Shown here: positions 1 to 64,000 of the stretch, piece by piece
Position numbering within the stretch: the first letter of the stretch is position 1
How the letters are laid out: every line of letters begins with the position of its first letter
Assembly: GCF_000769405.2 (NCBI RefSeq)
Contig: NZ_CP053439.1
Span: 3,162,001 to 3,226,000, forward strand
Direction: 5' to 3'
Source of the DNA: Rhizobium brockwellii
Lineage (GTDB): Bacteria > Pseudomonadota > Alphaproteobacteria > Rhizobiales > Rhizobiaceae
Length of the DNA stretch: 64,000 nt
Position numbers and translations under genes: made by a program
Notes under the pieces: model-generated
Database searches by the model: none
Told to the model about the DNA's origin: nothing
Seen by the model: only the letters and a program-made list of their open reading frames with translations

Positions 1-617
1 GAAATGCTGCGGTCTTCGCTGTCGTAGGTCGACTTGACGATCGCACCCCAGTCGCGGCCTTCAGGAATGAGATCCTCCGGCTCCAGCGTATTGAGAACGA
101 TGGCGCCGCCGAGCATGCCGGAACCACCCTTGCTCGAATCCGCGCCGCGCACGATATCGAGCGACGACAGCGAATCGAAATCGAACGTATCGCCACCGCC
201 ATTGGCATTGCTGAGGGCGAAAGCGCCCTGGCGCGAGCTGTTCGAAATATAGGGAATTGGAATGCCGTCGACGGTGGTCAGGATGCGAGCGCCCGAAAGG
301 CCGCGCAGGTTGAAGCCTGCGTCACCACGCGAATAATTCACGCCTGCATCGACGCTGCGGCCGATATCGTCAAAATTGGTCACCTGCTTTTCTTCGAGCT
401 GCTTGGCAGTGATCTCGGTGGCCAGCGGCGTGTCGGCGACGCTGCCCGGCGCCACGCGCTTGCCCTTGACGACGATTTTCTGCAGGACAGTGCTATCCTC
501 TGCGGTGGCTTGCGGCGTGGTGGCCGGAGCGCTTTGCGCGAAAGACTGCGAAACAGGAAGAATAACTGTGGCTGCCGTGCAGACCAATAGAACCGAGCGC
601 CAATGCCGGACGATCAT
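1..617 (-). CDS. TonB-dependent haem/iron receptor, N-terminal part (runs off the left edge)
   Basis: Outer-membrane receptor that would import haem or an iron chelate using TonB energy. About 205 residues are present. They show a signal peptide ending near SFAQS, a TonB-box-like stretch (TVLQKIVVKGKR), then a plug domain with VADTPLATEI, NLRGLSGARI, VDGIPIPY and DIVRGADSSKGGSGMLGG. This arrangement is typical of the haemoglobin/transferrin receptor family (rhizobial HmuR/ShmR). The ATG at 617 follows a purine-rich GAGGGTAGG. The C-terminal barrel lies outside the window, so completeness cannot be judged. It is divergent from the extensin-like gene, with an inverted repeat and a RirA-type box between them. 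The exact ligand is inferred. Confidence 0.85.
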   Translation of the reverse strand, partial: MIVRHWRSVLLVCTAATVILPVSQSFAQSAPATTPQATAEDSTVLQKIVVKGKRVAPGSVADTPLATEITAKQLEEKQVTNFDDIGRSVDAGVNYSRGDAGFNLRGLSGARILTTVDGIPIPYISNSSRQGAFALSNANGGGDTFDFDSLSSLDIVRGADSSKGGSGMLGGAIVLNTLEPEDLIPEGRDWGAIVKSTYDSEDRSI

Positions 618-756
618 AACCTACCCTCTAATGATGATTACCGGGCTGGCTGGTCGTGGCGCGTCGAACGCTCGAGGGGCTGGCTAGGCTTTTGCGGATG
701 AAGACGAAGAAGAACTTCGCCTTCTTTTCGCCGCATAAAAAACATGAGAAGTATTG

Positions 757-795
757 TCAACATAAGTCATCGTTTTATGTTGAATTTACCTGTCA
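757..795. promoter_or_regulatory. Perfect 9-9-9 inverted repeat overlapping a TGA-N9-TCA iron-box-like site
   Basis: Positions 757-765 (TCAACATAA) and 775-783 (TTATGTTGA) form a perfect inverted repeat with a 9-nt spacer. At 781-795 the sequence fits TGA-N9-TCA, the spacing described for rhizobial iron-responsive operators bound by RirA. The site lies in the 269-bp gap between the TonB receptor and the divergent extensin-like gene, about 140-180 bp upstream of the receptor start. The regulator is inferred, and the short iron-box match could be chance. Confidence 0.45.
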
Positions 796-886
796 AGTTT
801 TAGCGATCTTCAACGACGTTGCACAATTGCAACGAAAACCGCCCTCATGCGTTGTCTTTGGCCACGGATACGAGGAATCGGACGCG

Positions 887-1837
887 TTGAGAAAACTTTC
901 GACATTGGCGATTCTTTTCGCCGCTACCGCCTTTCTTGCCGGCGCCCGCCTGCCCCCGCAAGGCCCGCTGCCCGAACCTCGGCCAGATGCCGGCCAGGCG
1001 ACCAGCCCCACCTCCCCTTCCTCGGAAAAGCCGGAACCGCCCGCGCCTGAAGAGGTCCCGGCCCCGCAGCCGAAACCCGATGTGAAGGGTCCGGAGGAAC
1101 CGGCATCGAGCCAGCCGCCAGCACCGCAGGCCGCACCGTCAAAGCCCGGGCCGGCAGAGCCGATGCAAGGTCCGCCACGGCCGCCGGGCAGCCCCGAAAG
1201 CTCGCAGCCGCCGGAAGAAGCTAAGCCACCCGGCGAGCAGACACTTGAAGAGCAAAACCTGACGATCAAACCCGAAAGCGATGCCGAGCATGCCGAATGC
1301 ACGGCCGCCCTTCAATCCCTGGGCGTCGTCTTCAAGGACACGCCGCGCATCGACGACGGTAACGGCTGCGGCATCGACAAGCCGATCATCGTCTCCGAAG
1401 CCCTGCCCGGCATCAAACTGAAGCCGGAGGCGACGATCCGCTGCCCGGCGGCACTCGCCCTTGCCCGCTGGATGAAGGACAGCGTCATCCCGGCGGCTTC
1501 CGCCGCCCTGCCGGAGCAGGGCCGCATCACCACCGTCAACCAGGCAACGTCCTATATGTGCCGCCTGCGCAACGGCGCCGGAACCGGCAAGATCTCCGAG
1601 CATGCCCGCGGCAACGCCATCGATATTGCCAGCTTTCATTTCGAAAAGGGTGAGGATGTCGCCGTCCGCTCCCGCCGCGAGGATTCGACCCTCACCGGCG
1701 CCTTCCAGCGTACCGTCAGCGCCGCCGGCTGCCTCTACTTCACCACCGTCCTCGACCCCGAAAGCGACGCCGCCCACGAAACCCATTTCCATCTCGACGT
1801 CATCGAGAGGAAGGGCGGTTATCGGTATTGTCACTAA
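887..1837 (+). CDS. Secreted extensin-like protein, proline-rich linker plus C-terminal peptidase-like domain
   Basis: About 316 residues. A hydrophobic signal segment (LSTLAILFAATAFLAGA) is followed by roughly 110 residues rich in Pro, Glu, Ser and Ala, likely a periplasmic or wall-spanning linker. The C-terminal ~190 residues match the extensin-like C domain (PF06904 type): ECTAAL, GNGCGI, TSYMCRLRNG, SEHARGNAIDI and HETHFHLDV. The SEH...D and HFH pattern resembles the zinc site of M15/LAS peptidases, so peptidoglycan hydrolysis is plausible but not shown. I chose the TTG at 887 because GAGGAATCGG precedes it and the signal peptide begins there. An in-frame extension to 656 exists but encodes no sensible N-terminus. 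Confidence 0.8.
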   Translation: MRKLSTLAILFAATAFLAGARLPPQGPLPEPRPDAGQATSPTSPSSEKPEPPAPEEVPAPQPKPDVKGPEEPASSQPPAPQAAPSKPGPAEPMQGPPRPPGSPESSQPPEEAKPPGEQTLEEQNLTIKPESDAEHAECTAALQSLGVVFKDTPRIDDGNGCGIDKPIIVSEALPGIKLKPEATIRCPAALALARWMKDSVIPAASAALPEQGRITTVNQATSYMCRLRNGAGTGKISEHARGNAIDIASFHFEKGEDVAVRSRREDSTLTGAFQRTVSAAGCLYFTTVLDPESDAAHETHFHLDVIERKGGYRYCH

Positions 1838-1921
1838 TCATTTCAAGGATTTGCAATTCCCGCTTGAATCAGACTGTCCAGTCACTAAACTTCGACATGA
1901 AGAACCGACGGAGCCTATCTC

Positions 1922-2167
1922 ATGACCGTATTGAGCTTCCAGATGAAGGATTCCACGGTTTCCCGTCTGAATAGCCTGGCCGAAAAGCGAAAGCTTTCGC
2001 CGGCAGATATCGCAGTGGTGGCGATCGGAGAATTCATCGAGCGGGAAGAACGGCAGCTTTCCGAGATTGAGGCTGCTATTCGCGAAGCCGAACGGAGCGA
2101 CTGCGCCTCCGATGAAGACGTGGCCGCCGTGCTGTTCAAATATACAGAAATCCCCTCTGAAAAATGA
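1922..2167 (+). CDS. Small ribbon-helix-helix (CopG/antitoxin-like) protein without an adjacent toxin
   Basis: An 81-residue protein. The N-terminal VLSFQMKDSTVSRLNSLAEK plus a following helix has the beta-strand/two-helix pattern of ribbon-helix-helix DNA-binding antitoxins. The remainder is acidic and helical (REERQLSEIEAAIREAE). No RelE/ParE, PIN or other toxin ORF follows; the next gene is fhs on the opposite strand. It may be an orphan antitoxin or a stand-alone regulator. The fold is judged by pattern only. Confidence 0.6.
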   Translation: MTVLSFQMKDSTVSRLNSLAEKRKLSPADIAVVAIGEFIEREERQLSEIEAAIREAERSDCASDEDVAAVLFKYTEIPSEK

Positions 2168-2204
2168 CCCTGCGCGCCGATCGTGCAAGCAAGACGTCAC
2201 CGGA

Positions 2205-3884
2205 TCAGAACAATCCCTCGATATAGCCCTGATCGTTCAAGAAAATCCGTTCCGCCGACGGCGATTTCGGCAGGCCCGGCATCGTCATGATCTCGCCGGT
2301 GATGGCGACGACGAAGCCCGCTCCCGCCGAAAGCCGTACCTCGCGCACGGTGACGATGTGGCCTTCCGGCGCGCCGCGCAGGTTCGGATCGGTGGAGAAG
2401 GAATATTGCGTCTTCGCCATGCAGATCGGCAGCTTGCCGTAACCTTGCTCCTCCCATGTCTGCAACTGATCGCGCACCGCCTTGTCGGCCGTCACTTCAC
2501 CGGCATGGTAGATCTTCGAGGCGACGATCTCGATCTTCTCGAACAGCGAAATGTCGTCGCCATAGAGCGGCTGGAATTTCGCCTGCCCGGACTCGGCCAG
2601 TTCCACCACCTTGTGCGCCAGTTCCTCGATGCCGGCCGAACCCAGCGCCCAGTGGCGGCAGAGGATCGCCTCGGCGCCAAGCCTTGAGACAAATTCCTTG
2701 ACCGCCGCGATCTCGGCGTCGGTATCCGAGACGAAATGGTTGATCGCCACGACGACGGGCACGCCGAAACGACGCACATTGGCGACGTGGCGGCCAAGAT
2801 TGGCGCAGCCCTTCTTCAGCGCCGCGACATCCTCGGTGCCGAGATCCTCCTTCTTCACCCCGCCATTCATCTTCAGCGCCCGGACGGTCGCGACGATGAC
2901 TGCCGCATCCGGCTTCAGCCCGGCCTTGCGGCACTTGATATCGAAGAATTTTTCCGCTCCGAGATCGGCGCCGAAGCCTGCTTCCGTCACCACATAGTCA
3001 CCAAGCTTCAGCGCCGTCTTGGTCGCCGTCACCGAATTGCAGCCATGGGCGATATTGGCGAAGGGCCCGCCATGCACGAAGGCCGGATTGTTCTCCAGCG
3101 TCTGCACCAGGTTCGGCTGCATCGCATCTTTCAACAGCACCGCCATGGCGCCGTCGGCTTTCAGGTCGCGCGCATGCACTGGTGTCCGGTCGAAACGATA
3201 GCCGATGATGATGTCGCCAAGCCGCCGCTCCAGATCCTTGAGGTCGGTGGCGAGGCAGAGGATCGCCATCACCTCGGAGGCGACGGTGATGTCGAACCCG
3301 CCCTGGCGCGGGAAACCGTTGGCGACGCCTCCGAGCGAGGAGACCATGCTTCTGAGTGCCCGGTCGTTCATGTCCATGACCCGCCGCCAGGTGATGCGGC
3401 GGATGTCGATATTCTCTTCGTTGCCCCAGTAGATGTGGTTGTCGATCATCGCCGCCAGCAGGTTGTGCGCCGAGGTGATCGCATGAAAATCGCCGGTGAA
3501 ATGCAGGTTGATGTCTTCCATCGGCACGACCTGCGCATAACCGCCGCCGGCCGCCCCGCCCTTGACGCCGAAGCAGGGACCGAGCGAGGCCTCGCGGATG
3601 CAGACAACGGCTTTCTTGCCGATCCGGTTCAGCCCATCGCCGAGCCCGACCGTGGTCGTCGTCTTGCCCTCGCCGGCCGGTGTCGGATTGATCGCCGTGA
3701 CGAGGATCAGCTTGCCGTCCTTCTTGCCCGCCTGCGCGGCGATGAACTCGGCGCTGACCTTCGCCTTGTCGTGACCATAGGGCACGAGCTGCTCGACCGG
3801 AATGCCGAGTTTCGCCCCGATTTCGAAGATTGGCTTTTTGGCCGCGGCGCGTGCGATTTCGATATCGGATTTGATGGATGGCAT
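2205..3884 (-). CDS. fhs: Formate-tetrahydrofolate ligase
   Basis: A 559-residue cytosolic enzyme that joins formate to tetrahydrofolate using ATP, giving 10-formyl-THF for purine and one-carbon metabolism. Length is normal for the family. The ATP-binding loop [13 protein letters not shown] lies at residues 66-78, followed by the conserved [20 protein letters not shown] and the C-terminal [21 protein letters not shown] start at the ATG at 3884 ([11 protein letters not shown]), preceded by GGGGGAAC. An upstream in-frame extension of 18 residues lacks homology. It stands alone; the flanking genes are unrelated. Confidence 0.97.
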
Positions 3885-3995
3885 AGATGTTCCCCCGCCC
3901 GACCTCCGCGGGCGCGGAGTCGTTATTTTTCTCTTCATCGAGATAGCGAAATATCGACGGGGTGTGAATAGTGCTGCGCCTTGCGGCCGCCACGC

Positions 3996-4093
3996 TTACA
4001 GCGCCGCGCGTCTTTTCAGACGCGCAAAGGACGCTGTAACACTTTCAATCCTCGCATCGACCCGAAAATCGGTTTCGATTTTCGGGTCGATGC
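3996..4093. repeat. RIME1-like intergenic repeat, copy A (two palindromes)
   Basis: Two consecutive palindromes fill the gap between fhs and the UPF0114 gene. At 3996-4039, outer arms TTACAGCG/CGCTGTAA enclose GCGCGTCT-TTTC-AGACGCGC. At 4054-4093, 18-nt arms starting GCATCGACCC pair perfectly around GTTT. The two-palindrome, ~100-bp layout matches the Rhizobium-specific intergenic mosaic element RIME1 as described in rhizobia. Related copies lie at 46026-46129 and 52279-52383, with a partial one at 38967-38992. Confidence 0.8.
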
Positions 4094-4143
4094 GCTAGGC
4101 GTTTATGTGGCGGACGACAATTGCGGTTTCACAGGCTGAAAAC

Positions 4144-4674
4144 ATGAAATCACTGGAACTCATCATCGAGCGCATCATCCTGTCGAGCCGCTGGATCCTT
4201 GTCGTCTTCTATATCGGCCTGGTAGCGGCGCTCGCCGTCTATGCCGTTTCCTTTGCCTACAAGTTCCTGAAGATCGCCTCCGGCGTCTTCGAGCTTGACG
4301 AGGCGGAGATGATCCTTGCTATGCTCGGCCTGATCGACGCTGCCCTCGTTGCCAGCCTGATCGTCATGGTGATGATTTCGGGTTACGAGAATTTCGTCAG
4401 CCGCTTCGACGAGGCCAGCGAGGCCGACAACGAGGTCTCCTTCCTTGGCAAGCTCGATTCAGGCAGCCTCAAGATCAAGGTCGCCTCCTCGATCGTCGCT
4501 ATCTCCTCCATCCATCTACTGCAGGTCTTCCTCAATGCCGACAAATATGCGGACGGCAAGATCATGTGGCTGACCCTCATGCACCTCGCCTTCGTCGCCT
4601 CCGCCGTCATGCTCGGTTTCCTGGAGAAGCTGATGAGCGTCACGTCGAAAAATGATCTGAAGGATAAGGACTGA
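4144..4674 (+). CDS. UPF0114 (YqhA-like) inner-membrane protein
   Basis: A 176-residue protein with three to four hydrophobic segments (WILVVFYIGLVAALAVYAV, AMLGLIDAALVASLIVMVMI, VASSIVAISSIHLLQVF, LMHLAFVASAVMLGF). The signatures LLGLIDAALVASLIVMV and GYENFVS are characteristic of the UPF0114/TIGR00645 family, whose function is unknown. I begin at the ATG at 4144 (MKSLELIIERI), where the family normally starts. The upstream 13 in-frame codons overlap nothing conserved. Confidence 0.88.
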   Translation: MKSLELIIERIILSSRWILVVFYIGLVAALAVYAVSFAYKFLKIASGVFELDEAEMILAMLGLIDAALVASLIVMVMISGYENFVSRFDEASEADNEVSFLGKLDSGSLKIKVASSIVAISSIHLLQVFLNADKYADGKIMWLTLMHLAFVASAVMLGFLEKLMSVTSKNDLKDKD

Positions 4675-4756
4675 CAGGCGTCACGAGGCGCCTTCGGAGC
4701 TTCAACAAGCAGCAGCCCGACGAAAACGCCGAGCTATGCTCTTTCGAGTCCTGAGA

Positions 4757-6439
4757 TCAATTGACCGAAGCAGCAACAGGAACGATCTCTGCCTCAGCTT
4801 TTCTGGGGCATCGAAGGCTTTCCTTCGCCTCCGGCCCACAGACATGCAAGCCGGGCTCTTCATCATAGGGGATGATACCATTGATGATGCCAAGCTTGAG
4901 GGCCTCAGAAGGAAGTATGATACTTCCTCGCTCAGTTGATGTAGCGGGCATCATCGTCTCGTATGTGTCGGCGCTCACGCCCATCTCGTCGAAATAAGCT
5001 AAAATTCTCGTATATTCAGCCGTCGTGGGCCTGACGATGCCGATTGCCGAATATCCGACCATCCGCGGCGTTCCGCTCATCAGGACAAGAGTGCAGGTCG
5101 AAAGACAGTACGCACGGCCGGCAAAGACTTCGCCCTCGGTCGGTCCGCTTTTGGCGATGCTGGCTTTGCAACGCGGATCCAGCTTTGGACAATTCGGCAA
5201 CTGCGTTCTGCCAATCGAGGTTTCCAGACCTGCAGCACGGATCATGCGCCCCATCACGAAAGCCGCATCCGTGTCCCCGCCATTAGATTGAAGGACGATC
5301 GGCAGCTTTCGTTCGCCGAGCGTCGTCAACATCGCCTTCAGCCGAGCCGGCGTATCCGGCATGATGTCTCCGTCCGCAGAAATCCACTGCGTGCACTCTT
5401 CCTGGCAGTTGCCATTGGACATCAGGAGGAAGTCCATCGGCTGGGTTTTCGGCAGTTTCTCGCTTGTCTCCGCGACCGCATTCTGCACGGGGGCTTGAGA
5501 TACAGGCGCCTTAGCCACCACAGGGGCTTCGGCCACCGGATGGCTGTGACAGACAGCCTCGGCCACTGCATCTGGGGCGCAGAGCGGCATACCAGGCCAC
5601 TCATTGTAGGACAACATGTCCGTGATGAGACCTGTTCGAAGTGCCTCTGTAGCCGGTACTATATTGATGTTGTCAGGCGTGGCGCTCATCATCAGACCGA
5701 TCACATCTTCGCTGACGCCCATTTCCTTCAAATAGGCCGTCAAGGCAGCGGTAGCCTTCTTTCCAAGTTTGGTGGAACTGCTCTGCCCCGCCACCTTGCG
5801 TCCGACCTCCTTGCGGGAGATCTCCTTTTTCTTGCCGTTCACGATCTTGTATTCGATGCGATAGGAAACACGCACCTTATTATAGATGGTCGTGATCTGG
5901 TGGACGCCGATCAAGGCCCATTGCGACGAGACACGCGACACACCGCCCGCCAACGCCAGCGGACAAGCAGAAAAGCAGTATGCGCCGGACGAATAGGTGT
6001 AACCGACCGCGCTACCGTCCTTGGCAATAGCGGCTTGGCAGCGCGTATCCCCAACCGGGCAATCTTTGAGCCGCGTGCCGCCGACCGCCGTTTCCAGCCC
6101 GGCCTTGCGGATCATCCGGCCCATCGCATAGGCGGCATCGACGTCGCCGCCTTCGGAACGGAAAACGACAGGCAATTTACGGCCACCGATCTTCTTGAGT
6201 ATTTTTCTCAGCCTGGCGGGCGTATCGGACGTTATACGCCCCTCCGCTGATATCCATTCCGGACAGTTTTCCTGGCAGAGAAGACTACGCACGAGGATGA
6301 AATTCATCGGAGGATGCGCTGCCTTTTTCTCCCCGGCGGCCTGCGAGGTTGCCGCGCCGATCGGCAAGGTCAAAACGAGAAAAACAAGTAATAATCGGGA
6401 AAATAGACACTTCACCAAAAAGGAAATTGCAAAGCGCAC
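4757..6439 (-). CDS. Secreted protein with tandem duplicated ClpP-like domain
   Basis: A 560-residue exported protein with a signal segment at about residues 8-34 (FLVKCLFSRLLLVFLVLTLP). It contains two homologous units. Unit 1 (about 40-300) has CQENCPEWISAEGRI, RSEGGDVDAAYAMGRMIRKAG and SSGAYCFSACPLALAGG. Unit 2 (about 335-550) has CQEECTQWISADGDI, QSNGGDTDAAFVMGRMIRAAG and GRAYCLSTCTLVLMSG. The GGD...A and A-C-x-S-x-C segments resemble periplasmic ClpP/crotonase-fold proteins (COG3904-like). Unit 2 lacks the ~40-residue basic insert of unit 1. Protease activity is not established. Eight or more cysteines suggest disulphides in the periplasm. A Pro/Val/Ala-rich linker (about 305-330) joins the units. 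Confidence 0.75.
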   Translation of the reverse strand: MRFAISFLVKCLFSRLLLVFLVLTLPIGAATSQAAGEKKAAHPPMNFILVRSLLCQENCPEWISAEGRITSDTPARLRKILKKIGGRKLPVVFRSEGGDVDAAYAMGRMIRKAGLETAVGGTRLKDCPVGDTRCQAAIAKDGSAVGYTYSSGAYCFSACPLALAGGVSRVSSQWALIGVHQITTIYNKVRVSYRIEYKIVNGKKKEISRKEVGRKVAGQSSSTKLGKKATAALTAYLKEMGVSEDVIGLMMSATPDNINIVPATEALRTGLITDMLSYNEWPGMPLCAPDAVAEAVCHSHPVAEAPVVAKAPVSQAPVQNAVAETSEKLPKTQPMDFLLMSNGNCQEECTQWISADGDIMPDTPARLKAMLTTLGERKLPIVLQSNGGDTDAAFVMGRMIRAAGLETSIGRTQLPNCPKLDPRCKASIAKSGPTEGEVFAGRAYCLSTCTLVLMSGTPRMVGYSAIGIVRPTTAEYTRILAYFDEMGVSADTYETMMPATSTERGSIILPSEALKLGIINGIIPYDEEPGLHVCGPEAKESLRCPRKAEAEIVPVAASVN

Positions 6440-6916
6440 GATTAAATTGCCTCAGTTGTACTGAGCATACGCTTAGCAATTGGCTTGACTGCCAGCAAGT
6501 CGGATTTCGCCGCCTGCTACCGTCCCTATTATCTCTGTTCTCTCACCGCAATCGGCCTGAAACAGCGACCCGCTGCGGCCGCGTTCACGCAGATCACCTG
6601 CTCCAGCGCAAGGCGCTGCAGGCAGATCGGTCCTCCGCCTTTGCGCCCGTGCTAGAGAGACCCGAGTTCTCCCACGAAACTCTCCCAAGTGATTCTCTCC
6701 GCCCGGCTGCGCGAGACCGTTGTCATGCCGCCATGAAGGAACTCAACGATACCGGAACGCTATGTTTGCAAGTCGAAACTCAACCGAAGCGCGAGAGACT
6801 GTGGCTAATTTTTCACAATTCGAATGAATCGGCTTGCCTTAAGTCAATTGGGGCTAGCATCCCGCAGATTTTCTGTATTTGATAGCGGTAACATTGGGGC
6901 TGCCGGGGGCGTACAA
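6440..6916. other. Intergenic region with no convincing gene
   Basis: This is 477 bases between two divergently transcribed genes. Short open frames on both strands have no homology-like features or ribosome sites. Base composition is locally more AT-rich near 6780-6900, as expected for promoter DNA of the LuxR-type gene. I recognise no RNA gene or repeat here. Confidence 0.5.
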
Positions 6917-7642
6917 ATGTCTTACATGACTACCTCTGAAAGACAGTCATTGCTTTCCGCAGAGCTTTCGACCGCACGAACGCGCAGCCTGTTTGCGCAG
7001 GCGCTTGGCAGGGTCTCCGCAGCCTTCGGATTGTCGCATGCGACGCTGATGCATGCCCCCTCCCCGGAAGACCTCCTCCTGAAACCTCTGCTGATCGAGA
7101 GCTCGCTTCCGGCCGCCTATGTAAGGGATTTCGACCGCGCTCACATGATGCGCGGCTGCCCTTTCGGCCTAAGGCTGAGGCAGTCTGCTGTGCCGCCGGC
7201 ATGGCATCTCAACGACGCCTCCAATGGCCAGGCTTTCCCCGCCGAACTTCGTGCCCTGATGCTGCGCCATGCCATACCGGCAGGCGTTGCCATGCCGACC
7301 ATTGCAGCTGACGGCCAGCGCCTGGTCTTTTGGTTCTGCGGCGAGCGTGCCGCACTCGGCCAAAGCGAAATCAACGAGCTGGCAATGATCATTCTCCATG
7401 CACTTGATGCATACAATGCAGTCAAACGTAACGAGGAATGCACGCATAACGCGCTGTCAACCAGAGAACTAGAAGTTGTGCGCTGGACTGCCCAGGGCAA
7501 GACCTCGATCGAAATCGGTCAGATCCTCACACTCTCGGACCATACGGTGAATGCCTATATGACGAACGCGATCAAAAAACTTGATTGCGTCAACCGGACC
7601 CAATTGGTAGCTAAGGCAATTCGATTGAAGCTGATCAACTGA
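6917..7642 (+). CDS. LuxR-family transcriptional regulator (solo, autoinducer-binding-like N-terminus)
   Basis: A 241-residue regulator. The C-terminal ~65 residues are a clear LuxR/GerE helix-turn-helix: LSTRELEVVRWTAQGKTSIEIG, then LSDHTVNAYMTNAIKKL. The N-terminal ~160 residues are compatible with an autoinducer-binding or degenerate sensory domain (PPAWHLND, HAIPAGVAMP, FWFCGE). No luxI-type synthase is in the window, so it is a LuxR solo whose ligand cannot be read from sequence. I chose the ATG at 6917, preceded by CCGGGGG. A longer frame from 6824 has an unlikely N-terminus. The PAS protein 46 bp downstream may be co-transcribed. Confidence 0.85.
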   Translation: MSYMTTSERQSLLSAELSTARTRSLFAQALGRVSAAFGLSHATLMHAPSPEDLLLKPLLIESSLPAAYVRDFDRAHMMRGCPFGLRLRQSAVPPAWHLNDASNGQAFPAELRALMLRHAIPAGVAMPTIAADGQRLVFWFCGERAALGQSEINELAMIILHALDAYNAVKRNEECTHNALSTRELEVVRWTAQGKTSIEIGQILTLSDHTVNAYMTNAIKKLDCVNRTQLVAKAIRLKLIN

Positions 7643-7688
7643 GAAATCAGAAGAGAGTCGGCACTTCGTCCCGTGATCTGGGGGAAAC

Positions 7689-8150
7689 GTGCCTCTTCAC
7701 TTCGAACAGCCCGTCATTGACAAGACAGAACAATCCCGCGCCCACATCGGCATTACCGATGCGGAAGTCGTCCAGATGCTCGCTGCCTATCGTCTTTTCG
7801 GCTTCTGGCGCATCGACATCGAGACCGGACATTTCTTTGCAAGCGAGGATGTCCACGCGATCTTCGGCCTCCCCTACAGCGACGGCCCTGTCAACCTGAC
7901 AGAGCTGATGTCGCGCATCCACGAGGAGGACCGCAGCCTGATCGCCCAAACCTTCGAGGAGGCGAGCCTTCATGGCGTCGGCTTCCATTTCGTCTATCGC
8001 GTCGACAATCGCCTTGGCGGCCACAAGCTGGTGCGCAGCGTCGGCCGCTTCCGTAATGATGAAATCGGCGGCGGCATCGTCGGCATCACCTATGAATTCG
8101 TCGAGAAACTGCGCGTCGTCGGCTTCGAGGACAACACGATACCCCGCTGA
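7689..8150 (+). CDS. Single PAS-domain protein
   Basis: A 153-residue protein made almost entirely of one PAS_3-like fold: FGFWRIDIETGHFFASEDVHAIFGLP, then IHEEDRSLIAQTFEEA and the closing strand YRVDNRLGG...VGRF. No kinase, GGDEF or other output domain is attached. The start is GTG at 7689, with GGGGGAAAC just upstream. It lies 46 bp after the LuxR-type gene in the same direction, so it may feed a signal into that regulator or another partner. It could also be a remnant of a sensor kinase. Confidence 0.75.
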   Translation: MPLHFEQPVIDKTEQSRAHIGITDAEVVQMLAAYRLFGFWRIDIETGHFFASEDVHAIFGLPYSDGPVNLTELMSRIHEEDRSLIAQTFEEASLHGVGFHFVYRVDNRLGGHKLVRSVGRFRNDEIGGGIVGITYEFVEKLRVVGFEDNTIPR

Positions 8151-8161
8151 CTCCAGACGTT

Positions 8162-9292
8162 TTAGCGGTCAAGCACCGAGCGGATCTCGACGAGGTTCGA
8201 GCGCACCCTCAGAATATAGAAGCCCATCGTGGCGAGATGGCTCGGCATGATCCAGCCATCCTCGCGCCCGTTCGAGATGATCGCCGGCTGGATGCGCAGT
8301 GCGGCCTGGAACTGCCGCGTCGTGCTGCCCCAGATCGCGCCGAGATTGCGTTCCTGCACCACCTGCGAGAAATCCGCCTGGGCGGCCGCCATGATCGCGT
8401 AATAGCCGTAGAGCTGGCCATAGGCGAACCAGAACCGGTCGTCGGCGCGTGTATCGAACCAGCCGCGATTGTGATTTTCCGAGCGCTCGGCGAGCATGTC
8501 GGAGGTGCCGCCGAGATCGTTGGCGATACGGTCGATGAACTGCACAAGATTGTCGGCGCGGCCGTCGAAGGTGGCGTTGCAGGCGGCAAGATCGGTGTTG
8601 AACTTGCGCAGCTTTTCGATCGCCGTGCGATAATAGGAGGGCGTCGGCGTCTTCGGCCCGAACGGATTGAGCCCGAAATACCAGCTGTATTCGTCAAACT
8701 GCAGGTTGCCACGCGCGCTCTGCAGGTCGTTATTGATGCCCGATGTGCCGCGCACGCGCCCGAGCGTGTCGACGAGTTCCACCGAGGTGCGCCGCACTGC
8801 CTGGTTGACGCCACGCTGGAACGACGCCTTGTTGTCGAAAAACGGCGTATGGTCCCAGTCGATGCCGAAGAAGCCCGCCTTGTAGAGCACCATGGAGGAA
8901 ATCCATGCGTTCTGGTTGACGTTAAAATCGGTCAGGTCGGCCGCGACGTCGACGATCGCCGAGCGCTGGCAGGTCTTCGGCGCCGTGGCAGCAGCCCCCT
9001 CGGCGACCGGCACATCCTGCCCGGCTGCAACCTTGCGCTCCGAAAGCCGATATTGGTCGACGAATGCGGGATTGAAATTCGTCCAGGCCTGCGTCTGCCA
9101 GAAGAAATAGCCGTAGAGCCCGACGAGCAGCACCACGAGCGCGATCACAGGCAGCCGGATCATCCAGCTCCGGCGCTGATACCAGCCGTGCGCAGCAAGA
9201 AAGGGCCAGAAAGCCCAGGCGGAAAACAGGCGGGCCCAACGGCCGATCGTCTGGCCGATCAGCTTGAAAAAACCGGCTATCCGGTCAAGCAT
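8162..9292 (-). CDS. DUF2333 inner-membrane protein
   Basis: A 376-residue protein with an N-terminal cytoplasmic stretch, one clear transmembrane helix at about residues 46-65 (RLPVIALVVLLVGLYGYFFW) and a large periplasmic domain. Features such as NQNAWISSMVLYKAGFFGID, ARGNLQFDEYSWYFGLNPFG and EDGWIMPSHLATMGFYILRVR fit the DUF2333 family, which is conserved in many proteobacteria and has no established function. The coiled-coil gene 149 bp upstream on the same strand may belong to the same transcription unit. Confidence 0.85.
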   Translation of the reverse strand: MLDRIAGFFKLIGQTIGRWARLFSAWAFWPFLAAHGWYQRRSWMIRLPVIALVVLLVGLYGYFFWQTQAWTNFNPAFVDQYRLSERKVAAGQDVPVAEGAAATAPKTCQRSAIVDVAADLTDFNVNQNAWISSMVLYKAGFFGIDWDHTPFFDNKASFQRGVNQAVRRTSVELVDTLGRVRGTSGINNDLQSARGNLQFDEYSWYFGLNPFGPKTPTPSYYRTAIEKLRKFNTDLAACNATFDGRADNLVQFIDRIANDLGGTSDMLAERSENHNRGWFDTRADDRFWFAYGQLYGYYAIMAAAQADFSQVVQERNLGAIWGSTTRQFQAALRIQPAIISNGREDGWIMPSHLATMGFYILRVRSNLVEIRSVLDR

Positions 9293-9440
9293 CGTCGTCT
9301 CCTGTCAGGCGAGGCGAACATCGGGACATTGCCGCCCCGCTGCATCCCACATATGCGCTCGATGGGCCGAGCACAACACGAACCCTTCGATTTTCCGGAA
9401 TGAAAGCATTGGGAGAGGGGTATTGCCCGCGCCCTGCTGG

Positions 9441-10514
9441 TCAGGAGCGCAAGAAAGGCCGGCTGAAACGGAAGGACCTGCGCGCCGTATCGATCAGAGG
9501 CGCTCCCGATGTTTCCGGCGGCGGATCGGCATAGGCCGGGAACCTTCTGGCGAATTCGAGATCGGCGCGGCTCTTGCGCCGCTCCAGATCCTGGGCGACC
9601 AGCATGCCCTTCTCGAACAGCCTGATCGGCGCAGCGATATCGGGAAATAGCTCCGGCTTGATCCTCACCTTCATACCCGGCCGGTCGGTATCGACCTGCG
9701 CCTGGTAGATGATCAGCCGCTCCTCCACGTCGATCAACAGCTTGCGCAGCAGCGCGTTGCGGGCGGCGATCCGGCCGTTCAGCGAATCGACAAAGGTCTG
9801 GAACAGGCCGATGAAGCGCTCACGCCGCTGGCTGTCGTCGCGCATCTCGTGCTCCCCGGCGGAAATCCGCTCGGCCTCCGCCTTCAGCGCCCGCCGCTCC
9901 GCCTCCATCTGCTCCCAATGCGCCCTGTTGCCATAGACGCCGATACGGCCCTGCGTCGTCAGCGCCTTGGCATTGAGCTCCTTCATCTTGAGGCGGGCGA
10001 TATCGATGGAAACGACCAGCCGGCGCCGCTGCTCGACGATATCGACAAGGCTGAGTTCAGCCGCCTTGTGCCGTTCGGTAAGCGCGGCGCGCTGGCTGGC
10101 AATCAGCCTGGCGAGCGCGTCCGATTTCGTCAAAAGATCGAGCAGCCGCTCGATGACGGGCGCCTCGCGCACGCGTTCGGTATACATGCGCCACATCCGC
10201 TGGCGCGACACCCAGCCGGCCATCTTCTCACGCAGCGTCAGCCCCCGGAAACTGTCGAGATCGGCAGAAACCTCGGCCGTCAGCCGGTCGAGGGAAACGA
10301 CCAGCTCGGCCAGTTGGGCGTCGAGCGCCGCAGCATCGGCGATATGGGCCTGGAAGCGGGCATTCTGCTCGAGGAAGACCTCGTCGGCCGATCGTGTTTC
10401 GTCGCCGCTGAAGGCGCCGATCGCAGCCACGCAATAGGCCCCCTCGGCCGCAATCCTCTCGGCAAGGCTGCCTGTGGCTTCATACTGGCTGTCGAATGGC
10501 AGGGGTTTGCGCAC
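9441..10514 (-). CDS. Helical, coiled-coil-rich conserved protein of unknown function
   Basis: About 357 residues, almost wholly alpha-helical with long charged heptad-like stretches (AALTERHKAAELSLVDIVEQRR, MEAERRALKAEAERISAGEHEM). I see no signal peptide, no membrane helix and no catalytic motif. I prefer the GTG at 10514, preceded by GGAGAGATCAG, over the TTG at 10565. It lies upstream of and in line with the DUF2333 gene, so the two may work together at the membrane. The general look recalls TelA-like helical proteins, but I see no decisive motif. Confidence 0.65.
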   Translation of the reverse strand: MRKPLPFDSQYEATGSLAERIAAEGAYCVAAIGAFSGDETRSADEVFLEQNARFQAHIADAAALDAQLAELVVSLDRLTAEVSADLDSFRGLTLREKMAGWVSRQRMWRMYTERVREAPVIERLLDLLTKSDALARLIASQRAALTERHKAAELSLVDIVEQRRRLVVSIDIARLKMKELNAKALTTQGRIGVYGNRAHWEQMEAERRALKAEAERISAGEHEMRDDSQRRERFIGLFQTFVDSLNGRIAARNALLRKLLIDVEERLIIYQAQVDTDRPGMKVRIKPELFPDIAAPIRLFEKGMLVAQDLERRKSRADLEFARRFPAYADPPPETSGAPLIDTARRSFRFSRPFLRS

Positions 10515-10589
10515 CTGATCTCTCCAGGGAATCTCCTGACCCAAGCTAGTCGCTTGCGGCGCCAAAGAAAACAGGCGGTGTCGCCGGCT

Positions 10590-11192
10590 TCAGACTGGCT
10601 CGGCGATCCAGGCACCGTTCATAGCATCGTCCCAATGCTTGCGGCAAAGTGAGACATATTTCTCGTTGCCGCCGACATCGATCTGGGCGCCTTCGTGCAG
10701 CACTTTTCCTTCCGCGTCGAGCCGCACAACCATCGTCGCCTTGCGCCCGCAATGGCAGATCGTGCGCACCTCGCGCATTTCATCGGCGATCGCCAGCAGT
10801 TCCTGCGAGGCCGGAAACAGCTTGCCCTGGAAATCGGTTCTCAGCCCGTAGACCATCACAGGGATTCCGAGCCTGTCGACGACGCGGGCAAGCTGCCAGA
10901 CATGGACAGGCGTCATGAAATGCGCCTCGTCGACGAAGATGCAGGAAATCGGTGCTCCTTCGCCGCTCAGCGTTGCAACCAACCGGAATAGATCCTCATG
11001 CGGTTCGAAGGGAATGGCGCTCGCCTCCAAGCCGATCCGCGAGCCGATGACGCCTCGGCCCGCGCGCTCGTCGAAAGCAGCGATCAGCTGTACCGTGCGC
11101 ATGCCGCGCTCCTGATAATTATAGGAGGCTTGCAGCAGCATCGTCGACTTGCCGGCGTTCATCGTCGAGTAGTTGAAATAGAGTTTTGCCAT
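10590..11192 (-). CDS. tdk: Thymidine kinase (type II)
   Basis: A 200-residue enzyme that phosphorylates thymidine to dTMP with ATP in the salvage pathway. The P-loop STMNAGKST is at residues 9-17 and the Walker B/DEAH-like CIFVDEAHF follows. The lasso-domain zinc cysteines appear as RTICHCGRKA, with a further cysteine near the end (VSLCRKHW). Length is typical. The start at 11192 (MAKLYFNYSTMNAG) matches the family and is preceded by AAGGAGAAA; the longer frame to 11363 is spurious. The downstream neighbour is unrelated to nucleotides. Confidence 0.95.
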   Translation of the reverse strand: MAKLYFNYSTMNAGKSTMLLQASYNYQERGMRTVQLIAAFDERAGRGVIGSRIGLEASAIPFEPHEDLFRLVATLSGEGAPISCIFVDEAHFMTPVHVWQLARVVDRLGIPVMVYGLRTDFQGKLFPASQELLAIADEMREVRTICHCGRKATMVVRLDAEGKVLHEGAQIDVGGNEKYVSLCRKHWDDAMNGAWIAEPV

Positions 11193-11428
11193 CCGATTTC
11201 TCCTTAATCGGCTTATTGAAAGCTTGGAATGGCAAAGAAAAGCCCTGAGGGAGCGATAATCACAGGAATCCAGCTCGAAAACCACTGAAAGCCCCGAAAA
11301 CAAGGCTTTGCGAAAAAATCCGCGGACGTCGCAATCGCATGGGTCGATACGGCGCAAACGCACTGAGGTCGCTTGTCAAACTCGGTTATTGATGGTTGGC
11401 TTGGGAACTTAAAGACTGGGAGTCTAAA

Positions 11429-12385
11429 ATGAAAACAACAAGCACGTTCAAACTCGTTACCGCAACTGCCGTCGCCGCCCTCTCCGTTGCGACCGCTGCC
11501 TTCGCCGCCGATCCCGACAGCTGCTCCACCGTTCATTTCTCGGACGTCGGCTGGACGGATATAACCGCCACCACCGCCACCGCATCCGTTGTCCTGAAGA
11601 GCATCGGCTATCAGACCGACATCAAGGTTCTCTCGGTGCCGGTCACCTACACCTCGCTGAAGAACAAGGACATAGACATCTTCCTCGGCAACTGGATGCC
11701 GACACAGGAAAAGGACGTCCGGCCGTATCTCGACGACAAGTCGGTCGAATCCTTCGGCCCCAACCTGGTCGGCGCCAAGTATACGCTCGCCACCAACGCC
11801 AAGGGTGCGGAACTCGGCATCAAGGACTTCAAGGACATCGCCGCTCATAAGGACGATCTGGACGGCAAGATCTATGGCATTGAGCCTGGCAATGACGGCA
11901 ACCGCCTCGTCATGGACATGATCGAAAAGAACACCTTTGGCCTGAAGGATCTGGAAGTCGTCGAATCCTCCGAACAGGGCATGCTCGCCCAGGTCGCCCG
12001 TGCCGACAAAGCGGGCAAGCCCGTCGTCTTCCTCGGCTGGGAACCCCATCCGATGAACACCAACTTCAAGCTGACCTACCTCACCGGCGGCGACGATATC
12101 TTCGGTCCGGATTTCGGCGGCGCCAAGGTCTTCACCAATGTCCGCGCCGGTTATCTCGACGAATGCCCGAATGTCGGCACGATGCTGAAGAACCTGACGT
12201 TCTCCCTCGACATGGAGAACCACATTATGGGCAAAATCCTGAACGACGGCAAAGAGCCGGAAGCTGCAGCTTCCGAATGGCTGAAGGCGAACCCCGCAGC
12301 GATCGAGCCCTGGCTCGCGGGCGTCAAGACCCGCGACGGCAAGGGCGACGCTCTCGCCGCCGCCAAGACCGGCCTCGGCCTCTGA
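11429..12385 (+). CDS. choX: Choline ABC transporter, periplasmic binding protein
   Basis: A 318-residue exported protein with a signal peptide ending at about residue 26 (ATAAFA). The mature part shows the OpuAC/ProX-like fold: CSTVHFSDVGWTDI, DIFLGNWMPTQEKDV, IYGIEPGNDGNRL and FLGWEPHPMN. The aromatic and Asp residues in these segments resemble the choline box of ChoX. It is the first gene of choXWV, which imports choline as carbon and nitrogen source and glycine-betaine precursor. A GC-rich hairpin separates it from choW. The chosen start avoids an 11-residue non-signal extension. Confidence 0.9.
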   Translation: MKTTSTFKLVTATAVAALSVATAAFAADPDSCSTVHFSDVGWTDITATTATASVVLKSIGYQTDIKVLSVPVTYTSLKNKDIDIFLGNWMPTQEKDVRPYLDDKSVESFGPNLVGAKYTLATNAKGAELGIKDFKDIAAHKDDLDGKIYGIEPGNDGNRLVMDMIEKNTFGLKDLEVVESSEQGMLAQVARADKAGKPVVFLGWEPHPMNTNFKLTYLTGGDDIFGPDFGGAKVFTNVRAGYLDECPNVGTMLKNLTFSLDMENHIMGKILNDGKEPEAAASEWLKANPAAIEPWLAGVKTRDGKGDALAAAKTGLGL

Positions 12386-12394
12386 TGATACGAA

Positions 12395-12414
12395 CGGGGC
12401 GGCTCGCCGCCCCG
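12395..12414 (+). terminator. GC-rich hairpin between choX and choW
   Basis: Perfect 9-bp arms CGGGGCGGC and GCCGCCCCG around TC, followed within about 10 nt by a T run (CATTTTTG). It sits just after the choX stop. It probably acts as a partial terminator or 3' mRNA stabiliser that lets the binding protein be made in excess over the membrane subunits. Confidence 0.6.
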
Positions 12415-12445
12415 CTTCATTTTTGTCCGATTGTTGTTTTTCTGG

Positions 12446-13303
12446 ATGGGCGCGCCCTTGAATTGGATCACCGAATTTAAGATTCCCGTTGGCCCCTGGG
12501 CCAAATCCTTCGTGGACTGGCTGACCTCGAACGGCGAATGGTTCTTCAACCAGATCGCCTTCCTGCTGTCGAGCGCCATAGACGGCCTGCTTTTCGTGCT
12601 GCAGAAGCCCCATCCGTTGATCGTCATTGCTGCCATCACCGCCATCGCCTTTTGGCTGCGCCGGTCGATCGCAGTCGCCGTCTTTACCTGTCTCGGGCTG
12701 CTGCTGATCGTGAACCAGGACTATTGGAAGGAAACGACGGAGACGCTCGCCCTCGTGCTCGCCGCCACCTTCGTCTGTATGGTGATCGGCATTCCGCTCG
12801 GCATTGCCGCCGCCCGCCGCCCTTGGGTCTATGCTGCCATGCGCCCGGTACTCGATCTCATGCAGACCATACCGACGTTCGTCTATCTGATCCCGGCGCT
12901 CATCCTGTTCGGCCTCGGTATGGTGCCGGGCCTGATCGCCACCGTCATCTTCGCAATCCCCGCTCCGATCCGGCTGACGCGCCTCGGCATCATCTCGACG
13001 CCGCCGTCCCTCGTCGAAGCCGCCGTCGCTTTCGGCGCGACGCCGATACAGGTGTTGCGCAAGATCGAGCTTCCCTACGCCACGCCGCAGATCATGGCGG
13101 GTCTCACCCAGACCATCATGCTATCGCTGTCGATGGTCGTCATCGCCGCGCTTGTCGGCGCTCCCGGGCTTGGCGTGCCCGTCGTCCGCGCGCTGAACAC
13201 CGTCAATATCGCCAAGGGCTTCGAGGCGGGCTTCTGCATCGTCATCCTGGCAATCATTCTCGACCGGATGTTCCGCACGGCGGGTGAAGGAGGCGGTGCA
13301 TGA
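12446..13303 (+). CDS. choW: Choline ABC transporter permease
   Basis: About 285 residues with at least six hydrophobic helices and the ProW/OpuAB permease signature region (GATPIQVLRKIELPYATPQIMAGL). The N-terminal NWITEFKIPVGPWAKSFVDWLT resembles rhizobial ChoW proteins. The start is uncertain: ATG at 12446 is used, but TTG at 12458 would also give a family-like N-terminus, and neither has a strong ribosome site. It ends in a 4-bp ATGA overlap with choV, implying translational coupling. Confidence 0.9.
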   Translation: MGAPLNWITEFKIPVGPWAKSFVDWLTSNGEWFFNQIAFLLSSAIDGLLFVLQKPHPLIVIAAITAIAFWLRRSIAVAVFTCLGLLLIVNQDYWKETTETLALVLAATFVCMVIGIPLGIAAARRPWVYAAMRPVLDLMQTIPTFVYLIPALILFGLGMVPGLIATVIFAIPAPIRLTRLGIISTPPSLVEAAVAFGATPIQVLRKIELPYATPQIMAGLTQTIMLSLSMVVIAALVGAPGLGVPVVRALNTVNIAKGFEAGFCIVILAIILDRMFRTAGEGGGA

Positions 13304-14352
13304 CCGCGGTAAGCTTTAACAATGTGAGCATCGTCTTCGGCGATCGGCCGGAAACCGCACTTGCCATGGTCGATCAGGGCAAATCGCGCGACGAAATCGG
13401 CGCCGCGACCGGCTTGGTGCTCGGCGTCGCGGATGCCTCGCTGACAATCGAGGAAGGCGAGATCCTGGTGCTGATGGGCCTTTCCGGCTCCGGCAAGTCG
13501 ACGCTGCTGCGCGCCGTCAACGGGCTCGCTCCCGTAGTGCGTGGCGATGTCGCCGTCTCCACGACCACCGGCCCCGTCAACCCTTACAGATGCAATGCCA
13601 AGGCGCTGCGAGATCTGCGCACCCACACCGTCTCCATGGTGTTCCAGCAGTTCGCCCTCCTGCCCTGGCGCACCGTCGCCGACAATGTCGGTTTCGGCCT
13701 AGAGCTCGCCGGCATGCCGGAGGCCGAACGCAAGCTCCGCGTCGGCGAGCAGCTTGAACTGGTCAACCTGACGAAATGGGCAGGCCGCAAGGTCAACGAG
13801 CTTTCGGGCGGCATGCAGCAGCGTGTCGGCCTTGCCCGCGCCTTTGCCACCGGCGCCCCCATCCTGCTCATGGACGAGCCGTTCTCGGCGCTCGACCCAT
13901 TGATCCGCACCCGTTTGCAGGACGAGCTCCTGGAGTTCCAGCGGCGGCTAAAGAAGACCATCCTCTTCGTCAGCCACGATCTCGACGAGGCCTTCCGCAT
14001 CGGCAATCGCATCGCCATCATGGAGAGCGGCCGCATCATCCAGTGTGGGACGCCGCACGACATCGTCAAGAACCCCGCAGACCAGTATGTCGCCGACTTC
14101 GTGCAGAACCTCAATCCGATCAACATGCTGACGGCCGCCGACGTCATGCAGCCAGGCCTCGGCCAGACTGCCGCCGGCATGAGCGTCAGCGCCACGGCCC
14201 GCGCCGCGACCCCGCTCATCGATATCCTCGATGCCCTTGCCCGCCAGCCGGGCAGTATCGGCATCGTCGAGAACGGCGCGATCGTCGGTACCATCTCGGC
14301 TCAGGATATCGTTGCCGGCCTCACCCGCCATCGCCGCAAGCAGGAAGCTTGA
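13300..14352 (+). CDS. choV: Choline ABC transporter ATP-binding protein
   Basis: A 350-residue ATPase. Walker A GLSGSGKST is at residues 60-68, the Q-loop is in MVFQQFALLPWR, the signature is LSGGMQQRVGLARA near residue 167 and Walker B is ILLMDEPFSALDP near 187. The C-terminal ~70 residues (PLIDILDALARQPGSIGIVE, then IVGTISAQDIVAGL) look like a single CBS-type regulatory unit, as in ProV/OpuAA osmolyte importers. It overlaps choW by 4 bp and ends the choXWV operon. The HugZ-like gene starts 31 bp downstream and may be co-transcribed. Confidence 0.92.
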   Translation: MTAVSFNNVSIVFGDRPETALAMVDQGKSRDEIGAATGLVLGVADASLTIEEGEILVLMGLSGSGKSTLLRAVNGLAPVVRGDVAVSTTTGPVNPYRCNAKALRDLRTHTVSMVFQQFALLPWRTVADNVGFGLELAGMPEAERKLRVGEQLELVNLTKWAGRKVNELSGGMQQRVGLARAFATGAPILLMDEPFSALDPLIRTRLQDELLEFQRRLKKTILFVSHDLDEAFRIGNRIAIMESGRIIQCGTPHDIVKNPADQYVADFVQNLNPINMLTAADVMQPGLGQTAAGMSVSATARAATPLIDILDALARQPGSIGIVENGAIVGTISAQDIVAGLTRHRRKQEA

Positions 14353-14383
14353 TGTTTTCCATCCGCTTTGTCACAAAGCGGAT

Positions 14384-15133
14384 ATGAAAGATCAGCCCTC
14401 GCCCTTACGCGAAACCGACGACGATGCCCGCAAGCTTGCCCGCGTGCTTCTGCGCTCCGCACGATACGCGGCGATTGCCGTTCTCGACCCTGAGACCGGC
14501 TTCCCCTTCGCCAGCCGCGTGCTCGTCGCCACCGATATCGACGGCACCCCCGTCATCCTGGTTTCGCAGCTGTCGGCCCATACCAGGGCGCTCACTGGCG
14601 ACCCGCGCGCCTCGCTCCTGACTGGCGAGCCCGGCAAGGGCGATCCCCTCGCCTATGCTCGTCTGACGACCCAGTGCGTGGCAGAACCCGTCGAGCGCAG
14701 CAATGCATTCTACGAGCGTATCCGCACGCGTTTTCTTGCTCGCCACACCAAGGCGAAGCTTTATATCGACTTTCCTGATTTCGTGTTCTTCCGTCTCAAG
14801 CCTGAACAGGCCAACCTCAATGGCGGCTTCGGCCGCGCCTACCAGCTGGATGGGAACGATCTCGTAATCCAGTCGGCCGCGAATGAGGCGATTGCCGTCG
14901 GGGCAGCAGAAGCAGTGCGAGATTTAGTAGAACGCCACCCCGACGTCGAGGAAAGCCTCGCTATCAGGCTAAAGGCGCCGGAATCCGGCTCTTGGCGCAT
15001 TTGTGGTATCGATTCCTCAGGTTTCGACATGATTTCCGGCGATTTGCTGCTGCGATACGAGTTCGAAACCCTCGCTGTGGATACCGATCACATTTGTTCA
15101 AACATGTCTAAAATAGCATACTCGATACCTTAA
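14384..15133 (+). CDS. HugZ/pyridoxamine-phosphate-oxidase-like protein (split-barrel, haem or flavin)
   Basis: A 249-residue cytosolic protein. The N-terminal ~150 residues are an FMN-binding split-barrel (RYAAIAVLDPETGFPFASRV, VSQLSAHTRAL, RASLLTGEPGKGDPLAYAR, FPDFVFFRLKPEQANLNGGFGRA). The C-terminal ~80 residues resemble DUF2470. This two-part layout is shared with HugZ haem oxygenases and related proteins. Haem degradation is therefore possible, which would fit the haem-type receptor at the left edge, but the sequence alone does not settle it. The start at 14384 gives the family N-terminus; the ribosome site is weak. Confidence 0.75.
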   Translation: MKDQPSPLRETDDDARKLARVLLRSARYAAIAVLDPETGFPFASRVLVATDIDGTPVILVSQLSAHTRALTGDPRASLLTGEPGKGDPLAYARLTTQCVAEPVERSNAFYERIRTRFLARHTKAKLYIDFPDFVFFRLKPEQANLNGGFGRAYQLDGNDLVIQSAANEAIAVGAAEAVRDLVERHPDVEESLAIRLKAPESGSWRICGIDSSGFDMISGDLLLRYEFETLAVDTDHICSNMSKIAYSIP

Positions 15134-15134
15134 A

Positions 15135-15150
15135 TTTAGGTATATACAAT
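15135..15150 (+). promoter_or_regulatory. Putative NolR-binding site upstream of nolR
   Basis: TTTAG at 15135-15139, nine bases, then AT at 15149-15150 fits the published NolR consensus (A/T)TTAG-N9-A(T/A). It lies about 100 bp upstream of the nolR start, between the stop of the HugZ-like gene and nolR. Autoregulation is known for NolR in Sinorhizobium. The match is short and needs a binding test. Confidence 0.5.
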
Positions 15151-15248
15151 CTTCGAGCCCAGTTGCTAGTTTTTGGTGTCAGTCAAAATCCCGGCTGGCG
15201 GCCTGCGCCAACACGCTTGATGTACGTTTTGCATTAGGAAGATAACAT

Positions 15249-15566
15249 ATGGAAACCTCTGATTTGGCCGATCACACGAACGTGGCGGCAGCTTTATTGT
15301 CGGCCATGGCAAACCCGAAGAGATTGCTGATCCTGTGTAGCCTCGTGAAGGGCGAAGTGGCCGTCGGCGTGCTTGCGACGCAGGTCGGGCTCAGCCAGTC
15401 GGCTCTCTCTCAGCACCTGTCGAAGCTGCGCGCTCAAAAGCTGGTCAAGACCCGCCGGGACGCACAAACCATCTATTATTCGAGCACCTCGGAGCCGGTC
15501 ATGAAGATCCTGGCAACGCTCGAAGACATCTACCTGGTGCAGAACCGGAACAGATCCGCCGCCTGA
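15249..15566 (+). CDS. nolR: ArsR-family repressor NolR
   Basis: A 105-residue winged-helix regulator. The core SAMANPKRLLILCSLVKGEVAVG, QVGLSQSALSQHLSKLRAQ and RRDAQTIYYSS is nearly the same as my recollection of NolR from Sinorhizobium, the global repressor of nodulation genes. No metal-binding cysteine pair of the ArsR/SmtB type is present, as in NolR. The ATG at 15249 follows AGGAAGATAAC. A NolR-type half-site pair lies upstream and a strong terminator follows at 15658. The C-terminal tail after VYIL-like segment (DIYLVQNRNRSAA) is shorter than in Sinorhizobium NolR. Confidence 0.8.
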   Translation: METSDLADHTNVAAALLSAMANPKRLLILCSLVKGEVAVGVLATQVGLSQSALSQHLSKLRAQKLVKTRRDAQTIYYSSTSEPVMKILATLEDIYLVQNRNRSAA

Positions 15567-15657
15567 TGATAGCGCTGACATGAATGTCGGCCGATGCCGT
15601 GCTGCAAGGGAATGTTCCCGGAGGCCTGGCAACGATGTTTCAGCACGTGAACCTTAT

Positions 15658-15697
15658 GGCACGACCGGCAAATTTGCGATTTGCCGGTCGTGCCTTT
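15658..15697 (+). terminator. Strong intrinsic terminator-like hairpin after nolR
   Basis: Perfect 16-bp arms (15658-15673 starting GGCACGACCGG; 15679-15694) around the 5-nt loop TTGCG, followed by TTTG. It lies 92 bp after the nolR stop. The rest of the 355-bp gap to the aminotransferase (15567-15921) holds no gene I can support, only the promoter region of the next gene. Confidence 0.75.
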
Positions 15698-15921
15698 GAA
15701 AGCCTGGCCTTTCTGCTCCTTTCGCCGCAGGGAAGGAATTGCAGCCCGACCGCGCTGAAGCGCTCGCCCCGTGATCGATCGAAGCTGCTTGAGCCTCCTG
15801 TCAGGGGAGCTTTCGGGACTTTTCCCGTTGACGCCTTGGGAAGCCCTGATAATTTGACCGGGCAGTAAAAATTTGGGCGTACAGCCCCCGGGAAAGGGCC
15901 GTCAGCGGCCAGGAGAACAGC

Positions 15922-17247
15922 ATGTCCAATCGCCTCAATGCACCGAACGATCTTCGCGCCTTCTGGATGCCGTTTACGGCGAACCGCCAGTTCAAGAAGG
16001 AGCCGCGTTTGTTCGTCGGCGCCAAGGACATGTACTACACCACCCATGACGGCCGTCAGGTGCTGGACGGCACGGCTGGCCTCTGGTGCGTCAATGCCGG
16101 CCACTGCCGGCCGAAGATCACCGAGGCGATCCGCGAGCAGGCCGGCGAGCTCGATTACGCGCCGGCCTTCCAGCTCGGCCATCCCAAGGCCTTCGAACTG
16201 GCAAACCGCCTGGTCGACATTGCTCCGGAAGGCCTGAACCACGTTCTCTATACCAATTCCGGTTCCGAATCCGTCGAGACCGCGCTCAAGGTGGCGCTCG
16301 CCTATCACCACGTGAAGGGCAATGGATCCCGCTTCCGTCTGATCGGCCGCGAGCGCGGCTATCACGGCGTCAATTTCGGCGGCATCTCCGTCGGCGGCAT
16401 CGTCACCAATCGCAAGATGTTCGGCACGCTTCTGACCGGCGTCGATCACATGCCGCACACCCACCAGCCCGGCAAGAACAACTTCACCCGCGGCGAGCCC
16501 GAGCATGGCGGCGACATCGCCACCGAGCTCGAGCGTATCGTCACCCTGCATGACGCCTCCACTGTCGCAGCCGTCATCGTCGAGCCGGTGGCGGGGTCCA
16601 CCGGCGTCTTGATCCCGCCGAAGGGCTACCTGCAGAAGCTGCGCGAGATCTGCACCAAACACGGCATCCTTCTGATCTTCGACGAGGTCATTACCGGCTT
16701 CGGCCGCCTCGGCGCCCCCTTTGCCGCGCAATATTACGACGTCAAGCCTGACATGATCACTGCCGCCAAGGGATTGACCAACGGCGTCATCCCGATGGGC
16801 GCCGTCTTCGTCACCTCCGAGATTCATGATGCCTTCATGAACGGTCCGGAGCACATGATCGAGTTCTTCCACGGCTACACCTATTCCGGCAACCCGATCG
16901 CCTCCGCCGCGGCCCTCGCCACGCTCGACACCTACAAAGAGGAGGGCCTGCTGACACGCGCCGCCGAGCTTTCCGACTATTGGGCCGACGCGCTGCATTC
17001 GCTGAAGGACTGCCCCAATGTCATCGACATCAGGAACACCGGCCTGATCGGCGCGATCGAACTCGACCCGATCGCCGGCGAGCCCACCAAGCGCGCCTTC
17101 ACCGCTTTCCTGAAAGCTTACGAAAGCGGCCTGCTGATCCGCACCACCGGCGATATCATCGCGCTCTCCCCGCCGCTGATCATCGAGAAGCACCACATCG
17201 ACGAGCTCTTCGGCAAGCTGCGGACAATCCTGCAGAACAACGTCTGA
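15922..17247 (+). CDS. Class III omega-amino acid:pyruvate aminotransferase
   Basis: A 441-residue PLP enzyme of the beta-alanine/omega-amino acid:pyruvate transaminase type. Visible family features are NSGSESVETALKVALAYH (phosphate-binding cup), RERGYHGVNFGG, IFDEVITGFGRLG and the Schiff-base lysine at residue 283 in TAAKGLTNG. It begins FWMPFTANRQFKKEPR, typical of the subgroup. It would move an amino group from an omega-amino acid such as beta-alanine to pyruvate. It stands alone, with its own terminator-like hairpin at 17275. Confidence 0.92.
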   Translation: MSNRLNAPNDLRAFWMPFTANRQFKKEPRLFVGAKDMYYTTHDGRQVLDGTAGLWCVNAGHCRPKITEAIREQAGELDYAPAFQLGHPKAFELANRLVDIAPEGLNHVLYTNSGSESVETALKVALAYHHVKGNGSRFRLIGRERGYHGVNFGGISVGGIVTNRKMFGTLLTGVDHMPHTHQPGKNNFTRGEPEHGGDIATELERIVTLHDASTVAAVIVEPVAGSTGVLIPPKGYLQKLREICTKHGILLIFDEVITGFGRLGAPFAAQYYDVKPDMITAAKGLTNGVIPMGAVFVTSEIHDAFMNGPEHMIEFFHGYTYSGNPIASAAALATLDTYKEEGLLTRAAELSDYWADALHSLKDCPNVIDIRNTGLIGAIELDPIAGEPTKRAFTAFLKAYESGLLIRTTGDIIALSPPLIIEKHHIDELFGKLRTILQNNV

Positions 17248-17274
17248 GAAAGCTCTGAGGCTTCGCAGCCCACG

Positions 17275-17310
17275 GCCCGCGGCGGACGAAATCCTCGCGG
17301 GCTTTTCGTT
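17275..17310 (+). terminator. Terminator after the aminotransferase gene
   Basis: GCCCGC at 17275-17280 pairs with GCGGGC at 17297-17302, with an inner GGA/TCC pairing, followed by TTTTCGTTT. It may serve both this gene and, less well, the convergent ROK gene ending at 17335. Confidence 0.65.
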
Positions 17311-17334
17311 TCTGAAGACGAGCGAGCTTAGCTC

Positions 17335-18567
17335 TTATGAGCCAATCAAAAGAGGCTTCTTATCGTTGCCCTTTTTCATAAGGACGCCAGTATCGGGACC
17401 AAACATCAGGTAGAGCGGGAGGATGCTTGCTCCGAGCGCAGACCCCCGTGCGCCTAATGCTCCGGCGGTTATGGTGGGCGCGATCAATCCGGGTGGAACC
17501 ATCTCGGAGAAACATTGCCGGACGCGAGCCACGGTTTCCATGAGCAATGGTGCGGGAAGAAGCCCGTCGATGACGACAGCTTCGACATCCACGACGGCAA
17601 TGCTTCCTATGATTGCCTGAGCAAGAGCATCCGCGCAGTCATCCTGCCACTCCGAGACCAGGGTCCGCGCGGTCGCCGGCATCGGGTCGAGATCCCGGAC
17701 ACGTTTTATGTCTATCCCGTTTGTTCTGAGATGATGGACCAGCGTGTAGATCGACGCTCGATGCAGCAGGACTTCGAATTTTCCTGTCGGCTTTGGAACG
17801 GAGCTCAAAGTTGAATGCGTGACCGGGAAAGGACCGAAGGCGGCCGTATTGCCGTTCGGACCGGTCTGCAATGTTCCGTCGAGAACGAGCCCTCCGCCGA
17901 CGAAGGTGCTGAGCGAAATATGCAGGAAATCAGAAAATTTCTTCCCCAACCCGTACACCAGTTCCGCGACGGCAGCCGCTGACGCGTCGTTCTCGATCAT
18001 GACAGGAAGATTGTGCGTGTCTGAGAAATGGGCCTTCAGGTCGAAGGACCGCCAGGCGAGCTGGACATCACCGGGAAAGCCGAGTTCCTCGTCCCATCCG
18101 CCGATGAAGTAAGGGGCTGATATCCCGATGCCGATCAGGCGCGAACTCTCAACGCTGCCGAGCTGGGATCTGAACCGCCCGATCGCCCCGCCACCGAGGC
18201 GCCTTATGCTCTCCGGATCCGGATGGTCGTAGTCGTGGGTCTCAAACGCGCAAGTTTGTCCCGCAAAATCGATCAGGATGGCATCCATGGCTCTGCGGCC
18301 GATATGAAAGCCGATCGAATAGGCCCCGCTGCTGGCAAGTCCGTACATGGCAGACGGCTGGCCCTTGCCGCCGAAACGCTTGCCGTTTTCGACCAGGTAG
18401 CCGCCAGCGACAAGAGCCTCGACTATCGCCGCAACAGCTGGTGGCGTCAGATGTGCGAACCTCGCGATCTCCGCCTTCGACGCCTGGCCGAAACGCCGCA
18501 CGGCATCCAGAACAACGCGCTCGTTGTAATGACGGAGCTGGACGGAATTGCTGCCTTTTCCTGCCAT
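17335..18567 (-). CDS. ROK-family transcriptional repressor (NagC/XylR type)
   Basis: A 410-residue regulator. The N-terminal winged helix-turn-helix is seen in VVLDAVRRFGQASKAEIARF and LTPPAVAAIVEALVAGGYL. The remaining ~320 residues are a ROK fold (GIGISAPYF, FLHISLSTFVGGGLVLDG, NGNTAAFG). The zinc-binding CxCGxxGC motif of classical ROK kinases and many repressors is absent, so the sugar-binding part is divergent. It is divergent from the sugar ABC operon and almost certainly controls it. I use the ATG at 18567, preceded by GGTGGAATCGG. The TTG at 18603 would start inside an inverted repeat. Confidence 0.85.
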   Translation of the reverse strand: MAGKGSNSVQLRHYNERVVLDAVRRFGQASKAEIARFAHLTPPAVAAIVEALVAGGYLVENGKRFGGKGQPSAMYGLASSGAYSIGFHIGRRAMDAILIDFAGQTCAFETHDYDHPDPESIRRLGGGAIGRFRSQLGSVESSRLIGIGISAPYFIGGWDEELGFPGDVQLAWRSFDLKAHFSDTHNLPVMIENDASAAAVAELVYGLGKKFSDFLHISLSTFVGGGLVLDGTLQTGPNGNTAAFGPFPVTHSTLSSVPKPTGKFEVLLHRASIYTLVHHLRTNGIDIKRVRDLDPMPATARTLVSEWQDDCADALAQAIIGSIAVVDVEAVVIDGLLPAPLLMETVARVRQCFSEMVPPGLIAPTITAGALGARGSALGASILPLYLMFGPDTGVLMKKGNDKKPLLIGS

Positions 18568-18596
18568 CCGATTCCACCGTTGAAAACCCATAGTCA

Positions 18597-18757
18597 AAAG
18601 CACTTTGCTTTAAGCTTATGCCGGTGCGCCACACCTAGCGCGACCGCTGAATGAACGCAACTCGTTGCGCAGGAAGCAAAAAGTGTCTCCCCAGATAATC
18701 ATTAAAACGAGGCTTGACGACATTCAAGCATTATTATAGTAAACTGCTTTAATAAAT
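18597..18757. promoter_or_regulatory. Candidate ROK operators in the divergent promoter region
   Basis: Two related palindromes lie between the repressor and the transporter operon. At 18597-18611, AAAGCA and TGCTTT flank CTT. At 18731-18757, an AT-rich imperfect palindrome is centred on TAAA-CTGC-TTTA. Both contain TGCTTTAA or CTGCTTTAA. AT-rich palindromes with TTTA/TAAA arms are usual for ROK repressors. Assignment is inferred from position. Confidence 0.5.
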
Positions 18758-18853
18758 ACCCGATGGCAGTTGGGCGAGAGATACGCTCTTGGGTTTGAGG
18801 AGGCACCAGACAGATGACGTGCTGTGCAGGGTTAGCGATTCCGGTTAGTTCGG

Positions 18854-21448
18854 ATGCTCGGGATGCTTGATATTTCAAGCCGGCAAACGGCCGCGCCAAC
18901 GATGGAGACCGGCCAGGTCGTTGCGTCGCTCGACAGCGTCACGAAGGTTTTTGGCGGCACCGTCGCCGTAGCAGATGTATCCATTCAACTGCGTGCAGGC
19001 GAAGTGCTTGCACTGCTTGGGGAGAATGGTGCGGGCAAAAGCACCTGCGTCAAGCTGCTCGCCGGCGTGCATCGCCCAGATGGCGGCCAGGTCTCTATTC
19101 TGGGCAAGGCCGTCACATTTGCGTCGCCGCTCGAAGCACAGCATGCCGGCGTCGCGGTGATGCATCAGCATCCCGGTCTCTTTCCCGATCTCAGCATCGC
19201 CGAAAATCTCTTCATCGGGCAGACCGGGTTGCGCTGGAAACTGGACCACCTGTTTATGCGCAAGGAAGCCGCGCGCCTCCTGACGCTCGTCGGCCTCGAT
19301 GTGGATGTCACGGCGCCTTTGGGTCGGCTGCGGACGTCCGAGCAACAACTGGTCGAAATTGCCCGTGCGCTTTCGCTCGACGCGCGCGTTCTGATCATGG
19401 ACGAACCGACCGCAGCCTTGTCGCAAAGAGAGGTGGAGCGGCTGTTTACGGTCGTCGACAATCTCCGGCTCCAAGGGGTGGCGATGATGTTCGTCGGCCA
19501 CCGTATGGACGAGATTTATCGCGTCGCCGATCGTATCGCCGTCCTGCGCGACGGGCGACATGTCGGAACGGAAGTCGCGGCTGATCTGTCGCGAGAACGT
19601 GCCGTTCAAATGATGGTCGGGCGTCCCCTGGATGGGCTCTATCCTCGCAACACTGCCTCCCCCGGCGACGTGGTTCTAGATGTCCAGGGACTGTCCTGCG
19701 ACGGCTCGTTCAAGGACGTATCGTTTCAGTTGAGAGCGGGCGAGATCCTGGGGTTCGGCGGATTGGTCGGCAGCGGCCGTACCGAGATCGCCCGGGTGCT
19801 GTTCGGGATCGATCAGCCGACTGCCGGAACGATTACCATCGATGGCAAGGTAATGCGCTTCGCCTCTCCGAAAGATGCAATGGACAATGGCATCGCTTAT
19901 GTTTCCGAAGACCGGATCGGGCAGAGCCTGGTCATGGACTTCCCTATTCTGAACAACGCGTCGTTGACCGTGCTCGACAAGGCGACCCGCGGCGGGTTGA
20001 TGTCGCGGGAGAAGGAAATCGGCATTGCAAAGCCGTTTCTCGACCGTCTTCGGCTGCGGTTCAAATCCTTTGATCAGCCGGTCGGCGCGCTGTCCGGCGG
20101 CAACCAGCAAAAAGTCGTTCTGGCAAAATGGCTGGCGACCAATCCCCGCATCCTTATCCTCGACGAGCCGACACAAGGCATCGACGTTCAGACCAAGGCC
20201 GATGTGCATGCGATGATGACCGATCTCGCCGGCAAAGGCATGGCGATCATCCTGATCTCATCCGAGCTGCCGGAGCTTCTTGGCATGGCCGACCGGATGA
20301 TCGTGCTGAGGGAAGGCTCGGTCACGGCTGAATTCCCCCACGACGAGGCCACGCAGGAAAAGGTAATCGGCGCTGCGACCGATTCGATCGTCAGAAAGGT
20401 GGACGGCGAGATCATTGCCAAGCCGGTCCCGCATCAAGACGAAAAATCTGAGATCCCGGAAAGAGCGGCGCAGGGCACGTGGCGGCGGGTTCTGGCCCGC
20501 CGGGAATTGGGGCTGTTTGCGGCCATTGCGGCTGTCGTCATTCCAATTTCCATATTGAACATACGCATGCTGAGCGGCGCAAATCTATCTGCCCTCGCAA
20601 TGGATGCCGGCCTGCTGATGATCGTCGCCGTCGCCCAGATGCTTGTTGTGATCACCCGCAGCATCGATCTTTCCGTGGCCGCGATCATTGGTCTTGCAGC
20701 CTATGGAGCGGCCTCGACGATCCATCTGCATCCCGAGATCGGCGTCATGGGTGGTGTCGCCCTGGCTTGTGTGATCGGGCTCGCCGCAGGCTTCCTGAAT
20801 GGGCTCATCGTCACCTACGGCCGCGTGCCGGCCATCGTCGTCACGCTTGGCACCATGTCCATCTTTCGGGGCATCAACAGCCTTTGGGCAGGTGGAACGC
20901 AGGTGAGCGCCGACCAGGTACCGCAGGCCTGGCTGGATATGACGGCGGCCAATATTTTCGGGGTTCCGGCGGTCCTCCTGATCGCCATCGCCACATTGCT
21001 CGTCGTTGCCTATATCCTCCGCAACACCTCGATCGGCAGGGAACTGTTTGCCATCGGTTCCAATCCAGGCGGAGCGAGCCTCATCGGCATTCCCTCGCGG
21101 GCGCGCATCCTGATGGCGTTTTCGGCAGCCGGGCTTCTGGCCGGGTTCGACGGTGCGCTCTGGGCTTCGCGCTATGCCACGGTCGATGCACGCGTTGCCT
21201 ACGGTTTCGAGCTGACCGTGATTGCGGCTGTCGTCGTCGGGGGCATTGCCGTCCGCGGCGGCTCCGGCACCGTGCTCGGCGTCGCCGCCGGCGCCCTGAT
21301 GCTGCTGATCATCAACAATGGGCTGACACTTGTGCGTGTCGATCCTCTATGGCTGCAAGGGGTCTATGGCCTCGTCATTCTTGCCGCCATCGGCATCGAC
21401 TCGCTCGTCGCCCGCCGCGCCGCCGGCAAGCGCAAGGGAGCACATTGA
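18854..21448 (+). CDS. Sugar ABC importer: double ATPase fused to a permease
   Basis: An 864-residue fusion protein. Residues ~20-515 are an RbsA/MglA-like tandem ATPase: Walker A LGENGAGKST near 55 and Walker B VLIMDEPTAALSQ near 178, then a second domain with the degenerate P-loop GLVGSGRTE, LSGGNQQKVVLAKW and ILILDEPTQGID. After a charged linker (about 515-545), residues ~550-860 are an RbsC-like permease with at least eight hydrophobic helices and the loop IGRELFAIGSNPGGASLIGI. ATPase and permease are normally separate genes. The open frame is continuous, so this is a real fusion in this sequence. The start is uncertain (18854, 18863 or 18902). The stop overlaps the next gene's start by one base. 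Confidence 0.9.
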   Translation: MLGMLDISSRQTAAPTMETGQVVASLDSVTKVFGGTVAVADVSIQLRAGEVLALLGENGAGKSTCVKLLAGVHRPDGGQVSILGKAVTFASPLEAQHAGVAVMHQHPGLFPDLSIAENLFIGQTGLRWKLDHLFMRKEAARLLTLVGLDVDVTAPLGRLRTSEQQLVEIARALSLDARVLIMDEPTAALSQREVERLFTVVDNLRLQGVAMMFVGHRMDEIYRVADRIAVLRDGRHVGTEVAADLSRERAVQMMVGRPLDGLYPRNTASPGDVVLDVQGLSCDGSFKDVSFQLRAGEILGFGGLVGSGRTEIARVLFGIDQPTAGTITIDGKVMRFASPKDAMDNGIAYVSEDRIGQSLVMDFPILNNASLTVLDKATRGGLMSREKEIGIAKPFLDRLRLRFKSFDQPVGALSGGNQQKVVLAKWLATNPRILILDEPTQGIDVQTKADVHAMMTDLAGKGMAIILISSELPELLGMADRMIVLREGSVTAEFPHDEATQEKVIGAATDSIVRKVDGEIIAKPVPHQDEKSEIPERAAQGTWRRVLARRELGLFAAIAAVVIPISILNIRMLSGANLSALAMDAGLLMIVAVAQMLVVITRSIDLSVAAIIGLAAYGAASTIHLHPEIGVMGGVALACVIGLAAGFLNGLIVTYGRVPAIVVTLGTMSIFRGINSLWAGGTQVSADQVPQAWLDMTAANIFGVPAVLLIAIATLLVVAYILRNTSIGRELFAIGSNPGGASLIGIPSRARILMAFSAAGLLAGFDGALWASRYATVDARVAYGFELTVIAAVVVGGIAVRGGSGTVLGVAAGALMLLIINNGLTLVRVDPLWLQGVYGLVILAAIGIDSLVARRAAGKRKGAH

Positions 21449-22458
21449 TGAACGCAAATTCCGAGCGTAATCCCGACTTCGTCACCCGCTTTGCCAACTG
21501 GGACAATTTCCTGGCGGCGCTGACGATCGCCGTCGTCGCCTACGCTCTCTTGGGCGTGCCGAACTTCGCTTCCGTCTTCAACATCTCGCAGGCTGTCGCC
21601 GGCATTTCGGAGCGGGCGCTCATCGTGTTGCCGATGGTCCTGCTGATCATTGCGCGCGAAATCGACCTGTCCGTCGGCAGCATATTGGCGCTGACCAGCG
21701 TGATCTTCGGACTGCTCATCCAGCAGGGCGCGCCACTCCTTCTGGCCATTCCGGTAACGCTTGTCGCCGGCGGAATTTGCGGCGGCTTCAACGGCCTGCT
21801 GGTCACGAAACTCGGTCTTCCCTCTCTCGTCGTGACGCTCGGAACCATGGCTCTGTTTCGCGGCATTGCCTATATTCTGCTCGGCTCGGACTCGATCAAC
21901 GACTTTCCCGACAGCTTCCTCGACTTCGGTATCGATACTGTCGGCACATCGCCGGTGCCGCAGACCATCCTTCCCTTTCTGCTGCTTGCCCCGGTTTTCG
22001 CCATAGCGCTTCAAAAGATGCCGCTCGGCCGGCGCATCTATGCAATCGGCGGCAGCCCTGATGCTGCGCGTTATTCCGGCATTCGTCTCGCCCGAACGGT
22101 GTTCGGCCTGTTCGTCACCTCAGGTGCGGTGTGTGCGGCGGCTGGTATGGTCTATGCGGCGCGGCTGGCAAATGCCCGCGCCAACAATGCAGTCGGCATC
22201 GAACTCGACGTCATCACCATCGCGCTTCTGGGCGGGATCAGCGTCTTCGGCGGGCGTGGCCGGCTGACCGGCGTGCTGTGGGCATTGTTGCTGGTCGCCA
22301 CCATTCGCAACGTCCTTGGTCTGCTTCAGATTGGCGGCGACGCGCAGGGAACGGTCATCGGCCTCCTGCTGATCGTTTCGCTGCTGGCCAGCAATGCGGC
22401 GGAGCGCGTCTTCGCCAGCGTTCGAACCCGATATTTCAAAGTCAAAACAGGCAAGTAG
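21448..22458 (+). CDS. Sugar ABC importer permease (RbsC-like)
   Basis: A 336-residue inner-membrane protein. It has the CUT2 permease features IAREIDLSVGSILALTSVIFG, LVVTLGTMALFRGIAYILLG, LGRRIYAIGGSPDAARYSGI and GGISVFGGRGRLTGVLWA. It starts at the ATG at 21448, overlapping the fusion gene's stop (TGATG). With the permease half of the upstream gene it would form a heterodimeric channel. Substrate class is carbohydrate by family; the specific sugar is unknown. Confidence 0.92.
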   Translation: MNANSERNPDFVTRFANWDNFLAALTIAVVAYALLGVPNFASVFNISQAVAGISERALIVLPMVLLIIAREIDLSVGSILALTSVIFGLLIQQGAPLLLAIPVTLVAGGICGGFNGLLVTKLGLPSLVVTLGTMALFRGIAYILLGSDSINDFPDSFLDFGIDTVGTSPVPQTILPFLLLAPVFAIALQKMPLGRRIYAIGGSPDAARYSGIRLARTVFGLFVTSGAVCAAAGMVYAARLANARANNAVGIELDVITIALLGGISVFGGRGRLTGVLWALLLVATIRNVLGLLQIGGDAQGTVIGLLLIVSLLASNAAERVFASVRTRYFKVKTGK

Positions 22459-22509
22459 TTCCGGGGCTAGCCTGCTTCACCGAACCGGATATCTTGAGGA
22501 GGAACCGAC

Positions 22510-23514
22510 ATGACATCGCATCTTATCAAAACTCTACTTGTCGCGGGTAGCTTGATCGCAAGCATCGCGGCGGCAAACGCGCAGGAATGCGCCAAGGAGC
22601 CGGTCACGGTCGGCTTCCTGCCGAAGCTGGACACCGACCCCTATTTCCAGGTCGCACAAACAGGCGCGGAAGAGGCCGCAAAGGAGATCGGCGGCAAGGC
22701 GATCAAGCAGGCTCCGTCGCAGGCAACCGCTGAGGCGCAGATCGATTTCATCAACAATCTGGTTTCTCAGAAAGTGGGCGTCATCGCGATATCCGCCAAT
22801 GACGCCAATGCCGTGGCCCCCGCTTTGCGCCGCGCAGCCAAGCAGGGTGTAAAGGTCGTATCCTATGATTCCGACGTATCGACGGCCGCCCGTTCCGTCT
22901 TCCTCAACCAGGCGGCCGGCGACAGCCTGGCCGAAATGATGCTGGAATCGATGGGGCAGATGATCAACTACGACGGCGAGTTTGCGATCCTGTCCTCGAC
23001 GCCGACGGCAACCAACCAGAATGCTTGGATCGACTTCATGAAGAAGACGATGGCGGGTGACAAGAAATTCGCCAAGATGAAGCTCGTTCAGGTCGCCTAT
23101 GGCCAGGAGAGCGAGCAAGTCAACCAGCAGCAGGCCCTGGCCCTGGCACAGGCATTTCCGAACCTCAAGGGCATCATCATTCCGGCCGGCATCGGCTTGC
23201 CCGCGGCTGCCCGTGCAATGGACCAGGCGGGTCTTCTCGGCAAGGTCAAGCTGACCGGTCTGGCGCCGGCGACCCTCATCAAGAAATACATCCAGAACGG
23301 CTCGGTCCAGGATATCTGGTGGAACGTCAAGGACCTTGGCTATCTGACCTACTATGCGGCCCAGGCCGTTGCGCAGTGCAAATTGACGGGCAAGGAGGGA
23401 GAGACCTTCGAAGCCGGCAGGCTTGGTTCCTACAAGGTCGGCCCCAAGGGCGAAGTGCTTCTCGGACCGGCTGACATCGTGACGCCGGCAAACGTCGAAG
23501 AATTCAAGTTCTGA
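22510..23514 (+). CDS. Sugar ABC importer periplasmic binding protein (LsrB/RhaS-like)
   Basis: 334 residues with a signal peptide ending near residue 24 (SIAAANA). The mature protein (VTVGFLPKLDTDPYFQVAQTG, DFINNLVSQKVGVIAISAND, SYDSDV, NQAAGDSLAEMM, FGxx-like LTGLAPATLIKKYIQNG) is a type-I periplasmic binding protein. It is closest in appearance to LsrB (autoinducer-2) and RhaS (rhamnose). Neither an lsr nor a rha catabolic gene set is nearby, so I leave the ligand open. The ribosome site GAGGAGGAAC is strong, and a hairpin follows at 23530. Confidence 0.9.
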   Translation: MTSHLIKTLLVAGSLIASIAAANAQECAKEPVTVGFLPKLDTDPYFQVAQTGAEEAAKEIGGKAIKQAPSQATAEAQIDFINNLVSQKVGVIAISANDANAVAPALRRAAKQGVKVVSYDSDVSTAARSVFLNQAAGDSLAEMMLESMGQMINYDGEFAILSSTPTATNQNAWIDFMKKTMAGDKKFAKMKLVQVAYGQESEQVNQQQALALAQAFPNLKGIIIPAGIGLPAAARAMDQAGLLGKVKLTGLAPATLIKKYIQNGSVQDIWWNVKDLGYLTYYAAQAVAQCKLTGKEGETFEAGRLGSYKVGPKGEVLLGPADIVTPANVEEFKF

Positions 23515-23529
23515 CATCCTCGACCTGAA

Positions 23530-23554
23530 GGGTGGCGCCGCTACGGCGCCACCC
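23530..23554 (+). terminator. Hairpin between the binding-protein gene and the amidotransferase-like gene
   Basis: Perfect 11-bp arms GGGTGGCGCCG and CGGCGCCACCC around CTA, followed by GTTTCC. As with choX, a hairpin directly after a binding-protein gene probably limits or stabilises transcripts so that the binding protein exceeds the downstream products. Confidence 0.55.
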
Positions 23555-23581
23555 GTTTCCAATGGATATCGGGAGGCCACC

Positions 23582-24346
23582 ATGAAGCCAGTGTTGCTCG
23601 CCGGCGAGACGTTTCACGTCACATCCTTTGCCGCTAAAGGCTATGAGGTTGGGGCTTCGTCACGCTATTCCAACGGTGCCGAGCGCTACATCAAGGGCCT
23701 CGCGGCGCATGATATCGCGGTCGTCCAGATCGGTGGCGAGCGTTGCGAAAGCCAATTCCCGACGACGATAGAGGCACTCGCCCCCTATTCGACGGTCGTT
23801 CTTTCCGACGTGGGTGCGCTGTCGCTCCTCTATACCCCTCAGACGAGAGCTGGCCGACGCTCCGTGAACCGCCTCGCGCTTCTAAGGGAATGGGTGGAGA
23901 GAGGCGGCGCGCTGATGATGGCGGGCGGATATTGCAGCTTTCAAGGTATCGATGGTCTTGCCATGTTTCGTGGCACTGATGTCGAGGAATGCCTACCGAT
24001 CGAGTGCTTTCCAGGCCCTGATGGAATGGAAGCGCCGGAAGGCCTGGACCCTGTCGTTGATGAAATCGATCATCCGATACTGGCACGAGTGCCATCACCG
24101 ATCCCCTACGTCCTCGGTATGAACCGCGTTGCCGCCCGCGCTAGCACAGACACGAAAACCCTGATCCGTTGCGGCCATCGTCATGGACAAATGCCATTGC
24201 TGTCGGTTCGCGACTATGGCGCGGGGCGCTCGCTCGCCTGGATGACCGACATTGGTCCTCATTGGCTGTCCGAGGATTTCATGCAGTGGTCCGGCTACGA
24301 TCTGTTGATGGCCAACATGATCCGTTGGCTCGCGCGGGAAATCTAG
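23582..24346 (+). CDS. Class I glutamine-amidotransferase-like protein (DUF1355 type)
   Basis: A 254-residue protein with a flavodoxin-like GATase1 layout: VLLAGETFHVTSFAAKGYE, YSTVVLSDVGALSLLYTP, ERGGALMMAGGYCSFQGIDG and a late SLAWMTDIGPHWL. GGYCSFQG occupies the place of the nucleophile elbow with Cys. Related proteins are found beside sugar ABC transporters in rhizobia, with no proven reaction. It is the fourth gene of the transporter operon, 67 bp after the binding-protein gene, with a GGGAGGCC ribosome site. Confidence 0.75.
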   Translation: MKPVLLAGETFHVTSFAAKGYEVGASSRYSNGAERYIKGLAAHDIAVVQIGGERCESQFPTTIEALAPYSTVVLSDVGALSLLYTPQTRAGRRSVNRLALLREWVERGGALMMAGGYCSFQGIDGLAMFRGTDVEECLPIECFPGPDGMEAPEGLDPVVDEIDHPILARVPSPIPYVLGMNRVAARASTDTKTLIRCGHRHGQMPLLSVRDYGAGRSLAWMTDIGPHWLSEDFMQWSGYDLLMANMIRWLAREI

Positions 24347-24357
24347 GGCATCCTGTC

Positions 24358-24993
24358 ATGCAATTGATTTCTGCCGCAGACCTTATCGCTGGTATTGCCC
24401 ATCGGCATGATGAACGGCGTTGCATTGTTGCCATCGCTGGGCCACCGGGATCCGGCAAATCCACCTTTGCAGAGAAACTCGGCGCTGAGCTCAACGCTCG
24501 CGCAGCCGATAGCGCCGCCGTCTTGCCGATGGACGGATATCACCTTGACGACATGGTACTTGTGCCCCGTGGTCTGCGGCCACGCAAAGGCGCACCGGAG
24601 ACGTTCGATGTTGCGGGGTTCGCACATATGATCGGCCGTCTCCGGGAAAATGCGGAGCCCGAAATAGCTGTGCCGGTGTTCGACAGGAGCCTTGAGATCG
24701 CAAGGGCTGGCGCCCGGCTCATTTCCCGCTCTGCGCGCACGGTGATTGTCGAGGGCAATTATCTGCTGCTTGATCAACCGCCATGGAATGCATTGAATTT
24801 TGATATCACGGTGATGATTGATGCGGAACGCAAGGTTTTGCGTGAACGTCTGATAAAGCGCTGGCTGGATCTGGGACTGGACCCTGCGGAAGCCAACGCG
24901 AAGGTCGATAAAAATGACTTGATCAACCTTGACCTTGTCAAAAATGGCAGTCGGTCGGCTGATTTCCTCGTTGCGCACGGCCTTGTCAGCTGA
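24358..24993 (+). CDS. FrcK-like P-loop kinase
   Basis: A 211-residue kinase of the uridine kinase/phosphoribulokinase type. Walker A is AGPPGSGKST at about residues 28-37. DGYHLDD, RGLRPRKGAPETFDV and VIVEGNYLLLD correspond to the substrate and Walker B regions. It resembles FrcK from the Sinorhizobium fructose ABC locus, and it closes this ABC operon, 11 bp after the amidotransferase-like gene. It may phosphorylate the imported sugar or a nucleoside. The start ATG at 24358 fits the domain start. Confidence 0.82.
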   Translation: MQLISAADLIAGIAHRHDERRCIVAIAGPPGSGKSTFAEKLGAELNARAADSAAVLPMDGYHLDDMVLVPRGLRPRKGAPETFDVAGFAHMIGRLRENAEPEIAVPVFDRSLEIARAGARLISRSARTVIVEGNYLLLDQPPWNALNFDITVMIDAERKVLRERLIKRWLDLGLDPAEANAKVDKNDLINLDLVKNGSRSADFLVAHGLVS

Positions 24994-25123
24994 CACCGTG
25001 TCATATCTGCTCTCTAGGTTTCAACACAAAATCCAAGCCCACACACTTGTCAGGTTATTCCGTTAAAAGACAGCTCTTGACTCACAACAACACTCATTTG
25101 GGAATTCTAAGAGTCCCCACTTT

Positions 25124-26038
25124 TTAGCTCACGGCGGCGACGGAAAGGCAGAGGGCGAATTTCTTCAGCAGCCGTCGATCGAATTGCCCTTCGCTGCCAA
25201 GCATCCACTTCAGTGCTTGGCTCGCGCTCCATGGCGCCTTGTACGGCCGCACGGAGGTCACGGCGTCATAGACGTCGCAAATCGCAGCAAGACGGGCATG
25301 GAAGCTGACCTGCGTCTCGGAAAGCCTGCGAGGATAGCCCTTGCCGTCGATACGCTCATGATGGTTGAGGCATACGTCGAGAACGATCTCCGACATACCT
25401 TCCTGGCGCGCCAGGATTGCATGCCCCTTTTCGGGATGATCGCGGATCATCTTGATCTCGTCCTCTTCAAGGCGCCCTTCCTTGTTGAGTATCTCAAGCG
25501 GAATTTCGAGCTTGCCGACGTCATGCAGCAATCCTGCTGTGCCGAGCGTCTGCACCGTAGCCTCGTCAAGTCCGAGATGACGGCCGAAAAGGATCATCAG
25601 CGCACTCACCGAAAGGGAATGCAGAAACGTCACTTCGTCCTTGGATTTCAGACGCGTAACGCTGAGAAAGACAGTGGGATTGTCATCCATCGACTTAGAG
25701 ACCGAGGAAATCACCGGCGCGACCTGATCGACGCTGATCCCATCGCCATGCTTGAGCCGGCCGAAAACACTTTCCAGTACCTGCACGGATTTCTGGATGG
25801 TCTCGCGTGCCGCCTGGGTGTCGATCTCGATATTGCCGCCTGGCAGGCCGTCGATGTCGAGGCCTCTGCTGGTGTTGATGATAACACCTTCAATACCGCT
25901 CTTCCGAAGTTTCAGGGCATCGGCTTCACGCCGCAACAGAAATCTTCGCTTGGACAGAAAGGGATCCTGCCATGCACCTTCAATCGCCTCCACAAACATT
26001 CCGTTGCGCACCCGCCTGGCTTCGATACGCTTGAGCAT
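25124..26038 (-). CDS. HD-GYP domain protein (probable c-di-GMP phosphodiesterase), short C-terminus
   Basis: 304 residues. The N-terminal ~90 residues match DUF3391 (MLKRIEARRVRNGMFVEAIEG). The HD-GYP domain has HD at 172-173 (LLHDVGKLEIP), HPEKGH at 201-206, NHHE at 225-228 and the GYP motif at 234-236 (DGKGYP). It would hydrolyse cyclic di-GMP. Most DUF3391/HD-GYP proteins continue for about 80-100 residues after the helix seen here as GQFDRRLLKKFALCLSV, where this one stops. It may be a natural truncation; activity could remain because all catalytic residues are upstream of the end. Confidence 0.85.
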   Translation of the reverse strand: MLKRIEARRVRNGMFVEAIEGAWQDPFLSKRRFLLRREADALKLRKSGIEGVIINTSRGLDIDGLPGGNIEIDTQAARETIQKSVQVLESVFGRLKHGDGISVDQVAPVISSVSKSMDDNPTVFLSVTRLKSKDEVTFLHSLSVSALMILFGRHLGLDEATVQTLGTAGLLHDVGKLEIPLEILNKEGRLEEDEIKMIRDHPEKGHAILARQEGMSEIVLDVCLNHHERIDGKGYPRRLSETQVSFHARLAAICDVYDAVTSVRPYKAPWSASQALKWMLGSEGQFDRRLLKKFALCLSVAAVS

Positions 26039-26529
26039 CCAGATCTCAGTTCCCGAAATATCTCTCTGTTTATTATCGACCGCTCTTTTGCATCGCAGCA
26101 ATATATGCACGAACAATGGTTCTACTCTAATTGGTAGAATCAAGTGTTAATCTCAAAACGGAATTCGAATATTCAGAAAGACGAGGAGGTTCCCCGAAAT
26201 CCAGCAGGTTTATCAGCCAACCGCGCTGATGCCCCGAGGTACCGCACCCTCTAGAAATCGGCAGACGGCGCCAGGATCGACGATTCCGGGACGATTTCGT
26301 GCCGGATCGGCTCGATTTTCGTTTCATTTTGTTATCAACTTGCGGAATCCCACCAAAATTCCTAGAAATCTTGCCGTTGCGCCCATTCGAGCCAAATATG
26401 GTCGGAGGGCGCTTTGATCGCGCCGATATCGATCGTCCTTGGCATGGCCTGGGGGCCGTTGAACGATCCGGAAAAGCCGGCGCGGCACCTCATCGCGGGT
26501 CGAATGACCCCCATCCAAGGAGACAGACA
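26039..26529. other. Intergenic region upstream of the livJ-type gene
   Basis: 491 bases between divergent genes. No open frame has coding character, and I recognise no repeat or RNA. The last ~100 bases before 26530, ending in CCAAGGAGACAGACA, supply the ribosome site of the binding-protein gene. Confidence 0.45.
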
Positions 26530-27633
26530 ATGACCCTCAAGACATTGACGGCGACCCTCGTCGCGTCACTCGCCTTTGCGCCGCTTGCCTATGCCGATAT
26601 CACCATCGGCCTGATCGCGCCGCTCACCGGCCCCGTCGCCGCCTATGGCGACCAGGTGAAGAATGGTGCGCAGACCGCCGTCGACGAAATCAACAAGAAG
26701 GGCGGAATTCTCGGCGAGAAGGTCGTCCTCGAACTGGCCGACGATGCCGGCGAACCGAAACAGGGCGTTTCCGCCGCCAACAAGGTCGTCGGCGACGGCA
26801 TCCGCTTCGTCGTTGGCCCGGTGACATCGGGCGTCGCCATCCCCGTTTCGGACGTGCTTGCTGAAAACGGCGTGCTGATGGTCACCCCGACCGCGACGGC
26901 CCCTGACCTGACCAAGCGCGGTCTCACCAATGTGCTGCGCACCTGCGGCCGCGACGACCAGCAGGCCGAAGTCGCCGCCAAATATGTGCTGAAGAATTTC
27001 AAGGACAAGCGCGTCGCCATCGTCAACGACAAGGGCGCCTACGGCAAAGGCCTCGCCGACGCCTTCAAGGCGACGCTGAACGCCGGCGGCATCACCGAAG
27101 TCGTCAATGACGCGATCACGCCTGGTGACAAGGATTTCAGCGCGCTTACCACCCGCATCAAGTCCGAGAAGGTCGACGTGGTCTATTTCGGCGGCTACCA
27201 CCCGGAAGGCGGCCTGCTGGCCCGCCAGCTGCATGACCTCGCCGCCAACGCGACGATCATCGGCGGCGACGGACTCTCCAACACCGAATTCTGGGCAATC
27301 GGCACGGATGCGGTAGCAGGCACCATCTTCACCAACGCTTCGGACGCCACCAAGAGCCCGGATTCCAAAGCCGCAGCCGATGCGCTCGCCGCCAAGAACA
27401 TCCCGGCGGAGGCCTTCACGCTGAACGCCTATGCCGCCGTCGAAGTGCTGAAAGCCGGCATCGAGAAGGCCGGCAGCGCCGAAGATGCGGAAGCCGTCGC
27501 GGCCGCGTTGAAGGGCGGCGAAGAAATCCCGACCGCCATCGGCAAGATCACCTACGGCGAAACCGGCGACCTGACCTCGCAGAGCTTCTCGCTCTACAAA
27601 TGGGAAGCCGGCAAGATCGTCGCCGCCGAGTAA
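26530..27633 (+). CDS. Branched-chain amino acid ABC transporter binding protein (LivJ/LivK-like)
   Basis: A 367-residue exported protein with a signal peptide of about 22 residues ([12 protein letters not shown]). The mature sequence [50 protein letters not shown] and [10 protein letters not shown] is typical of Leu/Ile/Val binding proteins. No livHMGF genes are adjacent, so it must use membrane subunits encoded elsewhere. The ribosome site AAGGAGA precedes the chosen ATG. A hairpin with T-rich tail follows at 27656. Confidence 0.93.
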
Positions 27634-27655
27634 TTGACGGATACAGAGAAACAGG

Positions 27656-27690
27656 ATCGAGCGCCTCACGGCGCCCGATTTGTATTTTGA
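27656..27690 (+). terminator. Terminator after the livJ-type gene
   Basis: ATCG-A-GCGCC pairs with GGCGC-C-CGAT around TCAC (27656-27679), followed by the T-rich stretch TTGTATTTT. Confidence 0.6.
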
Positions 27691-27705
27691 GAGATGGGCT
27701 GCCGG

Positions 27706-27996
27706 TCAATCCCGCGTCCTCTTATCCTCACGCAGATAGCTTTCCACTGTCGGGTGTTCGATAAGTACCATCGGTTGAACATACGTCCGATTGGGTGTTG
27801 GATTTGAAATCCGCGCGTAGAAACTGGCGACCACGACGCGCTTAAGATTTTCATCGGAAGCGACACTTCCGGTCGATTTTTTGAGAATGATCTGACTGAC
27901 CTTCCCGTGCTTGTCGGTCGTGAGTACCGCAGAGTTGTTCACACAGCCGCTCAACAGAAAAACTGCTGCGCAGGCCGCCGAAATAATTGCTTTCAT
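27706..27996 (-). CDS. Small lipoprotein
   Basis: A 96-residue protein with a lipoprotein signal ending in the lipobox LSGC at about residues 15-18 (AAVFLLSGCVNNSA), so Cys18 should be lipidated. The rest is polar, with basic patches, and has no family I recognise. I choose the ATG at 27996 (MKAIISAACAAVF). It is divergent from adenine deaminase. Confidence 0.7.
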   Translation of the reverse strand: MKAIISAACAAVFLLSGCVNNSAVLTTDKHGKVSQIILKKSTGSVASDENLKRVVVASFYARISNPTPNRTYVQPMVLIEHPTVESYLREDKRTRD

Positions 27997-28146
27997 ATCA
28001 TGACCTTGAGTTGGAAAACGACATCTGTATTCTCGCTTCACTAGCACTGCTGCCACCGAGGCAAAAGCAGCGGGAAATACAATCCAAATGTTTCCAGCAT
28101 CCGTTCGGCATCAGCGGCAGAAAAACAATCGACGAGGTAGCAATCC

Positions 28147-29844
28147 ATGACCACGAAGCTCGAACGTCTCATCGATCAGGGCGTTGGCCGTATGCCGGCC
28201 GATATCGTGCTGAAGGGCGGCCGTTTCTTCGATCTCGTCACCGGCGAACTCGTCCAGTCGGACATTGCCATCGGCGCCGATCGCATCGTCGGCACCTCAG
28301 GCAATTATGAGGGCGAGACCGAGATCGACATCTCGGGCAGGATCGTCGTTCCCGGCTTCATCGACACGCATCTGCATATCGAATCTTCGCTGGTGACCCC
28401 GCATGAATTCGATCGCTGCGTTCTGCCCTACGGTGTGACGACCGCCATCTGCGATCCGCACGAAATCGCCAATGTCCTCGGAACCGCCGGCATCGAATTC
28501 TTTCTCGAATCCGCGCTGGAGACGATCATGGACATCCGCGTCCAGCTCTCCTCCTGCGTTCCGGCGACACATCTCGAAACCTCCGGCGCCGACCTGCCGA
28601 TCGAAAGCCTCCTGCCCTACCGCCACCATCCGAAGGTCATCGGCCTTGCCGAATTCATGAATTTCCCCGGCGTCATCCACAAGGATCCCGTCTGCATGGC
28701 CAAGCTCGACGCCTTCCAGGGCGGCCATATCGACGGTCACGCGCCGCTGCTCTCAGGCAACGACCTCAACGGTTACCTCGCAGCCGGCATCCGCACCGAG
28801 CACGAATGCACGACCTCCGCCGAAGCGCTGGAAAAGATCCGCAAGGGCATGCATATCCTCGTGCGCGAGGGTTCGGTATCCAAGGATCTCGCTGCGCTGA
28901 TACCCATTATCACCGAGCGGCTTTCACCCTTCCTCGCGCTTTGCACCGACGACCGCAATCCGCTCGATATCGCCGAACAGGGCCATCTTGATCATATGAT
29001 CCGCACAGCGATCGCGAGCGGCGTCGAGCCCCTGGCGATCTACCGCGCCGCCTCGATTTCGGCCGCCCGCGCCTTCGGCCTCAGGGACCGCGGCCTGGTC
29101 GCGCCGGGCTGGCGGGCCGATCTGGTGGTTCTCGACAGCCTGGAAAACTGCCGCGCCGACATGATCTTCTCCGCCGGCCGCCGCGTCACCGATGCACTGT
29201 TTTCCTCGCGCAGACCGGTTGCCCCGATCGGCCTCGACAGCGTCAAGGCAAGGCCCGTCAACGCCGCCCATTTCGGCGTCCCGGTCGCCGAGGGCGAAAC
29301 ACCTGTCATCGGCGTCATGCCGGGCAAGATCATCACCGAGCATCGCCGCTACCGCCTGCCCGTCAGGGGCAACGAGACGACCGTCGATCTTGCCAACGAT
29401 ATCATCAAGGTCGCCGTCATCGAGCGCCACGGCAAGAACGGCAACCATGCCAACGGCTTCGTCCAGGGCTTCGGCCTGAAGAAGGGTGCGATCGCCTCGA
29501 CCGTCGGCCATGACAGCCACAATATCTGCGTGGTCGGCGTCAGCGAGGACGACATGGCCTGCGCCGCAAACCGCCTCGGCGAGATCAAGGGCGGCTTCGT
29601 CGTCGTCGAAGACGGTAAGGTCACCGGCGAAATCGCCCTGCCCATCGCTGGTCTTATGAGCCTAGAGCCCTACGAGACGGTTCGCGACATCCTCCACCAT
29701 CTGCGCAAGGCCGCCTTCGCGCTCGGCGCCACGCTGGAAGAACCCTTCCTTCAGCTCGCTTTCCTGCCGCTGCCGGTCATCCCGCACCTGAAGATATCCG
29801 ACCGCGGCATGGTGGATGTGGACAAGTTCGCGCTCATCGGGTGA
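28147..29844 (+). CDS. ade: Adenine deaminase
   Basis: A 565-residue amidohydrolase that converts adenine to hypoxanthine and ammonia. It has the metal-binding start [18 protein letters not shown], then [39 protein letters not shown] and the distinctive C-terminal AdeC domain with [14 protein letters not shown] and [11 protein letters not shown]. Length matches bacterial Ade. The product hypoxanthine is a substrate of the xanthine dehydrogenase encoded at 59.5-64 kb. It is monocistronic here. Confidence 0.95.
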
Positions 29845-29915
29845 TGCAATTTCACGGCCGACTCCCCAGTGGGGCAGCCTTTGACCGTCGACTTCAGAGA
29901 TACAGCAGTCGAACG

Positions 29916-31562
29916 TCAAATCCGCGCGCAAAACCCGTCGAGCGCGGCAAGCTTCACCGATCCCGCGCCAGCCACCGCCCCGAAGCCCGGCATCTCAAGC
30001 GTTTCCTCGATCACCATGTCATCGGGCAGGCGGAATTCCGCCGGTTTGCGCGTCAGGTTGAAAACGAAGAGCAGTTTTTCTCCGTCCTTTTCGCGGGTGA
30101 AGGCGAGTAGGTCCTGATTGGTGCCGATGAAGCTCATCTCGCCGTCGATCAGCGCCGGATGGCGCCTCCGGAATGCGAGCGTCTTGCGGTAGTGGTGCAG
30201 CACCGAGCTGTCGCTCGCCTCCTGCGTATCGACGGAAAGTGCTGCCTGCTCATAAGGCACCGGCAGCCAGCTCTTTTCCGCGGATGTGAAGCCCGCATGC
30301 GCCTTGCCGGCTTCCCAGGGCATCGGCGTGCGGCAGCCGTCGCGGCCCTTGAAGGCCGGCCAGAAGCGGATGCCGTAGGGGTCGCGCAGATCCTCGAAGG
30401 CGAGCTCGGCCTCGGGCAGGCCGAGTTCCTCGCCCTGGTAGAGGCAGATCGAGCCACGTAGCGCCGCAAGCACAGAGATTGCCAGCTTGGCGATGACTGG
30501 CCGTTCTTCCTCCGACCGCGCGAAACGGCTGACATGGCGCATGACGTCGTGGTTGGAAAAAGCCCAGCAGACCCAGCCGTCCGTGACTGCCTTCTGGAAG
30601 GCCTCGACGCAGCCGCGAATATGCTCGGCGGTGAAATCCGGCCCGAGCAGATCGAATGTGTAGCACATGTGCAGCTTGTCGCCGCCACTCGTATAGGCGC
30701 CAACCGTCTTCAGCGAACGCGCGCCATCGCCGACTTCGCCGACGGTCGTGCGATCCTCGTACTGATCGAGCAGCGCCCGGAAGCGCTTGAGGAAATCGAC
30801 ATTTTCCGGCTGCGTCTTGTCGTAGAGGTGGTTCTGCATGCCGTAGGGATTGCTGTCGGGCGCATCGAGGCCCGCGTCATTCTCATCAGGCTCGTGCGGC
30901 GGATTGCTCCTGAGCAGCTTGTCGCAGAAATAATAGTTGACCGTGTCCAGGCGGAAGCCGTCGACGCCGCGGTCGAGCCAGAACTTCACCGTCTCGAGGA
31001 CCGCATCCTGCACGGCTTTGCTGTGGAAGTTCAGGTCCGGCTGCGAGGTCAGGAAATTGTGCTGGTAATATTGCCGGCGCACGCCATCCCACTCCCAGCC
31101 CGGCCCGCCGAAGATCGACAGCCAGTTGTTCGGCGCTGTACCGTCAGGCTTCGGATCGGCCCAGACATACCAATCCGCCTTGGGATTGGTCCGGCTCGAT
31201 CGGCTCTCGACGAACCAGGGATGCCGGTCGGAGGTGTGCGAGATCACCTGGTCGATGACGACCTTGATTCCGAGCCTGTGCGCTTCGGCCATCATCTCGT
31301 CGAAATCGGCGAGCGTCCCGAAGATCGGATCGACGTCGCAATAATCGGAAACGTCGTAGCCCATGTCGGCCATCGGCGACTTGAAGAAGGGCGAGAGCCA
31401 GATCGCGTCGACGCCGAGGCTGGCTATATGCGGCAGCCGGCGGGTGATTCCCCTGAGATCGCCGAGACCGTCGCTGTTGGTGTCCTGAAACGAGCGCGGA
31501 TAGACCTGATAGATCACCGCGCCGCGCCACCAGTCCGCACTCCCGCCTGCCTGCAATGCCAT
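29916..31562 (-). CDS. GH13 alpha-glucosidase (oligo-1,6/AglA type)
   Basis: A 548-residue (beta/alpha)8 enzyme. Start WWRGAVIYQVYPRSFQDTNSDG; region I DQVISHTSD; region II GFRLDTVNYY with the nucleophile Asp; region III TVGEVGD with the general acid Glu; region IV FSNHD with the third acidic residue. It would cleave terminal alpha-glucose from oligosaccharides in the cytosol, since no signal peptide is visible. In other rhizobia aglA sits with an aglEFGK transporter; none is adjacent here, so I do not give the symbol. Confidence 0.92.
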   Translation of the reverse strand: MALQAGGSADWWRGAVIYQVYPRSFQDTNSDGLGDLRGITRRLPHIASLGVDAIWLSPFFKSPMADMGYDVSDYCDVDPIFGTLADFDEMMAEAHRLGIKVVIDQVISHTSDRHPWFVESRSSRTNPKADWYVWADPKPDGTAPNNWLSIFGGPGWEWDGVRRQYYQHNFLTSQPDLNFHSKAVQDAVLETVKFWLDRGVDGFRLDTVNYYFCDKLLRSNPPHEPDENDAGLDAPDSNPYGMQNHLYDKTQPENVDFLKRFRALLDQYEDRTTVGEVGDGARSLKTVGAYTSGGDKLHMCYTFDLLGPDFTAEHIRGCVEAFQKAVTDGWVCWAFSNHDVMRHVSRFARSEEERPVIAKLAISVLAALRGSICLYQGEELGLPEAELAFEDLRDPYGIRFWPAFKGRDGCRTPMPWEAGKAHAGFTSAEKSWLPVPYEQAALSVDTQEASDSSVLHHYRKTLAFRRRHPALIDGEMSFIGTNQDLLAFTREKDGEKLLFVFNLTRKPAEFRLPDDMVIEETLEMPGFGAVAGAGSVKLAALDGFCARI

Positions 31563-31847
31563 CGGCTACATCTCCTGCCTCGTTTGCGCTCGCCACACTA
31601 AAGCGGACGAAACAAAAGACAACCATGTGAAGCCGTTATGAGAGCGTGGCTGATGTCGCGGCACATCGTCGCGATCCGACAAGGGGGAGACGTATATGGA
31701 CTTGTCCACAACCCGTTTCCACGCTCCGGATTTGGGGTTGCAACGCAAAGCCTTTGCGATAATGTGCGCGCTGACCTGCACGTAAGAGGTCAAACACCGG
31801 GAACAAATGTCTAATAAAGGCGAAAAGCCTAGAAAGGTGGACCCACC

Positions 31848-33428
31848 ATGAACCATTTCGCGAAAAAATTTCTCGCCTCTGCGATGCTTGGCACATTGCT
31901 GGCGTTTTCGGCCCACGCGGCCACGCTCAACATTCACAATGGTGGCGACCCGCAGTCGCTCGATCCGCAGAAGCTTTCCGGGGACTGGGAAAATCGTATC
32001 GCCGGCGACATTTTCGAAGGCCTCGTCACCGAGGACGCCAAGGATAATCCGATCCCCGGCCAGGCCGAAAGCTGGACCATTTCGCCTGATGGCAAGGTCT
32101 ACACCTTCAAGCTTCGCGACGGCATCAAGTGGTCCGATGGCCAGCCGGTAACGGCAGGAGACTTCGTCTTCGCCTTCCAGCGCCTCGTCGACCCGAAGAA
32201 TGCCGCCGACTATGCCTATCTGCAGTTCACCATCAAGAACGCGGAAAAGATCAACAAGGGTGAGATCACCGATCTCAACCAGCTCGGCGTCAAGGCGATC
32301 GACGACAAGACGCTCGAAATCACCCTTGAAAACTCGACCCCTTATTTCCTCAATGCCTTGATGCATTACACCGCCTATCCGCTGCCGAAGCATGTCGTCG
32401 AGGCGAAGGGTCAGGATTGGGTCAAGATCGGCAACATCGTCACCAACGGCCCTTACAAGCCGGTCGAGTGGGTTCCGGGTTCCCATGTCACGACTGTCAA
32501 GAACGACCAGTGGTATGACACCAAGGACCTGAAGATCGACGGTGCGAAGTTCTTCGTGCTTGAGGATCAGGAAGCCGCGCTGAAGCGTTACCGCGCCGGC
32601 GAATTCGATATCCTCACCGACTTTCCGACCGACCAATACGAGTGGATGAAGAAGAACCTGCCGGGCCAAGCGCATGTCGCCCCCTTCTCCGGCCTCTATT
32701 ATTACGTCGTCAACTCGCAGAAGCCGCCCTTCAGCGACAAGCGCGTCCGCCAGGCTCTCTCCATGGCGATCAACCGTGAAGTCATCGGCCCGCAGATCCT
32801 CGGCACCGGCGAACTGCCGGCCTATTCCTGGGTTCCGCCGGGCACGGCGAATTACGGCGAGCCCGCCTACGTCAGCTGGAAGGACCTGCCCTATAGCGAG
32901 AAGGTCGCTGAAGCCAAGAAGCTTCTGGCCGAAGCCGGCTTCGGCCCGGAAAAGCCGCTGCACGCTGTACTCAGCTATAACACCAACGACAACCACAAGC
33001 GTATCGCCGTTGCCATCGCTTCCATGTGGAAGCCGCTCGGCGTCGATGTCGAGCTCGTCAATGCCGAAACCAAGGTGCATTACGACCAGATGCAGCGTGG
33101 TCAGGTCGAAATCGGCCGCGCCGGCTGGCTCGCCGACTATAACGATCCGGACAACTTCCTGAACCTCCTGGTGACAGGTGTGCAGATGAACTACGGCCGC
33201 TGGTCCAATCCCGAGTACGACAAGATGATCAAGGAAGGCAACGCCGAGACGGATCTCGCCAAGCGTGCCGCGATCTTCAAGAAGGCCGAACAGTTGGCGC
33301 TGGATGAATCCGCCGCCCTGCCGATCTACTACTATGTCTCGAAGAACGTCGTTTCGCCGAAGATCGAAGGCTTCGTCGACAACATCCAGGACATCCACCG
33401 CACCCGCTGGCTGTCGATGAAAGAGTAA
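31848..33428 (+). CDS. oppA: Oligopeptide ABC transporter binding protein
   Basis: A 526-residue exported protein with a signal peptide of ~25 residues (ASAMLGTLLAFSAHA). The mature protein shows the SBP_bac_5 pattern: HNGGDPQSLDPQKLSGDWE, RIAGDIFEGLV, YTFKLRDGIKWSDGQPVTAGDFVFAFQR and RVRQALSMAINREVI. It is the first gene of a complete oppABCDF operon. The ribosome site GAAAGGTGG precedes the ATG. The 285-bp gap before it (31563-31847) holds the promoter region but no gene I can support. Confidence 0.95.
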   Translation: MNHFAKKFLASAMLGTLLAFSAHAATLNIHNGGDPQSLDPQKLSGDWENRIAGDIFEGLVTEDAKDNPIPGQAESWTISPDGKVYTFKLRDGIKWSDGQPVTAGDFVFAFQRLVDPKNAADYAYLQFTIKNAEKINKGEITDLNQLGVKAIDDKTLEITLENSTPYFLNALMHYTAYPLPKHVVEAKGQDWVKIGNIVTNGPYKPVEWVPGSHVTTVKNDQWYDTKDLKIDGAKFFVLEDQEAALKRYRAGEFDILTDFPTDQYEWMKKNLPGQAHVAPFSGLYYYVVNSQKPPFSDKRVRQALSMAINREVIGPQILGTGELPAYSWVPPGTANYGEPAYVSWKDLPYSEKVAEAKKLLAEAGFGPEKPLHAVLSYNTNDNHKRIAVAIASMWKPLGVDVELVNAETKVHYDQMQRGQVEIGRAGWLADYNDPDNFLNLLVTGVQMNYGRWSNPEYDKMIKEGNAETDLAKRAAIFKKAEQLALDESAALPIYYYVSKNVVSPKIEGFVDNIQDIHRTRWLSMKE

Positions 33429-33476
33429 GGGAAAACGGTCCTTTCCGCGCACTGCGGTAAGGACCGGCCCACGATC

Positions 33477-34400
33477 ATGATCAAATACGCACTCCGTCGC
33501 CTGCTGTCGACGATCCCCGTCATGTGGATCGCCGTGACAGCCTCGTTTTTTGTTTTGCGCCTTGCCCCCGGCGGCCCTTTCGATGGCGAAAGGCCATTGC
33601 CGCCGGTGATCCTGAAGAACCTTGCGGCCCACTATAATCTAGACAAGCCGCTCATCCAGCAGTACCTGATCTATGTCGGTGACCTGCTCCGGGGCGATCT
33701 CGGCCCCTCCTTCGCCAGCGAAGATTTCACCGTCGCCCAGCAGATCATGATCGGTCTGCCCTATACCTTTACCATCGGTACGGCTGCCTTCCTGATTGCC
33801 ATCATTGCCGGCGTGGCCGTCGGCTGTCTCGGGGCACTCTATCAGAACAAGGCACCGGATTATATTCTGGGCGCGCTCATTCTGGTGGGCGTCGTGCTAC
33901 CGAACTTCTTGATTGCGCCCATCCTGCAGCTCGTCTTCGGCATCCATCTCGCGTGGTTTCCGGTCGGCGGCTGGGGTGACGGCTCGATCAAATACCTCAT
34001 CCTGCCGATCGTCGTTCTGGCGCTGCCGCATGCCGGCCGTATCTCGCGCATCACGCGCGGCTCGATGATCGAGGTGATGAATCAGAACTTCATTCGCACC
34101 GCCAAGGCCAAAGGCATCGGCCCCCGCCTGACGGTCATGCGCCACGCGCTGAAACCTGCGCTGATGCCTGTCGTCTCCTATCTCGGACCGGCTGCAAGTT
34201 ACCTTCTCACCGGCTCGCTGGTTGTCGAGAGCATCTTCGGATTGCCCGGCATCGGCCGCTATTTCGTCAACGCAGCGCTGAACCGCGATTACGGCATGGT
34301 TCTCGGCACGGTCATCTTCTACATGGTGCTGATCGTGTTCCTGAACCTTCTCGTCGATATCGCCTATGCGTGGCTCGATCCGAAAGTGAGAAACAGATGA
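33477..34400 (+). CDS. oppB: Oligopeptide ABC transporter permease
   Basis: A 307-residue inner-membrane protein of the OppB/DppB type: LRRLLSTIPVMWIAVTASFF, LDKPLIQQYLIYVGDLLRGDLG, the permease loop RTAKAKGIGPRLTVMRHALKPALMPV and the late ESIFGLPGIGRYFVNAALNRDY. It ends in a 4-bp ATGA overlap with oppC. Confidence 0.95.
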   Translation: MIKYALRRLLSTIPVMWIAVTASFFVLRLAPGGPFDGERPLPPVILKNLAAHYNLDKPLIQQYLIYVGDLLRGDLGPSFASEDFTVAQQIMIGLPYTFTIGTAAFLIAIIAGVAVGCLGALYQNKAPDYILGALILVGVVLPNFLIAPILQLVFGIHLAWFPVGGWGDGSIKYLILPIVVLALPHAGRISRITRGSMIEVMNQNFIRTAKAKGIGPRLTVMRHALKPALMPVVSYLGPAASYLLTGSLVVESIFGLPGIGRYFVNAALNRDYGMVLGTVIFYMVLIVFLNLLVDIAYAWLDPKVRNR

Positions 34401-35314
34401 TCCTCAACCCCGCAAAACGCGAGCTGCTCGCCCAGGAGCTGCTGGAGGCGGAGGGCCTTGCGCCCGAAAGCCGCTCGCTCACCAAGGATGCCTTGCGCCG
34501 CCTCGGGCGCAACAAGGCCGCGGTCCTGTCGATCGTCGTCCTGACGCTGTTAATCCTCGTAGCCTTCATCGGCCCCTGGTTCATTCCCTTCAATTATGAA
34601 GATCCTGATTGGGCGGCCTTCCGCATACCGCCCTCGATCGAAACCGGCCACTATTTCGGCACCGACCCGAACGGCCGCGACCTTCTCGCCCGCGTCCTTT
34701 ACGGCACCCGCGTCTCGCTCGCCGTAGCGCTGACGGCGACCGTCGTCTCAGTCTTCATCGGCGTGCTCTACGGCGCCGTCTCGGGCTATATCGGCGGCAG
34801 GCTCGATGCAATCATGATGCGCTTCGTCGATATCATGTATGCGCTTCCCTATATCCTCTTCGTCATCCTGCTGATGGTGATCTTCGGCCGCAACGTCTAT
34901 CTGCTGTTTGCCGCCATCGGCGCGCTGGAATGGCTGACGATGGCCCGCATCGTGCGCGGCCAGACGCTGTCGATCAAGCACCGCGAATTCATCGAGGCGG
35001 CCCGCGCCTCCGGGCAGCGGCCATTCAAGATCATCATCAAGCACATCATCCCGAACCTCGTCGGACCCGTGGTCATCTTCGCAGCATTGACGGTGCCTGA
35101 AATCATCGCCACCGAAAGCTTCCTTTCCTATCTCGGCTTCGGCGTGCAGGAACCGCTGACCTCGCTCGGCACGCTGATCGCCGAGGGGACCGACGCCATG
35201 GAAAGCATGCCTTGGCTGCTGGTCTTCCCGGCAAGCTTCCTCGTGGCCCTGCTGCTCAGCCTGCTATTCATCGGCGACGGCCTGCGCGACGCGTTCGACC
35301 CGAAGGATCGTTAA
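34397..35314 (+). CDS. oppC: Oligopeptide ABC transporter permease
   Basis: A 305-residue inner-membrane protein of the OppC/DppC type. It has the N-terminal single helix typical of OppC (AVLSIVVLTLLILVAFIGPW), HYFGTDPNGRDLLARVLYGTRVSL and the permease loop EAARASGQRPFKIIIKHIIPNL. I start at the ATG at 34397, which overlaps the oppB stop; the upstream frame is inside oppB. It abuts oppD with no gap. Confidence 0.94.
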   Translation: MILNPAKRELLAQELLEAEGLAPESRSLTKDALRRLGRNKAAVLSIVVLTLLILVAFIGPWFIPFNYEDPDWAAFRIPPSIETGHYFGTDPNGRDLLARVLYGTRVSLAVALTATVVSVFIGVLYGAVSGYIGGRLDAIMMRFVDIMYALPYILFVILLMVIFGRNVYLLFAAIGALEWLTMARIVRGQTLSIKHREFIEAARASGQRPFKIIIKHIIPNLVGPVVIFAALTVPEIIATESFLSYLGFGVQEPLTSLGTLIAEGTDAMESMPWLLVFPASFLVALLLSLLFIGDGLRDAFDPKDR

Positions 35315-36307
35315 ATGACGGATACCCTCCTCGAACTCAAAGACTACTCGATCACCTTCAAGACGCCTGATGGTGAGGTGAAGGCGGTCTCGAACATGAA
35401 CCTGACGGTCAAGCGCGGCGAGCGCATCGCCATCGTCGGCGAATCCGGCTCCGGCAAGAGTCAGACCTTCCTCGGCATCATGGGCCTGCTCGCCAAGAAC
35501 GGCAAAACCACGGGACAGGCGCTGCTCGAAGGCAAGGACGTGCTGGCGCTGAAACCGCGCGAGCTCGACCAGATCCGCGGCAAAGATATGGCGATGGTCT
35601 TCCAAGACCCGATGACGGCCCTCAATCCAACGCTGAAGATCTCCCGGCAGTTGACGGAGCAGCTCGAGGTTCACGGCGGCCTGACGGCGCGCGCCGCCTC
35701 CGCCGCCGCACTCGATATGCTGAAACGCGTCGGCATCCCCGACCCGACACGACGCTTCCACCTCTACCCGCATGAGCTCTCCGGCGGCATGCGACAGCGC
35801 ATCGTCATCGCCATGGCGCTGCTCACCCGGCCGAAGCTTCTGATCGCCGACGAACCGACGACGGCACTCGACGTTACTATCCAGGCGCAGATTCTCGATC
35901 TCTTCAACGACCTGACGGCGGAGATGAACACGGCGCTCGTCATGATCACCCACGATCTCGGCGTCGTTGCCGGCCTCGCCGACCGCGTCGCAGTCATGTA
36001 TGCCGGCCGCATAGTCGAGGAGGCGCCCGTCGACGAGCTCTTCGACAACCCGGCACATCCCTATACCGCAGCACTGCATGCCTCGATCCCGCGGCCGGAC
36101 CAGGATGTCGATGACCTCGTCGTCATCCCCGGGCGTCCGCCGAACCTGCAGCACCTGCCGAAGGGCTGCAATTTCTCACCGCGCTGTTCGCAGGCCCAGG
36201 ACGATTGCATCGACCGTCCGCCATTGCTCGAAACGCTGGCGCCGCACCACTGCGCCGCCTGCTACCACCCTTTCCCGCGCCGTGAGGAGTTGCTGAACCA
36301 TGGCTGA
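35315..36307 (+). CDS. oppD: Oligopeptide ABC transporter ATPase
   Basis: A 330-residue ATPase. Walker A is GESGSGKSQ near residue 45, followed by MVFQDPMTALNPTLKI, the signature ELSGGMRQRIVIAMAL and Walker B LLIADEPTTALDV. The C-terminal oligopeptide-transporter extension has CNFSPRCSQAQDDC, whose cysteines match the iron-sulphur-type cluster motif of OppD/DppD. The Walker A ends in Ser-Gln instead of the usual Ser-Thr. It overlaps oppF by 8 bp. Confidence 0.95.
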   Translation: MTDTLLELKDYSITFKTPDGEVKAVSNMNLTVKRGERIAIVGESGSGKSQTFLGIMGLLAKNGKTTGQALLEGKDVLALKPRELDQIRGKDMAMVFQDPMTALNPTLKISRQLTEQLEVHGGLTARAASAAALDMLKRVGIPDPTRRFHLYPHELSGGMRQRIVIAMALLTRPKLLIADEPTTALDVTIQAQILDLFNDLTAEMNTALVMITHDLGVVAGLADRVAVMYAGRIVEEAPVDELFDNPAHPYTAALHASIPRPDQDVDDLVVIPGRPPNLQHLPKGCNFSPRCSQAQDDCIDRPPLLETLAPHHCAACYHPFPRREELLNHG

Positions 36308-37286
36308 TCGATCGCTTCTGAGGGTCGAGAACCTGACGACCCAGTTCGAACTGCCGGCGAAAGGCCTCTTCAAGCCGCCGGTCTTCCTCACCGCCGTCAA
36401 CAATGTCAGCTTCGACCTCAGCGAAGGCCGCACGCTCGGCATCGTCGGCGAATCCGGCTGCGGCAAGTCGACGCTCGGCCGCTCCATCCTACGGCTCTTG
36501 AAATCGCAGAAGGGCCGCATCCTCTGGCAGGGTCGCAACCTGCTCGACCTCACGGACGAGGAAATGCGCGCCGCCCGCCGCGACATGCAGATCATCTTCC
36601 AGGATCCGATCGCCTCGCTCGACCCGCGCATGACGGTTGGCGACATCATCGCCGAACCGCTCACCGTCTTCGAGCGGAAGCTCTCGAGGGCCGAGCGCAC
36701 CGAACGCGTCCGTGAGATCATGACCGCCGTCGGCCTGGTGCCGGAGATGATCAACCGCTATCCGCACGAATTCTCCGGCGGGCAGGCGCAGCGCATCGGC
36801 ATCGCCCGGGCAGTGGTCACCAAACCGAAGCTCATCATCTGCGACGAGCCGGTTTCGGCTCTCGACGTCTCGATCCAGGGTCAGGTGATCACGCTTCTGC
36901 GCAAGCTGCGCAAGGAGTTCGGCCTGACGTTGATCTTCATCAGCCACGACCTCTCCGTCGTGCGCCTGATCTCGGACGATGTGCTGGTGCTCTATCTCGG
37001 CAGGGTGGTGGAAGCAGGCGACTGTGCCACCGTCTTCGATCATCCGGCCCATCCCTATACGCAGGCGCTGTTTTCGGCCGCACCGATCCCCGATCCGAAG
37101 CTTGCGCGCCTGCGCACGCGCATCCGCCTGCAGGGCGACCCGCCCTCGCCGCTCAATCCGCCGAAGGGCTGCGTCTTCTCGCCGCGCTGCTGGAAGGCGA
37201 CCGACATCTGTCGCACCGAGATGCCGCCGACCGAGGAGGTCCGCCCCGGCCAGAAGGCCGCCTGTTATCACATGGACAAGCCATGA
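36300..37286 (+). CDS. oppF: Oligopeptide ABC transporter ATPase
   Basis: A 328-residue ATPase, partner of OppD. Walker A is GESGCGKST, Q-loop IIFQDPIASLDPRM, signature EFSGGQAQRIGIARAV and Walker B LIICDEPVSALDV. The C-terminal CVFSPRCWKATDICRTE holds the family's cysteine cluster. It is the last gene of oppABCDF. Confidence 0.95.
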   Translation: MADRSLLRVENLTTQFELPAKGLFKPPVFLTAVNNVSFDLSEGRTLGIVGESGCGKSTLGRSILRLLKSQKGRILWQGRNLLDLTDEEMRAARRDMQIIFQDPIASLDPRMTVGDIIAEPLTVFERKLSRAERTERVREIMTAVGLVPEMINRYPHEFSGGQAQRIGIARAVVTKPKLIICDEPVSALDVSIQGQVITLLRKLRKEFGLTLIFISHDLSVVRLISDDVLVLYLGRVVEAGDCATVFDHPAHPYTQALFSAAPIPDPKLARLRTRIRLQGDPPSPLNPPKGCVFSPRCWKATDICRTEMPPTEEVRPGQKAACYHMDKP

Positions 37287-37444
37287 ACGGAACGAAGGCC
37301 GCGCAGGCGGCCTTCGCCAGCCTGATACGCCAGCCATATCGGGACGAAACGGACTATTTTTGGGTCCAAAACCCCTGATAAGATAGCTTTTATAAGCATG
37401 TGCTATCCCATTTCGGCCTAATCGCAAGCCAGGGGAACGCATAT

Positions 37445-37786
37445 ATGAAATCGAAAATATCAGGTTTGATTGCAATTGTCGCCGCGGTGATCGCCGCCTC
37501 CGCTGTTTCAGTGCATGCCGAAGATCTGACGTTCAAGCTCACCAACGGAACGAACTCCGTGCTGACGCGCTTCTACAGCTCGCCGACCGGCGTCGACGAG
37601 TGGGAAGAAGACGTGTTCGGCGAGAACGTTCTCGATCCGGGCGAAACCATGGACATTACCATCGCCGATGGCCGCACCGTCTGCAAATACGACATGCGCT
37701 TCGAATTCGAGGAAGGATCAAACCTCGCAACCACCGAAGATAGCCAGGATCTTTGCGCGATGGGCAGCTACACCATTAACGAATAG
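37445..37786 (+). CDS. Small secreted protein of unknown function
   Basis: A 113-residue protein with a signal peptide ending near residue 27 (AASAVSVHA). The mature ~86 residues form an acidic beta-rich domain (LTFKLTNGTNSVLTRFYSSP, DPGETMDITIADGRTVCKYD) with two cysteines. It has no catalytic motif I recognise. The start ATG at 37445 gives a clean signal peptide. It is followed by a good terminator. Confidence 0.75.
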   Translation: MKSKISGLIAIVAAVIAASAVSVHAEDLTFKLTNGTNSVLTRFYSSPTGVDEWEEDVFGENVLDPGETMDITIADGRTVCKYDMRFEFEEGSNLATTEDSQDLCAMGSYTINE

Positions 37787-37797
37787 GCGTCCTTCTT

Positions 37798-37837
37798 AAA
37801 GCCCGCCTTCGTCTCGTCCGCGAAGGTGGGCTTTCAT
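37798..37837 (+). terminator. Terminator after the small secreted protein gene
   Basis: AAAGCCCGCCTTCG at 37798-37811 pairs with CGAAGGTGGGCTTT at 37821-37834, with one G-T wobble, and ends in a T run. Confidence 0.7.
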
Positions 37838-37970
37838 CTCCCGTGATATCGACGCTTGTCACTCCGCCCGGCTCCGCGTATCAGCGAATGAAGACCTGCG
37901 GATAATCCGCCAATTCAAAGTGATAGAGCGTCCTGTTGGATCCATAGCGCTCTAATGCCGGGAGGACGAG

Positions 37971-38891
37971 GTGAGCAGACGGTTTCTATCGATCGGTGAA
38001 TGCATGGTGGAACTCTCGCAGGCAGGCGACGGCCTGCTGCGCAAAGGCTTCGCCGGCGATACCTTCAACACCGCCTGGTATGCCCGCGCCTGCCTTGCCG
38101 CCGACTGGTCGGTCGATTATTTCACCGCCCTCGGTGACGACGCCATGTCGGACGAGATGCTGGCCTTCATCAACACATCAGGCATCGGCACCGGCCTCAT
38201 CCGCCGCATCAAGGGCAGGACGCCTGGCCTCTATATGATCAACCTGAAGAATGGCGAGCGCTCCTTCAGCTATTGGCGCGACAGCTCGGCCGCCCGCAGC
38301 CTGGCGGCCGATCCCGACCGCCTGCGCGAGGCAGTGGAAAGCGCTGAAGTCGTCTATTTCTCCGGCATCACGCTTGCCATCCTGCCGCATGAGGATGCCG
38401 AGACGCTGCTTGCCGAAGTCCGTCGCGCCAAGGCCGCCGGTAAGCTCGTCGTCTTCGATCCGAACATCCGCCCCCGCCTCTGGTCGAGCTACGACGTGAT
38501 GCACACGACGATCAGCGAAGGCGCCCGCTCCTCCGTGCTCGTCATGCCGAGCTTCGATGACGAGGCTGCTCATTTCGGCGATGATTCCATTGAGGCGACG
38601 ATCCACCGCTATCGCGCACTGGGCGCCGTCGATATCGTCGTCAAGAACGGTGCTGACGGTGTCACGCTGAATTTTGCCGGCGAGCAAACCTTCGTTCCGG
38701 CCGAAAAGGTGGAGAAGGTGGTCGACACGACCAGCGCCGGCGACAGCTTCAACGGCGCTTTTCTCTCACGATATCTCGAAGCTGGCGATGCGCCTGCCGC
38801 CGCCCGCTTCGCAGCAAAGGTCGCTGCCCGCGTCGTCAGCGAACATGGGGCATTGGTCGTGAAAGAGAAGCTTGGATTGGATGGCGGCTAG
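37971..38891 (+). CDS. kdgK: 2-keto-3-deoxygluconate kinase (PfkB family)
   Basis: A 306-residue sugar kinase that phosphorylates 2-keto-3-deoxygluconate, linking uronate and galacturonate degradation to Entner-Doudoroff. The N-terminal SIGECMVELSQAGDG and FAGDTFNTAWYAR are typical of KdgK. The PfkB signature DTTSAGDSFNGAFLSRYL near residue 250 holds the catalytic Asp. Start is GTG at 37971 with GGGAGGACGAG upstream. No KDPG aldolase or other uronate gene is adjacent. Confidence 0.88.
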   Translation: MSRRFLSIGECMVELSQAGDGLLRKGFAGDTFNTAWYARACLAADWSVDYFTALGDDAMSDEMLAFINTSGIGTGLIRRIKGRTPGLYMINLKNGERSFSYWRDSSAARSLAADPDRLREAVESAEVVYFSGITLAILPHEDAETLLAEVRRAKAAGKLVVFDPNIRPRLWSSYDVMHTTISEGARSSVLVMPSFDDEAAHFGDDSIEATIHRYRALGAVDIVVKNGADGVTLNFAGEQTFVPAEKVEKVVDTTSAGDSFNGAFLSRYLEAGDAPAAARFAAKVAARVVSEHGALVVKEKLGLDGG

Positions 38892-38966
38892 CCGCACATG
38901 CTGACGCAGTACGAACGCCGTGCGCAGGCGCGTCCCGCCGTCTCGGCATCGTTTCTCCGCTGATCC

Positions 38967-38992
38967 CCCTGAAATCGATTCCGATTTCAGGG
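38967..38992. repeat. Partial RIME1-like palindrome
   Basis: Perfect 11-bp arms CCCTGAAATCG and CGATTTCAGGG around ATTC, followed by GGTTATACGA. This corresponds to the second palindrome of the RIME1-like copies at 4054-4093 and 52350-52383. It lies between kdgK and gstI and may act as a bidirectional terminator. Confidence 0.65.
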
Positions 38993-39008
38993 TTATACGA
39001 CAGAAAAA

Positions 39009-39200
39009 TCAGGACTTCGTCGGCCGATCGGACTCGCGAACTGCCTCGTCATGGTACCAGCAGCTGTCGAGCGCTGCATCGCAGACTTCGGCTGCCTCGC
39101 GCTCCATCAGGCGGGCGCGTTCGAACCGGTTGGCGTTTCGTATCGCCTTAACGGGAAACTGGTAGATCGTTGCGGATTCACGGTGGAAACCGGTGGGCAT
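39009..39200 (-). CDS. gstI: GstI, inhibitor of glnII expression (DUF2735)
   Basis: A 63-residue protein starting MPTGFHRESATIYQFPVKAI and ending YHDEAVRESDRPTKS, the pattern of the DUF2735 family. In R. leguminosarum a 63-codon gene, gstI, lies divergent from glnII and its product blocks glnII expression after transcription. Length, orientation and position here match. GGAGGCGATCTC precedes the ATG at 39200. Two NtrC-type sites at 39259-39295 overlap its likely promoter (-35-like TTGCAT at 39276-39271 and -10-like CTATGT at 39253-39248), consistent with repression when nitrogen is scarce. Confidence 0.88.
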   Translation of the reverse strand: MPTGFHRESATIYQFPVKAIRNANRFERARLMEREAAEVCDAALDSCWYHDEAVRESDRPTKS

Positions 39201-39247
39201 GAGATCGCCTCCATTCAGTTCGGCGCATCAACATTTCAGGACCATCT

Positions 39248-39295
39248 ACATAGCACAATGCACATAGTTTATGCAAATTGCACAAAATAAGAGCA
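39248..39295. promoter_or_regulatory. Two tandem NtrC-type binding sites over the gstI promoter
   Basis: At 39259-39275, TGCAC-N7-ATGCA, and at 39279-39295, TGCAC-N7-GAGCA. Each differs by one base from the NtrC consensus TGCAC-N7-GTGCA. Their start-to-start distance is 20 bp, two helical turns, ideal for cooperative dimers. They overlap a sigma-70-like promoter for gstI (17-bp spacer) and lie about 240-280 bp upstream of the glnII sigma-54 promoter, as an enhancer would. Confidence 0.75.
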
Positions 39296-39527
39296 ATGTT
39301 GCAATTGTAGCCGGTCGGCATGCTGTCTCGAGCAAAAGCTTCCGCTAATTTGTTTAACACTTCATCATTTCAGCCTAACGCTGCAATTTTCATCCGGTTC
39401 CGGAGCAGAAAAAGCGTATTCCGTAGGCCGATACGGCTTTTGCCCGTCGAAACAGCCCGATTTTGCGAAAGTGCGAAAAGCCCAGCCGGCCGCTGATTCG
39501 CGATTTTTATTTCGCGCAGCGCCAAAC

Positions 39528-39542
39528 TGGCACGCTACATGC
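39528..39542 (+). promoter_or_regulatory. Sigma-54 promoter of glnII
   Basis: TGGCACGCTACATGC at 39528-39542 has the invariant GG (-24) and GC (-12) separated by exactly 10 bases, close to TGGCAC-N5-TTGC. It lies 92 bp before the glnII start, so the transcript would have an ~80-nt leader, which is a plausible target for GstI control. Confidence 0.8.
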
Positions 39543-39633
39543 TTTGAATTCGTCATCCCCTGGCGGTCGGACGCGCACGCGCGCCGAGATCGCCTCCGGA
39601 TTTGCTCACCTTTGTAGCACTGAGAGAGTCGCG

Positions 39634-40674
39634 ATGACAAAATTTAAGCTCGAGTACATTTGGCTCGATGGGTACACACCGGTACCGAACCTGCGTGGCA
39701 AGACGCAGATCAAGGAATTCGATGAATTCCCGACGCTGGAACAGCTTCCGCTGTGGGGTTTCGACGGTTCGTCGACCATGCAGGCCGAGGGCCGCAGCTC
39801 TGACTGCGTGCTGAAGCCCGTCGCCATTTATCCCGATCCGGCCCGCACCAACGGCGCTCTCGTCATGTGCGAAGTCATGATGCCTGACGGTGTCACGCCG
39901 CACGCATCGAATGCCCGCGCCACCATCCTCGACGACGAAGATGCCTGGTTCGGCTTTGAGCAGGAGTATTTCTTCTACCAGAACGGCCGTCCGCTCGGCT
40001 TCCCCGAGCAGGGCTACCCGGCTCCGCAGGGTCCTTATTACACCGGCGTCGGCTACTCGAACGTCGGCGATGTCGCCCGCGAAATCGTCGAAGAGCACCT
40101 CGACCTCTGCCTCGCTGCCGGCATCAACCACGAAGGCATCAATGCCGAAGTGGCCAAGGGTCAGTGGGAATTCCAGATTTTCGGCAAGGGCTCCAAGAAG
40201 GCCGCCGACCAGATCTGGATGGCACGCTACCTCCTGCAGCGCCTGACCGAAAAGTACGGTATCGACATCGAGTATCATTGCAAGCCGCTCGGCGACACCG
40301 ACTGGAACGGCTCGGGCATGCATTGCAACTTCTCGACCAAGTTCCTGCGCGAAGTTGGCGGCAAGGACTATTTCGAAGCGCTGATGGCGCAGTTCGACAA
40401 GAACCTGATGGACCACATCGCGGTCTACGGCCCCGATAACGACAAGCGCCTGACCGGCAAGCACGAGACTGCTCCGTGGAACAAGTTCTCCTACGGCGTT
40501 GCCGACCGTGGTGCTTCGATCCGCGTGCCGCACTCCTTCATTAAGAACGACTACAAGGGCTATCTGGAAGATCGCCGCCCGAACTCGCAGGGCGACCCCT
40601 ACCAGATCGCTTCGCAGGTTCTGAAGACGATCTCGGAAGTTCCGACCGCAAGCTCGGCTTCTGCTGCCGCATAG
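39634..40674 (+). CDS. glnII: Glutamine synthetase II (eukaryote-like type)
   Basis: A 346-residue enzyme that makes glutamine from glutamate, ammonia and ATP. The short length and MTKFKLEYIWLDGYTPVPNLRGKTQ start are those of GSII, the heat-labile, nitrogen-starvation form in rhizobia. Conserved segments are LWGFDGSSTMQAEGRSSDC, WFGFEQEYFFY, DTDWNGSGMHCNFSTK and DRGASIRVPHS. A sigma-54 promoter and upstream NtrC sites are present, and gstI is divergent. Confidence 0.97.
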   Translation: MTKFKLEYIWLDGYTPVPNLRGKTQIKEFDEFPTLEQLPLWGFDGSSTMQAEGRSSDCVLKPVAIYPDPARTNGALVMCEVMMPDGVTPHASNARATILDDEDAWFGFEQEYFFYQNGRPLGFPEQGYPAPQGPYYTGVGYSNVGDVAREIVEEHLDLCLAAGINHEGINAEVAKGQWEFQIFGKGSKKAADQIWMARYLLQRLTEKYGIDIEYHCKPLGDTDWNGSGMHCNFSTKFLREVGGKDYFEALMAQFDKNLMDHIAVYGPDNDKRLTGKHETAPWNKFSYGVADRGASIRVPHSFIKNDYKGYLEDRRPNSQGDPYQIASQVLKTISEVPTASSASAAA

Positions 40675-40682
40675 ACTCCCGA

Positions 40683-40722
40683 ACGGCGCCGGTCCCTGGA
40701 CCGGCGCCGTGACCTTTTCTTT
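40683..40722 (+). terminator. Terminator after glnII
   Basis: Perfect 13-bp arms ACGGCGCCGGTCC (40683-40695) and GGACCGGCGCCGT (40698-40710), then GACCTTTTCTTTT. Strong Rho-independent form. Confidence 0.85.
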
Positions 40723-40805
40723 TCCAGCGTGAAAAGCCGCCACCGGGCACCGACACAATCGGCGCGACCGGACAGGCGAAAGCCCTGCAAACATTGCGAT
40801 ATGGG

Positions 40806-40823
40806 CTGTAATATTTCCATCAT
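40806..40823 (+). promoter_or_regulatory. PHO-box-like sequence upstream of the GT4 gene
   Basis: CTGTAAT-ATTT-CCATCAT matches the 7-4-7 PhoB box CTGTCAT-N4-CTGTCAT at 11 of 14 half-site positions. It lies about 100 bp upstream of the glycosyltransferase start, between the glnII terminator and the gene. This suggests control by phosphate starvation, which would fit a glycolipid-making enzyme. Confidence 0.45.
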
Positions 40824-40922
40824 GGTCATGCCTCAAAATAGGCAAGCGGGAATCGCCGTTCCGGAACCCCGCTTTGGGGTCGAGCGTTGGCATATCACTG
40901 CGACGCGGATGGAAATCGTGAC

Positions 40923-42104
40923 ATGCTGCAACGTCCGGCAAACACTTATAGCGGCGAGAGCTGGGTCAATGCCGCAGCCGCCGGAAACCTGCCTGAGAGG
41001 CTGGTGATCGTCACCGATGCCTGGCATCCTCAAGTCAACGGCGTCGTGCGCTCGATCGAGAACACCAATCGCGAACTGGCGAAGATGGGCGTCGAGGTTT
41101 CGATGGTGACGCCCGAGCGCTTCAACAGCATCCCCTGCCCGACCTATCCCGAGATCCGCCTGTCGATCGCCAATTACCGCCGCATCGCCCGCGAGATCGA
41201 AAAGTACAATCCCTCCTACGTGCATATTGCCACCGAAGGTCCGCTGGGGCTGACCGCCCGCCGCTGGTGCCTGAAGAACCGCATGCCGTTTTCGACGAGC
41301 TACCACACCCGCTTTCCCGAATACGTCTCCGCGCGCCTGCCGATACCGAAGAGTTGGCTCTATTCCTTCGTCCGCTGGTTCCACAATGGCGGCGCCGGCT
41401 GCATGGTGGCGACACCGAGCCTTGCCCGCGAACTGTCGGAAAAGGGCATCCGCAACCTCATGCCCTGGAGCCGCGGCATCGACGCCACGCAGTTCCATCC
41501 GATGGCGCTCGAGGAAAACCCGTTCGGCCTGCCGCGTCCGATCTTCATGACCGTCGGCCGCGTGGCGCTGGAAAAGAACCTGCCGGCCTTCCTCGATCTC
41601 GACCTCCCGGGTTCCAAGGTCGTCGTTGGCGATGGTCCGGCCCGCGTCGACCTTGAAAAGCAATATCCCGACGTCTTCTTCGCCGGTGTGCAGTTCGGCG
41701 AGGATCTGGCGAAAACCTATGCCCAGGCCGACGTCTTCGTCTTTCCCTCGCTCACCGACACCTTCGGCAACACCATCCTCGAAGCGCTGGCATCGGGCGT
41801 GCCCGTCGCAGCCTACCCGGTCACCGGCCCGCTCGATATCATCGGCGAGGACAGCGACGTCGGGGCGCTCGACGCCAATCTGCAAGCCGCCTGCCTTGCC
41901 GCCCTCTCCGCCTCGCGCAGCAAGGCGCGTGAACTCGCCATGCAATATTCCTGGGAAGCCGCGACACTGCAGTTCATCAACAATATCCGCGCCGCCAATG
42001 GCGTCATCACGCCAAAATGGCGTAAGGCCTGGCAGTATGCCAAGTCGCTTCCGAGAAGCAGAAAGCCCGGCGAAACCGCCGGGCCTCTTCCGTCCGTAGA
42101 CTGA
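40923..42104 (+). CDS. GT4 glycosyltransferase (possible glycolipid synthase)
   Basis: A 393-residue cytosolic or membrane-associated enzyme with a GT-B fold. N-terminal VIVTDAWHPQVNGVVRSIENT and EVSMVTPERF form the acceptor half. The donor half holds TVGRVALEKNLPAFL, VGDGPARVDLE and the EX7E-like PSLTDTFGNTILEALASGVPV. Its look is that of rhizobial/agrobacterial enzymes that glycosylate diacylglycerol during phosphate starvation. The acceptor is inferred, helped by a PHO-box-like site. ATG at 40923 is preferred to a TTG 12 codons upstream. Confidence 0.85.
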   Translation: MLQRPANTYSGESWVNAAAAGNLPERLVIVTDAWHPQVNGVVRSIENTNRELAKMGVEVSMVTPERFNSIPCPTYPEIRLSIANYRRIAREIEKYNPSYVHIATEGPLGLTARRWCLKNRMPFSTSYHTRFPEYVSARLPIPKSWLYSFVRWFHNGGAGCMVATPSLARELSEKGIRNLMPWSRGIDATQFHPMALEENPFGLPRPIFMTVGRVALEKNLPAFLDLDLPGSKVVVGDGPARVDLEKQYPDVFFAGVQFGEDLAKTYAQADVFVFPSLTDTFGNTILEALASGVPVAAYPVTGPLDIIGEDSDVGALDANLQAACLAALSASRSKARELAMQYSWEAATLQFINNIRAANGVITPKWRKAWQYAKSLPRSRKPGETAGPLPSVD

Positions 42105-42110
42105 TTGGTT

Positions 42111-43124
42111 TTACTTGTGAAGCGCGCTGCGAAGCGTGTCGTTCGCGACCGCAATCGCGCTGCGCGCGGCAGGCGTTTCGGCAATTGCGTTCAGGAGCAC
42201 GAAATCGTGGATCGTGCCATTGTATCGCATCGACGTGACCTTGACGCCGGCCTGGCTGAGCTTGCGGGCATAGGCCTCACCCTCGTCGCGCAGCACGTCG
42301 TTTTCGTCAACGATGACGAGCGCCGGCGGCAGGCCGTTCAACTGCTCCAGCGACGCCTGCAGCGGTGAGGCAGTCGGCTCCTTGCGCTTGGCTTCATCAG
42401 GCAGATAGGCGTTCCAGAACCACTTCATCGCTTCCTTCGTCAGCCACGGGCCATCGGCGAACTGGTTGTAGGAACCATTGTCGAAATTGGCGTCGGTGAC
42501 GGGGTAGAACAGCACCTGCTGATCGATGGCAGGACCGCCGCGTTCCTTGGCAAGCAGCGTCACCACCGCCGCCATGTTGCCGCCGACGCTATCGCCTGCG
42601 ACCGCGAGCCTGGAGGCGTCGACCTTGAACTCGTTGGCATGCTCGGCGACATATTTGGTCGCGGCATAAGCCTGCTCGATGGCAACGGGATAGCGGGCTT
42701 CCGGCGAGCGCTCGTACTCGACGAAGACGACGGCGGCATCGGCGCCGTTGGCGATCTGGCGCACAAGCCGGTCATGCGTATCCGCATCGCCCAGCACCCA
42801 GCCGCCGCCGTGGAAATAGAGAATGACCGGCAGCGTGCCCTTGGCATGTTCCGGGCGGACAACGCGCAGCCTGATGCTGCCTGTCGGGCCAGCCTTGATG
42901 ACCCTGTCCTCTTCCTTGGCGGCAAGCTTCTTCATATCGCCCTTCTGCGCGCCGGCCAGGACATTACGGGCATCGGCCGGCGACAGCGTGTAGATCGGCT
43001 TGCCGCCGGCAAGCCCGTCGATGAATTTCTGCGTTGTCGGTTCGAGTACCGGATCGGCAAGCGCGCCAACGGCGGAGGCTGCGAGCAGTGCTGCTGCGGA
43101 AACTGCGGTCTTGATGGTCGACAT
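42111..43124 (-). CDS. Exported alpha/beta-hydrolase (HSL-type esterase)
   Basis: 337 residues with a signal peptide ending near residue 23 (AASAVGALA). The hormone-sensitive-lipase family motif YFHGGGWVLGD builds the oxyanion hole, GDSVGG holds the nucleophile Ser, DENDVLRDEG the Asp and GTIHDF the His. It would hydrolyse small esters in the periplasm. It is divergent from an OhrR-type peroxide sensor with three palindromes between them, so it is probably regulated by organic peroxides. Confidence 0.88.
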   Translation of the reverse strand: MSTIKTAVSAAALLAASAVGALADPVLEPTTQKFIDGLAGGKPIYTLSPADARNVLAGAQKGDMKKLAAKEEDRVIKAGPTGSIRLRVVRPEHAKGTLPVILYFHGGGWVLGDADTHDRLVRQIANGADAAVVFVEYERSPEARYPVAIEQAYAATKYVAEHANEFKVDASRLAVAGDSVGGNMAAVVTLLAKERGGPAIDQQVLFYPVTDANFDNGSYNQFADGPWLTKEAMKWFWNAYLPDEAKRKEPTASPLQASLEQLNGLPPALVIVDENDVLRDEGEAYARKLSQAGVKVTSMRYNGTIHDFVLLNAIAETPAARSAIAVANDTLRSALHK

Positions 43125-43170
43125 TGTCTTGTCCTCTCGGTTTCGATGTTCGTCGTGAACACGATTTCAT

Positions 43171-43256
43171 ATCGTGCACGATTTTTTATTGCGCAATTTA
43201 AATTTCCGCATAGCTGCCATGCGCAAAAAGCGCCTACGATTATTTATCGCGCGATA
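43171..43256. promoter_or_regulatory. Three palindromic operators between esterase and OhrR-type gene
   Basis: Three perfect palindromes share a GC-core/AT-flank pattern: ATCGTGCACGAT at 43171-43182, ATTGCGCAAT at 43188-43197 and TATCGCGCGATA at 43245-43256. The first two are 17 bp apart by start. The third lies 28 bp before the regulator's start. They are likely binding sites for the adjacent MarR/OhrR protein, controlling both genes. Confidence 0.65.
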
Positions 43257-43283
43257 TATACTTACCGGTTTTGGAGATATCCC

Positions 43284-43721
43284 ATGCAGGATCAACTGAA
43301 GCTCGACAATTTCATCTGCTTCGCCGTCTATACGGCAAGCCACGCACTGAATCGTGTCTACAAACCGCTGCTCGACACGCTCGGCCTCACCTATCCGCAA
43401 TATCTGGCGATGGTTTCGCTCTGGGATCAGGACGGCCAGACCGTCGGCGGCTTGGGTGAAAAGCTCTTCCTGGAATCGAGCACGCTGACCCCGCTGCTCA
43501 AACGCCTTGAAACCGCAGGTTATGTCAGACGCGAACGCAGCCGGAAGGATGAACGCGTCGTCGTCATCCGCTTGAGCGAAGAAGGCATTCGCCTGAAGGA
43601 AAAGGCGATCGGCATCCCGGGTTGCATCGCCGCTGCCAGCGGTCGCGATGCAGTGGACCTCTCCCGCTTCCAGGCCGAGATCGTCGCGCTGCGTGAAGCG
43701 CTGAACAAAAGCGTGGCTTAG
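43284..43721 (+). CDS. OhrR-type MarR-family organic peroxide sensor
   Basis: A 145-residue winged-helix repressor. MQDQLKLDNFICFAVYTASH places a cysteine at residue 12, the position of the reactive Cys of OhrR. The conserved YKPLLDTLGLTYPQYLAMVSLW follows, then the wing LLKRLETAGYVRRERSRKDERVV. When Cys is oxidised by organic hydroperoxide the protein should leave DNA. No ohr reductase gene is adjacent, which is the usual partner; instead a secreted esterase is divergent. GGAGATATCCC precedes the ATG. Confidence 0.88.
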   Translation: MQDQLKLDNFICFAVYTASHALNRVYKPLLDTLGLTYPQYLAMVSLWDQDGQTVGGLGEKLFLESSTLTPLLKRLETAGYVRRERSRKDERVVVIRLSEEGIRLKEKAIGIPGCIAAASGRDAVDLSRFQAEIVALREALNKSVA

Positions 43722-43799
43722 ATTGCCGGATAGCTATCACACTACCTATGATACCCACGACGCCCGCGCTATGACCCACCAATCAGCGTGAGCTCCCAG

Positions 43800-45224
43800 C
43801 TACGTCCGCCTCTTCTTGCCCTCGAACGGATTTTCAGGCGAGCGGAAATGGATGCGGATCGGCACGCTCGGCATGTCGAAATCGGCGCGCAACCCGTTGA
43901 TCAGATAGCGTGTATAGGATTCCGGTAGCGCATCCGAGCGGGTACAGGAGATCATGAAGGCCGGCGGGCGGGCCTTTACCTGAGTCATGTATTTCAGCTT
44001 GATGCGGCGGCCGGAAACGGCCGGAGGCGGATGCTGAATCTGCTGCGTCTCCAGCCAGCGGTTGAGCCGCGCCGTCGAGATGCGTTTGTTCCACACCCTG
44101 TCCGTGTCGATGATCGACTGCATCAGCTTGTCCAGTCCCCAGCCGGTCTGGCCGGAGATCGGCACGGCGCGGATGCCGCGCGCCTGCGGCAGCAGCCGGT
44201 CGGTCTTTTCGCGCAGATCCGCAAGCACCGCCTGCCGGTCCTCGATCATGTCCCACTTGTTGAAGGCGAGCACAGCGGCACGGCCCTCTCGCAGCACGAG
44301 GTCGACGATCTGCAGGTCCTGCTTCTCGAAGGGGATCGTCGCATCGAAGACGATGACGACGGTTTCGGCGAAGCGGATGGCGCGCAGCGCATCGGCAACC
44401 GAAAGCTTCTCCAGCTTCTCGATCACCCGCGCCTTGCGGCGCATGCCTGCGGTATCGAACATCTTGATGGTGCGGCCGCGCCAGTCCCATTCGACCGAGA
44501 TGGAGTCGCGGGTGATGCCTGCCTCCGGCCCGGTCAAAAGCCGGTCCTCGCCGAGGAAGCGGTTGATCAGCGTCGATTTTCCGGCATTCGGCCGGCCGAC
44601 GATCGCCACCCTGAGCGGCTTCGTCTCGTCATAGGCCGGCTCTTCGTCCGCGTCGCTGTCCTCGCCTTCCGTCTGTGGAATTTCGACATCGGTAACGGCG
44701 ACATCCTCCTTGGCGGGATAGGCTCGGTCCTCGCCGATTGCCGCAACGATCGCATCGCGCAAGTCGAGCATACCCTGCCCATGTTCGGCCGAAATCGGCG
44801 TCGGCTCGCCGAGCCCGAGCGTATAGGCGTCATAGAAGCCGCTGTCGGAGCCCCGCGCTTCGGATTTGTTGGCGACGAGCACCACCGGCTTGCCGCGACG
44901 GCGCAGCATTTCGGCAAGGTCGGTATCGACGGGCGTCAATCCGCTCTTGGCGTCGACGACGAAAAGCGAAAGATCCGCCTCGTCGATCGCCGCTTCGGTC
45001 TGTGCCCGCATCCGGCCCTGCAGGCTTTCCGCGTCGGCCTCTTCCAGACCAGCCGTGTCGATGATCGTGAAGGTCAGCCCCAGCAGCCGCGCATCGCCCG
45101 GCCGGCGGTCGCGGGTAACACCCGGCGTGTCATCGACAAGCGCCAGCTTCTTGCCGACCAGCCGGTTGAAAAGTGTCGACTTGCCGACATTCGGACGACC
45201 GACGATGGCGACCGTGAAACTCAT
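43800..45224 (-). CDS. der: Ribosome-assembly GTPase Der (EngA)
   Basis: A 474-residue protein with two GTPase domains: GRPNVGKST at residues 8-16 with DTAGLEE and NKSE, and GRPNAGKST near 212 with DTAGM and NKWD. A 40-residue acidic linker ([13 protein letters not shown]) separates them. The C-terminal KH-like domain ends in GKKRRT. It is needed for 50S subunit maturation. The YfgM-like gene lies 18 bp upstream in the same direction, as in the E. coli yfgM-bamB-der order but without bamB. Confidence 0.97.
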
Positions 45225-45242
45225 ATCTTGTCCTTAACGCGA

Positions 45243-45926
45243 TCAGCCCTGAGCGGCGGGCGCCTTGCCGGATGCGGTAATCAGATCAAGCATCATATGG
45301 GCGCGATTGGCAACATTGCGTGGGCTGTCGGTATCGTCGACGATCGACTGGAACCACTGCCGCGCCTGCGCCATGTTGCCGGCTTTGTAAGCGGCAAGGC
45401 CGAGTGCCTCGCGCGCCGAATGACGGAAGGCGTTGCCCGGAACGGCCATTTCCTCGATCGCGGCCGAAACCTGTTCGTAAGAGCCGTTCTCGATCAGCAG
45501 CCAGCCGGCACGCATCTTGGCGGCATCACGCACGGCGGCCGGAACGGCATTGTCCTTGCCGATTTCGTTGAAGGCGGCGATCGCCGCGGCGGTATCGCCC
45601 TTCTGCACCTGGACGGTCGCGGCCCGCATCCGCGCCAACACCGGATAGGCGCCATGACCTTCCTTCTCGAGCTTGTCGAGCGCGGCCAGAGCCTCGTCGT
45701 TCTTGTTTTCGTCGGCAAGCTTCATCGCCGCCAGAAACTGGTCGCCGGTGCCGGAGGAACGGTTGTCGTCCCAATAGTCATAGAGAACCTTGCCGGCTGT
45801 GCCGGCGACGATCAGAATGGCGACGACGATGATATAGCGGCCGAACCGGCGCCAGACGCCCTTCATCTGGTCGGATCGCAATTCCTCATTGACTTCACGG
45901 ATGAAGCTGTCGTCGTTGAATGCCAT
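45243..45926 (-). CDS. YfgM-like membrane-anchored TPR protein
   Basis: 227 residues. An N-terminal cytoplasmic stretch (FIREVNEELRSDQMKGVWRRF) is followed by one transmembrane helix (YIIVVAILIVAGTAGKVLYDYW) and a periplasmic region of TPR-like helices (AAMKLADENKNDEALAALDKL, AREALGLAAYKAGNMAQARQWF). This is the TPR_21/YfgM layout of an ancillary SecYEG and chaperone-network protein. ATG at 45926 has GGAGACG upstream. It sits directly upstream of der. Confidence 0.88.
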   Translation of the reverse strand: MAFNDDSFIREVNEELRSDQMKGVWRRFGRYIIVVAILIVAGTAGKVLYDYWDDNRSSGTGDQFLAAMKLADENKNDEALAALDKLEKEGHGAYPVLARMRAATVQVQKGDTAAAIAAFNEIGKDNAVPAAVRDAAKMRAGWLLIENGSYEQVSAAIEEMAVPGNAFRHSAREALGLAAYKAGNMAQARQWFQSIVDDTDSPRNVANRAHMMLDLITASGKAPAAQG

Positions 45927-46025
45927 TCTCGTCTCCGGCCGCGGAAATACCCATACACCATGCAAAACGCATATTGTCGGGCCTTCTACTCCATTTTGCC
46001 GCCGTTGTAAGGGGGATGTGAAAGA

Positions 46026-46129
46026 TTAGAGCGCCGCGCGTCCAACAGGGCGCGCTAAGGACGCTCTAACACTTTGAATCCGCGCATAATCCTTTCCAAA
46101 AATCGGAATCGATATTTGGGGTTATGCGC
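46026..46129. repeat. RIME1-like intergenic repeat, copy B
   Basis: TTAGAGCGCCGCGCGTCC ... GGACGCTCTAA forms the first palindrome, and GCGCATAA ... TTATGCGC the outer arms of the second with an AAATCG/CGATATTT inner pair. Same order and length as copies A and C, with diverged arms. It lies between the YfgM-like gene and nnrU. Confidence 0.8.
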
Positions 46130-46132
46130 AGG

Positions 46133-46717
46133 TCAGATGACGAGCGGAGAAACGCCGATCAACCATTCGTGCACCCTCCAGATGATCAGCGCCCAGACGA
46201 CGATCCCGATGATGATGGCATAGAGGTCGTATTTGGCCGAGACGAACGGCCGGAGCGTGATCTCGCCCGCCCGCTGCCGCCGTTTCAAGGAAATGCGCAG
46301 GATGACGCCCCAGGCGAGAAAGGCGGCAAACAGCAGAACCGACGACGTCTCGCCATTGGCAAGCAGGTGCGCCAGCGCCCAGATCTTCACCGACAGCACC
46401 ATCGGATGTTTGGTCTTGGTCGCGATATGCCCCGCCGGCAGCAGCGAGGCGACGAAACAGATCATCGCGATCAGCATCAGCGTGATTGTTATATGCGCCA
46501 TCCAGACCGGCGGATTGTAAAGCACGCCGGTCACATCACGCGCCTGCCCGAAGCCGTAGATCAAAAGGATCAGCGTGGCGATGCTGGCAATCGAATAGGC
46601 CGCCCGCCAGCCCTTCTCGCCGAGGCTTGCGATCATCGAACGGCGAAAGTCCGGCGACACCACTCGCACCAGATGCACCCCGAGGAAAAGTATGATGCCG
46701 ACGATAAGCAATGTCAT
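46133..46717 (-). CDS. NnrU-family membrane protein
   Basis: A 194-residue integral membrane protein with about six hydrophobic segments (LLIVGIILFLGVHLVRVV, AYSIASIATLILLIYGFG, ITLMLIAMICFVASLLPAG, YAIIIGIVVWALIIWRVHEW). H-L-x-x and GHIATKTKHPMVLSVKIWALAHLLANG are the NnrU family core, related to enzymes near nitrite/nitric-oxide reductase genes. No denitrification gene is in the window. Function unknown outside that context. Confidence 0.88.
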   Translation of the reverse strand: MTLLIVGIILFLGVHLVRVVSPDFRRSMIASLGEKGWRAAYSIASIATLILLIYGFGQARDVTGVLYNPPVWMAHITITLMLIAMICFVASLLPAGHIATKTKHPMVLSVKIWALAHLLANGETSSVLLFAAFLAWGVILRISLKRRQRAGEITLRPFVSAKYDLYAIIIGIVVWALIIWRVHEWLIGVSPLVI

Positions 46718-46837
46718 TGTGGATCCCTTCCGTACCGTTTGTCATGGCTTAGAGCCTGGCGTGAAAAAATGCCAGCGAGACCGCAGCTTCGCCGCAATTC
46801 TATTGGAGGAAACCCCGAACAAATTGTCGCGGTGTCT

Positions 46838-47824
46838 ATGTCCCGTCTTCTCCTCTCCACCTGCCTTTCTGTTTCGCTCCTCATCCCGGCGTTTGCCGAG
46901 GCGGCCGACCGGCCGAAACAGCTCGTCATCATTTCCTTCGACGGTGCCCACGACAATGCGCTCTGGTTGAAGAGTCGCGAGATGGCGGCGAAGAACGGTG
47001 CCCACTTCACCTATTTTCTCTCCTGCACCTTCCTGATGAACGAGGCGGCGAAGAAGGCCTACCAGGCGCCGCACCAGAAACGCGGAAAATCCAACGTGGG
47101 CTTCGCCCAGAGCGACGACGAGATCCGCGAGCGCCTCGGCAATATCTGGCACGCCCATCTCGAAGGACACGACATATCGAGCCATGCCTGCGGCCATTTC
47201 GACGGCCGCCTCTGGAGCGAGGCCGACTGGTCGGCCGAATACGCCACCTTCCACGCGACGCTTGAGAATGCCTGGAAGAGCGTCGGCCTGCAGGAGCCGG
47301 CCGGCTGGCAGGATCTGGTCGATCACGGCATGAAGGGCTTACGCGCCCCCTATCTCTCGGCAACCGCGGGCGCCGACATGATCGTCGCCGAAAAGAAGGC
47401 GGGCTTCACTTATGACGCGAGCCTCGTCACCAAAGGGCCTGCCATGCCTGTCGAGGAAGACGGCATCATTCGCTTCGGCCTGCCGCTGATCCCCGAAGGC
47501 CCGAACGAGAAGCCGATCATCGGCATGGACTACAATCTCTTCGTCCGCCATTCCAAGGGTGAGGAGGATACGGCCGATTCCGCGGAATTCGAGGATCGCG
47601 CCTATGCCGCCTTCAAGGAGGCTTTCGACAAGCAATATGCCGGCGCCCGCATCCCGCTACAGCTCGGTTTCCACTTCGTCGAAATGAACGGCGGCGCCTA
47701 TTGGCGCGCGCTCGACCGACTGGTCAGCGACGTCTGCCACCGGGATGACGTCGCCTGCGTCAGCTATTCGGAAGCGATCCCGATGATCGAGGACCGCGGG
47801 AAATTGCAGACGTCAGGTCTTTGA
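46838..47824 (+). CDS. Secreted polysaccharide-deacetylase-like protein
   Basis: 328 residues with a signal peptide ending near residue 22 (LIPAFAEAA). NodB-homology motifs are partly visible: motif 1 as IISFDGAHDN (the usual double Asp is altered), motif 2 as SSHACGHFDG with the two metal His, and motif 3 as LRAPYLS. It may be a divergent carbohydrate esterase, or may have lost the catalytic base. The true start is the ATG at 46838; the long upstream frame overlaps nnrU and is an artefact. It converges on bacA. Confidence 0.78.
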   Translation: MSRLLLSTCLSVSLLIPAFAEAADRPKQLVIISFDGAHDNALWLKSREMAAKNGAHFTYFLSCTFLMNEAAKKAYQAPHQKRGKSNVGFAQSDDEIRERLGNIWHAHLEGHDISSHACGHFDGRLWSEADWSAEYATFHATLENAWKSVGLQEPAGWQDLVDHGMKGLRAPYLSATAGADMIVAEKKAGFTYDASLVTKGPAMPVEEDGIIRFGLPLIPEGPNEKPIIGMDYNLFVRHSKGEEDTADSAEFEDRAYAAFKEAFDKQYAGARIPLQLGFHFVEMNGGAYWRALDRLVSDVCHRDDVACVSYSEAIPMIEDRGKLQTSGL

Positions 47825-47896
47825 TGGCGGCTATGGAAATGCTGTAGAGACGGCAGGTGTCTCCAGATTTCCCTGAACGAGACGGCATGCCGTGCC

Positions 47897-48051
47897 GCCC
47901 CCTCATCTGCCTGCCGGCATCTTCTCCCCGCTGGGGAGAAGAGATTCGTTGCGACGCTGCGATTTCCCCTCCCACCCAGCGGGGGTGCGAAGGACGGGTC
48001 GAGACCTGTGGCTCGACCCCGGTCGGTGCCCGATAGGGCGGATGAGGGCGC
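47897..48051. repeat. Palindromic intergenic repeat, CCCCTCATC family, copy 1
   Basis: The outer arms CCCCTCATC (47900 region) and GATGAGGGCG (48041 region) are inverted, with an inner TTCTCCCCGCTGGGGAGAAG palindrome. It fills the gap between the convergent deacetylase-like gene and bacA. A second copy lies at 61056-61170 inside the xdh operon. Confidence 0.7.
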
Positions 48052-48093
48052 CCCAAACGCGACCTTCCGATTGCCTGCAGGATTCCCCGTCGA

Positions 48094-49359
48094 TCAACCG
48101 TCGGCGTGCACGACCCCCGTCTCACGCTCCAGGTAGCGCTGGTCGATCTCAGGCAGCGGTTCGTCGTCGATTGCCGCCTCGAAGGCCTTGAGGCGTTTGT
48201 GGATCGAAAGCAGTTCGATGATCGTCGTCCAGGAGTTGACGAGATACTGGAACGAGTTGCTGACCTGTCCGAAGGCGGTCGAGATCTGCTGGAAGATACC
48301 GTAAGTGATCGTGCCCGCCACGATCGTCGGCACCAGCATGAAGACCACGAAGAGCGCGTCGGCCTGGATATAGAAATAACGGGCGACATTGAAATACATG
48401 TAGTGGAAATACATGCGGTAATAGTTCCGGCGAACGTTGCCGAAGAGCTCCCTGACGGTCAGCGGCTCAGCCCGTTCCGCATGGTCCTCGCCATAGACGA
48501 GCTCCTTGCGATACGCCGCTTCGACGCGCTGGTTGCGGAAATTCAGCCCCGGCAACTTGACGCCGGCGACCGCCAACAGAAGCGTGCCGAACGCCGACCA
48601 GAACAGCGCCAGCCAAAAGAGCGAATTCGCCACCGGCCCGATGAACGGCAGCTCGGTCACGTAATGCGACAGCGCCAGAAGGATTGGAAGAAATACCACG
48701 AGCGTCATCACCGAGTTGATGAGGCTGATACCAAGACCTTCGAGCGTGCTGGAAAAGCGCATCGTATCTTCCTGAACGCGCTGTGAGGCACCTTCGATGT
48801 GACGAAGCTTTTCCCACTTCGACATGTAGAAATTGTTCATCGCCGTGCGCCAGCGGAAGATGTAATGGCTGGTGAAGAAGTCAGTCATGATCGATACGAA
48901 CATGCTGAGGAACGCGATCTGGCAGAAGACCCACATCAGGCTGTAGAAATTGTCGACCGAAATGCCGGGCTGCTTCGACAATGCGTTCTGCAGAAGGTCA
49001 CCAAACGGCCGGCGCCAGTTATTGATCACAACGCTGATCTGGACGCCGAAGTAGGTCACGAAGATGATCAGTGCCGATCCCCAGATCGACCAAATCTTCC
49101 AGGGGTGGTTCAGCGCCTTCAGATGCCATGCACCGCAGAAGATCACCGCCGACAGAAGGAAATAGCCGTAGAACCAGACATTTTCGGGCAGCAGGAAAAA
49201 CGAAAGGTCGATCGGCTGCTGCTCTTCGGGAACCGGCGCATAGCCGAGCGATGCACCGAGGCTGGCGGCGAAGAGATACCAGCCGGCAATAGAAATCAGG
49301 GTCCAAACGACGAGCGAAGTAAAGAACGTCTTTGGCTGCGGAAAAAAGGAATGAAACAC
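48094..49359 (-). CDS. bacA: Peptide uptake protein BacA (SbmA/BacA family)
   Basis: A 421-residue inner-membrane protein with about seven helices, length matching rhizobial BacA. Characteristic stretches are FFPQPKTFFTSLVVWTLISIAGWY, DFFTSHYIFRWRTAMNNFYMSKW, RIEGASQRVQEDTMRFSSTLEG-like sequence (HIEGASQRVQEDTMRF) and YFHYMYFNVARYFYIQADAL. BacA imports antimicrobial-type peptides and is needed for bacteroid survival against nodule NCR peptides in some hosts, and for very-long-chain fatty acid modification of lipid A. It is monocistronic. Confidence 0.94.
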   Translation of the reverse strand: MFHSFFPQPKTFFTSLVVWTLISIAGWYLFAASLGASLGYAPVPEEQQPIDLSFFLLPENVWFYGYFLLSAVIFCGAWHLKALNHPWKIWSIWGSALIIFVTYFGVQISVVINNWRRPFGDLLQNALSKQPGISVDNFYSLMWVFCQIAFLSMFVSIMTDFFTSHYIFRWRTAMNNFYMSKWEKLRHIEGASQRVQEDTMRFSSTLEGLGISLINSVMTLVVFLPILLALSHYVTELPFIGPVANSLFWLALFWSAFGTLLLAVAGVKLPGLNFRNQRVEAAYRKELVYGEDHAERAEPLTVRELFGNVRRNYYRMYFHYMYFNVARYFYIQADALFVVFMLVPTIVAGTITYGIFQQISTAFGQVSNSFQYLVNSWTTIIELLSIHKRLKAFEAAIDDEPLPEIDQRYLERETGVVHADG

Positions 49360-49484
49360 GGGAGGCTTTGCTTTCCTGAACTGTGAGTCTCGGGAGTGTC
49401 ATCGAACACTGATTGTGCCGGAAACTAAGGCAGTTCGAAGGAAGCAGCAATGGGTTCGGCCGATTGTTACGGAGATGTAACCGG

Positions 49485-50669
49485 TTAAGAGATTTTCTTG
49501 ATCACCGGCATGACCAGCGCCGCGCAGGCGACGAGCGCCACGGCGGCGATCACCGTCGGGACGGTAAAACTGCCGCTGCGCTCGGCGATCCAGCCGGCAA
49601 CAACAGGCCCAACGATCTGGCCGACGCCGAAGGCCGCTGTCATCATCGCCAGGATCCGCCGCGGACTCTCAGGCGAAAGCTTGCGGCCGATCTGCAGCCC
49701 GTAAGCAGTGATCGCCAGGAACGTCGCCCCGAACAGCGCCCCGCCGATCAGCGGTGCGGCAGAAGGCGGCAGCGCCACGGTCGCGACCACGCCGGCGGCC
49801 TCGACCAGAAGGGCTGCAACATAGACTCCGCCAAGCCCGAGCGGCCTGACCAGAGGCTTCCAGGCAAACAGCGCTACCGTGGCTGTCAAGCCGGCGATGA
49901 ACCAGCAGAGGAATTCGACGATGGGTCCCGTTGCCGAAAGGCGGGCGATGGTGACGAGGAAGGTCGCGGTGATGACGTAGCCGAAGCCGAATAGACCGTA
50001 GGACAGCGTCAGCAGCACCATCGGCCGGTTCCATACCAGCGCCGGCTCCTTGCCTGCCTGCGCCGATTGCGCCGGAGCTGGCGGCAGCAACAGGAACACG
50101 ACGACAAGGCTTACGGCGCAATAGAGCGCGCCGCCGATCCAGTCTGCCCGCCAGCCGCCCGGCCCATCGTGAAAGCCGAGGCCGATCAGAAACACCATGA
50201 CCGAGGACAGCGCGATGCCCGCCCCCGGCCCGCCGAAGTGCGCCGCCTGCACATGGTCGTTGCCGGCAGCCGACCCGTGGCTGAGCACGATCGACGAGGT
50301 AAAGACCAAGGCAAAGGCGCTGGCGATGCCAGCTAGGAAGCGGATGCCGGCAAAGACGGCGACGGAATCGGTGGCGGCCATGGCGGCAAGCAGGATCGCG
50401 GTTGCCAGCAGCGACAACAGCGCCACCAGCCGCTCCCGCCCCGCCGCCCAGCCATAGGCTGCAAGCACGGCGCCGACGAGATAACCGACGAAATTGGCCG
50501 ACGCGATGAAGCCTGCATCCGCTGCCGAAAGCGGCACGCCGCTGATCATGCCCGGCAGGATCGGCGTGTAGGAGAAGCGCCCGAAGCCCATGGCGGCGGC
50601 CATGGCAACGGCGCCGGCAGCGGCGGTGGAGACGAGGTTCGGTGGGGAGTTTCGGGTGCGGGCGAGCAT
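49485..50669 (-). CDS. MFS transporter, YbfB/YjiJ family
   Basis: About 394 residues with twelve hydrophobic segments. The N-terminal AMGFGRFSYTPILPGMI is the diagnostic motif of the YbfB/YjiJ MFS subgroup (GFGRFAYTPILP). Substrate unknown. It is divergent from a PadR repressor with a palindrome between them, so it may be the PadR target, perhaps as an efflux pump. The start is not well defined; ATG at 50669 is used. Confidence 0.88.
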   Translation of the reverse strand: MLARTRNSPPNLVSTAAAGAVAMAAAMGFGRFSYTPILPGMISGVPLSAADAGFIASANFVGYLVGAVLAAYGWAAGRERLVALLSLLATAILLAAMAATDSVAVFAGIRFLAGIASAFALVFTSSIVLSHGSAAGNDHVQAAHFGGPGAGIALSSVMVFLIGLGFHDGPGGWRADWIGGALYCAVSLVVVFLLLPPAPAQSAQAGKEPALVWNRPMVLLTLSYGLFGFGYVITATFLVTIARLSATGPIVEFLCWFIAGLTATVALFAWKPLVRPLGLGGVYVAALLVEAAGVVATVALPPSAAPLIGGALFGATFLAITAYGLQIGRKLSPESPRRILAMMTAAFGVGQIVGPVVAGWIAERSGSFTVPTVIAAVALVACAALVMPVIKKIS

Positions 50670-50785
50670 GCCCGTGTTTATCGCGCTGCAGCATCTGTGG
50701 CACAATCAAGTAATTCTGATCGATCGATCAATTTCCCGAAACGTCGGAAAACTTCACCCCCTCTTGAAAAGAATTATCTTACGAT

Positions 50786-50803
50786 ATATGTTTTAAGACA
50801 TAT
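50786..50803. promoter_or_regulatory. PadR-type operator palindrome
   Basis: ATATGT-TTTAAG-ACATAT at 50786-50803 has the ATGT/ACAT arms typical of PadR operators. It is flanked by ACGATA repeats at 50781 and 50808. It lies 34 bp before the padR-like start and about 120 bp from the divergent MFS start. Confidence 0.6.
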
Positions 50804-50836
50804 TCAACGATACATCTAACGATGAAAGGAAGAACC

Positions 50837-51412
50837 ATGAGAGGTTTTAAGGGCGGAATGTTCGGCGGAGATTTCCGCATGGGCCGCAAATTTGCGGCTG
50901 GCGATCTCCAGCTCGTCATCCTGGCCCTGCTCGCTGAGCAGCCGCGCCACGGCTATGAATTGATAAAGTTGCTGGAGGAGCGATCCGGCGGCTTCTACGT
51001 GCCGAGCCCCGGCGTCATCTATCCCGCCCTCACCTATCTCGAGGAAACCGGCCTTGCCGAGGTCGAGGTGGAGGGCGCCAAGAAGCTCTACCGCATCACC
51101 GAGGCCGGCCGCGGCCGCGTCGAGGAGAACCGCGCCATGATCCTGCAGACCTTCGCCAAGCTGGAACGCATCGGCGAGAAGATGGCCCATGTGAAGCGTG
51201 TCTTCGAAACGGACCGTCACAGCGCCGACGAGGGTGATGACGGCGACTTCATGCAGGACGGTGGTGATATCCGCGCCGCCCGCATGCTGCTGCGCTCGGC
51301 CATGCGGATGCGCTATCCTTGGTCGAAACCCGAAGCCGCCCGCATCGCCGGCATTCTCGAACGCGCCGCCACCGAAATCCTGCAAGGCGACAGACCGGGA
51401 ACGCGGGGCTGA
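50837..51412 (+). CDS. PadR-family transcriptional regulator
   Basis: 191 residues. A glycine-rich start (MRGFKGGMFGGDFRMGRKF) precedes the PadR winged helix: LQLVILALLAEQPRHGYELIKLLEE, PSPGVIYPALTYLEETGLAE and KKLYRITEAGRG. The C-terminal ~90 residues are the effector and dimer part. ATG at 50837 follows AAGGAAGAACC. It probably represses itself and the divergent MFS gene. Confidence 0.9.
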   Translation: MRGFKGGMFGGDFRMGRKFAAGDLQLVILALLAEQPRHGYELIKLLEERSGGFYVPSPGVIYPALTYLEETGLAEVEVEGAKKLYRITEAGRGRVEENRAMILQTFAKLERIGEKMAHVKRVFETDRHSADEGDDGDFMQDGGDIRAARMLLRSAMRMRYPWSKPEAARIAGILERAATEILQGDRPGTRG

Positions 51413-51480
51413 GACGAAGACTGTACGGCGGGATTTGAGACAAAGTCAGTTCCCGCCATCTTCATTGTCCAGTGCCGGTC

Positions 51481-52239
51481 TTACGCCCGCTCATCCGGCA
51501 AGGTCAGAATCACCGGCCCGTTGCGCGTCGCCACCACCGTGTGTTCGTATTGCACGGTCGGCGCCTTCGGATCGGCATAGAGCGTCCAGGCATCGTCGCC
51601 GCCTTCGGCCCATGTCGCGCCGAGTGAGAGAAACGGCTCGACGGTGAAGACGAGGCCTTCGGTCATCATCCGTTTTTCCGAAGGGTCCGGCCAGGTCGAG
51701 AGCTCGGCCGGCTCCTCGTGCAAGGAGCGGCCGACGCCGTGGCTCGCGAGATTGGCGACTAGCGTATAGCGGTTCTTCTGCGCGAAGGCACCGACGGCAG
51801 TGCCGATCTTTGCCAGAGGCTCGCCCGATTTGACCTGGTTGAGCCCGACCCAGAGCGCCCGCTTGCCGTCGCGGCAGAGCCGCTCGATCTTCGGCTTGAC
51901 CGGCGGCATCGCGAAGGAGGCGCCTGTATCCGCAAAGAAACCATCCTTCTCAGCCGAGACGTCGATGTTGATGAGGTCGCCGGCGCGGATGACGCGCGGG
52001 CCGGGAATACCGTGGGCGATTTCCTCGTTGATACTGATGCAGGTGGCACCGGGAAACTGGTAACAGAATTCCGGCGCCGAGCGCGCGCCTGAATCCTCGA
52101 GCACCTTGCGGCCGATCTGGTCGAGCTCCAGCGTCGTCATGCCGGGCTCCATCGCCGCCGCCATCACCTGTATGGCGTTGGCGCAGATGCGGCCGATCTC
52201 CTTGAGCTTTACCAGTTCGTCGTCGTTTGCGATAACCAT
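51481..52239 (-). CDS. map: Methionine aminopeptidase, type I
   Basis: A 252-residue metalloenzyme that removes initiator Met. Visible metal-ligand regions are DLINIDVSAEKDGFFADTGASF (two Asp), SHGVGRSLHEEP (His), FTVEPFL (Glu) and YEHTVVATRNGPVILT (Glu). NEEIAHGIPG holds the substrate His. It may be one of two copies, as rhizobia often carry a second map gene; this cannot be judged from the window. Confidence 0.93.
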   Translation of the reverse strand: MVIANDDELVKLKEIGRICANAIQVMAAAMEPGMTTLELDQIGRKVLEDSGARSAPEFCYQFPGATCISINEEIAHGIPGPRVIRAGDLINIDVSAEKDGFFADTGASFAMPPVKPKIERLCRDGKRALWVGLNQVKSGEPLAKIGTAVGAFAQKNRYTLVANLASHGVGRSLHEEPAELSTWPDPSEKRMMTEGLVFTVEPFLSLGATWAEGGDDAWTLYADPKAPTVQYEHTVVATRNGPVILTLPDERA

Positions 52240-52278
52240 TCGTCTGTTCCGGCCTTGCGCAGGACGGCCGCGGCCGCC

Positions 52279-52383
52279 TTAGAGCGCCGCGCCTCCAACA
52301 GGAAGCTCTAGGGACGCTCTGTCACTTCGAATCTGCACATACTCAGTTCAGAAAATCGATTCCGATTTTCGGCGTTATGCGCT
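52279..52383. repeat. RIME1-like intergenic repeat, copy C
   Basis: TTAGAGCGCCGCGCCTCC ... GGACGCTCTG forms the first palindrome; GAAAATCGATTCCGATTTTC at 52350-52369 forms the second. It fills the gap between map and the LLM flavoprotein gene. Same layout as copies A and B. Confidence 0.8.
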
Positions 52384-52385
52384 CG

Positions 52386-53450
52386 TCAAGCCGTGGCTTT
52401 CGCCTCTTCGCTGCTGTCAGTCAACGCCTTTCTGACGATCGGCGCGACTTTCGTGCCGTAAAGCTCGATGCCGCGCATGATCTCGGCATGCGGCATCAGG
52501 CCAATGGCCATCTGCAGCAGGAAGCGGTCGTTCTTGAAGAGCGCATGATGGGCGATGATCTTTTCGGCGACCGCCTCGGGATTACCGACGAAGAGCGCGC
52601 CGTTCGGCCCGCGCGACATGTCGAAATGCGCCCGGTTCGTCGGTCCCCAGCCGCGCTCACGGCCGATGCGGTTCATCACCTCGGCTTGAGGCCCGTAGAA
52701 CTGGTTGGCCGCCGCCTCCGTTGTATCGGCGATGAAGCCATGGACGTTGATGCTGGTCTTCAGCTTCGCCTGATCCTGCCCTGCCCGGCGCGCCGCCTCG
52801 CGATAGAGATCGAAGAGCGGCGCGAAACGCCGCGGCTCACCGCCGATGATTGCCAGTGCCACCGGCAGGCCCAGCGCGCCGGCGCGCGCCACCGACTGCG
52901 GCGTGCCGCCGACGGCAACCCAGAGCGGCAACGGATCCTGCAGCGGCCTGGGATAGACGCCGCGCCCGTTGATCGGCGCGCGAAGCTCGCCCTTCCACTC
53001 CACAACCTCGCTGTCGCGCAGCGCCAGCAGCAAATCGAGCTTCTCCTCGAAAAGCTGGTCGTAGTCTTCGAGATTATAACCGAACAGCGGGAAGGACTCG
53101 ATGAAGGAGCCGCGCCCCGCCATGATCTCGGCCCGGCCATCGGAAATCAGGTCGAGCGTCGAAAACTGCTGGAAGACGCGCACCGGATCGTCGGAGGAGA
53201 GCACGGTGACTGCACTGGTCAGCCGGATATTCCTGGTCTTGACGGCAGCCGCCGCCAGCACGACCGCCGGAGCAGACGCTGCATAGTCCGGCCGGTGATG
53301 CTCGCCGAGGCCGAAGACGTCGAGCCCAACCTGATCGGCAAGCTCGATTTCCTCGATAAGATGCTTCAGCCGTTCGGCCGCCTCGGCGCCCTTGCCGCGC
53401 GAGGGGTTGGGATTGACGTCGGCGAATGTGTAAAGCCCCAGTTCCATCAT
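52386..53450 (-). CDS. LLM-class flavin-dependent oxidoreductase
   Basis: 354 residues, luciferase-like monooxygenase fold. [69 protein letters not shown] and [20 protein letters not shown] are typical of the subgroup sometimes annotated as atypical oxidoreductases. Substrate unknown. The start is one of several close ATGs (53456, 53450, 53447); 53450 has CAGG at good spacing. About 250 bases upstream (53451-53702) hold nothing I can name. Confidence 0.88.
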
Positions 53451-53702
53451 CGGCATCCTGTTGAATTCTCGGCTGAGATAAGGATGCCGGGGATAGAGCG
53501 CAAATACAAATTCTGGAACGGAATGTTCGAGAATTTCGATGGGCGGCATGATGACTTTGGGAATCTGGAAGATCGATCGGCGACCAATTCGAATCTGAAT
53601 TCAACGACTTCGAAGCGCCGGCGGAATCATCTTTCGAACCGTCTTAGATGGTGCTTCAACTGCCAGGGCGACGCGGTCTCGCCGCGCCGCCTCGCCTCCC
53701 GC

Positions 53703-54170
53703 TCACATCTTCGCCAGCAACTCCGCCAACTGGTCCGCAGCCTTGCCCCATCCTTCGTGGAAGCCCATCTTCTCGTGCGCCTCCTTGTCCTCGGCGCGCC
53801 AGTGCAGCGCCTTGGCCGTATATTTCGTGCGACCGTTGCCGAGATCTTCGAGCAGGATGACGCCAGTGAAGAAAGGTTTTTCGGACGGCACCCAGGCGCT
53901 GGTATAGGCATCGGTGAAGACGATCTTCTCGTTCTCGATGACCTCGAGATAGACGCCGCGGTTCGGATACTGATTGCCCTCGGGATCCTGCATGACGACA
54001 ACGCTGGAGCCGCCGGGGCGGACGTCGAGCTGGGCTTCCGCGACACCCCAGGGACGCGGCACGAACCACTGCTTCAGCAGATCAGGATTAGTCCATGCCT
54101 TGTAGATCTTCTCGCGCGGCGCGTCGAATTCGCGAACGAGGACGAGTTCATGTTGCGTGCTGGCAGTCAT
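53703..54170 (-). CDS. SRPBCC/AHSA1-type small-molecule-binding protein
   Basis: A 155-residue START-like domain: LVREFDAPREKIYKAWTNPDLLKQWF, PGGSSVVVMQDPEGN, GVYLEVIENEKIVFTDAY and the C-terminal helix MGFHEGWGKAADQLAELLAKM. This AHSA1/CalC-like family often accompanies ECF42 sigma factors. Its own promoter carries TGTCGG-N17-CGTC, identical to the site upstream of the sigma-factor operon, so it is likely a direct ECF42 target. It lies 89 bp after the sigma gene. Confidence 0.88.
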   Translation of the reverse strand: MTASTQHELVLVREFDAPREKIYKAWTNPDLLKQWFVPRPWGVAEAQLDVRPGGSSVVVMQDPEGNQYPNRGVYLEVIENEKIVFTDAYTSAWVPSEKPFFTGVILLEDLGNGRTKYTAKALHWRAEDKEAHEKMGFHEGWGKAADQLAELLAKM

Positions 54171-54222
54171 GTCGACATCTCTCCATTTGAATGAAACCTG
54201 TTTCCTGTCAGGTTGTTACAAG

Positions 54223-54249
54223 GACGTGTCGAAGTCCCCCATTCCGACA
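54223..54249 (-). promoter_or_regulatory. ECF42-type promoter of the AHSA1 gene
   Basis: On the minus strand, TGTCGG (54249-54244), 17 bases, then CGTC (54226-54223). The same two boxes with the same spacing occur upstream of the DGPF-sigma operon. The form is close to TGTCGA/CGA-TC boxes reported for ECF42 sigma factors. The gap holding it is only 89 bp, so it is a dedicated promoter for the downstream gene. Confidence 0.65.
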
Positions 54250-54259
54250 GCATACCGAA

Positions 54260-55519
54260 TTATCTTGCGACCGGCTGTGCGGCTTCTTCCTGCAGCTTGT
54301 CGATCTGTCGGCGGATATGGGCGGCCTCGGCCGCCGAATGGGCAAGCGCAATGGCGCGGTCGAAAGCCTCGCGCGCCTGGCCTGTCAGGCCAAGCTGCTT
54401 CAGCAGCCCGCCCCGCAGGCCATGATAATAGAAATAACCTCCGAGCTTTTCGCCGAGCGGATCGATGAGGTCGAGCGCATCCTGCGGACCTTGGAGCTTG
54501 GAGACGACGACGGCGCGGTTGAGCGTGATCACGGGCGACGGCTGGAGACGCTCCAGCGCGCGATAGAGCAGATCGATCTCCACCCAGTCGGTATCCTCGG
54601 CGCGTTTTGCGCGGGAGTGAACAGCGGCGATGGCCGCCTGAATCTGATAGGGGGCGGGCTTGCGATGGCGCAACGCCTTGTCGAGCAGCGCCAACGCCTC
54701 ATTGATATATGGCTGGTTCCAAAGCGACCGGTCCTGATCTTCGAGCAGCACGATCTCATCTCCAGCGTTGAAGCGTGCCGGCCGGCGCGAGATCTGCAGA
54801 AGCATGAGCGCAAGCAGCCCCATCAGCTCCGGTTCGGACGGGAAGATATGCAGCATCAATCGCGCCAGCCGGATCGCTTCGTCGCTGAAGGCAGCCGCCT
54901 CATGCCTGGGATCGGCCTGGCTGTAGCCCTCGTTGAAGATCAGGTAGATCATGGTGCTGACGATCGAGAGCCGTTCGGCCCTTTCCTCAGGGCTCGGTGT
55001 TTCGAAAGGCAAGCCGGCTTTCGCTACCCGCGCCTTGGCCCGCGTGATGCGCTGTTCCATGGCGCTTTCCGACACCAGGAAGGCCCGGGCGATCTGCGGC
55101 ACCGAAAGGCCGGAGACGATGCGCAGCGCCAGCGCGATCTGTTGGGTCGCGGGTAGATCGGGATGGCAGCAGATGAACAGCAGCCGCAGGATATCGTCGC
55201 GATAGTGGGAATCGTCCAGCCGCTCGACGATATCGCTTTCGGCATCCTCGGTATCGGAGATGACGTCCTCATCCGGCAGAGCCTGGATCTTCGCCCGTTT
55301 GCGCACCGCGTCGATGCCGCTGTTGCGGCCGACGAAGATGAGCCAGGCTGTGGGATCACGCGGTGGCCCTTTCTCCGGCCATGTCCGGATCGCCCTCAGA
55401 CACGCTTCCTGAAACGCCTCTTCCGCGGTATCGAGATTGCGGAAGTAGCGCAGCAGCGCGCCGAGCGCCTTCGGGCGGGCCGATGCAAGCGCGAGGTCGA
55501 TCCAGGCAATGTCTGTCAT
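54260..55519 (-). CDS. ECF42-type RNA polymerase sigma factor with TPR-like C-terminal extension
   Basis: 419 residues. Region 2 is RYFRNLDTAEEAFQEACLRAIRTW, region 4 ALALRIVSGLSVPQIARAFLVSESAMEQRI. A ~230-residue helical, TPR-like extension follows (LSIVSTMIYLIFNEGYSQ, LALMLLQISRRPARFNAGDEIV, VITLNRAVVVSKLQGPQDALDLID). This long extension and the adjacent DGPF-domain gene define the ECF42 group, which has no classical anti-sigma factor. Its start overlaps the DGPF stop by 4 bp. Confidence 0.92.
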   Translation of the reverse strand: MTDIAWIDLALASARPKALGALLRYFRNLDTAEEAFQEACLRAIRTWPEKGPPRDPTAWLIFVGRNSGIDAVRKRAKIQALPDEDVISDTEDAESDIVERLDDSHYRDDILRLLFICCHPDLPATQQIALALRIVSGLSVPQIARAFLVSESAMEQRITRAKARVAKAGLPFETPSPEERAERLSIVSTMIYLIFNEGYSQADPRHEAAAFSDEAIRLARLMLHIFPSEPELMGLLALMLLQISRRPARFNAGDEIVLLEDQDRSLWNQPYINEALALLDKALRHRKPAPYQIQAAIAAVHSRAKRAEDTDWVEIDLLYRALERLQPSPVITLNRAVVVSKLQGPQDALDLIDPLGEKLGGYFYYHGLRGGLLKQLGLTGQAREAFDRAIALAHSAAEAAHIRRQIDKLQEEAAQPVAR

Positions 55520-55890
55520 GATGAAGCATCTCCGGGCCTGAAGACGTAGAAAGGCCGAATTTCGTAAGAGGTGGAACCTGGATTGACGGATGAAAGCTGC
55601 TTCGAGAAGGCGATCGCCTCGTCGAGCGTTTCAAAGTCGACGACATAGAAGCCGAGAAGCGCCTCTTTCGTTTCCGCAAAAGGCCCATCGATGACCAAGG
55701 GCTCATCCTTGCCCTTGCGCACCGTGGTCGCAGCCGTCGTTGGCATCAGTCGGCCGACGGGGCCGAGCTTGCCAGATGCGGCAAGCGGCTCCTGCACGGC
55801 GTAGAGTTTCTCCATGACGGCAGCCTCCTCCTCCTTGGTCCAGGCGAAAACGGTTTCCTCATGGGCGTAACAAAGGATTGCATAAAGCAT
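55516..55890 (-). CDS. YCII/DGPF-domain protein, partner of ECF42 sigma factor
   Basis: 124 residues. The family motif DGPF is at 68-71 in VIDGPFAETKEALLGFYVVD. It begins MLYAILCYAHEETVFAWTKE, typical of the DGPF (YCII-related) family genetically linked to ECF42 sigma factors. The role is unknown; such proteins are usually the main ECF42 targets. It is first in the operon and carries the TGTCGG-N17-CGTC promoter. AGAGGAGTGAGCA precedes the ATG. Confidence 0.92.
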   Translation of the reverse strand: MLYAILCYAHEETVFAWTKEEEAAVMEKLYAVQEPLAASGKLGPVGRLMPTTAATTVRKGKDEPLVIDGPFAETKEALLGFYVVDFETLDEAIAFSKQLSSVNPGSTSYEIRPFYVFRPGDASS

Positions 55891-55911
55891 TGCTCACTCC
55901 TCTTTCCGAAT

Positions 55912-55938
55912 GACGAAGGAGTACCGCCTCGGCCGACA
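55912..55938 (-). promoter_or_regulatory. ECF42-type promoter of the DGPF-sigma operon
   Basis: On the minus strand, TGTCGG (55938-55933), 17 bases, then CGTC (55915-55912), 22 bp before the DGPF start. Identical boxes and spacing to the AHSA1 promoter, consistent with autoregulation by the sigma factor. Confidence 0.65.
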
Positions 55939-56092
55939 GCGTGCATCAAAAAATTATTGATGGAGAAATGAGCAATTCGATTGGAGAGCCACAGTTGGTC
56001 AAGCTTCCGGTGCCATCTCGCCCGTCATGGAGTTGCCCTTTTTAGCCTTAAGAGCTTCGGGCGCCTCCATCACCTTTTCATTCGAGAACCAC

Positions 56093-57049
56093 ATGAACAA
56101 GCCTCGAACACGTCTCATTGCCCTCGCCGCCCTCATGCTGCCGATGAAAACAGCCCTCGCCGCCTCCGCACCCGAAAACTTCCTCTATACGAGCGCCGGC
56201 GAGCTGGAATCGGTGAAGACGCAGCTTGCGCGCCCGGATATCTCAGGCGTCCAAATCGTGTACAACTGGAAGGGCCTCGAGCCTGCCAAGGGCCAATATG
56301 ATTTCTCGCAGATCGAGAGGGATCTGGCGCTCACCCAAAGCCTGAACAGGAAGCTCTTCATCCAGGTCCAGGACCGCTTCTTTGATCCGAAGGCGCGCAA
56401 TATCCCCGACTATATGCTGGCTGATCCGGAATATGACGGCGGCCTCACCGCTCAGTTCGACAATCCCGGCGAAAACAAGCCGGTCGGCTGGGTGGCGCAA
56501 CAATGGAACCCTGCCGTACGCGAGCGTTATCAGGCGCTGCTGAAGGCGCTGGCCGAAAAGTTCGACGGCAAGGTCTACGGCGTCAATCTGCCGGAAACGG
56601 CGATGGATCTCGACCCCAAGCACGAACCGAAAGGCTATAGCTGCGATGCCTATTTCCAGGGCGAGATGGCAAACCTCGCCTTTGCAAGGAAGGTCTTCGC
56701 CAAGTCGATGGTGGTGCAATACGTCAACTTCTGGCCCTGCGAATGGGAAAACGACCATAATTATATGGGCCGCCTTTTCGACTTCGCGGCGAAGAACAAT
56801 GTCGGCCTCGGCGGCCCCGATATCGTGCCCAATCGCAAGGCGCAGATGAAGAACTCCTACCCCTTCTTCAACAAGTACAAGGGCAAGCTCACCTATGTCG
56901 GCATGGCCGTGCAGGAGCCGACGCTGACCTACAAGAACCCGGCGACGAAGAAGCCCTTCACCAAGGTCGAATTCACCGCCTTTGCTAGGGATTATCTCGG
57001 CGCGAACGTGATCTTCTGGAGCACGGCGACGCCGTGGTTGAAGAAATAG
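56093..57049 (+). CDS. Secreted TIM-barrel-like protein (possible glycoside hydrolase)
   Basis: 318 residues with a signal peptide ending near residue 23 (LPMKTALA). ISGVQIVYNWKGLEPAKGQYDFSQIERDL is a typical barrel opening of GH5/GH42-like proteins. Further strands are KLFIQVQDRFFD, VYGVNLPETAMDLD (candidate acid/base Glu) and YVGMAVQEPTLT (candidate nucleophile Glu). I cannot assign a GH family. It is divergent from the DGPF operon but shows no ECF42-type motif, so it is probably independent. Confidence 0.7.
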   Translation: MNKPRTRLIALAALMLPMKTALAASAPENFLYTSAGELESVKTQLARPDISGVQIVYNWKGLEPAKGQYDFSQIERDLALTQSLNRKLFIQVQDRFFDPKARNIPDYMLADPEYDGGLTAQFDNPGENKPVGWVAQQWNPAVRERYQALLKALAEKFDGKVYGVNLPETAMDLDPKHEPKGYSCDAYFQGEMANLAFARKVFAKSMVVQYVNFWPCEWENDHNYMGRLFDFAAKNNVGLGGPDIVPNRKAQMKNSYPFFNKYKGKLTYVGMAVQEPTLTYKNPATKKPFTKVEFTAFARDYLGANVIFWSTATPWLKK

Positions 57050-57099
57050 CCAACCAGCTCGCGGAAACGAGCGGGGCTACGACGCGGCTCTCATCGCCT

Positions 57100-58593
57100 C
57101 TACCCCTCGCTCAGTGTTCGCCGGACAGCATTCTTCCAGCCCTTGAGCTTCGCCGCCCGCACCTTCTCGTCCATGTCGGGCGCGAATCGCCGATCGCGTT
57201 TCCACGTCGCGGAGAAACCATCCCTGTCCGGCCACACCCCTGCCCGGCTGCCGGCGAGCCAGGCGGCCCCCAACGCCGTCGTCTCCAGGATCACCGGGCG
57301 ATCGACCGGCGCATCGAGCAGGTCGGCAAGGCGCTGCATCGTCCAGTTAGAGGCGACCATGCCGCCGTCGACGCGCAGCACGGTGTCGTCGGCGCCGTTC
57401 TTCCAGTCTTTCTGCATGGCATCGAGCAGGTCGCGGGTCTGGTAGCAGACGGCCTCCAGCGCCGCCCGGCAGAGTTCCGCCGGGCCGCTGTTGCGCGTCA
57501 ACCCGAAGATCGCACCGCGCGCCTTGGCATCCCAGTGCGGCGCGCCGAGGCCGGTGAAGGCGGGCACGAGATAGACCTCCTGGGTCGGATCGGCCCTTTC
57601 GGCAAGCGCATTGGTCTCGGCAGCGCTGCCGATGATGCCGAGCCCGTCCCGCAGCCACTGCACGGCCGCACCCGCGATGAAGATCGAACCCTCCAGCGCA
57701 TAGGTCGTCTCGCCGTTCAGGCGATAGGCGATGGTGGTCAGCAGCCGGTTTTTGGAGCGCACCATGTCGGCGCCGGTGTTGAGCAGCGCGAAACAGCCAG
57801 TGCCATAGGTCGATTTCATCATGCCCGGCGCAAAACACGCCTGGCCGATGGTGGCCGCCTGCTGGTCGCCGGCAACGCCGAGGATGGGGATCGCCGCACC
57901 GAAGATATCAGGATCGACCGTGCCGAAGTCGGCGGCGCAATCCTTGACCTCCGGCAGCATGGCGGCGGGCACGCGGAGAATATCGAGCAGATCCTCGTCC
58001 CAGGCGTTTTCGGCGATGTTGTACATCAGCGTGCGCGAGGCATTGGTGGCGTCGGTGACGAAGCTCTTGCCGCCCGTCAGCCGCCAGATCAGGAAAGTGT
58101 CGATCGTGCCGAAGCAGAGATCGCCCCTGGCGGCGCGCGCCCGCGCGCCCTTCACGTTAGCCAGCATCCAGGAGAGCTTGGTGCCGGAAAAATAGGGATC
58201 GAGGATCAGGCCGGTCTTCTTCGTGAACAGCCGCTCGAAATCCTGTCGTTTCAGATTGTCGCAATAGCTTGCCGTACGCCGGTCCTGCCAGACGATGGCA
58301 TTCTGGATCGGCCGGCCCGTTTCGCGCTCCCAGACGACGACCGTTTCGCGCTGGTTGGTGATGCCGAGCGCGGCAAGATCCCTAGCCTCGATCCCGGCAT
58401 CGCGCAGCGCCATGTGGACGGTGGAGACGACGGAATCCCAGATCTCCTCGGGATCGTGCTCGACCCAGCCGGATCGCGGATAGATCTGGGTGAATTCCTT
58501 CTGGCCCTTGCCGGCGACATGCATGTCGCCATCGAAGACGATCGCCCGCGTCGACGTCGTTCCCTGATCGATCGCCAGAACATATCCGCTCAT
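57100..58593 (-). CDS. glpK: Glycerol kinase
   Basis: A 497-residue FGGY kinase that makes glycerol 3-phosphate. It has the ATP loop [44 protein letters not shown] (substrate site), [12 protein letters not shown] and [18 protein letters not shown]. The ATG at 58593 follows GAGGGAGGGTTTTC. No glpD, glpF or glycerol ABC genes are adjacent. Confidence 0.96.
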
Positions 58594-58750
58594 GAAAACC
58601 CTCCCTCAGCATGTCAATTGTCGAAGCAAATCAATAGGACACGGATGCGGGTGAGAAAAGCGAATAAAGCGGAATTGCCAGCCCGCCGGCTTTGGGCATA
58701 ACTTCGCAGCCAACGCTGCAACGCAGCATCGCGATTTAAGGGAGAACAGC

Positions 58751-59527
58751 ATGAGTAGAACAGTCGTCGTCACCGGTTCCACCAGCGGCATCGGCCTTGC
58801 GATCGCCACTGCCTTCGCCGAAACGGACGACAACATCGTCATCAACGGTTTCGGAAAGGCAGATGAAATCAAGGCGATCGTCGAACGACTTGAATCATTA
58901 TCCAAAGGCCGGGCGCTCTATCATCCGGCCGACATGACGAAGCCCGCCGAGATCGCCGACCTGATCGAAACGGCTGCCAAGACCTTCGGCGGCGTCGATG
59001 TCCTGGTCAACAATGCCGGCATCCAGCACGTCGAGAAGATCGAGGATTTCCCGATCGAGAAGTGGGACCAGATCATCGCGATCAATCTGTCGAGTTCCTT
59101 TCATAGCATGCGCGCCGCGATCCCGCTGATGAAGGCGAAAAAACACGGCCGCATCATCAACATCGCCTCGGCCCACGGGCTCGTCGCCTCCCCCTTCAAA
59201 TCCGCCTATGTCGCGGCAAAACATGGTATATTGGGCCTGACGAAGACGGCAGCCCTGGAACTTGCCGAATTCGGCGTAACCGTGAACGCCATCTGCCCCG
59301 GCTACGTGCTGACGCCGCTCGTCGAGAAGCAGATACCGGATACCGCCAAGGCGCGCGGCATGACCGAGGAACAGGTAAAGAGCGAGGTCATTCTCAAGGC
59401 GCAGCCGACGCATGAATTCGTCAAGGCCGAGGAAATCGGCGCACTGTCACTCTATCTCGCCAGCGACGCGGCCCGGCAGGTGACCGGAACGCATATCTCG
59501 ATTGACGGTGGCTGGACGGCGGCATAA
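58751..59527 (+). CDS. bdhA: 3-hydroxybutyrate dehydrogenase
   Basis: A 258-residue SDR enzyme converting 3-hydroxybutyrate to acetoacetate with NAD+, part of PHB breakdown. TGSTSGIG at residues 8-15 binds NAD, NNAG follows, and the active site is S-A-H-G ... YVAAK. HEFVKAEEIGALSLYLASDAA and the C-terminal DGGWTAA are typical of BdhA. It begins an operon with xdhA and xdhB (27 bp gap), the mixed-function arrangement described in Sinorhizobium meliloti. Confidence 0.94.
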   Translation: MSRTVVVTGSTSGIGLAIATAFAETDDNIVINGFGKADEIKAIVERLESLSKGRALYHPADMTKPAEIADLIETAAKTFGGVDVLVNNAGIQHVEKIEDFPIEKWDQIIAINLSSSFHSMRAAIPLMKAKKHGRIINIASAHGLVASPFKSAYVAAKHGILGLTKTAALELAEFGVTVNAICPGYVLTPLVEKQIPDTAKARGMTEEQVKSEVILKAQPTHEFVKAEEIGALSLYLASDAARQVTGTHISIDGGWTAA

Positions 59528-59554
59528 CCATTTGGAAAAACAACCGGGAATATC

Positions 59555-61027
59555 ATGAACGACAGTATCCGCTTCATCCTGAATGGCGAGGACATCGCGC
59601 TCACCGATGTCAGGCCAACCGAGACGCTTTTGGATTTTCTGCGGTTGAAGCGACGGCTGACGGGCACCAAGGAAGGATGCGCGGAGGGCGATTGCGGCGC
59701 CTGCACCGTACTCGTCGGCCGGTTGGCGGACGGCAAGCTCGCCTATGAATCCGTCAATGCCTGTATCCGTTTCATGGGCTCGCTGCACGCCACCCATGTG
59801 GTAACGGTCGAGCATCTGGCCGGCAGGGACGGCGCGTTGCATCCGGTGCAGCAGGCACTGGTCGATTGCCACGGCTCGCAATGCGGCTTCTGCACCCCTG
59901 GTTTCGTCATGTCTCTTTACGGTCTCTGGCTCGCCAAGGAAAAGCCGAGCCGCCAGGAAATCGAAAAGGCACTGCAGGGCAATCTCTGTCGCTGCACGGG
60001 CTACGAGCCGATCGTCAAGGCCGCCGAGCAGGTGAGCATGATGCGGCCGAGCACGCTCTTCGATCCGCTGCAGCGGACACGTTCGGAAATCGTCGCCCGG
60101 CTCTGGGCGATGCAGGCGAGCGGCACCATCAGCATTACGAATGGCGAAGACCGACTGATCGTACCAGCTTCCATGGAGGTGCTGGCAGGAATCCTTTCGC
60201 AGGAACCCGACGCAATCATCGTCGCCGGTGCGACGGATGTCGGCCTCTGGGTGACGAAGCAGATGCGCAGGCTGAGCCCGGTGGTCTTCATCAATCATTT
60301 GAGCGAACTGCAGTCGGTCAGAGAAGACGACGACGAAGACGGCGTCACCATCGGCGCCGGCGTCAGCTACACCAAGGCCTTCGAAGCAATCTCCAAGAAA
60401 ATCCCGGCGCTCGGCCGGTTGATCGATCGCGTCGGCGGCGAGCAGGTGCGCAACATGGGCACGATTGGCGGCAACATCGCCAACGGCTCGCCGATCGGCG
60501 ACAGCCCGCCGCCGCTGATCGCGCTCGGCGCGACGCTGACGCTGCGGTCCCTGCAAGGCCAGCGCAGAATGCCGCTCGAGGATTTCTTCATCGCCTATGG
60601 CAAGCAGGATCGGAAGCCCGGCGAATTCGTCGAGAGCGTCTTCGTGCCCTACCCGGCAGCAACCAATCGCTTTGCCGCGTATAAGATCACCAAGCGCCGC
60701 GACGAGGACATCACCGCCGTGCTCGGCGCCTTCCTGCTGACGCTCGACGATGCCGAGATGATCACCGACATCCGCATTGCCTTCGGCGGCATGGCGGCGA
60801 CGCCGAAACGCGCCCGAAGGGTGGAAGCCGAACTGATCGGCAAACCGTGGACGGAAGCGACGATCGAGGCGGCCCGCCCCGCCTTCGACGCCGACTACAA
60901 GCCGCTGACCGACTGGCGCGCCACGGCGGAATACCGCCAGCTTACGGCGAAGAACCTGTTGACGCGGTTCTATCTCGAGACGGTCGGCGCGCCGGCGGAG
61001 TTGAAGCGGTTCGAGGAGGTGGCGTGA
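59555..61027 (+). CDS. xdhA: Xanthine dehydrogenase small subunit (FeS and FAD)
   Basis: 490 residues. The first [2Fe-2S] cluster is CAEGDCGACTVLVG near residues 43-56; the second has CGFCTPGF and NLCRCTGYEPI. The FAD-binding domain (about 190-490) shows IIVAGATDVGLWVTKQ and GGEQVRNMGTIGGNIANGSPIGD. Together with XdhB it oxidises hypoxanthine and xanthine. The ade gene elsewhere in the window supplies hypoxanthine. Confidence 0.95.
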   Translation: MNDSIRFILNGEDIALTDVRPTETLLDFLRLKRRLTGTKEGCAEGDCGACTVLVGRLADGKLAYESVNACIRFMGSLHATHVVTVEHLAGRDGALHPVQQALVDCHGSQCGFCTPGFVMSLYGLWLAKEKPSRQEIEKALQGNLCRCTGYEPIVKAAEQVSMMRPSTLFDPLQRTRSEIVARLWAMQASGTISITNGEDRLIVPASMEVLAGILSQEPDAIIVAGATDVGLWVTKQMRRLSPVVFINHLSELQSVREDDDEDGVTIGAGVSYTKAFEAISKKIPALGRLIDRVGGEQVRNMGTIGGNIANGSPIGDSPPPLIALGATLTLRSLQGQRRMPLEDFFIAYGKQDRKPGEFVESVFVPYPAATNRFAAYKITKRRDEDITAVLGAFLLTLDDAEMITDIRIAFGGMAATPKRARRVEAELIGKPWTEATIEAARPAFDADYKPLTDWRATAEYRQLTAKNLLTRFYLETVGAPAELKRFEEVA

Positions 61028-61055
61028 TGAAGATGATACATGTCAGCGCAAGCCA

Positions 61056-61170
61056 CCCCCCTCATCCGGCTGCCGCCACCTTCTCCCCGCTGGGGAGAAG
61101 GGACTGCCGCGCCGTCTCTTTTCCCCCTTCTCCCCTCGGGGAGAAGGTGCCCGAAGGGCGGATGAGGGGG
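61056..61170. repeat. Palindromic intergenic repeat, CCCCTCATC family, copy 2, inside the xdh operon
   Basis: Outer arms CCCCCTCATCCGGC and GCGGATGAGGGGGC, with TTCTCCCCGCTGGGGAGAAG and CCTTCTCCCCTCGGGGAGAAGG inner palindromes. It occupies most of the 181-bp gap between xdhA and xdhB and would form a large mRNA hairpin. Related to 47897-48051. Confidence 0.75.
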
Positions 61171-61208
61171 CCGCGCGGCACCACACGTCCTCACGAAGGA
61201 GGCATCTA

Positions 61209-63548
61209 ATGGACAAGTCCACCTTCGAAGACCGCAAGGCCATCATCGCAGGCCCGATGCACGGCTCGCTGCGGCATGATTCAGCGCATAAGCATGTCAC
61301 CGGAACCGCTGATTATATCGACGATATTCCCGAACCCGCAGGTCTGCTGCACGGCGCCCTCGGCCTCTCCGGCCGGGCGCATGCCGAAATCGCCGGCATC
61401 GACCTTTCCGCGGTCGCCGCCTATCCCGGCGTCGTCTGGGTCTTCACCGGCAAGGATGTCCCTGGCGTCAACGACGTCAGCTCTAACGGCAGCCATGACG
61501 AGCCGCTGCTGGCCGAAACTTTAGTTCAGTTCCACGGCCAGCCGATCTTTGCCGTTATCGCCGAGACGCGTGATGCCGCCCGCCGCGCCGCGCTGTTGGC
61601 GAAGATCGACTATCGCGACCTGCCGCATTGGAGCGATATCGACGGCGCGCTCGCCAATGGCGGCCCGCTGGTCATCACCCCGATGACGCTCAGGCGCGGC
61701 GAGCCGGATACGGAAATGAGCAATGCCGCCATGCGTCTGAAAGGTCAGATGCGCATCGGCGGACAGGAACATTTCTACCTCGAAGGCCATATCGCCGTGG
61801 CGATCCCCGGCGAAGACGACGAGGTCACCGTCTGGTCCTCGACGCAGCATCCAAGCGAGATCCAGCACATCGTCGGCCACGTGCTCGATATTCCCTCCAA
61901 CGCCGTAACCGTCAACGTGCGCCGCATGGGCGGCGGCTTCGGCGGCAAGGAGACGCAGGGCAATCAGTTCGCAGCACTTGCCGCCATCGCCGCCAAGAAG
62001 CTCGGCCGCGCGATCAAATTCCGTCCGGACCGCGACGAGGATATGAGCGCCACCGGCAAGCGCCACGATTTCCTCGTCGATTACGAGGTGGGCTTCGATG
62101 CCGAAGGCCGCATCCACGCGGTCGACGCGACCTATGCTGCGCGCTGCGGCTTCTCCTCCGACCTCTCAGGGCCGGTAACCGACCGTGCCCTGTTCCATGC
62201 CGATTCCAGCTATTTCTATCCGCATGTGCATCTGATCTCGAAGCCGCTGAAGACGCACACCGTCTCCAACACCGCCTTCCGCGGTTTCGGCGGGCCGCAG
62301 GGCATGCTCGGCGCCGAACGCTTCATCGAGGAGATCGCCTATGCCCTCGGCAAGGATCCGCTTGATGTCCGCAAGCTGAATTTCTACGGGCAGCCGGGCT
62401 CCGGGCGCACGCTCACCCCCTACCATCAGGAGGTCGAGGACAACATCATCGCCCGCATCGTCGAGGAGCTGGAGGAAACGGCCGAATACCGGGCGCGGCG
62501 CAACGCCATCATCGCCTTCAATCGCGACAGCCGCTACATCAGAAAAGGCATCGCTCTGACGCCGGTCAAATTCGGCATCTCCTTCACCATGACCGCCTTC
62601 AACCAGGCTGGCGCCCTCGTCCATATCTACCAGGACGGCTCGATCCACCTGAACCATGGCGGCACAGAAATGGGCCAAGGCCTCTACACCAAGGTGGCGC
62701 AGGTGCTGGCCGACAGCTTCCAGGTCGATATCGACAGGGTGAAGATCACGGCGACGACCACCGCCAAAGTGCCGAATACCTCGGCCACCGCGGCGTCCTC
62801 CGGCTCGGACCTCAACGGCATGGCCGCCTATGACGCTGCCCGCCAGATCAAGGAACGGCTGGTGGCCTTTGCCGCCGAGAAATGGGATGTTGGCCCCGCC
62901 GACGTCGTCTTCCTGCCGAACCGCGTGCGCGTCGGCGAGATCGAGATCCCCTTCCCCGATTTCATCAAGCAGGCCTATTTCGCCCGCGTCCAGCTTTCCG
63001 CCGCCGGCTTCTACAAGACGCCGAAGATCCACTGGGACCGCAAGGCCGGCCGCGGCACGCCCTTCTATTATTTCGCCTACGGCGCCTCCTGCACCGAGGT
63101 CTCGATCGACACGCTGACGGGCGAATATCTGATCGACCGTACCGACATCCTCCACGATGTCGGTCGCTCGTTGAATCCGGCGATCGACATGGGCCAGGTC
63201 GAAGGCGCCTTCGTCCAAGGCCTGGGCTGGCTGACGACGGAAGAACTCTGGTGGGATGACAAGGGCCGGCTGCGCACCCACGCCCCCTCGACCTATAAGA
63301 TCCCGCTCGCTTCGGACCGTCCGAAGATCTTCAACGTGCGCCTCGCCGAATGGTCCGAGAACACTGAGGCCACCATCGGCCGCTCCAAGGCCGTCGGCGA
63401 ACCACCCTTGATGCTGGCGATCTCGGTGCTGGAAGCACTGTCGATGGCCGTGGCAAGCGTCGCGGATTATCGGGTCTGCCCGAGGCTCGACGCGCCGGCG
63501 ACACCGGAGCGGGTGTTGATGGCGGTCGAGCGGATGAAGCGGGTGTAG
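61209..63548 (+). CDS. xdhB: Xanthine dehydrogenase large subunit (molybdopterin)
   Basis: A 779-residue subunit carrying the molybdenum cofactor. GSLRHDSAHKHVTGTADYIDDI starts the ald_Xan_dh_C domain; RMGGGFGGKETQGNQFAAL and RGFGGPQGMLGAERFIEEIA contact the pterin. HLNHGGTEMGQGLYTKVAQVLAD and GEPPLMLAISVLEAL (catalytic Glu region) complete the fold. GAAGGAGGCATCTA precedes the ATG. Confidence 0.96.
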   Translation: MDKSTFEDRKAIIAGPMHGSLRHDSAHKHVTGTADYIDDIPEPAGLLHGALGLSGRAHAEIAGIDLSAVAAYPGVVWVFTGKDVPGVNDVSSNGSHDEPLLAETLVQFHGQPIFAVIAETRDAARRAALLAKIDYRDLPHWSDIDGALANGGPLVITPMTLRRGEPDTEMSNAAMRLKGQMRIGGQEHFYLEGHIAVAIPGEDDEVTVWSSTQHPSEIQHIVGHVLDIPSNAVTVNVRRMGGGFGGKETQGNQFAALAAIAAKKLGRAIKFRPDRDEDMSATGKRHDFLVDYEVGFDAEGRIHAVDATYAARCGFSSDLSGPVTDRALFHADSSYFYPHVHLISKPLKTHTVSNTAFRGFGGPQGMLGAERFIEEIAYALGKDPLDVRKLNFYGQPGSGRTLTPYHQEVEDNIIARIVEELEETAEYRARRNAIIAFNRDSRYIRKGIALTPVKFGISFTMTAFNQAGALVHIYQDGSIHLNHGGTEMGQGLYTKVAQVLADSFQVDIDRVKITATTTAKVPNTSATAASSGSDLNGMAAYDAARQIKERLVAFAAEKWDVGPADVVFLPNRVRVGEIEIPFPDFIKQAYFARVQLSAAGFYKTPKIHWDRKAGRGTPFYYFAYGASCTEVSIDTLTGEYLIDRTDILHDVGRSLNPAIDMGQVEGAFVQGLGWLTTEELWWDDKGRLRTHAPSTYKIPLASDRPKIFNVRLAEWSENTEATIGRSKAVGEPPLMLAISVLEALSMAVASVADYRVCPRLDAPATPERVLMAVERMKRV

Positions 63549-63598
63549 GATGCGTCCGGCTGATTTGTTGTTTGAGCGGCACCCGCAGAGAGGTTGGA

Positions 63599-63797
63599 GT
63601 GGGCGGCGCCCCCCTCTGTCCTGCCGGACATCTCCCCCACAAAGAGGGAGATCGGCAAGACCGAACGCACCGCACCTTAATGCCCTAGCATTACGTCATG
63701 AAACTCTACGCCACAGCTGCCTTGTCCCGGGAAGCTCGCGCCTCGTGCTAATCTCCGGGGAGATGTCCGGCAGGACAGAGGGGGGTGCCACGCCCAC
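63599..63797. repeat. Pair of inverted ~40-bp repeats between xdhB and xdhC
   Basis: The arm at 63599-63637 (starting GTGGGCGGCG and holding CTGTCCTGCCGGACATC) is repeated in inverted orientation at 63757-63797 (ending TGCCACGCCCAC). The arms differ at a few positions and flank ~119 bp. An mRNA stem of ~35 bp could form between xdhB and xdhC. Each arm also holds its own small TCCTGCCGGA palindrome. Confidence 0.75.
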
Positions 63798-63818
63798 CCG
63801 CTCATCGGCCTTTCACCC

Positions 63819-64000
63819 ATGACCGACCTCTCCAGCTTCATCACCGCCCACCCAGACTGCATCCTCGTCGATATCACCGGCACGCAAGGCTCGACCCCAC
63901 GCGAGGCCGGCACCTTCATGCTCGTCTCGGCTGAAGCCCTGTGGAGCACGATCGGCGGCGGCCAGTTCGAATTCATGGCGATCGCGAATGCGCGGGACAT
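63819..64000 (+). CDS. xdhC: XdhC accessory protein, N-terminal part (runs off the right edge)
   Basis: About 60 residues. GTQGSTPREAGTFMLVSAEALWSTIGGGQFEF is the XdhC/CoxI N-terminal pattern (GSxPR ... TIGGG). XdhC inserts the sulphurated molybdenum cofactor into XdhB. The usual GGGxLE is GGGQFE here. It is the fourth gene of the bdhA-xdh operon, after a 270-bp gap holding the inverted repeats. Confidence 0.88.
   Translation, partial: MTDLSSFITAHPDCILVDITGTQGSTPREAGTFMLVSAEALWSTIGGGQFEFMAIANARD

Follow-up and report, generated by a model that had tools for sequence, protein, structure and literature searches.

A Rhizobium ECF42-type sigma factor with conserved promoter-like TGTCGG-N17-CGTC sites at its own locus and predicted targets dispersed through the genome

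The window analysed here, i.e., a 64,000-nucleotide stretch of the Rhizobium brockwellii genome, encodes an ECF42-type sigma factor that is probably the Rhizobium counterpart of RpoE10 of S. meliloti. It would act at promoters of the form TGTCGG-N17-CGTC and turn on the adjacent AHSA1 gene, about nine genes scattered over the genome, and perhaps the operon to which it belongs. What the sequences establish is the presence and conservation of the boxes, their position before genes here and in relatives, their common flanks, and a G/A difference from the paralogs. For the relative S. meliloti, the promoter pair and the downstream target are already in print, with autoregulation in doubt. Neither a wider ECF42 regulon in rhizobia nor a G/A split was found described in the literature searched, in which subscription journals were mostly uncovered.

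Gene arrangement at the ECF42 locus

Three genes follow one another on the minus strand. A YCII-family (DGPF) gene of 124 aa (55516..55890; Pfam PF03795, E 2.3e-21) overlaps by 4 bp the gene of a 419-aa ECF42-type sigma factor with a C-terminal extension (54260..55519; Pfam Sigma70_r2, Sigma70_r4_2, and DUF6596), and a gap of 89 bp separates the sigma gene from an AHSA1/SRPBCC-family gene of 155 aa (53703..54170; Pfam PF08327, E 1.2e-31). Sigma regions 2 and 4 are both present by Pfam, as expected of ECF42, and about 250 residues including DUF6596 lie C-terminal of region 4, a long extension as in ECF42. TPR-like repeats are a feature of the ECF42 extension; in the window factor, DUF6596 was the sole Pfam match in this part, with no TPR family at E 0.001. 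The domains and the YCII neighbour agree with the preliminary description of this DNA, which had named an ECF42-type sigma factor next to a DGPF gene. It had also noted that ECF42 factors lack a classical anti-sigma, in line with which no anti-sigma domain was found in the scanned neighbours (YCII, AHSA1, a luciferase-like monooxygenase, PadR, and one protein without a match); this check covered the scanned neighbour genes, small ORFs lying outside it. Divergent from the YCII operon, positions 56027-57049 encode a 340-aa protein that matched neither a Pfam nor an NCBIfam family at E 0.001.

A C-terminal extension of about 200 residues and a YCII-type neighbour are likewise described, in reviews, for ECF42 of Streptomyces venezuelae and ECF-10 of P. 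putida (PMC8999054, PMC9023288, PMC8103513). According to these reviews, the extension of ECF42 factors is essential and a probable protein-interaction sensor (PMC8999054; the same role is stated in PMC9023288), the YCII protein is a possible partner, and both the inducing signal and the interaction partner are described as unknown (PMC8999054).

Conserved promoter-like sites before YCII and AHSA1

Predicted promoters of the form TGTCGG-N17-CGTC lie on the minus strand before the YCII-sigma operon (55912..55938) and, within the gap after the sigma gene, before AHSA1 (54223..54249). Both copies were found exact, as the preliminary description had reported; its distance of 22 bp to the DGPF gene was corrected to 21 bp, measured from the end of the site to the ATG, and its 89-bp gap before AHSA1 stood. 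The AHSA1 site ends 52 bp before the ATG of that gene. Transcription of the YCII operon is predicted to begin near 55903 if it starts about 9 nt after CGTC, and that of AHSA1 would begin near 54214 by analogy with SMc01149 of S. meliloti.

Conservation was followed in 110 related loci, i.e., 30 loci from a family-level draw and 80 named loci that come almost entirely from Rhizobium or unnamed Rhizobiales, the nearest named loci belonging to the R. leguminosarum group with sigma factors 96-97% identical. The YCII gene lies beside the sigma gene in all 110. The site before YCII is exact in 108/110 relatives and the site before AHSA1 in 76 of the 84 that have AHSA1; all ten exceptions (two at YCII, eight at AHSA1) are single-base differences, and one of the AHSA1 sites concerned (L045) carries TGTCGA. 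No AHSA1 gene was detected next to the factor in 17/30 family-draw loci, where only 1.5 kb of flank was covered, and in 9/80 named loci. The exact pattern has a chance rate of about 0.0002 per 100-bp stretch on one strand (from 30 sites in the 7.1-Mb genome), and a chance origin of both local sites is ruled out by this low genome-wide rate together with the conservation in relatives. Scanning the window with the relaxed pattern TGTCGR-N17-CGWC gave three more matches, which were taken as background. In six loci (L126, L127, L129, L130, L034, and L046), AHSA1 is separated from the sigma gene by about 0.5 to 1.5 kb and has nevertheless retained the exact promoter.

Relationship to S. meliloti RpoE10

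The statements on S. meliloti made here refer to the accessible parts of Lang et al. 2018 (PMC6180224), where RpoE10 (SMc01150) is assigned to group ECF42 and Table 1 gives TGTCGG-N17-CGTC before SMc01151 (YCII), SMc01149, and SMb20475. As in the window, the order is YCII gene, sigma gene, and gene of a ligand-binding-domain protein (for SMc01149, hydrophobic-ligand binding is predicted), the motif precedes both the YCII gene and the downstream gene, and the sigma factor has a C-terminal extension, with no nearby anti-sigma gene reported in those parts. The S. meliloti locus differs in the glyoxalase-type SMc01148 that follows SMc01149. Gene order and promoters, rather than a comparison of the proteins, suggest that RpoE10 is the ortholog of the window factor.

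Overexpression of RpoE10 raised six genes, four of them at least 2-fold, namely SMc01149-SMc01148 and SMb20475-SMb20474, at a modest log2 of 1.1 to 1.8; the start of SMc01149 lies 9 nt past CGTC by two methods (PMC6180224). Given this analogy and the conservation of its site, AHSA1 is a well-supported candidate target of the factor, as had been proposed from the local sequence.

Promoter-placed sites elsewhere in the genome and in other genomes

Promoter placement was defined as an intergenic position 5-100 bp before a same-strand gene, genes being predicted with a simple home-made codon-usage caller. By this measure, 10/30 exact N17 sites of the genome were called promoter-placed, and the count is 11 rather than 10 with the AHSA1 gene of the window (L014), which the caller missed; two of these sites are local and nine lie elsewhere in the genome. 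Called genes contain 14/30 exact sites. A genome-wide motif scan of the kind suggested in the preliminary description, run here with the exact pattern, thus has 11/30 sites at gene starts, also beyond the locus, but leaves 19/30 sites without promoter-like placement, so that the pattern by itself proves nothing. Raw whole-genome counts (N17 30, N16 76, N18 103) differ perhaps through a reading-frame effect; such counts are uninformative in one genome, and placement was used as the measure for this reason. As spacer controls, the first 30 of the 76 N16 sites and the first 30 of the 103 N18 sites were taken, and in both sets 0/30 were promoter-placed (Fisher p 5e-6).

The nine distal genes begin 30-54 bp past CGTC. 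By Pfam, they comprise SnoaL_3, two GST, Abhydrolase_1, AHSA1, two 3-dmu-9_3-mt (which we take to be of the PhnB type), RibD_C, and Glyoxalase. L021, one of these targets, shares 81% identity with the gene that directly follows the mapped SMb20475 promoter on pSymB; for one predicted distal target, activation of a relative is thus known from experiment.

In four other genomes with the factor, promoter-placed sites amounted to 9/31 (G029), 6/22 (G057), 8/36 (G071), and 9/26 (G104), the five local sites of G029, G057, and G104 being left out of these counts and the eight of G071 including the local YCII gene and the gene directly after sigma. Family genomes without a match to the factor gave 0/13 (G046), 0/13 (G027), 1/14 (G021), and 1/9 (G050). 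Pooled, this is 32/115 versus 2/49 (p 3e-4, with kinship ignored). The target families of this genome come back at such sites in the four other factor-bearing genomes: one PhnB-type target has orthologs in all five genomes, three more (the second AHSA1, the glyoxalase-type gene, and one GST) are orthologous targets in four genomes each, and the SnoaL and hydrolase targets have orthologs in three genomes each (lowest identity 42% and 37%, respectively). DoxX, DoxX_2, DUF1428, and another RibD_C are extra target families in the other genomes. A gene of G104 that shares 66% identity with the window's AHSA1 has kept the motif 34 bp before its start despite a distance of more than 1 Mb to the sigma gene.

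Motif density was surveyed in 121 genomes. It was 4.74 per Mb in the 39 genomes with the clade of the window factor versus 2.86 in the 66 without it (p 2e-10, related genomes not being independent), and the reversed pattern, used as a control, showed no difference (2.24 and 2.18). The genomes without the clade were of at least 3 Mb, some of them bearing other ECF42 paralogs, and the test leaves out ten genomes below 3 Mb as well as six whose homolog is intermediate (median 3.37).

Promoter flanks and leaders

The aligned promoters have in common an A/T tract, which precedes TGTCGG by about 10-20 bases; TGTCGG is followed mostly by A or C and then by A or T, and CGTC often by CTTG. In the window, these tracts lie on the minus strand at 55948..55958 (YCII promoter, conserved in relatives) and at 54258..54266 (AHSA1 promoter, partly within the end of the sigma gene). 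A flank weight matrix was trained on 180 distinct local promoters with the ten box bases ignored. Its median score was 1.2 for 40 other promoter-class sites and -31.5 for 77 in-gene sites of the same genomes, and the 49 sites in factor-free genomes scored -28 to -33 by class. T is the second base after CGTC in 38/40 promoter-class versus 21/77 in-gene sites. Two promoter-class sites of G029 (L345 and L352) have a background-like flank score, and four unassigned sites with scores above 3 may, by their flanks, be further targets.

The AHSA1 mRNA may form a small hairpin at its predicted 5' end (54195..54214, minus strand), for which the evidence is weak (z about -3.2 against mononucleotide shuffles); among related Rhizobiaceae its sequences differ and pairing is still possible. 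For promoter-class targets, the mean z of leader hairpins was -0.78 in the 22 leaders of at least 40 nt versus 0.07 in shorter ones, a trend only.

A purely local circuit, in which the factor drives its own operon and AHSA1 and the distal copies arose by chance, has to be weighed against the dispersed regulon. The two local sites are the most conserved of all, and RpoE10 targets in S. meliloti are few in the accessible parts of PMC6180224, where two operons are reported to respond at least 2-fold, whereas about nine distal sites are predicted here. Such a circuit is nevertheless hard to reconcile with distal sites that occupy gene starts much more frequently than the N16 and N18 controls, that have the flanks of the local promoters and recur before orthologs in other genomes, and that include one target with an RpoE10-activated S. 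meliloti ortholog; we regard it as very improbable. The regulon had been called self-contained in the preliminary description. This was rejected, as nine further promoter-positioned copies lie elsewhere in this genome and distal promoter-placed sites occur in other genomes too.

Across 79 named loci, conservation close to that of the boxes is also seen in the T-tract before the YCII promoter (55948-55958) and in parts of its spacer (within 55912-55938), a hint of an UP-like element or of a second, overlapping promoter. It is possible, though to us somewhat doubtful, that the YCII-sigma operon is not autoregulated and that the conservation upstream of it reflects mainly a housekeeping promoter overlapping the boxes, leaving AHSA1 and the distal genes as the sole ECF42 targets. 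This would fit the near box-level conservation of these parts, with a TTGATG-like element in the T-tract and a conserved TACTCC in the spacer, as well as the S. meliloti YCII gene SMc01151, which was not raised by RpoE10 and whose mapped start overlaps the motif at CGTC (accessible parts of PMC6180224). Against it, the ten box bases are exact in all but two of the 110 loci and remain so in distant family members, which show more variation in spacer and T-tract, and an upstream TTGA/C/T element occurs in only 0.32 of the family-draw YCII promoters. The earlier claim that the factor drives its own operon is not supported in that form: the boxes are conserved, but by analogy the S. meliloti results speak against a strong effect of self-activation.

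Sixth base of the -35 box

The preliminary description gives TGTCGA and CGA/TC as the boxes reported for ECF42, and with a TGTCGA consensus the factors of Streptomyces venezuelae and P. putida would differ from the window factor. TGTCGG had initially been understood as a -35 box changed at one base, and this did not hold, since the G is shared across one ECF42 clade and is found in published S. meliloti promoters; a local variant was rejected, TGTCGG being clade-wide in the relatives and in the tree. In a tree of 60 sampled factors, 22 G-site loci and 3 loci without an exact site formed one fully supported group, and 24 A-site loci fell outside it. In the outer part of the clade, 3/6 loci are without an exact motif before YCII, the near misses being L418 (one base off in the -10), L421 (one off in the -35), and L419 (two off).

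The genome itself encodes two further ECF42-type factors, 45% and 35% identical to the window factor. The former (L061, C1:1097969-1099147) is alike in architecture, with three YCII genes upstream, and differs, apart from its degree of identity, in having TGTCGA-N17-CGTC 36 bp before the first YCII gene and, in the recognition helix, A and V at the positions of the window factor's E155 and T159. Upstream sites with G and with A were sought for the family paralogs, and the exact sites found all have A; no exact TGTCGA site was found at the second paralog (L062) and, likewise, at several other paralog loci. Both kinds occur together in seven genomes (G000, G029, G040, G051, G067, G090, and G106). 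The L061 region (C1:1096469-1100647) contains two TGTCGA-type sites, one of which (C1:1100383-1100409) fits the pattern on both strands.

E155 and T159 of region 4.2 are invariant in 110/110 factors of the window's clade and are also present in three outer-clade G loci, and paralogs have A in 19/21 and V in 20/21 at the respective positions. By alignment to the solved sigma-H, both residues map to the helix around the conserved R-I-x-R, which is presumably the reader of the -35 element. As the G/A switch falls on one long branch (single origin), a causal role of E155/T159 in the G preference is inseparable from that of other fixed differences. Scanning the genome for TGTCGA-N17-CGWC gave 64 sites, the first 30 of which were examined; promoter-placed among these were sites before the paralog's YCII operon and three other ORFs, and none of these genes is in the TGTCGG set. 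A both-strand match to TGTCGA-N17-CGAC (L391, C1:820605-820632) lies 30 bp before a 135-aa ORF that is possibly a target of a paralog.

The paralog promoters being one base different, co-resident ECF42 paralogs might, alone or together with the window factor, read the TGTCGG promoters as well. We consider this unlikely, as G-site and A-site loci occupy separate parts of the tree (60 sampled loci), motif density tracks the clade of the window factor, and in S. meliloti it is RpoE10 itself that activates two promoters with TGTCGG (accessible parts of PMC6180224). G versus A at the sixth -35 base would rather separate paralogous circuits.

Proposed regulon and implications

In the reading preferred here, the window factor would respond to a signal, bind, and bring RNA polymerase to TGTCGG-N17-CGTC promoters in which an A/T tract precedes the boxes and CGTC is usually followed by CTTG. 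It would thereby switch on the adjacent AHSA1 gene and would also activate the roughly nine scattered genes (PhnB/glyoxalase-type, GST, second AHSA1, RibD-like, SnoaL, and alpha/beta hydrolase), and its own YCII-sigma operon is perhaps driven as well. The target families suggest the handling of reactive or foreign small molecules, and the factor may have a role in detoxification. Evenly balanced in our judgement is the wider proposal that a clade of Rhizobiaceae ECF42 factors made a single move from TGTCGA to TGTCGG together with helix changes (E155, T159), is thereby insulated from co-resident paralogs, and controls a dispersed set of about ten genes for small-molecule handling, the composition of which differs between genera.

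The approximately ten candidate targets from recurring enzyme families would provide clues to the role of ECF42 and reporters for an inducer search. The G/A split of ECF42 paralogs within the same genome may serve as a natural experiment on whether two sigma circuits can be insulated by one base.
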